Part shown: one piece after another, positions 1 through 22,607 of the stretch | Layout of the letters: each line of letters starts with the position of its first letter | Numbering within the stretch: position 1 is the first letter of the stretch | DNA from: a virus | Virus record (IMG/VR): IMGVR_UViG_3300032288_002790 | Coordinates: 1 to 22,607 of that record | Reading direction: 5' to 3' (one strand) | DNA length: 22,607 bases | Notes under the pieces: generated by a model | Told to the model about the DNA's origin: nothing | The model's input: the letters and a program-made list of their open reading frames with translations, nothing else | Database searches by the model: none | Translations under genes and position numbers: made by a program

Positions 1-448
1 CGGCCGCGTCACTGAAGTCTCTCAAGACATACTGATGCGACCCTTTGGAGTTGGAAGTGCCCCACAGACCGAGCAGAGTGTCTACGGCAGACTTGACTTC
101 AGGAGTAATTTTTGCCTTTTCCGACTCTTGCGCCGCAATATCGGCAGCAATCTTTTCGTCTCTAGCAAGCAGCACAGGGTCGTATATCGCCTTTGATGCG
201 AGATTTTCCCTGGGGAGCGCGGAAGGAGTTATGGGGCTTGTCGGCGATTCGCCCGCCTCTAATCCCCAAGAAGCTGCATTTTCTGGAACGACTTCAATGT
301 CCGCGGCATCAAGCGGAGTCGCACCAGCATTCAGTACATAAGAACTCTTGCCGTCTCTCCGGACCAGTTTGGCGGCGCCCTGATGATAAGACAAGCCGGT
401 TTCCGTGTCCTTGAAGGTGTTGGTCTTTTTGTCAAAAATTATGGCCAT
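1..448 (-). CDS. N-terminal part of an unidentified phage protein, cut by the left edge
   Basis: An open frame starts at the ATG at 448 (MAIIFDKKTNTF...) and stays open for 149 codons to the left edge, so the gene is incomplete. A GAGGTGG element sits about four bases before the ATG. The N-terminal part contains a short polar stretch (TGLSYHQGAAKLVRRDGKSS, residues 18 to 37). An Ala/Glu/Lys-rich and probably helical stretch lies at about residues 100 to 125. I do not recognise the family. It lies directly downstream of the nozzle and a small conserved protein, at the end of the tail module. In related short-tailed phages this place often holds large internal or ejected virion proteins, so a long virion protein is possible, but that is inference from position only. 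Confidence 0.8.
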   Translation of the reverse strand, partial: MAIIFDKKTNTFKDTETGLSYHQGAAKLVRRDGKSSYVLNAGATPLDAADIEVVPENAASWGLEAGESPTSPITPSALPRENLASKAIYDPVLLARDEKIAADIAAQESEKAKITPEVKSAVDTLLGLWGTSNSKGSHQYVLRDFSDAA

Positions 449-456
449 AAACCACC

Positions 457-696
457 TCAACCAATTCTTGTATTGACAGCGTTGACCAGCGCCGCAGCCC
501 AGTCATCCCACCGCTCAAAGTTCGACGTTCCGGGGATTGCCTCGTTGGTGAAGACGTCGATCGCCTTGAGGCCCTCGCCCCACTTCTTCCAGTCCGTCTG
601 GGCAGTGGGGATCTCCAACTGCTGAGCAGCGTACAGCTCAACCATCAGCGACGCCCAGGACTCAAACGTGTGGAACCTGGGGTCGTAGATGATCAT
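457..696 (-). CDS. Small conserved phage protein (79 aa), function unknown
   Basis: The ATG at 696 shares one base with the TGA of the nozzle gene (TGATG), indicating translational coupling. The product starts MIIYDPRFHTFESWASLM and is rich in Trp (residues 14, 36, 39, 63 and 66) and acidic residues, with no signal peptide or membrane segment. I recognise the general pattern, HTF-SWASLM near the start then TDWKKW and IDVFTNE, as that of small proteins found beside tail genes of environmental podovirus-like phages. No function is known to me. A tail-assembly or virion role is suggested only by its tight coupling to the nozzle gene. Confidence 0.8.
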   Translation of the reverse strand: MIIYDPRFHTFESWASLMVELYAAQQLEIPTAQTDWKKWGEGLKAIDVFTNEAIPGTSNFERWDDWAAALVNAVNTRIG

Positions 697-2921
697 CAGT
701 AGCCCCGCACGTCGCCCATGTCAGCGTTGACGATGATCTTACCGAACTGGTAGTCCCCGCCAGCCACATTGCTGCGGAATTTCAGACGAAGCTCGCGCCG
801 CTGCTCGCGCATGTCGATCTTGTTTGTGTCCTGGTCGAAGACGTACGGCGCCGAGGTGTCGTCCTCAGACTGCGCGTACGGACGCCCGGTGACGTAGAGC
901 TCCATCTCACCAGACATGATGAAGTCCGGCTCCACCCGCTCCAGCCTCAACCACCGGTTGGGGCCCTCCGGCGCCGGCTGCGACGGTCCTCCGGCCACCC
1001 ACCCCAGGTCGTTCGTCTCGACGTAGCTCTCAATGGCCAGCACCTGCGCACCGTCGATCGCGTCGCGGCCGATCTCGTGCTGGTACAGCTTGATGAGCCC
1101 AGGGACCGTGCTGAACGTCACCGTCGCCGCAGCCGTGCTCAGGGCGTTCTCAGACAGTTCGATCATCTGAGCGTACAGCGCCGTCACCGGCACGGAGAAG
1201 CCGGCTCCGCTACCTCCCAGGCTCGTATTGGCAGCGCTCAGCACGTCGCCAACCTGATACCCGGCCCCGACGAGGGTGACGATCACAGAGGTGACAGAGC
1301 CACCAGCAACCGTGATGTTCGCCCTGGCCAGCAGGCCAGAGCCGCCCGTCAGCAATACGTTGCCGTACGAACCGTCAACGTACCCAGAGCCGCCCGTGAT
1401 CGTCCCCAGCGTCTTGACCCCGCTGGACTGAACAGCCGTCACAAGAGTGCCCGCCGGCAACGCGACAGACTCTGCAAGCTGGCCAGTCTCAATCAGCGAG
1501 TTGTAGGCGTTCAAGAGTAGCCACGGGCTGCCAGACGTCACCGTCGTCGAAACGCTCGTCACGATCGTCTCAACCGTCGTCTCCCAGTCAGCCTGTATCG
1601 GATAGGCGAACACCTGCGAGAAGTACCCAGCAGACCGGCGAGCGCCGATCGCCTGCCCGGCGTCGTACCAGCAGTTCTCGCGCACGTTGTAGATCACCGC
1701 GTCGTTGCACTCAATTGAGTTGCCGCGGGGGTAGAACCACCAGATCTCTCCGAACCGCGGAACCTTGCTCACCCAGACCTTCTGGCGCTGGTTGTAGTTC
1801 AGGTTGTCGAAGAACCAGTTCTGGTTCATCTGATTCGGGATTTCCTTGACAACGCCGTTGTACAAGAGGAAGCGGTCAACCCCGCACCAGTAGTAGATGC
1901 CGTCGTACTCAATCACGCTGGACGACGACATGATCGATGTCTGACTGCTGATCACGTCGTACCGCCAGAACGTCGGTGCGGCAAAGTTGGGAGTGCCGGC
2001 CACGCCCAGGCTCTGAGGGGCATAGGACACGCGTATGAGGCTGTCAAGGCTCCAGAACAGGCCAGACGGGCTGTTGGAGCCGCCGCGCACCGGCAGGCCC
2101 TTGACGATCTTCCCAGAGGCAACGTTCGTCGCGTTTGCGTCCGCGGATACCCAGTCGTTCGGATCCCCCGCAGAGCAGTTCTGGATCAGCCCGTCGTTGC
2201 CGTACACGAACACATAGGGGTGCAGCACCACCACCCCACCAGACACCGAGATGTTGTTGTTGAAGGTCGCCGTGACCGTGCCAGAGCCCGTGGCGGCCTG
2301 GGAAAGCGTCACCGCAGTACCGACGACAGACACCACCGTCGTGCCGGCCGGGATATTGGTGCCAGTGACCGTCTGCCCGGCGCCGATCAGGATGTTCGCC
2401 ACCGCCAAGGTGGCAGAGGTCGTGCCGTTCAGCGTCAGCGAGTCGGTGAACACCCCGATCTGCGACATGCTTGACCCGGCGATGTCCCCAATCAGCACAG
2501 GCGTGTTCACCGTGCTGTCGATGGCTTCCAGGTTCTGCCCAGGGTGTGCCACAAGGGACGCCACGCCGCCAGTGGCGTTGTAGAAGCCGTCAAACTGCCA
2601 CAGGTTCAGCCTGTTGGGGGTGAACTGCGACAGCGTGAACGTGACGAGGCCGGCGCCCACGCCGCTGTCGTCAATCGTCACCTCCTCAAGGCCAGAGGCA
2701 TACCCGCTGAAGACGTAGTTGAAGCCGTTCAGAGCGTTGACCCAGATCCCCCTTGACGGCCCGCTGAGTTGGTCGGTGATCCTCCTGAAGCCGAACATCT
2801 TGCGCGGCCGGCCGCGTTGAAATCGAACCCACCGTCCGTCCGTGTAGAACTGCCGATCGAAGATCGTTCCATCCCGCTGAACACCGGGCTGGGTGTCAAG
2901 AGCGAAGACCTTCTGAGTCAT
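696..2921 (-). CDS. Tail nozzle / hub protein (P22 gp10- or SU10 nozzle-like), with inserted domains
   Basis: The 741-residue product resembles the nozzle or tail-hub proteins that close the short tail in P22-like and SU10-like podoviruses (P22 gp10 group). Typical parts are the N-terminal GRWVRFQRGRPRKMFGFR (29 to 46), GPSRGIWVN (54 to 62), and a core around 322 to 420 with SSSVIEYDGIYYWCGVDRF, EIWWFYPRG and NDAVIYN, which looks like beta-propeller blades. The C-terminus (655 to 741) returns to the core with an RLERVEPDF strand. It is longer than the 472 residues of P22 gp10 because of two inserts, about 155 to 222 and 450 to 605. The ATG overlaps the TGA of the fiber gene (TGATG). The nozzle role is secure at the family level; the inserts are my reading of the sequence. 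Confidence 0.85.
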   Translation of the reverse strand: MTQKVFALDTQPGVQRDGTIFDRQFYTDGRWVRFQRGRPRKMFGFRRITDQLSGPSRGIWVNALNGFNYVFSGYASGLEEVTIDDSGVGAGLVTFTLSQFTPNRLNLWQFDGFYNATGGVASLVAHPGQNLEAIDSTVNTPVLIGDIAGSSMSQIGVFTDSLTLNGTTSATLAVANILIGAGQTVTGTNIPAGTTVVSVVGTAVTLSQAATGSGTVTATFNNNISVSGGVVVLHPYVFVYGNDGLIQNCSAGDPNDWVSADANATNVASGKIVKGLPVRGGSNSPSGLFWSLDSLIRVSYAPQSLGVAGTPNFAAPTFWRYDVISSQTSIMSSSSVIEYDGIYYWCGVDRFLLYNGVVKEIPNQMNQNWFFDNLNYNQRQKVWVSKVPRFGEIWWFYPRGNSIECNDAVIYNVRENCWYDAGQAIGARRSAGYFSQVFAYPIQADWETTVETIVTSVSTTVTSGSPWLLLNAYNSLIETGQLAESVALPAGTLVTAVQSSGVKTLGTITGGSGYVDGSYGNVLLTGGSGLLARANITVAGGSVTSVIVTLVGAGYQVGDVLSAANTSLGGSGAGFSVPVTALYAQMIELSENALSTAAATVTFSTVPGLIKLYQHEIGRDAIDGAQVLAIESYVETNDLGWVAGGPSQPAPEGPNRWLRLERVEPDFIMSGEMELYVTGRPYAQSEDDTSAPYVFDQDTNKIDMREQRRELRLKFRSNVAGGDYQFGKIIVNADMGDVRGY

Positions 2922-4162
2922 CAGAACGCTCCGCCAGCGACGCCAGATGTCGCTTTCAAATACCCGTTGACAGTGAGTCCAGACGCCTGCAGAAGTAGTA
3001 GCTGAAGGCCAAGAATTGAAAACCCAAGCTCTCCAGACGCCGGCCTGTACATGCCGGTATTCGTCTCAAGTGCGAAGTTCAAGGGTGGAGTGCCGACGCT
3101 GCCGTTTGTCAGGGAAATCGTTGATGCCCCGGCAGCAATGGTTGATGCGTTGTACAAATTCACCGAGTCGCAGATCAGTATGACCTGCTGCCCGGCCGGG
3201 ACGGTGGCAACCGCGCTCCCTGGCGCCCCCGTAGTCAGCGTGACCGTGTAGCCAGAGGGGGTGCCGTCAGTCTGGTTGGTGATGTAGTACACCGCGATGG
3301 TTTGCGGGACAACGACAGTGACGTTTGACGACAGGACGCCGGTGAACTTCTGAATCGGATTTGCGGCCTCGGACGCTGTCAAGGTGTAAGACCCCGACGA
3401 CACCGCCTTGGTGTTCTGCGTGAAACTGAAGTCGATGTTCCTGCCGATGCCGACAGTGAAGAAGGCAGAACCAGAGCAGCAGACGATGGCAGAGTCCGCG
3501 GGCTGAAGGATCAGCGACGCGTTGCCGTTGATCAGATCGCCGCCAGACGGAGACACCGTCAGAGTGCCCGTGCCCCCATTTCGCAGCAGGATGAACCAGT
3601 TGTTGCCCAGGGTCGCGGACGCCGCAAGCGATATCGTTCCGGCCCCGGCCGTCCACACAAAGGCGCCGGCTCGATCTGCGACCCCAGCGGTGAACGGCGA
3701 CGAGAACGTCTGCACCGGGTGCGCTGTGTTGAGCGTCGCCCCAATGACGGTCAGGCCGTAGCCCACGAGGCTTGTCGCGTCTGCAGTGGACGAACCGACG
3801 CCGAACGAGATGATGCCCCAGGTGCCAGCCTCGTCAGGGTTGTCCGTGATGTAGATGTACTTCGCCTCGCCGGCCGCCACCACGATGATCGGGTTGCCGT
3901 CGTAGTCCGCCACCGTGAACGTGTTGGCGCCCACGTTGCGGATCAACGCATCCTGGCCCACAGACGCCTGATTGGCGGGCGGCATGCGCATCGTCAGGCC
4001 GCCGGCCGTGGCCGTCACGTTCATGATCCGCGCCGCATAGTTGGGCGTGGCGTTGCCGTTGATCGGCCACTCCAAGACGATGTTGGCCGACAGCGTGATG
4101 CTGCGATACGAGACGTCCGTCGGGACGATGACGTTGCCGGTGAACGGACTGTTGAAGCTCAT
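2921..4162 (-). CDS. Tail fiber-like structural protein (413 aa)
   Basis: I start this gene at the ATG at 4162, which overlaps the adaptor TGA as ATGA and has a GAGGG element four bases before it. A longer upstream frame is in shadow of the adaptor gene. The N-terminus (MSFNSPFTGNVIVPTDVSYR) probably anchors to the tail. The body is a series of Ser/Thr/Gly-rich beta segments with little charge. The C-terminal 60 residues contain NFALETNTGMYRPASGELGF, a motif common in phage long fiber and appendage proteins, and the protein ends GGAF. There is no enzyme motif. Position between adaptor and nozzle supports a tail appendage. Whether it binds the receptor or is a structural collar protein cannot be told from the sequence. 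Confidence 0.8.
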   Translation of the reverse strand: MSFNSPFTGNVIVPTDVSYRSITLSANIVLEWPINGNATPNYAARIMNVTATAGGLTMRMPPANQASVGQDALIRNVGANTFTVADYDGNPIIVVAAGEAKYIYITDNPDEAGTWGIISFGVGSSTADATSLVGYGLTVIGATLNTAHPVQTFSSPFTAGVADRAGAFVWTAGAGTISLAASATLGNNWFILLRNGGTGTLTVSPSGGDLINGNASLILQPADSAIVCCSGSAFFTVGIGRNIDFSFTQNTKAVSSGSYTLTASEAANPIQKFTGVLSSNVTVVVPQTIAVYYITNQTDGTPSGYTVTLTTGAPGSAVATVPAGQQVILICDSVNLYNASTIAAGASTISLTNGSVGTPPLNFALETNTGMYRPASGELGFSILGLQLLLLQASGLTVNGYLKATSGVAGGAF

Positions 4163-4791
4163 GCATCCCTCGCAATCGTTTGCCGGTCGCCGATCCGAGC
4201 CACGTCCTCGGTCTTCAGCACCTGCATCACTTGGTCGTACTGAGCCTTCCACAGCGGCACACGCTCGTCATTCTTGAGGAACGGCATGGCCTGCAGCAGA
4301 GCCCCGTACAGAAGCGCCTGGGGCGCGTATTGGGTGAACCAGTTCGACTGGTTGGAGGAGTCCAGCGGCTGCGAGCGCTCGTAGTACAGCACCTCGTAGT
4401 CGTACGCCGCGGCAGGCGTCGGCGCAACCAGCCAGTGCGTGTAGTCGTAGTCGCAGTAGTACAGCGGCGTGTCCGTCAAAGCGGGATCGGGCCAATACTC
4501 CCGCAGGTACTCGTACTTGCGCAGCAGCACCGGCCGGCGCTCTCCGGCCACCGTGACGTTGATGGAGACCGTCTTCCGCCACCGGGCCGGCTTGTCGATC
4601 GTCGCCTGACCCTGCGTCATCGTGCTCGTGGCCACCGTCAGGTTGCCCAGGAACTTGAGCTCCGAGGCGATCACCTGCTCCGCCAGCATGATGAAGGTCG
4701 GGATCTTCTCCAGCGTAGACGCGTCGGTGCGCTCCAGGTAGCTCCGGATGTCCAGCACCAGACTGTCGTAGGTCATCACTACAGCAGACAT
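4159..4791 (-). CDS. Head-tail adaptor protein, SU10 adaptor-like (210 aa)
   Basis: The sequence MTYDSLVLDIRSYLERTD near the start, an N-terminal helical hairpin (IPTFIMLAEQVIASELKFLG), the RWRKTVSINVTVAGERRPVL beta segment and a helical C-terminus (YAPQALLYGALLQAMPFL, then a KAQYDQVMQVL helix) match the adaptor family of SU10-like podoviruses. These adaptors form a ring under the portal and connect it to the nozzle. I chose the ATG at 4791, which overlaps the upstream TGA (TGATG) and follows an AAGGTG element. In-frame GTGs at 4797 and 4794, and an ATG at 4776 that gives MTYDSL directly, are alternatives. Coupled to the fiber gene downstream through ATGA. Confidence 0.82.
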   Translation of the reverse strand: MSAVVMTYDSLVLDIRSYLERTDASTLEKIPTFIMLAEQVIASELKFLGNLTVATSTMTQGQATIDKPARWRKTVSINVTVAGERRPVLLRKYEYLREYWPDPALTDTPLYYCDYDYTHWLVAPTPAAAYDYEVLYYERSQPLDSSNQSNWFTQYAPQALLYGALLQAMPFLKNDERVPLWKAQYDQVMQVLKTEDVARIGDRQTIARDA

Positions 4792-5180
4792 CACCACACC
4801 TTCTTCTTGATGGAGTCAGGCTGCGGGACGTACTGCTGCCCGCGCTTGGTCCCTTCCCGCTTCGCCCGGGTTGTCGACGCGTACTCAGAAGGTGTCAGCT
4901 TCTCGCGTGCGGCCTTGGGCAAGTACCGTTCGCCGGTGGCCTCCGGCCCCTGCGTGGACGGTTTCCCCGAGCGCGTTCCCCAGTCCTCACGCGTCCACCG
5001 CGCAAGGGCATTATCCGCCCTCTGGGGGCCTTTGTAGCCCCCGCCGCTACGTTGGTATTGCTGAGTCGCCATTTGCGCCTTACGGGCGCTCCATTGGCCT
5101 GGAGAGCCCCCTTTGCCAGACGCCTTGACGTTGGCGACGATGCGCTTCCACTTGGCAGGATCGGTCTTGACTGCGCTCAT
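4791..5180 (-). CDS. DUF5872-like basic protein (129 aa)
   Basis: A strongly basic protein with the pattern KWKRIVANVKASGKGGSPGQWSARKAQ, then GGGYKG, RWTREDWGTRSGK, GERYLPKAARE and a Lys-rich end. I recognise this as the layout of DUF5872, a family scattered through large viruses and phages whose function is unknown to me. No membrane segment is present. The ATG overlaps the lysozyme TGA (ATGA), and its own TGA overlaps the adaptor start, so it is coupled on both sides. The many Lys and Arg residues would allow nucleic acid binding, but this is inference. It may be a virion or packaged protein; there is no evidence for a lysis role beyond its position. Confidence 0.75.
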   Translation of the reverse strand: MSAVKTDPAKWKRIVANVKASGKGGSPGQWSARKAQMATQQYQRSGGGYKGPQRADNALARWTREDWGTRSGKPSTQGPEATGERYLPKAAREKLTPSEYASTTRAKREGTKRGQQYVPQPDSIKKKVW

Positions 5181-5680
5181 CTCAGGAACAGCGCACGTTC
5201 ATCCGTACGCCGCCTCACAAGCCCGGGAAGCTCCCGGCCGCCGGCCTTCGTCCACTGCATGAACGCGTCAGCCGCCCCTTCAATGTCGCCGCGGTTGGCC
5301 TTCATCCTGATCTGGCTGCGCTGCAGGTTGCCTAGACCGGCGTTGTACGCAAAAGAGACCAGAGCGTCAAACCGCCCTTGACGACCAGCACAGCCGGGAA
5401 CCAGACGTAGAACACCTCGCTCAAAAGCAGCGACGTCAGCGTCGAAAAGCGCATCAATCTCCTGCTTTGACCAGACACGGTTGTGCTCCGGGCGTAGCGG
5501 GTAATCCCGCCTGATGAAGCCTTCATACCCCTCCCTGCGAACCATGGGAAGCTGAATCTGGTCTTGGTACAGGACATGCCCGTACCCGACCGTCCAGATG
5601 TGCGCCGGGCACAGGTACGGCTTTGTCCTGTAGCCCTCGTACCGGTGCATCAGCGCAGCGCCCTCCGGGCTCAGCTTCAC
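5177..5680 (-). CDS. Endolysin, GH24 phage lysozyme (muramidase)
   Basis: Lysozyme of the T4/P22/phage 21 group, which cuts the MurNAc-GlcNAc bond of peptidoglycan. The catalytic signature E-8-C-5-T is complete: Glu15, Cys24 and Thr30, the last within TVGYGH. Further typical motifs are FNALVSFAYNAGLGN-like (RFDALVSFAYNAGLGNL) and the C-terminal GLVRRRTDERALF. I chose the GTG at 5680 because it overlaps the upstream TGA as GTGA, has GGAG six bases before it, and gives the usual start MKLSPEG; a GTG at 5692 is the longer alternative. The length of 167 residues is normal. No signal peptide or signal-anchor is visible, so export should depend on a holin, encoded just upstream in this operon. Confidence 0.93.
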   Translation of the reverse strand: MKLSPEGAALMHRYEGYRTKPYLCPAHIWTVGYGHVLYQDQIQLPMVRREGYEGFIRRDYPLRPEHNRVWSKQEIDALFDADVAAFERGVLRLVPGCAGRQGRFDALVSFAYNAGLGNLQRSQIRMKANRGDIEGAADAFMQWTKAGGRELPGLVRRRTDERALFLR

Positions 5681-6180
5681 TTCTTGCTCCACTGCCTGCT
5701 GCCGAACCAGAACCCGATGATCCCGCCCAGCATGGCCATCTCGTCCTCGCTGAAGATGATCGCCGTCACCCGGATCAGGTCATCCACCGACTGGATCAGG
5801 CCCGGATGCTTCCAGACGTACAGCGTCAGAGCAGCGTTGATCAGGACCAACTCGATGATGAAGATGTAGGTCACGGTCGGCCGCACCGTGCCGACGTAGT
5901 TGGCAACCCAGCGGCTGGCCTTCTCCAGCACCTTCTCGTCGTGCCTGAGCGCCGCCTCGGTCATCTGCGCCTCGGTCTGCATCGCCACCTGCTCGACGCG
6001 GATCTCCTCCATCTTGGCCTGGGAGGCGTACCCCTGAGCCGCAAGCTGGAGCTCTCGCTCGGTCTGCAGACGCGCCAGGGCAATCTCGTGCTTCTGATCA
6101 GACTTGTTTTGGAAAAACTCCAGCAGCTTGGGCAGGCCGCTGATCAGCAGACCGCCAAGAGTAGACAGAAGCGACAGCAT
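5677..6180 (-). CDS. GTA-type 3TM holin-like membrane protein (167 aa)
   Basis: The N-terminus is hydrophobic or amphipathic (1 to 20). A long charged helix follows (about 27 to 92, rich in Glu, Gln, Arg and Ala, likely coiled coil). Two membrane segments lie at about 101 to 122 and 148 to 163, and the protein ends FWFGSRQWSKK. This plan and the GFWFGSR ending match the 3TM holins named after gene transfer agent holins (GTA_holin_3TM). Such proteins are thought to permeabilise the inner membrane for endolysin release. The ATG overlaps the preceding TAA as TAATG and has AAGGGGG upstream. It sits directly before the lysozyme gene, which supports a lysis role. A second holin candidate lies three genes upstream, so which of the two triggers lysis is open. 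Confidence 0.78.
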   Translation of the reverse strand: MLSLLSTLGGLLISGLPKLLEFFQNKSDQKHEIALARLQTERELQLAAQGYASQAKMEEIRVEQVAMQTEAQMTEAALRHDEKVLEKASRWVANYVGTVRPTVTYIFIIELVLINAALTLYVWKHPGLIQSVDDLIRVTAIIFSEDEMAMLGGIIGFWFGSRQWSKK

Positions 6181-6455
6181 TACTTGGCCCCCTTCGTAAA
6201 CTTCTCGCGCTCCTCAAGGAGCTTGACCTTGACCTGGAGGTCGTTGATGTGCAGCATCAACTGCTCCTTCAACAGAGCCCTGCGCTCGGCAGAGATCGGG
6301 CTGTCGGTTGGCGTGCCCTCTTTGGTGATCAGCGCCGGCATGTGACCCTCAATCTTGGTCAGCCGCTCAGAGAACGAGTTGACCTGCCCAAGAAGCCACG
6401 CAAGGCACATCACCACGATGGGGATGACCGCCTTGAGAACGTCAGTCCACGCCAT
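6180..6455 (-). CDS. Single-pass membrane protein with coiled-coil tail; possible spanin-like
   Basis: The product has 91 residues, with one membrane segment at about 7 to 24 (VLKAVIPIVVMCLAWLLG) and a polar region ending in a charged helix (about 56 to 86, AERRALLKEQLMLHI onward) of coiled-coil type. I chose the ATG at 6455, preceded by GGGGG at five bases, over the GTG at 6461 that overlaps the previous stop. An N-terminal anchor with a helical tail is the plan of an inner-membrane spanin (Rz), and the gene lies in the lysis cluster. However, I found no lipobox partner (Rz1), and the protein could instead be a holin modulator. No family is recognised with certainty. Confidence 0.75.
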   Translation of the reverse strand: MAWTDVLKAVIPIVVMCLAWLLGQVNSFSERLTKIEGHMPALITKEGTPTDSPISAERRALLKEQLMLHINDLQVKVKLLEEREKFTKGAK

Positions 6456-6457
6456 GG

Positions 6458-6868
6458 TCACCCCCTGGTAGAGATGACGTCGTCACCGCGCTGCACGGTG
6501 ACACGATCGCCTTCGACGTTGACCTTCATGGTCGGCTCTTGGCGCTCAGGCTTGTCCAGCCGGCCGATCAACTCCTTGATGATCGTGATCTCCGGCTTCT
6601 CTTCCTTCTTGGCCTCGTTCACGATGCCGTTGACCATCTGGATCAGAGCCATCGTGGCCGTGGCCACCAGTCCAATAACGGCCGGCAGCGCCTCAGATGC
6701 CAAGAAGGCCGACGACACCACGCCCACAAGCACGAGCAGGAAGATCCAAACGATGGCCGTCTTGCCGATTGATTTGGCAGCGACCTCCTTTGCCGTAGCC
6801 TGGGCCTCAAGCCTCTGAAGCTCAACCGCCGCCTGGGCCTTGAGCGTGCGCAGATCAGTCAGGTCCAT
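6458..6868 (-). CDS. Two-pass membrane protein of the lysis cluster (136 aa)
   Basis: The start is the ATG at 6868 (MDLTDLRTLKAQ), with GGGAG six bases before it. It overlaps the holin gene by 14 bases. An upstream extension in the same frame is Cys/Arg-rich shadow of the holin gene. The product has a helical N-terminus (Ala/Glu/Gln-rich, 8 to 32), two membrane segments at about 38 to 58 and 61 to 83, then a charged tail with a beta-like end (TMKVNVEGDRVTV). The two closely spaced segments suggest a hairpin. A role as holin, antiholin or other lysis protein is suggested by context only; I do not recognise the family. Confidence 0.78.
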   Translation of the reverse strand: MDLTDLRTLKAQAAVELQRLEAQATAKEVAAKSIGKTAIVWIFLLVLVGVVSSAFLASEALPAVIGLVATATMALIQMVNGIVNEAKKEEKPEITIIKELIGRLDKPERQEPTMKVNVEGDRVTVQRGDDVISTRG

Positions 6869-7073
6869 CACTTTCTCCCTTCTTGGTCGTGTGCATCTTG
6901 TGCCACCTGTACAGCAAGAACGCGATCTGCAACACCACATAGATCAACGTGGCCCACAGGATCAGATCGTTCACTTGGATGCCGGCGATGGTCGCGCCGG
7001 CCACCGTGACGGGCGGAGCGGCCTTCATCGCCTCCGCCGTCAAATCGGCCTTCTGTTGCATGGTCAGACTCAT
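6855..7073 (-). CDS. T7 gp17.5-like class II holin (72 aa)
   Basis: A small holin resembling T7 gp17.5: a KAAP-V motif at 17 to 22, a Gly/Ala-rich linker, then one clear membrane segment at about 36 to 55 (LILWATLIYVVLQIAFLLY) followed by RWHKMHTTKK. T7 gp17.5 has 67 residues and the same order: KAAPIVG, a short linker, a segment with a VVQI-like core and a basic tail ending in WKK. Holins of this group form the inner-membrane lesions that let the endolysin through. The gene opens the lysis cluster, 15 bases after the large repeat protein. The nearest GAGG is about 13 bases before the ATG, a long spacing, so translation may be weak, which could help delay lysis. Confidence 0.82.
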   Translation of the reverse strand: MSLTMQQKADLTAEAMKAAPPVTVAGATIAGIQVNDLILWATLIYVVLQIAFLLYRWHKMHTTKKGESDGPD

Positions 7074-7088
7074 TTTGACGGCTTTGCC

Positions 7089-10000
7089 TCACAGGAACAT
7101 GAAGAAGTTTGCCGAAGAAGGAGCGTTAACAAACAGCCACCCAAAAGATGATGTGCCTGTAGAGCTTGGGCCGGCGTACCAAGAATTTGATGGATAAGCG
7201 CTATTGCCAACTATATTAAGGTAATCAACATTGGCGGCAATACCAGCATCCATTTTCACCAAAGATCCACCAGATACGGTGAGCAAGTTCCCAGCATAAC
7301 CCCTAGCCGTCCAACTTCCAAGTATGTACTGCGTTGTCCCGGACATAGATATTGTGTTTGCGACCAAAACGGAGCTTCGCATGTTTTTGAATTTGTTGTC
7401 GCCGGTAATTGACAACTGACCAACTCCAGCCTGCTCTATGGACACATCGCCATAAAACACCCCTCCGCCGGCAAATGTTTTAGGAGAAGAGCTGGTCATC
7501 TTAATAACGCCATCGCCAGAAACAAAACACTGATCTACCACACTCCAAGACGACCCAATACTCCACGCTCCAGAGCCAACTGCAATAGTTTTCGGCGCTG
7601 AAGAAGTCGCTGTAAATGACCCAGACAACAATACGTCGTTGCCATTTGCGTCTATCGTTACATCAGACGACGTAAGGCTAATTTGCTTGCCGGAAAAATT
7701 GTCTTGCAAAACGACGTATGTGTATGGGGCGGCTACTTTGATGATTTGCGGGAAGGTCTTTCCTGCGCTTGTTATCTGCTGCACAGACCTTCCGGCAAAA
7801 CTAATACCATAGCCCGCAAAAAATTCTGCAACAGTTGACCCGGAGCCGTTTGTCCAATTGCCGTAAACAAAAAGGTCAGAAGTACCGACAGTCCGAAGTG
7901 TCATTGTATTCGACGTTCTCCCAGACATATCAATTGAGCCTACCTGATAGCCCGTCTGCACATTAACAGTTGCCCCAGAATTTAGCCCAACTGACTCAAA
8001 AATGCATGTGTCTTGAGCAAGAGGAAAATTATTGAGCGCCGGAACCCCGCCACTTGACGTCGCCCAAGCATTCGAATACCACTCGCCTCCCGCCGGAAGG
8101 TTCCAATACTTGTTTGCTGGCGGAGTAAATATGATGCCAACGTTTCCTTTGCAGTCGCCAATTCGAGACCCAGAAATAGGGGATGCAGCGCCATCTACAA
8201 AAATATCCCTAAAGTCAACATCGGCAATTGATGCGGCGGAGCATGTGATTGTTCGCGCTTGACCAATTTGGTCAGACGCAATCAACCTTCTTGCCGTCGC
8301 GTTTGAACCAGCCTGACACAAAAGTGTTCCGGAGACGATTTGATTTGCAAAAATTGACACCGCGCGCACGATCGTGCTGCTATGAGATTCAAAAATCAAA
8401 TTATAGAAAGCATTGGCTCCACTTATATCAAGAGACCCGCCCGCTGCGGAAGTGACTATTACTTGATAAAAAGTTTTTCCGTTTCCACGGAACGTGGATG
8501 TTGTTCCAAAATATGCCCCCGACAGATAAATTTGCGAAGTTCCGGAGACGACTGTTAAATCTGCCGCCGAATTTTCCGAGTCGCCAAAAAGCAAACGGCC
8601 GCCGCTCAAGGTCGTAATGGCGGACCCAAAATCTATTGACCTAGACCCAATGTATTCGCTAACCAGATCTGTGCATGTGAGAGAGTTTGCGCCGCAAGAA
8701 ATTGCGCCTCTACGCACATAAAGCGCGCGCTTTGTGTACAGGCCGCTTCCAAGAGACCACCCGCAATTTATTCCGTCAACAAAAATTTCGCTATCAAACT
8801 GCCGCACGTTAGTAGAAATAGTCTTGCCGGAAGTAGAGCCGGACAACACAATATAGCCATTGTAAGTTATCGCGCCGGCAGACACGGGGAGAGTAAAGTC
8901 GCCATGAAGAATAAGATAGGGCCCAGACCCGGCCAAAGCGACGCCCGAATACAGAGTCAGCTTGTTGCACCTACTTGTGGTGTTTATTGTTAATGTGTAA
9001 GACGCAGGACCAGAATTCGCATCGAACACAACGTCGTCGAGGCTTGTTGGAATTGGCGCCCCACCAGGGCCGCCAGAAGACGTTGACCACCTAGACGTAT
9101 TACTCCAGTTTCCAGTTCCACCAACCCAATAAAGAGTTCGAGGAGAAGGCGCGGCAGTGCGGAACACTGGAGCACCAGCAGTTCCAGTGCTATTTGCGCC
9201 GGCGTAAAACTCTGCCGGAGAGCCTGACGACAGGCCAACAGATCCCATGTTCAAATAATCAACACCTGACACAGCAGAGCCAGCAATTGAATGGCCGCCA
9301 ACGCCAGTCAAGGACACAATGTTTCCCAAAGACCCGGAAACAGACCACTTGCCAAAAGTCTGGTAGGCATCAAAATTGATTACATGGGCGACTGTTTTTG
9401 TGGAATCAATCTCCGCAAACGTATTTGAATCTTGAATTGTCAAGGTGCTTGATGCCGAGGCGCCGCCTATGGTTAATTTATTGTACGAAAAATTGGCGCC
9501 AACAAAAACTCTGCTGGACGTTGTATTATTGGACAAAAGAATGTTTGCGGAGTTTTTGTAAAAATTCAAATTTGTATTAGCCAAGTACCAGCAAGTTCCG
9601 GAGCCAGTGACATTCCACAGGCCAGATCCCATTTTTAAGGTTCTATTGTAAACAGTATTGAACGCCAAAACAGTTTCTACGGTCACATTGTAAGTGACCG
9701 CATCAAAAGTCCCGCGTTTAAGATACAACGACGATGCATTTAGGTTATCGCCAAGAGTGACAACTGCGCCTTCGCCTTCAATAACAATCTGCGGAAGGAG
9801 TTTTCCAGCAGTGACAATAACTCCTGTTCCGGCAATAACCATATTGCCAGATGTCCATGTCAACGTCATTCCTGAAGAAAATGTGACGCTTCCATATATG
9901 TAAATGGAGGACGCTCCCAACATGGTCCCAGAAAATCCGGCGCAATTTAATGACTTGGCGTCAGTGTTCCCAAACGCAATTGTCACAGTTCCAGTTGAGT

Positions 10001-10133
10001 TGACATCGAAAAACACATCATCATCACTGGTGGGCACGCTGGCGCCGCCCGCGCCCCCAGACGTGGTAGCCCACTTGGTGCCAGCAGTGCCGTCCCAAGA
10101 CGCAGTCCCGCCAACCCAGTACCTATCGGCCAT
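7089..10133 (-). CDS. Giant three-module beta-repeat protein (1014 aa), probable tail spike or adhesin
   Basis: The product consists of three similar modules starting at residues 4, 334 and 675. Each opens with a Tyr-Trp motif (YWVGGTASW, YWVGGTGNW, YWNLPAGGEW) and a SGG motif. The first two modules also share PTS-DDV-FD. Each continues with many short beta strands rich in Ser, Thr, Gly and Asn and recurring GKTF or GKLL-PQI/VI turns, and closes with VDYLNM, VDFRDI or VDYLNI. Two of the three also end in FYAG or WYAG and STGT. This suggests repeated beta-helix or solenoid domains. There is no catalytic motif, signal peptide or membrane segment. The protein ends in FFMFL. It lies between a fiber-like gene and the holin, so a receptor-binding spike or adhesin is likely. 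G+C is clearly lower than in the neighbours from about 10020 downwards, which suggests horizontal exchange. GGAG lies eight bases before the ATG. Confidence 0.88.
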   Translation of the reverse strand: MADRYWVGGTASWDGTAGTKWATTSGGAGGASVPTSDDDVFFDVNSTGTVTIAFGNTDAKSLNCAGFSGTMLGASSIYIYGSVTFSSGMTLTWTSGNMVIAGTGVIVTAGKLLPQIVIEGEGAVVTLGDNLNASSLYLKRGTFDAVTYNVTVETVLAFNTVYNRTLKMGSGLWNVTGSGTCWYLANTNLNFYKNSANILLSNNTTSSRVFVGANFSYNKLTIGGASASSTLTIQDSNTFAEIDSTKTVAHVINFDAYQTFGKWSVSGSLGNIVSLTGVGGHSIAGSAVSGVDYLNMGSVGLSSGSPAEFYAGANSTGTAGAPVFRTAAPSPRTLYWVGGTGNWSNTSRWSTSSGGPGGAPIPTSLDDVVFDANSGPASYTLTINTTSRCNKLTLYSGVALAGSGPYLILHGDFTLPVSAGAITYNGYIVLSGSTSGKTISTNVRQFDSEIFVDGINCGWSLGSGLYTKRALYVRRGAISCGANSLTCTDLVSEYIGSRSIDFGSAITTLSGGRLLFGDSENSAADLTVVSGTSQIYLSGAYFGTTSTFRGNGKTFYQVIVTSAAGGSLDISGANAFYNLIFESHSSTIVRAVSIFANQIVSGTLLCQAGSNATARRLIASDQIGQARTITCSAASIADVDFRDIFVDGAASPISGSRIGDCKGNVGIIFTPPANKYWNLPAGGEWYSNAWATSSGGVPALNNFPLAQDTCIFESVGLNSGATVNVQTGYQVGSIDMSGRTSNTMTLRTVGTSDLFVYGNWTNGSGSTVAEFFAGYGISFAGRSVQQITSAGKTFPQIIKVAAPYTYVVLQDNFSGKQISLTSSDVTIDANGNDVLLSGSFTATSSAPKTIAVGSGAWSIGSSWSVVDQCFVSGDGVIKMTSSSPKTFAGGGVFYGDVSIEQAGVGQLSITGDNKFKNMRSSVLVANTISMSGTTQYILGSWTARGYAGNLLTVSGGSLVKMDAGIAANVDYLNIVGNSAYPSNSWYAGPSSTGTSSFGWLFVNAPSSANFFMFL
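7092..10124 (-). repeat. Three tandem protein-level modules of about 330 residues
   Basis: Module 1 spans about 9144 to 10124, module 2 about 8118 to 9137 and module 3 about 7092 to 8111. The phase is set by the Tyr-Trp opening motif (residues 5-6, 335-336, 676-677) and by the closing VD-(Y/F) motif (291, 639, 969). Spacing is 330 and 341 residues between openings and 348 and 330 between closings. The repeats are visible at protein level and are well diverged in DNA, so they are old duplications or recruited homologous modules rather than a recent tandem copy. Confidence 0.75.
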
Positions 10134-10147
10134 TCTTCAATCTCCGG

Positions 10148-11020
10148 TCAAGTTTGCGTGGTAACAGCCACAACGTCCCAGCGCAAAGTGGAGGCGTTAT
10201 AGATGGCGCCGACATATGTTGTTTTGTTGGCAGACGTACTGCTGGGAAGCAAAACACCTATCTCTTGAAATCCGTTTGAGACGCCCGTGGCCCAAGTGAT
10301 CGTCCGCGCAGTCCCGTTGTCCTTGAGCCTAAAAATAATCTTTTGGCCGTCCGTCGGGGTGCCGGAGTCTGCGTTGATGGTCAGCGACGAAGCCTGAGCC
10401 GTGGCAGCGTACTGATCAAAGTTGTTGCTGTTCCACGCCAGAGGCGATGTGATGCTCGCGACCGAACTGACACGGGACGTCATCCGCTTGTTGGTCAACG
10501 TCTGAGTCGCCGTCAGGGTGACCACCGTGTCGCTTGCGCCTGGGAACGCGAACGACGTGCCGTCGGTGCCGGTGAACGTGAGGGTGTTGCTGAAGGTCAG
10601 CGTCTTGCCGTCACCCAGCGTCAGCGTGGCGCCCGTCAAGGGCTGCGTGATCGTGATCCCGTTGACCGTCGTGGCCGTCAGGGTGGTGAACGCGCCTGTG
10701 TCGGGCGAAACGCCCCCTATAGGCCCTGAGAAGCCCGTAGACGTCAGGATGGACCCGTTCCACGTCAGATTCGCAGAACCGCCCAAAACGCCGTTGTTGT
10801 TGAACTGGACCTGGGTGTTCAAGCCGCCGATCGAGCCCGTGCCGGCAGTCGCCAAGACCTTGACGACGCCGAGGTGGTCCTTGTAGAACAGCTTGCCGTC
10901 AGCCGCGTTCACAGCCAACTCGACGCCGTTGGCGCCCGTTGCGAGGTCAGCAGCAAGCGGCGTGTTGCCCGGCGTCGTCGACCCGTAGATCAGGATCGGC
11001 GTGAATCCACTCTGTGCCAT
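10148..11020 (-). CDS. Tail fiber-like protein (290 aa)
   Basis: A Ser/Thr/Asn/Gly-rich protein with motifs frequent in phage fiber and appendage proteins: NTQVQFNNNGVLGGSANLTW (96 onward), GGVSPDTGAFTTLTATTVNG and TLTATQTLTNKRM. It ends in a beta-rich domain that includes KIIFRLKDNGTARTITWATG. There is no enzyme motif. The N-terminus (MAQSGFTPILIYGSTTPGNT) includes a likely attachment strand found on small fiber subunits. The ATG at 11020 has AAGGA five bases before it. The gene lies 14 bases before the giant repeat protein; the two could form one appendage, with this protein as base or connector. That partnership is inference. Confidence 0.8.
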   Translation of the reverse strand: MAQSGFTPILIYGSTTPGNTPLAADLATGANGVELAVNAADGKLFYKDHLGVVKVLATAGTGSIGGLNTQVQFNNNGVLGGSANLTWNGSILTSTGFSGPIGGVSPDTGAFTTLTATTVNGITITQPLTGATLTLGDGKTLTFSNTLTFTGTDGTSFAFPGASDTVVTLTATQTLTNKRMTSRVSSVASITSPLAWNSNNFDQYAATAQASSLTINADSGTPTDGQKIIFRLKDNGTARTITWATGVSNGFQEIGVLLPSSTSANKTTYVGAIYNASTLRWDVVAVTTQT

Positions 11021-11056
11021 GTCAGTCCTTCGGTATGAGCCTCCTCGGCCGCAACG

Positions 11057-11287
11057 TCAGTCTGTCAGGCTGACATCAGGGCGCGGGAACCTGATTGTGA
11101 TCCTCTCGGTCTTCCGAGCCGGCAGCCGGTACGGATCCTTCTCGTCTGCACACCCCTGGCCGCAAACCTGCAGTCCAGGGAAATTGGGGTCCGGCCGCAA
11201 CTCGGCGTGAGCACGCTTCATCTTGCACCGGTCGCACACCGCAATGGCGATGTCCGATAGGCCTCTGGTGTCAAGGAACACGGGCAT
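11057..11287 (-). CDS. Small four-cysteine (zinc-ribbon-like) protein (76 aa)
   Basis: Cys18, Cys21, Cys42 and Cys46 form a C-x2-C ... C-x3-C arrangement compatible with binding one zinc ion. Around it are MPVFLDTRGL at the start and DPYRLPARKTE followed by RFPRPD at the end. I know this general pattern (CDRC-K, then DPYRLPAR-TE) from short proteins in structural modules of environmental phages; its role is not known to me. The ATG at 11287 has a GAGGTG element and lies three bases after the adaptor stop. A 36-base gap then leads to the fiber-like gene. A virion or assembly role is likely from context; zinc binding is inferred from the cysteines only. Confidence 0.82.
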   Translation of the reverse strand: MPVFLDTRGLSDIAIAVCDRCKMKRAHAELRPDPNFPGLQVCGQGCADEKDPYRLPARKTERITIRFPRPDVSLTD

Positions 11288-11290
11288 GCA

Positions 11291-12364
11291 TCACCTCGTG
11301 TAGCAAGCGATCGACGGCGCGAAGTAGATCGGCGACTTGTCGCGCTCCTCCTGCTCCGCCAGGGTCAAATACTTCTCGGCCTGCTGCTCCAGGTACTGTA
11401 TCCTCGCCATGTCGACGCCAGGAAGCTCCATGGCCATCTGGTGCGCCAGCATGTTCTGCACCGCCAGATACCAGCGCTGCGGGATCTCAAGTTCGCCAGA
11501 CAGTTGGCCCACGTCCATGATCTGGCGCGAGTACCAGAGCGTCATCTGCACGAAGGTGTCAGACGGCACCGGCCACAGGTACAGCTTCGCCTGGGGGATC
11601 GTGCGGTTGACCCAGAACTGAAACGGCTGGTTGGCCGTGAAGTTCTTGTTCGGCAGGTTCGTGTAGTCGTCCCGATTCAGCCGGGCCATCGTGATCTCGG
11701 TCGAGTTGTTGCCGAGATAGAACTCCCGCAGAGACAGCGTCGACCCGTTCCTGGCGCGGATCCGGTAGAACTGCACATCCTGGCCCGGGTCGATGTCGTA
11801 CCACAGCCACTCGCCGTCCACCCACGGCTGCACGCCAGGGTCGTACAGCGTGCTCCACGTCAGGCCGTCAGGCGATCCTTCGAAGACGCAGTCGATGTCA
11901 GCCGACACCCCAGGCATCACGCCAATCGAGCCGATGTAGACCGGGTTGCCGTTGCCGTAGTTGACGGTGATGCTGCCGTTGGCGCTCGTCTGAGTGCAGA
12001 CCGTGTCGATGTTGTTGTCGAACGCGAACGCCACGACGCCACCGGCGCTGGAGGTGTATCCGCCAGTGCTGTTGGGCGTCGGCCTGCTCATGCGCCGATA
12101 CAGCGCCTGCAGCACGTCCACGCCGCCCACAGGCAGGTCGTAGATGTACTGGTTGGCGTTCAGGCCGATGACCTTCTTGCCGATCGCCCAATACTGGATC
12201 CCGATGTTGATCAGGTTCGACAGCAAGTAGAACAGCATCGTGCGCGACGCCTGGACCTGCTCCGAGGTCAACTCCTCGGCCAGCTTGCCGCAGCGCCGCG
12301 CCCCGTGGTCGATCAGCTTCTGGACCGATACGAGAGTCGTGCCAACAGTGCCTGAGTACGCCAT
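11291..12364 (-). CDS. Head-tail adaptor / tail accessory protein with inserted discoidin-like domain (357 aa)
   Basis: The N-terminus (MAYSGTVGTT, then LIDHGARRCGKLAEELTSEQ and an FYLLSNLINIGIQYWAI helix) and the C-terminal half (QFWVNRTIPQAKLYLWPVP, LWYSRQIMDVG, ELEIPQRWYLAVQNMLAHQM, then a Gln/Glu-rich helix) look like phage tail-accessory adaptors. Between them, residues about 102 to 218 resemble an F5/8 type C (discoidin) fold: AFDNNIDTVC, ITVNYGN, IGSIGV, FEGSPDGLTWSTL and FYRIRARNG. These domains often bind carbohydrates. I chose the ATG at 12364, which overlaps the preceding TGA as TGATG; two GTGs lie just upstream in frame. This is one of two adaptor-like genes; which one contacts the portal is not clear from the sequence. 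Confidence 0.8.
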   Translation of the reverse strand: MAYSGTVGTTLVSVQKLIDHGARRCGKLAEELTSEQVQASRTMLFYLLSNLINIGIQYWAIGKKVIGLNANQYIYDLPVGGVDVLQALYRRMSRPTPNSTGGYTSSAGGVVAFAFDNNIDTVCTQTSANGSITVNYGNGNPVYIGSIGVMPGVSADIDCVFEGSPDGLTWSTLYDPGVQPWVDGEWLWYDIDPGQDVQFYRIRARNGSTLSLREFYLGNNSTEITMARLNRDDYTNLPNKNFTANQPFQFWVNRTIPQAKLYLWPVPSDTFVQMTLWYSRQIMDVGQLSGELEIPQRWYLAVQNMLAHQMAMELPGVDMARIQYLEQQAEKYLTLAEQEERDKSPIYFAPSIACYTR

Positions 12365-12612
12365 CACCACCCCGGACAGTTCCAGCGCTTCATGGACGCA
12401 CGAGACCGGCTTCCAGGCTCGCTCTTGCGGGCCACCGGGCCCATACGGGCGCAGAATGAATCACGCCGCGGCCCACCCTCGGGCTGCGGAGCCTTGAGGT
12501 TTGACCCGGTCTCGCGGTTGTACTTCTCCCGGCCCTTCGCGGTCAAGCCCGCTCCGCGCTCAGCCGAGAGCTTCTCACCACGTCCAATGGCCAGACTGAC
12601 GTTCTTGGCCAT
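12364..12612 (-). CDS. DUF6321-like small basic protein (82 aa)
   Basis: The product contains GAGLTAKGREKYNRETGSNL, then APQPEGGPRRDSFCARMGPV, and ends SMKRWNCPGW. I recognise the pattern G-LTAKGR-KYN, GG-RR-SF-ARM as the DUF6321 type found in phages and giant viruses. Function is unknown to me. The protein is basic, with Cys54 and Cys79. The ATG at 12612 lies three bases after the stop of the preceding small gene, and its TGA overlaps the adaptor ATG. The conserved Arg, Lys and Gly residues would fit nucleic acid or lipid contact, but this is a guess. A structural or packaged protein is suggested by the neighbours. Confidence 0.8.
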   Translation of the reverse strand: MAKNVSLAIGRGEKLSAERGAGLTAKGREKYNRETGSNLKAPQPEGGPRRDSFCARMGPVARKSEPGSRSRASMKRWNCPGW

Positions 12613-12615
12613 GGC

Positions 12616-12798
12616 TCACCAGCACGCCCCGCCGCCGGCCTTCTTGGCCTCCGGCAGCTTCTTGTACGCCCGCCCCCTCACGTTCCCGGACGTGAACTCG
12701 GCGGCCACGCTCGGCTTGATGCCGACCTTCTTGGCCACCTTGGGGTCGTTCTCGGCCGCCTTCATCAGACGGAACTGAGCTTTGGACTTGGCAGGCAT
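12616..12798 (-). CDS. Small basic protein of MPAKSKAQ type (DUF3008-like, 60 aa)
   Basis: The start MPAKSKAQFRLMKAAENDP resembles the short basic proteins of the DUF3008 kind, which begin MPAKSKAQ. The middle (VAKKVGIKPSVAAEFTSGN) is likely helical. The protein ends KKAGGGACW; the Gly/Ala/Cys end recurs in the 321-residue repeat protein (KKRGGAC). The ATG at 12798 overlaps the TGA of the preceding fiber-like gene (TGATG). Lys/Arg content suggests contact with DNA, but no domain shows this directly. It is too short to judge further; the family resemblance covers mainly the first ten residues and is therefore only fair. Confidence 0.78.
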   Translation of the reverse strand: MPAKSKAQFRLMKAAENDPKVAKKVGIKPSVAAEFTSGNVRGRAYKKLPEAKKAGGGACW

Positions 12799-13349
12799 CA
12801 GTCAGCCTTCAGGAGGATGATGGCCATGTTTCCGTCGCTGACAGTGATGGCCGTCCCGCCGGTGGCGCAGGCCGCCTGCACGATCAGGACATCGCCGGCC
12901 TCCGCGTGGACGAACGCAGACACAGCGATGAACATCGGGTCCGTTGAGTGCGAGTGCGACTTCACCAGCGTGTTGGGGTACGCGGTGGCCGTCGTCTCGT
13001 TGTAGCACCTGAACGAGAACGTCTTGTTGTTCGAGTTGCTGAAGGTGATGAAGAACTGGATCAGGTAGTCGCCAGCGACGTCCACTTGAACCCCATCACT
13101 GGCCGCCAGCGGCGTCATGTTGTTCGACAGGCCGTCAGTCGTGAACGCCGTCACCTTGTAGAAGGTGTTGGCCGTCGTCAGGGTCTGCGCCACAGCGCCG
13201 CCGGCAACGTAGATCTCCCCGTAGGTCGCGGCAGTGACCTGGAGAACCGAAGCCTTCTTGTTCAGCCCCCCCTGGACGATTGGGACAACCTCGTCGCCCG
13301 CCAAAGGCACGGCGGCCGTCCCCATCGCACTGATCTTGGTGTTTGCCAT
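12798..13349 (-). CDS. Fiber-like protein with C1q/TNF-like beta domain (183 aa)
   Basis: The N-terminus MANTKISAMGTAAVPLAGDE followed by VVPIVQGGLNKKASV is a motif at the start of many phage tail fibers and head fibers. The rest (about 45 to 183) is a beta-rich domain with alternating hydrophobic strands, including VQVDVAGDYLIQFFITF, NNKTFSFRCYNE and GDVLIVQAACA. This order resembles a C1q/TNF-like jelly roll, typical of trimeric receptor-binding or capsid fiber heads. The ATG at 13349 overlaps the upstream TGA and has GGAG eight bases before it. Assignment to the fiber group is good; the jelly-roll call is by pattern only. Confidence 0.8.
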   Translation of the reverse strand: MANTKISAMGTAAVPLAGDEVVPIVQGGLNKKASVLQVTAATYGEIYVAGGAVAQTLTTANTFYKVTAFTTDGLSNNMTPLAASDGVQVDVAGDYLIQFFITFSNSNNKTFSFRCYNETTATAYPNTLVKSHSHSTDPMFIAVSAFVHAEAGDVLIVQAACATGGTAITVSDGNMAIILLKAD

Positions 13350-13573
13350 CAGGAGATCTCCAGCAAGACGCCGCCTGTCGTTTCCATCAGCACATGACCG
13401 CTGTCGTCCTCAAGCTCGATGAAGTACGTCGGCGGAAGAATGCCGCCCTGCACAATCACCTCGCTGCCGCCGACAGCATTCCCCCACCCGCTGGCCGCGT
13501 TGGCCTGCACGCCCAAAGCCGTGCCAGGGTAGGTGTTGGCGAAGTCAGCGACGCCTGAGAACCCGACGCTCAT
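13349..13573 (-). CDS. Small phage protein (74 aa), probably structural
   Basis: The ATG at 13573 overlaps the stop of the gene before it (ATGA). Its own TGA overlaps the next gene's start. The product is Gly/Val/Ala-rich: MSVGFSGVADFANTYPGTAL, then NAASGWGNAVGGSEVIV, and ends in a beta-like acidic segment (FIELEDDSGHVLMETTGGVL). No known motif is seen. The reading frame and coupling make it a real gene. A minor head or tail protein is likely because both neighbours have that character. Confidence 0.72.
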   Translation of the reverse strand: MSVGFSGVADFANTYPGTALGVQANAASGWGNAVGGSEVIVQGGILPPTYFIELEDDSGHVLMETTGGVLLEIS

Positions 13574-13875
13574 ACGATGCCGGCTTGAATCAGCTTCAGC
13601 GTAGCAGAACCACCGCCAGAGTTCACGGTCAGGCGGATGCCCGACACCGGGAAGGCGTAGTTGCCGTCAGCGTCAGCGATCTGCGCGGCGATCGTCGGAT
13701 GCGGGAACCACGTCGTGAACCCGACACCAGGGTCGTCGAACGTGTGCTCCACCGTGTAGTCAACCACCCCGTCCACGATGACGCCGAAGCCCACGTTGAA
13801 CGGGTTGGTGTTGGTGTTCATGACCAGCGCCGCAGTCGAACCCGCGCCAGTCCTTGAGACGGTCTGAACCTTCAT
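13570..13875 (-). CDS. Small beta-rich phage protein (101 aa), probably structural
   Basis: The product starts MKVQTVSRTGAGSTAALVMN and consists mainly of short beta strands (GVIVDGVVDYTVEHTFDD, YAFPVSGIRLTVNSGGGS, ATLKLIQAGIV). There is no membrane segment, signal or cysteine. The ATG at 13875 has GAGG seven bases before it and lies just after a strong hairpin. The content of Thr, Val and Gly and the place among fiber and head genes suggest a capsid decoration, connector or tail protein. Short proteins with a DYTVEHTFDD-like core occur in other phage structural modules, but I do not know a function. Confidence 0.78.
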   Translation of the reverse strand: MKVQTVSRTGAGSTAALVMNTNTNPFNVGFGVIVDGVVDYTVEHTFDDPGVGFTTWFPHPTIAAQIADADGNYAFPVSGIRLTVNSGGGSATLKLIQAGIV

Positions 13876-13894
13876 GTTCTTGCCTCATGCAGGA

Positions 13895-13912
13895 CGGGGG
13901 CCGAAGCCCCCG
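13895..13912 (-). terminator. Strong GC hairpin with UUCG loop, copy 1
   Basis: On the transcribed strand the sequence CGGGGGCTTCGGCCCCCG forms a perfect 7-bp stem closed by a cUUCGg tetraloop. It lies between the stop of the 321-residue gene and the start of the 101-residue gene. No U-tract follows, so it is not a classic intrinsic terminator. It may attenuate transcription, protect mRNA ends or reduce read-through. A second copy lies after the capsid gene. Confidence 0.65.
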
Positions 13913-13917
13913 CCAGT

Positions 13918-14883
13918 TCAACAGGCCCCGCCGCGCTTCTTCGGCACAGGCTCCACCGTGACAGCCTTCTCGGTCTTGGTCACAGCCCCAGGCGCAGGCG
14001 AACGGTTGAACATGCCCTTGACCATCTTGGGGATGCCCGAGAGCATATCGCCAAGGGACGGCTCGCCGCGCTTCTGCTGCTCCTCAAAGGCCTTGTAGGC
14101 CTTGTCGTTCTCAGCCTGCTGCAGCCTCGCCTTGGCCTCCGCCGGGATGTCCATCGACTTGATCTTGTCGTAGGCATCCACCTTGCCGCCGTCCTTGAAG
14201 GTGCCAGACAGCCGGTCGATGCTCACCGGCTTGGACGGAGATTTGCGACCTTGAGGCATCGCCACGGGGGCACCAGAGTCAACACGACCCCCCGTGGCGT
14301 AGGCTTTTTTTGCGGCACCACCCGTCTTGTAGCCGCCGCCGTTCGCCTTCGCCACGCCACCGGTGGCGTACCCGCCGCCATTGCCCAGCTTCACGCCGCC
14401 GGTCTTGGCAGGCGAGTTGTCGGGCGTGGCCGTGTCCACCTTCGTGGTACGCACGGAGCCGCCCATAGCGTAGCCGCCTTGGGCGTTGGCCACGCCCCCC
14501 GTCTTCAGGCCCTTGTGAGCCTTGCTGGCGGGCTTGGCGGCGTGAGCGGACATCTTCTCGCCCAGGCCCTTGATGGCCTTCATCTCGGCCTTGTGCTCAG
14601 CCTTCGGCTCGCCACCCTCGGCCATCATGCGGCCGGCACGCCCCACAGGGCCCGCAGGAGCCGCCGCAGCGGGCAGAGCCTGCATCGCCCTACGGCGAGC
14701 CGCCAGAGACGGCTTGGCGGGGCTCATGGCGGCCATGGAGCCACCGCGAGCCGGCATGCCCGGCATCGGACGCATCGGGGCAGCGCCGCCCATCTGCATC
14801 TTGACCGGGCCGCCCTTCTTGAGCTTGAGCTCGACGGACGGCTCCGTCGTCTCCATCTTCACCATCGGCTTGAATTGGCCCAT
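13918..14883 (-). CDS. Gly/Lys/Ala-rich repeat protein (321 aa), function unknown
   Basis: Low-complexity protein with three parts: a Met/Pro/Ala/Gly-rich N-terminal half, a repeat region (128 to 200) with units such as TGGVANAQGGYAMGG, GGVKLGNGGGYATGG and AKANGGGYKTGG, and a helical C-terminal part (about 237 to 295) with DAYDKIKSMDIPAEAKARLQ and EEQQKRGEPS. It ends KKRGGAC. I know similar Gly-rich ATGG-type proteins from uncultured phage genomes, always without function. There is no membrane segment or catalytic motif. AAGGAG lies eight bases before the ATG. Placed after the head genes, it may be a packaged, surface-bound or flexible virion protein. The repeat region could have arisen by slippage. 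Confidence 0.78.
   Translation of the reverse strand: MGQFKPMVKMETTEPSVELKLKKGGPVKMQMGGAAPMRPMPGMPARGGSMAAMSPAKPSLAARRRAMQALPAAAAPAGPVGRAGRMMAEGGEPKAEHKAEMKAIKGLGEKMSAHAAKPASKAHKGLKTGGVANAQGGYAMGGSVRTTKVDTATPDNSPAKTGGVKLGNGGGYATGGVAKANGGGYKTGGAAKKAYATGGRVDSGAPVAMPQGRKSPSKPVSIDRLSGTFKDGGKVDAYDKIKSMDIPAEAKARLQQAENDKAYKAFEEQQKRGEPSLGDMLSGIPKMVKGMFNRSPAPGAVTKTEKAVTVEPVPKKRGGAC
14284..14502 (-). repeat. Degenerate Gly-rich amino acid repeats
   Basis: Residues 128 to 200 of the 321-residue protein repeat the pattern TGGV(A/K)-x-(N/Q)-GG(G)Y(A/K)(M/T)GG about four times, with unit length 15 to 18 residues. In the DNA this appears as recurring GCCGCCG- and GTGGCGTA-like runs. Such imperfect repeats can change in number between relatives. 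Confidence 0.65.
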
Positions 14884-14885
14884 GT

Positions 14886-15515
14886 TCAGCGCTCCTTCAC
14901 AGCGAGGAAGTAGTCGACGCTCGCCGTGACCGGGCTTGAAATTGCAAGCGCCCCGAGCGAGGGAGCCACAGCCGCAGGCGGGAGAGTGCCAGAGGCAACA
15001 GTCACAAACTGGCCATTGACGAACACGCGGACAACGCCCAACTCGTCCACGGATGCCCCAAGGACGATATAGGTGTCGTTCTCAAGCGGAAGGCTGAGCG
15101 TATTCAGTGTGCCGCCAACAAAAAACCCGAGGGAAGGCACCCCGGTCTTGAGGAACGCGAAAACCGACGACGGAGTTGCAATGCTTCCGAAGCCAACCAA
15201 GAATCCTTGGTCAACATCGTCGAGCTTGAAGCGACATTCCATCCAAAGCCTCTTGCCGGCTTCAAACTGGAAAGACTTCCCGACCTTTGAAATGACGGAC
15301 GCGCCGGGTCCGGTCCTGACAATATCAAGAACTCCGCCATCCGCGTCGGCCAGACTTGCGTCCGACGTGTCGCCGCTCCAGTCTGCCGCGGCGTAGTAGT
15401 CGAAGTCCTCCCAGTAGGTGTGGTACTGGGTTGGGCTCAACTGCCGAAGGTCGGCGAACATGGAGACTTCGCTGACGTTGGTGACGCCATTGGGGAATCG
15501 AGTGGTGCTCGACAT
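14886..15515 (-). CDS. Beta-rich structural protein, lectin/LamG-like pattern (209 aa)
   Basis: The N-terminus is MSSTTRFPNGVTNVSEVSMF, followed by a DFDYYAAADW motif (38 to 47). From residue about 60 there is a pattern like a concanavalin/LamG sandwich: GKRLWMECRFKLDDVDQGFL, FFVGGTLNTLSLPLENDTYI, VLGASVDELGVVRVFVNGQF and a hydrophobic end. Proteins starting RFPNGVTN with a DFDYY motif recur next to capsid genes of environmental podoviruses. I read it as a head-associated or fiber protein, without proof of sugar binding. AAAGGAG sits six bases before the ATG. The hairpin copy 2 lies in the 54-base gap upstream. Confidence 0.8.
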   Translation of the reverse strand: MSSTTRFPNGVTNVSEVSMFADLRQLSPTQYHTYWEDFDYYAAADWSGDTSDASLADADGGVLDIVRTGPGASVISKVGKSFQFEAGKRLWMECRFKLDDVDQGFLVGFGSIATPSSVFAFLKTGVPSLGFFVGGTLNTLSLPLENDTYIVLGASVDELGVVRVFVNGQFVTVASGTLPPAAVAPSLGALAISSPVTASVDYFLAVKER

Positions 15516-15536
15516 CAGATTCTCCTTTAAGAGATC

Positions 15537-15552
15537 GGGGGCCGAAGCCCCC
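15537..15552 (-). terminator. Strong GC hairpin with UUCG loop, copy 2, after the capsid gene
   Basis: On the transcribed strand GGGGGCTTCGGCCCCC forms a 6-bp stem with a cUUCGg loop. It lies 17 bases after the capsid stop codon and before the next ribosome binding site. No U-tract follows. A role in lowering read-through or protecting capsid mRNA is plausible and would fit the high capsid demand. It matches copy 1 at 13895 to 13912 over at least 16 bases. Confidence 0.65.
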
Positions 15553-15569
15553 TTGGTCTCAGGTTGACG

Positions 15570-16484
15570 TCAGACGCCCGGCGTGCCGTACATCGCCCGC
15601 GGGTCGGTGAAGCCGACGTCGTACCGCTCGGTGGCCTTGTAGCGCATCGAATCGGTCTCGAAATCGCCTTCCATGGTCTTCTCCAGCTTGCGGCGCATCA
15701 GGAGCTTCATGCCCTCCGGCGCGTCGGTCTGGACCCACCATGCGGTCGCCGAAGTCAGACGCGACAGAACCGCCGCGCCCTCGTCCAGCAGACCGATCGA
15801 CTTGATCGGGTTGATGTCATTGTTGGCGTTGCCGGCGCGCAGCACGCTCTTCAGCAGCACCTCGGCCTGGAAGACGTTGCCCGGGGCCACCACCAGTTGG
15901 CGGGGCACCAGACGGATCTTCTTGCCGTTGTTGTCCACCGCCTGACGGATCTGGATCAGCATCTGCTCCAGCGACGTCTGCGAGAGGTTCGCGGCCGTCG
16001 TGAGCAGGTTGCTGAACGTCCCGTTGACGATGGGGTGGGCGTTGCTGTTCAGTTGCACGCCGTCGCCGCCCGGGTAGGACGAGTTGAAGGCGCGGTTCAG
16101 CACGTTGGCCGACAGCGTCTCCTTCGTCTCGATCAGGCTCTGCGCGAGGTGACGCGCATACACCTGCCCGATGCGGATGTGGTCGCCGTCCTCAACGAGC
16201 ACCTTGGTCAGCGCGAACGCCAGACCGTACACGTTGTAGACGTAGCGCTTCAGGAACAGCACACCGCCCTGCTGGTACGACACAGGCGTGCCGTCCGGCA
16301 GTTGCGGCGCCGCGCCGAACCCGTAGAGCACGGGCTCTTCGTGGTAGTTGCGCGGGATGCCCTGCTGTTCGCGGAAGACCCGCGACCATTCGTCGGTGCG
16401 CTGATCGTAGACGCCATCGAAGCATTCGTTCAGGATCGGTTCGACGATCGAACGAAAGTCGGTACTTCTCATCGGAGCTGCCAT
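15570..16484 (-). CDS. Major capsid protein (HK97 fold)
   Basis: The 304-residue product carries the pattern of the podovirus/Mu gpT-like HK97-fold capsid proteins. It has a helical N-terminus (FRSIVEPILNECFDGVYD), KRYVYNVYGLAFALTKVLVE, the spine-helix region with QVYARHLAQSLIETKETLSA, the beta region IRLVPRQLVVAPGNVFQAEV, and GNANNDINPIKS. The C-terminal part reads DAPEGMKLLMRRKLEKTMEG, DFETDSMRYKATERY and TDPRAMYGTPG. It builds the icosahedral shell together with the scaffold and portal. AAGGAGG eight bases before the ATG is the strongest ribosome binding site in the window, as expected for the most abundant protein. No protease gene or delta domain is obvious. Confidence 0.93.
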   Translation of the reverse strand: MAAPMRSTDFRSIVEPILNECFDGVYDQRTDEWSRVFREQQGIPRNYHEEPVLYGFGAAPQLPDGTPVSYQQGGVLFLKRYVYNVYGLAFALTKVLVEDGDHIRIGQVYARHLAQSLIETKETLSANVLNRAFNSSYPGGDGVQLNSNAHPIVNGTFSNLLTTAANLSQTSLEQMLIQIRQAVDNNGKKIRLVPRQLVVAPGNVFQAEVLLKSVLRAGNANNDINPIKSIGLLDEGAAVLSRLTSATAWWVQTDAPEGMKLLMRRKLEKTMEGDFETDSMRYKATERYDVGFTDPRAMYGTPGV

Positions 16485-16497
16485 GGTTCAGCCCTCC

Positions 16498-17097
16498 TTA
16501 GATTGCGTTGACAGGCGCATTGAACTGCGACTGGTTGACGGTCACGCGAACGATCGTGAACGCATCGCCCCAGGCGTTGTCCGGGTACGGCGCCAGATCT
16601 CGGATCAGCATCTGTGCTGCACTGCCGGCGCCCGCAAGGGTGCTTGACAGCGTGCATTGCGACAGACCAGTCGTGGTCGACCCGTTCGTCGTGTTGGTCA
16701 GATCAGCCTGATCCCCGATTGAGTCCTGCGTCAGCGATCCGTCTGCCTGAATTTCGTACACGATGTTGGGATCGTTGTAGAAGTAGGCAACAACAGAGCC
16801 GACTTGGAAAGACTCGTTGGCGGGCCAGTAGTTCGACACCCGACGGCGGCCCGTGGGGTCCGTCCACTCAACGCCAGCGAAGGCGCCGAGGAAGTCGTCG
16901 CCGGTGCCGGCGACTTCGATGTACCCGCCGGTGCTCATCTTGACGGGCTGGCCCTTCAAGATGTTGGACGCGTACCCGAGGGACACGTTCCCGGTAGTGG
17001 AAACAGCTTGAATTCCGTTGGCGAGCGCCTGTGCGCGATCCAGACCACTGGGATGGAACGCGGGACGCAGGCCGAACGGAGCACTCGTAGCAGACAT
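16498..17097 (-). CDS. Putative decoration or minor head protein (199 aa)
   Basis: The product starts MSATSAPFGLRPAFHPSG and has a beta-rich body, with GNVSLGYASNILKGQPVKMS, FLGAFAGVEWTDPTGRRRV and a hydrophobic VGSVVAYFYNDPNIVYEIQ. It ends in a beta-strand region without membrane segment. The PFGLRP start and LGAFAGVEW-TDPTG motif are familiar from proteins that precede the capsid gene in environmental phages and that are taken to be capsid cement or minor head proteins. The ATG at 17097 has AGGAG six bases before it. It lies 13 bases before the capsid gene, which fits co-expression. Confidence 0.82.
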   Translation of the reverse strand: MSATSAPFGLRPAFHPSGLDRAQALANGIQAVSTTGNVSLGYASNILKGQPVKMSTGGYIEVAGTGDDFLGAFAGVEWTDPTGRRRVSNYWPANESFQVGSVVAYFYNDPNIVYEIQADGSLTQDSIGDQADLTNTTNGSTTTGLSQCTLSSTLAGAGSAAQMLIRDLAPYPDNAWGDAFTIVRVTVNQSQFNAPVNAI

Positions 17098-17113
17098 GAG
17101 TTTCTCCTATGTC

Positions 17114-17656
17114 TCACCCGATGAACATCGGGGTCTTGACGTTTCGATCCATATCGCCGAAGCCTTCACCTTCGACCTGACCGAGGCTCTTGCCCCGGCT
17201 GTCACGCGCACCCTGCAGGTTTTCCACTTGGACGCGGATCTTGTCCGCCTCTTCCATGGGCCTTTCGTGGTGCATCTGCAACATGACGTCCTGGTAAATC
17301 TCCATGGGGAGCTTGTACAGGCGCATCTCGTTGCATGCGATGAAACCTACGTCTTCGCCAGCCTTGACCTTGTAGTTCTCAAACCCAGGCAACTCATCCG
17401 CGCGAACGGGAACGTAGCCGAGTCGGATCCGCTTGTCGATGCTGTCGTAGCTGTTGGTTGTCGATAGCCAGCAAAGGTGCCATCCCGGGAGTTCCGGAAC
17501 CTTCGGCAGCGCTGATTGTGTCCACTCGTCACTCCACATCCTGCGACGTTCCTGTGCCGAGTGAAACTGTTCCTCCGGGCCCTGCCGTACAACGTCCTCG
17601 CTTGCGCGAGTTTCGCGTCCGCCAGCGGACAGAGATTTCTTGAGACGACCGTCCAT
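17114..17656 (-). CDS. Conserved phage protein between scaffold and head genes (180 aa)
   Basis: The N-terminal part is Arg/Glu-rich and likely disordered or helical (1 to 45). The middle has LPGWHLCWLSTTNSYDSI, DKRIRLGYVPVRADELPGFE and VGFIACNEMRLYKLP, and the C-terminal helix includes YQDVMLQMHHERPMEEADKI. I have the impression that the WHLCWLSTTN and LGY-PV segments recur in proteins at this position in related phages. The function is unknown. The start ATG at 17656 has AGGAG nine bases before it, two bases after the scaffold stop. A head completion or assembly role is suggested by its place. Confidence 0.78.
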   Translation of the reverse strand: MDGRLKKSLSAGGRETRASEDVVRQGPEEQFHSAQERRRMWSDEWTQSALPKVPELPGWHLCWLSTTNSYDSIDKRIRLGYVPVRADELPGFENYKVKAGEDVGFIACNEMRLYKLPMEIYQDVMLQMHHERPMEEADKIRVQVENLQGARDSRGKSLGQVEGEGFGDMDRNVKTPMFIG

Positions 17657-17658
17657 CT

Positions 17659-18597
17659 TCAGTTGCTCCTGCTTCGTGCTTCTTGCGCGTACCGCTTGAT
17701 CATGTTGGCCCGTTTCTGTGGGTCATCCCACAGTCCGGCGTCTTTCATCGCCCTCACCTGTTCAGGTGACAGCACGAAAGTCGAACGGCTTGCGCCGCCA
17801 CCGACCTCGCGTCCCGATCCAGTTACCACGCTGCGGGGCCTACTCCTTCGAGAATGGTCATCAACGGAGTCAGTATAGCGATGCGGCAGACGCTTTTGCA
17901 AACGCCGGTCGAGCTCCTCCCAGTAGTCCTGAGACGCCGGATCCCAACCCTCTTCGGTGAGTTTACGGTCGACCACCTTGGCGATCGCCGTGTCCTCGTC
18001 ACTGCCCGACGGGTCATACCAGTCGTTGCGATCCATCCAGGAATTCGCCAACCGGGTCACCTGCGGATTGACCGCGCCCTGCTGCTTGGTAGCCTGGGCA
18101 GCACGGTCCCTCAGGCTCTTCATCGCCTCGATCTTGCGGCGGGCCTCGTACCACATCTCATGCGCACGGTTTAACGCCTCCCCGTCAGATGCCGACGTGG
18201 CGTCCTTCATCTTCTGCGCGGCGTAGCGGTAGCGAAGCTCCTCCTCCTCAATCGCCTTGTCCAAGCGAGCAAGGTCCGAAGAGTGCGTCTTGCGCTCGAC
18301 CACAGACAGGCGCTCCATGAGCTCCTGGTTCTGGCGCTGCAGCATCTGCAGGCGCTGGTCCTTCTCTTCACTGGTGCGGCGCACGAGGTCCTTCTTCGCA
18401 CGCCTGCGGGCCCTACGAGCCTCCCGAACGGCGTCGGAGTCCCCTGGCCTGTCCACGTCACCGCCGTCGTCTCCTGCGGCCTCCTGGGCCGTTTCCTGGC
18501 CGTCCGGCGGTGCGACGTCACCGGGGAGTTCGACGACAGCGCTGCCGTCCTTCTCCTCGACCACGTCGATCTGTTCGTCTTGCTTCTCGGTGCTCAT
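17659..18597 (-). CDS. Scaffold-like protein (312 aa)
   Basis: The acidic, Asp/Glu/Gly/Pro-rich N-terminus (1 to 55) is followed by long charged helices (about 57 to 165, including RRARRRAKKDLVRR and MLQRQNQELMERLSVVERK) and a helical region around 200 to 240. The C-terminal segment (278 to 312) is an Arg/Lys-rich helix: SPEQVRAMKDAGLWDDPQKR, then NMIKRYAQEARSR. A long helical body with a basic C-terminal end is the plan of phage scaffolding proteins, in which the C-terminus binds the capsid protein. Its position between portal and capsid agrees. The ATG overlaps the co-chaperonin TGA (ATGA). No protease domain is seen. Confidence 0.85.
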   Translation of the reverse strand: MSTEKQDEQIDVVEEKDGSAVVELPGDVAPPDGQETAQEAAGDDGGDVDRPGDSDAVREARRARRRAKKDLVRRTSEEKDQRLQMLQRQNQELMERLSVVERKTHSSDLARLDKAIEEEELRYRYAAQKMKDATSASDGEALNRAHEMWYEARRKIEAMKSLRDRAAQATKQQGAVNPQVTRLANSWMDRNDWYDPSGSDEDTAIAKVVDRKLTEEGWDPASQDYWEELDRRLQKRLPHRYTDSVDDHSRRSRPRSVVTGSGREVGGGASRSTFVLSPEQVRAMKDAGLWDDPQKRANMIKRYAQEARSRSN

Positions 18598-19028
18598 AGG
18601 AATGCTTTCATCTCCAGCGGGTTGCCGGTGACCTTGGCGATCACCTCGTGGTCGTTCAGGATCATGAACAGCGCCGGGTCTTCGAGGTCATCCTCGCCCG
18701 GAACCTTCACCTCCCAACGGTCGCCGCCCCACTTGGGCACGCGGATGTAGTCGCCGGCTTCACACCAGCTTCCCTCCGGCCAGGGCTCCATCGAATCCCG
18801 CTTGCGGAACGCCAGCGGCCCGATCTCAATGACCTTGGCCACCATGTTCTGCCACTTCTCGGTCTCCTTGGTCTCCGCGACCAAGATGATTCCCGACTTC
18901 GTCGCCTTCTTCTTGGCTCGCCGCAGTTGCACCAGGATGCGGCCACCAAGGGGTTTCGCGCCAGGGTCCACGCTCGGGAATGCCCAAGCCATCTCGGCGC
19001 TGTCAAGCGCCACGCCCGTCTCGCTCAT
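18594..19028 (-). CDS. Phage GroES-like co-chaperonin (144 aa)
   Basis: From residue 26 the protein follows the GroES fold: PLGGRILVQL (26 to 35), a mobile-loop-like stretch RRAKKKATKSGIILV (36 to 50) with G-I-I-L at its end, VAKVIEIGPLA (63 to 73), a GDYIRVP strand (92 to 98), then KVPGEDD and FMILNDHEVIAKV (121 to 133). GroES caps the GroEL ring and uses the hydrophobic tripeptide of its loop to bind it. The protein is about 45 residues longer than bacterial GroES; the first 25 residues and part of the middle are extra. It overlaps the preceding gene by 26 bases and the scaffold gene by ATGA. No GroEL is present, so it would work with host GroEL, probably on capsid protein, as T4 gp31 does. 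Confidence 0.9.
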   Translation of the reverse strand: MSETGVALDSAEMAWAFPSVDPGAKPLGGRILVQLRRAKKKATKSGIILVAETKETEKWQNMVAKVIEIGPLAFRKRDSMEPWPEGSWCEAGDYIRVPKWGGDRWEVKVPGEDDLEDPALFMILNDHEVIAKVTGNPLEMKAFL

Positions 19029-19200
19029 CGTCGTCTTCCATCAGTTTGTTCAAGATCGCCAGGGCTTCTCCGAGCCCGGCGTACTGTCCGATCATGCGCT
19101 GGTACGACTCCCAGTTCGCTGCATTTCCCACAGCGAGGGACGAGGCTATCTCAGCCTGCCTAGCCGTAATCGCGCCGATCAGGTCTCCGATCGTCCTCAC
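19003..19200 (-). CDS. Small helical phage protein (65 aa)
   Basis: The GTG at 19200 forms a GTGA overlap with the stop of the preceding small gene. The product MRTIGDLIGAITARQAEIAS... is mostly helical. The YQRMIGQYAGLGEALAILNK segment lies at about 34 to 53, and the tail is acidic and then basic (DDDERDGRGA). Its 3' end overlaps the co-chaperonin gene by 26 bases. Similar short helical proteins stand between portal and co-chaperonin or scaffold genes in related phages as far as I recall, with no known role. Head assembly is a plausible place for it. Confidence 0.8.
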   Translation of the reverse strand: MRTIGDLIGAITARQAEIASSLAVGNAANWESYQRMIGQYAGLGEALAILNKLMEDDDERDGRGA

Positions 19201-19358
19201 TTCTTCTTGCTCGCCTGCGACAGCCCTCCTTGCGCCGGCTTGCCATTGCCGGACTCACCCTTCGCTTGCATCGACTGGCCGTCGACCTTGGCGCCCATCG
19301 CCATGCGCTTGTGCTGGGGCACAAGAACGCTCTTCTGCTCTTGATCACTGGTAGCCAC
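19197..19358 (-). CDS. Very small basic protein (53 aa) between portal and co-chaperonin genes
   Basis: The frame runs from a GTG at 19358 to a TGA at 19199 to 19197. It overlaps the portal 3' end by 14 bases and the next gene by GTGA. AGGAG lies six bases before the GTG, good evidence of translation. The product starts MATSDQEQKSVLVPQHKRMA and is hydrophilic, Lys/Gln/Gly-rich, with a C-terminal KKK. No domain is recognised. It is close to the usual length limit of gene callers and could easily be missed. A scaffold- or portal-associated role is inferred only from position. Confidence 0.75.
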   Translation of the reverse strand: MATSDQEQKSVLVPQHKRMAMGAKVDGQSMQAKGESGNGKPAQGGLSQASKKK

Positions 19359-21894
19359 TTGGTGCTCCTTTCATCGAGTAGTCAATGACGGTCTTGTCCT
19401 GGTCGAGTCTCAACCGGGCCGCATCCCGCGTCAGGCGGGCCGTCTCAATGCGCTCCTTCGTTTCCTGGTCACCCTGTGCGATGGCCAGCTTCAACTGCAG
19501 TTCCTCAATGGCGAGGTCCTTCTCGTCCATCTGCTTCTGTGCCGCCAGTTGCAGCTTGGCCTGATTGTCGGCCGCTTTCAGTTGCATCTCGGCCTGATCA
19601 CGCGCCTGCCTGCGCTGCGTCTCAGCCATGCTCGTCTGCAGCAGCACCTGACCGTCCGGCGTCAACTCAGGCTTCGGCTTGAACTGCTCCAGCGTCTTGA
19701 CCATCTGCTGGATCACCGGCATCGTCTGAGCAAGCGTCTGCTCAGCGTCCATCGCCACATGACCGGCCGCCGCACCGTACAGCTTGTCGATCTCGGCCGG
19801 ATCCTCTGCCTCGGCATAGTCATCAGCCTTGCGACCCAGCGACCGCGTCACATACCCGTTCATGCGGCCCAGATACCACAGCGCGAAGTGCTGCTTGATG
19901 TGCTCCATCATCTTCGGCAGCACGTTGGGCGCGATCATCGGGTTGCCACCGAACACCGGGTCCGAGGCGTACTTCAGATGCGTCACGATGTGCGAGAAGT
20001 GGTCCTGCTCCAGGTACGCGAACGCCGACTGACCGATCGTCATCGCCACGTTCTCGTTGGCCGCATCCAGCTTCTCAGGCGCAGGCGTGTCCGTCATCAG
20101 TTCGTTGACGCCCGGCACCTTGATCTGCTTCAAGAAGCGCATGACCACCGCCCGGCGGTTGAACAGGTCCGGGTGCTTCTCCATCATGGCCATGACCGAC
20201 TGGGTCTGGGCCATCCGCTGCGTCTCGCTGAAGATGTGCGGGTCCGACACCGGGATGACGTCCGTCACCCGGGCAAAGTCCTCCCGGCGGATCTCCAAGT
20301 CCTCGACCACCTCGCCGCGGCGCATGTCGTCCAAGTACCACCGGTTGATCCGGCTCAGCACCTTGAGCACGCGAGACTGCGATTCGTGCAGCCGGGCATG
20401 GATCGCCGAGAACACAGCCGCGCCCTGCTCAATCAGAGCCTGGGTAGTGCCCACCGGCGTGTTCGCATTGACGTCGGCGATCTTCTCCTCGGCCGTCGTC
20501 ACCACCCCCTTGGCCGCACCGGTGAGCCAGCCCAGCAACTGGAACAACACCGGGCTCGGCGGGTTGAACGGCATCGGCATCGCCAGCTTGCGGACGTCGT
20601 CAACCCCAGGCGCAGCCTCAATTTCAGCCACTTGGGTCACTTCGACCTGCTGAGACTGCCCCGAAACCTTCGCCCCCTTGAGCTTCAGGAGCGTCGCAGC
20701 GTTGTTGATGTGCGCAGAGTCCAGCAAGGCCCTCAGAGCGCCTGTAAGGGCCGCTGAGAGGCCTCCAATGAGGTGCGGCAGGCCCACGGCGTACGCTCCG
20801 CGCCACGGGATGAACTTGAACTCGACCACCCAGTCGAGTTTCGTCATCGTTTCGTCGCCTTCCTCCCAGTTTCGGTACAGCCCAATGACCTCAGACTCCA
20901 AGTCGTCGATCATCAGGACGTAGGGGGCCATCTCCCCCTTCGAAAACTTGTCGTTTTCGAGTTCCAGCCATGTGTAGATGTGGTAGACGCGACGAACACC
21001 GTCTTCGTTGTCGTTTTCCGACCGTCCTTCGATCTTGTCGTTGGCCTTTTGAGCCGCAGTCTGCTCCGGATCCATCGTGGCACGGATAAAAGTGCCATCT
21101 CGGTACAGTTTTGAGGCCACACGGCGCTCAAATTCGTGCCTTGAGAGGTCATGAACCTCCGTTGCACGCGGCGCAGTGTAGAAATTCGACGCCGCGAAGG
21201 GCAAAAGCACGTTGTCGATGGGCAAAAACTCGGCACAAGGACGCTTTTTGTCCTCGTCGTACCAGAGTTTGAGGTATTGCGATCCACCAAGAGGCAATTG
21301 CGTGAACAATTGCTCCTGCTCGTCGCGGAATTCCTCGATTTGCTCGGTCAACTGCCAATTCATGAAGTCGCGCTTGCGCTCCGCGATGTCAGTTTTCTCC
21401 TGATCGACGTCACCGAGGATCTTCGTGCGCGTCGGCCCGTCAGCCGGGAACAGTTCGCGGATGGCGCGGGACGCAAAGTCGATGCACGCCTCGGCCATCA
21501 CCGGGTGTACGACCTTGCTGGCACCCGCAAACGAGGCGCCACCAGGGGCGTCGTTGCCCATCCCGGTGCGGCGGATGCCGTCCTCGTACTGCTTGTCCCG
21601 CTGCTTGCGGGCCTCGCGGTCCTTCTCCACCAGTTGGATGTACTTCAGGGCCATCGAGTTCAGGTCGATGGAGTCCAGCACGTCGCTGTCGGCGAGGTTC
21701 TGGTAGAAGTCCTCGTTGTCCATCGGCCCGTTGGTGTCCAGCGTCACCACCGCAGAGCCATCAGGAAGCTCCTGGATGTCCGACTCGGACAGTTCAAGGT
21801 CCACCTCCACCCCAGGCGTCTCGCCATCGGCGTCGTCGGGCATGCCCCCCACGAAGCGGTTGAACTCTGGGTCGATCGGGAACTCGGTTGCCAT
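19345..21894 (-). CDS. Portal protein (P22-like, podoviral, 849 aa)
   Basis: The portal forms the twelve-subunit ring at one capsid vertex through which DNA enters and leaves. The product has an acidic N-terminus, a helical region with ASKVVHPVMAEACIDFASRAI, wing/stem segments (RDFMNWQLTEQIEEFRDEQE; PFAASNFYTAPRATEVHDLS) and the central WRGAYAVGLPHLIGG. It also has the stem/tunnel helix region with ADVNANTPVGTTQALIEQG, as in P22-type portals. A long charged helix (about 755 to 832) probably forms the barrel found in P22. P22 gp1 has 725 residues. I place the start at the ATG at 21894, which has AGGG eight bases before it; the GTG at 21903 would overlap the preceding stop. The terminase genes are expected nearby but are not in the window. 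Confidence 0.93.
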   Translation of the reverse strand: MATEFPIDPEFNRFVGGMPDDADGETPGVEVDLELSESDIQELPDGSAVVTLDTNGPMDNEDFYQNLADSDVLDSIDLNSMALKYIQLVEKDREARKQRDKQYEDGIRRTGMGNDAPGGASFAGASKVVHPVMAEACIDFASRAIRELFPADGPTRTKILGDVDQEKTDIAERKRDFMNWQLTEQIEEFRDEQEQLFTQLPLGGSQYLKLWYDEDKKRPCAEFLPIDNVLLPFAASNFYTAPRATEVHDLSRHEFERRVASKLYRDGTFIRATMDPEQTAAQKANDKIEGRSENDNEDGVRRVYHIYTWLELENDKFSKGEMAPYVLMIDDLESEVIGLYRNWEEGDETMTKLDWVVEFKFIPWRGAYAVGLPHLIGGLSAALTGALRALLDSAHINNAATLLKLKGAKVSGQSQQVEVTQVAEIEAAPGVDDVRKLAMPMPFNPPSPVLFQLLGWLTGAAKGVVTTAEEKIADVNANTPVGTTQALIEQGAAVFSAIHARLHESQSRVLKVLSRINRWYLDDMRRGEVVEDLEIRREDFARVTDVIPVSDPHIFSETQRMAQTQSVMAMMEKHPDLFNRRAVVMRFLKQIKVPGVNELMTDTPAPEKLDAANENVAMTIGQSAFAYLEQDHFSHIVTHLKYASDPVFGGNPMIAPNVLPKMMEHIKQHFALWYLGRMNGYVTRSLGRKADDYAEAEDPAEIDKLYGAAAGHVAMDAEQTLAQTMPVIQQMVKTLEQFKPKPELTPDGQVLLQTSMAETQRRQARDQAEMQLKAADNQAKLQLAAQKQMDEKDLAIEELQLKLAIAQGDQETKERIETARLTRDAARLRLDQDKTVIDYSMKGAPSGYQ

Positions 21895-21899
21895 TCTTG

Positions 21900-22607
21900 T
21901 CACCCTGCTGCTTTGTCAAGAGCGCCGGCCTTCGCCTTGCGTGCTGCGCCGCCCTTCTTCTTCCCAGTATATTCCTTCATCAACTCTTCAAACATTTTCA
22001 TCTGATCGACGTACTGCCGATCAATTTTTTCCCGAGGGCCCATGAACTTCAGCATGTTGAACTCCTGGACGCCCGGCTTGAGCTTTGACCTTGCGTACGC
22101 CGTCGAACTCGGGAATGCAATTTCCGCTGGGATTGGGTATTTGCTTTGCCCAATAAATTCTCCAGGGATATCGACATCGTATGTTGGGTGAGCGCTTGGG
22201 TACTGACGCAAATCCACTCCCGGCTGCATCTTGCCGATTGAGAACCCACTGGTGCCAACTTCAACGTCGCGCAGCGATGGCTCTGTAATGCCGAACAAGA
22301 CGTCGGAGCCCTGGCGCAAGCCGAGTTTTTCAGTGACCGTCGGCTTCATCAAGGTCTCGGCAATGTGCTTGCGCAGGTTGGGGTCGATCTGAGCCTGCAG
22401 CAGAACATCCATCGGGTCATCAAAGCCCGCGAAGTTGGGGAATTGCCCGTACTTCGGGCTGCCTTTGCGAATCTCGCCTTCCAGCAGTTCCCTTTGCGCC
22501 TTGTTGAGCTTCTCAGGCTGTTGGTACGCCAGCAGCGCGTCCAGGTTGTGCAGTGCGTAGTTGGTCGACTCAGGAGACATCTTGATGTACTGACCCAGCA
22601 CAGGGGC
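21900..22607 (-). CDS. C-terminal part of an unidentified protein, cut by the right edge
   Basis: The frame is open to the right edge (235 codons visible) and ends in a TGA at 21902 to 21900, so only the 3' part is present. A GTG at 22601 could start a protein, but the frame continues beyond it. The product is mostly soluble and helix/loop-rich. Recognisable stretches include SPESTNYALHNLDALLAYQQ, YGQFPNFAGFDDPMDVLLQA and LRQGSDVLFGITEPSLRDVE, and the Lys/Ala-rich end is KKKGGAARKAKAGALDKAAG. I do not recognise a family. It precedes the portal gene, where terminase or internal virion genes are usual; no terminase motif is seen in this part. Confidence 0.82.
   Translation of the reverse strand, partial: APVLGQYIKMSPESTNYALHNLDALLAYQQPEKLNKAQRELLEGEIRKGSPKYGQFPNFAGFDDPMDVLLQAQIDPNLRKHIAETLMKPTVTEKLGLRQGSDVLFGITEPSLRDVEVGTSGFSIGKMQPGVDLRQYPSAHPTYDVDIPGEFIGQSKYPIPAEIAFPSSTAYARSKLKPGVQEFNMLKFMGPREKIDRQYVDQMKMFEELMKEYTGKKKGGAARKAKAGALDKAAG

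Follow-up and report, generated by a model that had tools for sequence, protein, structure and literature searches.

Why should a tailed phage carry a gene for a GroES-type co-chaperonin in the midst of its head genes, and which protein would be folded under the lid that it encodes? The question is raised by a reading frame on the minus strand of a 22,607-nucleotide viral sequence (the whole stretch analysed, hereafter the window), which stems from a water-borne phage. The answer that we consider probable, drawn largely by analogy, is that the phage-encoded GroES sits as a lid on host GroEL, and that its chief task is the folding of the major capsid protein (MCP) of the phage itself. The bases for this explanation are homology to the Cpn10 family, the predicted fold, a conserved tripeptide in the mobile loop, the absence of a GroEL gene from the related records searched, and co-inheritance with the MCP.

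Identity of the gene and its position among the head genes

The reading frame at 18594..19028 (minus strand) runs for 144 codons without a stop, from an ATG start to a TGA stop. The preliminary description, made from the letters alone, had taken it for a GroES-like gene from three stretches, all of which are present in the frame (PLGGRILVQL, the loop KKKATKSGIILV, and GDYIRVP), and profile searches bear this out. The protein matches Pfam Cpn10 (PF00166) with 30.4 bits (E 3.9e-7), above the curated gathering cut-off of 21.1 bits, and the PHROG 3188 profile 'co-chaperonin GroES' with E 8.3e-10, while individual PF00166 matches are found in 110 of 112 aligned homologues. A profile of the homologues run against the PDB retrieves Cpn10 chains with E-values down to 7e-17, from plastids, Thermus, mycobacteria, other bacteria and mitochondria. 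Judged by sequence, the protein is thus a member of the Cpn10 family and of phrog_3188. It falls outside the cellular GroES equivalogs, for which its best NCBIfam score is 23.3 bits, far below the 96 needed. Matches of the protein to designed 'Cake' proteins in the PDB were set aside as due to chance. Comparison with nine relatives gives pN/pS values of 0.04-0.20, indicating purifying selection on the GroES gene, and the antisense frames accumulate stops in the more distant relatives; together these observations identify 18594-19028 as a real gene and rule out a chance or antisense reading frame.

The gene lies within a head block encoded on the same strand and overlaps both of its neighbors. 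The start of GroES is preceded by a Shine-Dalgarno-like GGAAGA (19034..19039, minus strand) 5 nt ahead of the ATG, and is overlapped by 26 nt by an upstream reading frame of 65 residues (19003..19200, minus strand); small reading frames occupy this position in the relatives too. At the other end, the GroES stop shares 4 nt with the start of the next gene in an ATGA (18594..18597, minus strand), so that the overlapping starts and stops of the preliminary description are real. The ATGA overlap suggests coupled translation of GroES with the following head gene.

That head gene encodes a protein of 312 residues (17659..18597, minus strand; phrog_28737, of unknown function), a conserved neighbor that aligns across nine phages. 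It is followed on the minus strand by genes for a 180-residue protein (17114..17656; aligned across nine phages) and a 199-residue protein (16498..17097; phrog_37556, of unknown function) that adjoins the MCP. The MCP itself, the presumed client of the lid (15570..16484, minus strand; Phage_capsid_4, E 1e-11; Mu-like gpT, E 2.8e-6), thus lies downstream of GroES with three genes between. The portal gene (19345..21903, minus strand; phrog_1216, E 7.9e-18) lies upstream. GroES had been placed between portal and scaffold: the portal stands, while the 312-residue protein is a plausible scaffold candidate from its position and composition and is named as such by no family. All five proteins from GroES to MCP align, in order, across the nine phages that share the head block, and each of the nine gives a GroES profile match (9/9). 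The same five-protein order is found in phages of Caulobacter, Pelagibacter, Roseobacter and the cyanobacterium Planktothrix, as well as in one gammaproteobacterial phage and two Manatee Spring phages.

Several other minus-strand genes of the window are worth recording. Directly downstream of the head genes, 13918-14883 encodes a protein of 321 residues in which Gly, Lys, Ala and Met abound and GGYATGG-like repeats occur; no Pfam or PHROG match was found for it. Two head-tail adaptor-like copies lie about 7 kb apart, which is unexpected: the SU10 adaptor family is matched by 4159-4797 (E 6.7e-26) and by 11291-12370 (E 1.3e-4, below cut-off). A 1014-residue protein (7089-10133) with repeated YWVGGTGNWS-like stretches and no Pfam match is probably a tail fibre or another β-rich surface protein, and 5177-5692 encodes a phage lysozyme (PF00959, E 5.8e-35).

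Predicted fold, mobile loop and the presumed GroEL partner

The AlphaFold2 model of the single chain (mean pLDDT 85.8, pTM 0.81) predicts a Cpn10 barrel. The 18 best PDB matches of the model in Foldseek are all Cpn10 chains (probability 1.00; TM-score by target length 0.58-0.69), and phage GroES proteins are its top matches in a viral structure library. The preliminary description had named structure prediction as a check, and the model shows a GroES-like fold complete with a mobile loop.

This loop (residues about 36-53; 18870..18923, minus strand) is basic, has the sequence KKKATKSGIILV and contains a hydrophobic tripeptide. It is assigned from conservation among 125 representatives and has the lowest model confidence within the Cpn10 domain, as expected of a mobile loop. 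In GroES the hydrophobic tripeptide of the loop (IVL in E. coli) makes the contact with GroEL. The counterpart here is the GIIL motif (residues 46-49; 18882-18893, minus strand). Of the 125 representatives, 114 keep G46 and 109 keep I47; position 49 is Leu in 96 and Ile in a further 21.

Outside the loop the protein is remodelled. The N-terminal extension (residues 1-24; 18957..19028, minus strand) precedes the Cpn10 match, which begins at residue 25; it is predicted to form a helix over residues 3-16 and varies among relatives in both length and sequence. The roof region (residues 70-92; 18753..18821, minus strand), delimited by alignment and column counts, is longer than that of E. coli GroES and different from it, with a GPLAF...WPEGxW motif strongly conserved in the family, and DSSP lists no hairpin there in the predicted model. 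Hence the extra N-terminal residues (about 24, where some 25 had been noted) and the extended middle both hold in the alignment with E. coli GroES.

The extra tails, the remodelled roof and the position in the head block could also fit a Cpn10 fold that has taken on a new role, in head assembly or as a structural component, and no longer works with GroEL. We regard this as quite improbable, given that the GIIL loop, known to serve for contact with GroEL, is conserved over the 125 representatives. On the preferred reading of a lid on GroEL, the partner would have to come from the host: a search that recovered Cpn60 (GroEL) in 14 of 14 control genomes gave none in 13 related records of 53.8-62.4 kb, and the protein, if it is a lid, must therefore use host GroEL. 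That the co-chaperonin is encoded alone, as first described, is in keeping with this result, which for the window, a 22.6-kb fragment, rests on the 13 related records. By analogy with T4 gp31, the protein would form a heptamer and dock on host GroEL through its mobile loop, and the lid-closed chamber would enclose the MCP as client. The longer roof and the tails may adapt the closed chamber to this MCP, as gp31 does for T4 gp23.

Linkage of the co-chaperonin to one capsid protein family

If the lid is made for the MCP, the two genes should be found together. IMG/VR was searched with the MCP alone, yielding 80 loci, 52 of them with at least 3.3 kb of upstream sequence, and GroES with the whole block in order is present in 52/52. 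In two control sets, each with many near-identical phages among its loci, GroES lies near none of 80 HK97-type MCPs and near none of 80 T7-type MCPs. The capsid link that had been proposed in the preliminary description is well supported by this contrast. Phage records in GenBank whose MCP is homologous point the same way, as GroES is in or at the block in 18 of 21. In two of the 21 (vir526 and MW202601) it lies away from the block, elsewhere in the genome; MW202604 has the same MCP coordinates as MW202601, the GroES location having been read for MW202601. The only one to show no GroES is an incomplete 10.8-kb fecal fragment whose MCP is 25% identical. The two relatives with GroES outside the block and the GroES-less, distant and incomplete fragment count against a lid dedicated to the MCP, as does the fact that most double-stranded DNA phages with GroEL-dependent capsid folding use host GroES.

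Across 191 loci the distances of GroES and MCP are correlated with r = 0.84, as high as the correlation between the MCP and the 312-residue protein (0.80). In CRP-901 and MW202675 the portal gene lies about 10 kb away and GroES is still with the head block, beside the 312-residue gene. Position therefore favors a link to the MCP block rather than to the portal; presence and absence are the same for both, since the same phages carry both. GroES is tightly co-inherited with one MCP family and its neighbors. The data are dependent, coming from one lineage and not from many independent gains, so that the co-inheritance gives no independent support for a functional dependence. Because it is inherited together with the capsid genes, GroES very probably helps to fold the shell protein of the phage.

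The same observations bear on two other accounts of the gene. One holds that the protein is a general lid, by which folding capacity is raised or host GroEL is turned towards many proteins of the phage; its position among the head genes would then ensure late expression only. The generic fold and GroEL-contact loop would suit such a role, as would the two relatives with GroES elsewhere in the genome. We nevertheless think it unlikely, since GroES strictly accompanies one MCP family, is found near neither HK97-type nor T7-type MCPs, and remains beside the 312-residue gene where the portal has moved off. The other account, a recently captured host groES with no special role, draws on the near-universality of GroES in bacteria (a match in 11 of the 14 control genomes). 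It deserves next to no credence and was rejected from the deep synteny and the distance correlation: the gene keeps its position in phages that have diverged deeply, its distances track those of the MCP, it is under purifying selection, and its protein falls far under the cellular NCBIfam cut-offs and is only 22% identical to E. coli GroES.

Relatives of the gene are abundant, with at least 504 and at least 591 confirmed in IMG/VR in two scans. A search of genome contigs found 25 loci in bacterial metagenome-assembled and single-cell genomes (Pelagibacteraceae, SAR86, betaproteobacteria and others), and none of the contigs exceeds 63 kb. Most of these loci have the capsid block of the window as well, and they are probably infecting or co-binned phages and not host genes. 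In vir526 (BK063670.1, 4827-5183), assigned to Methanomicrobiales, the MCP is related and the GroES gene lies near the terminase.

Taken further, and tentatively, a deep lineage of tailed phages that includes SAR11 phages, cyanophages and the methanogen-assigned virus might depend on a self-encoded GroES whose remodelled roof and tails are fitted to its own MCP, lid and MCP having coevolved as one module; we would rate this proposal as somewhat less likely than its opposite. The GroES family described here is distinct from the T4 gp31 kind and very abundant, and in several host phyla it goes together with a single MCP family. With natural lid-MCP pairs at hand, it becomes possible to test why a special lid is needed by some capsid proteins and not by others, and isolated phages of Caulobacter, Alcaligenes and Roseobacter are available for the purpose.

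Comparison with known co-chaperonins

A GroES gene at this location is already known, and the window gene is a further case of a known type. Many relatives already have the gene annotated as GroES, and isolates have it at the same place, two Caulobacter phages among them; it belongs to the 13-gene core genome of HTVC023P-type pelagiphages (PMC9599517), and genome maps of the Roseobacter phages CRP-901 and CRP-902 show it (PMC10149686). In the literature searched, which excluded most subscription papers, no statement was found of a GroES-MCP linkage across host phyla. The closest counterparts are in Caulobacter phages RW, GB2A, RLK and KcrB and in Manatee Spring phage MW202545, where GroES is 58-62% identical and the gene order from portal to MCP is that of the window, the differences being sequence divergence and details of the small reading frames between portal and GroES. 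Pelagiphages HTVC023P and HTVC027P have the same block (GroES, 312-residue, 180-residue and 199-residue proteins, MCP), whereas their GroES is about 32-34% identical to that of the window and has another N-terminal extension and a shorter roof.

E. coli GroES shares with the window protein the Cpn10 domain, the fold and the mobile-loop tripeptide. The window protein is about 45 residues longer at 22% identity. Besides an extra N-terminal helix, it has a helix at residues 51-60 that follows the loop, more residues both in the roof and ahead of the final barrel strand, and a C-terminal tail.

Detailed work on phage co-chaperonins has centered on T4 and its relatives, and the window protein had been set beside T4 gp31. 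In lineage the two differ. The gp31 family is phrog_931, which gp31 itself matches with E 3.7e-50 and which the window protein leaves unmatched up to E 1, and orthology was rejected on the separate PHROG families (931 versus 3188) and an hhalign probability of 13%. The predicted model matches the fold of gp31 weakly (Foldseek, E 1.4e-3), and T4 gene 31 lies outside the head genes, unlike the GroES gene of the window. The resemblance is probably one of function, in that the window protein, like gp31, would act as a lid on host GroEL for a capsid protein.
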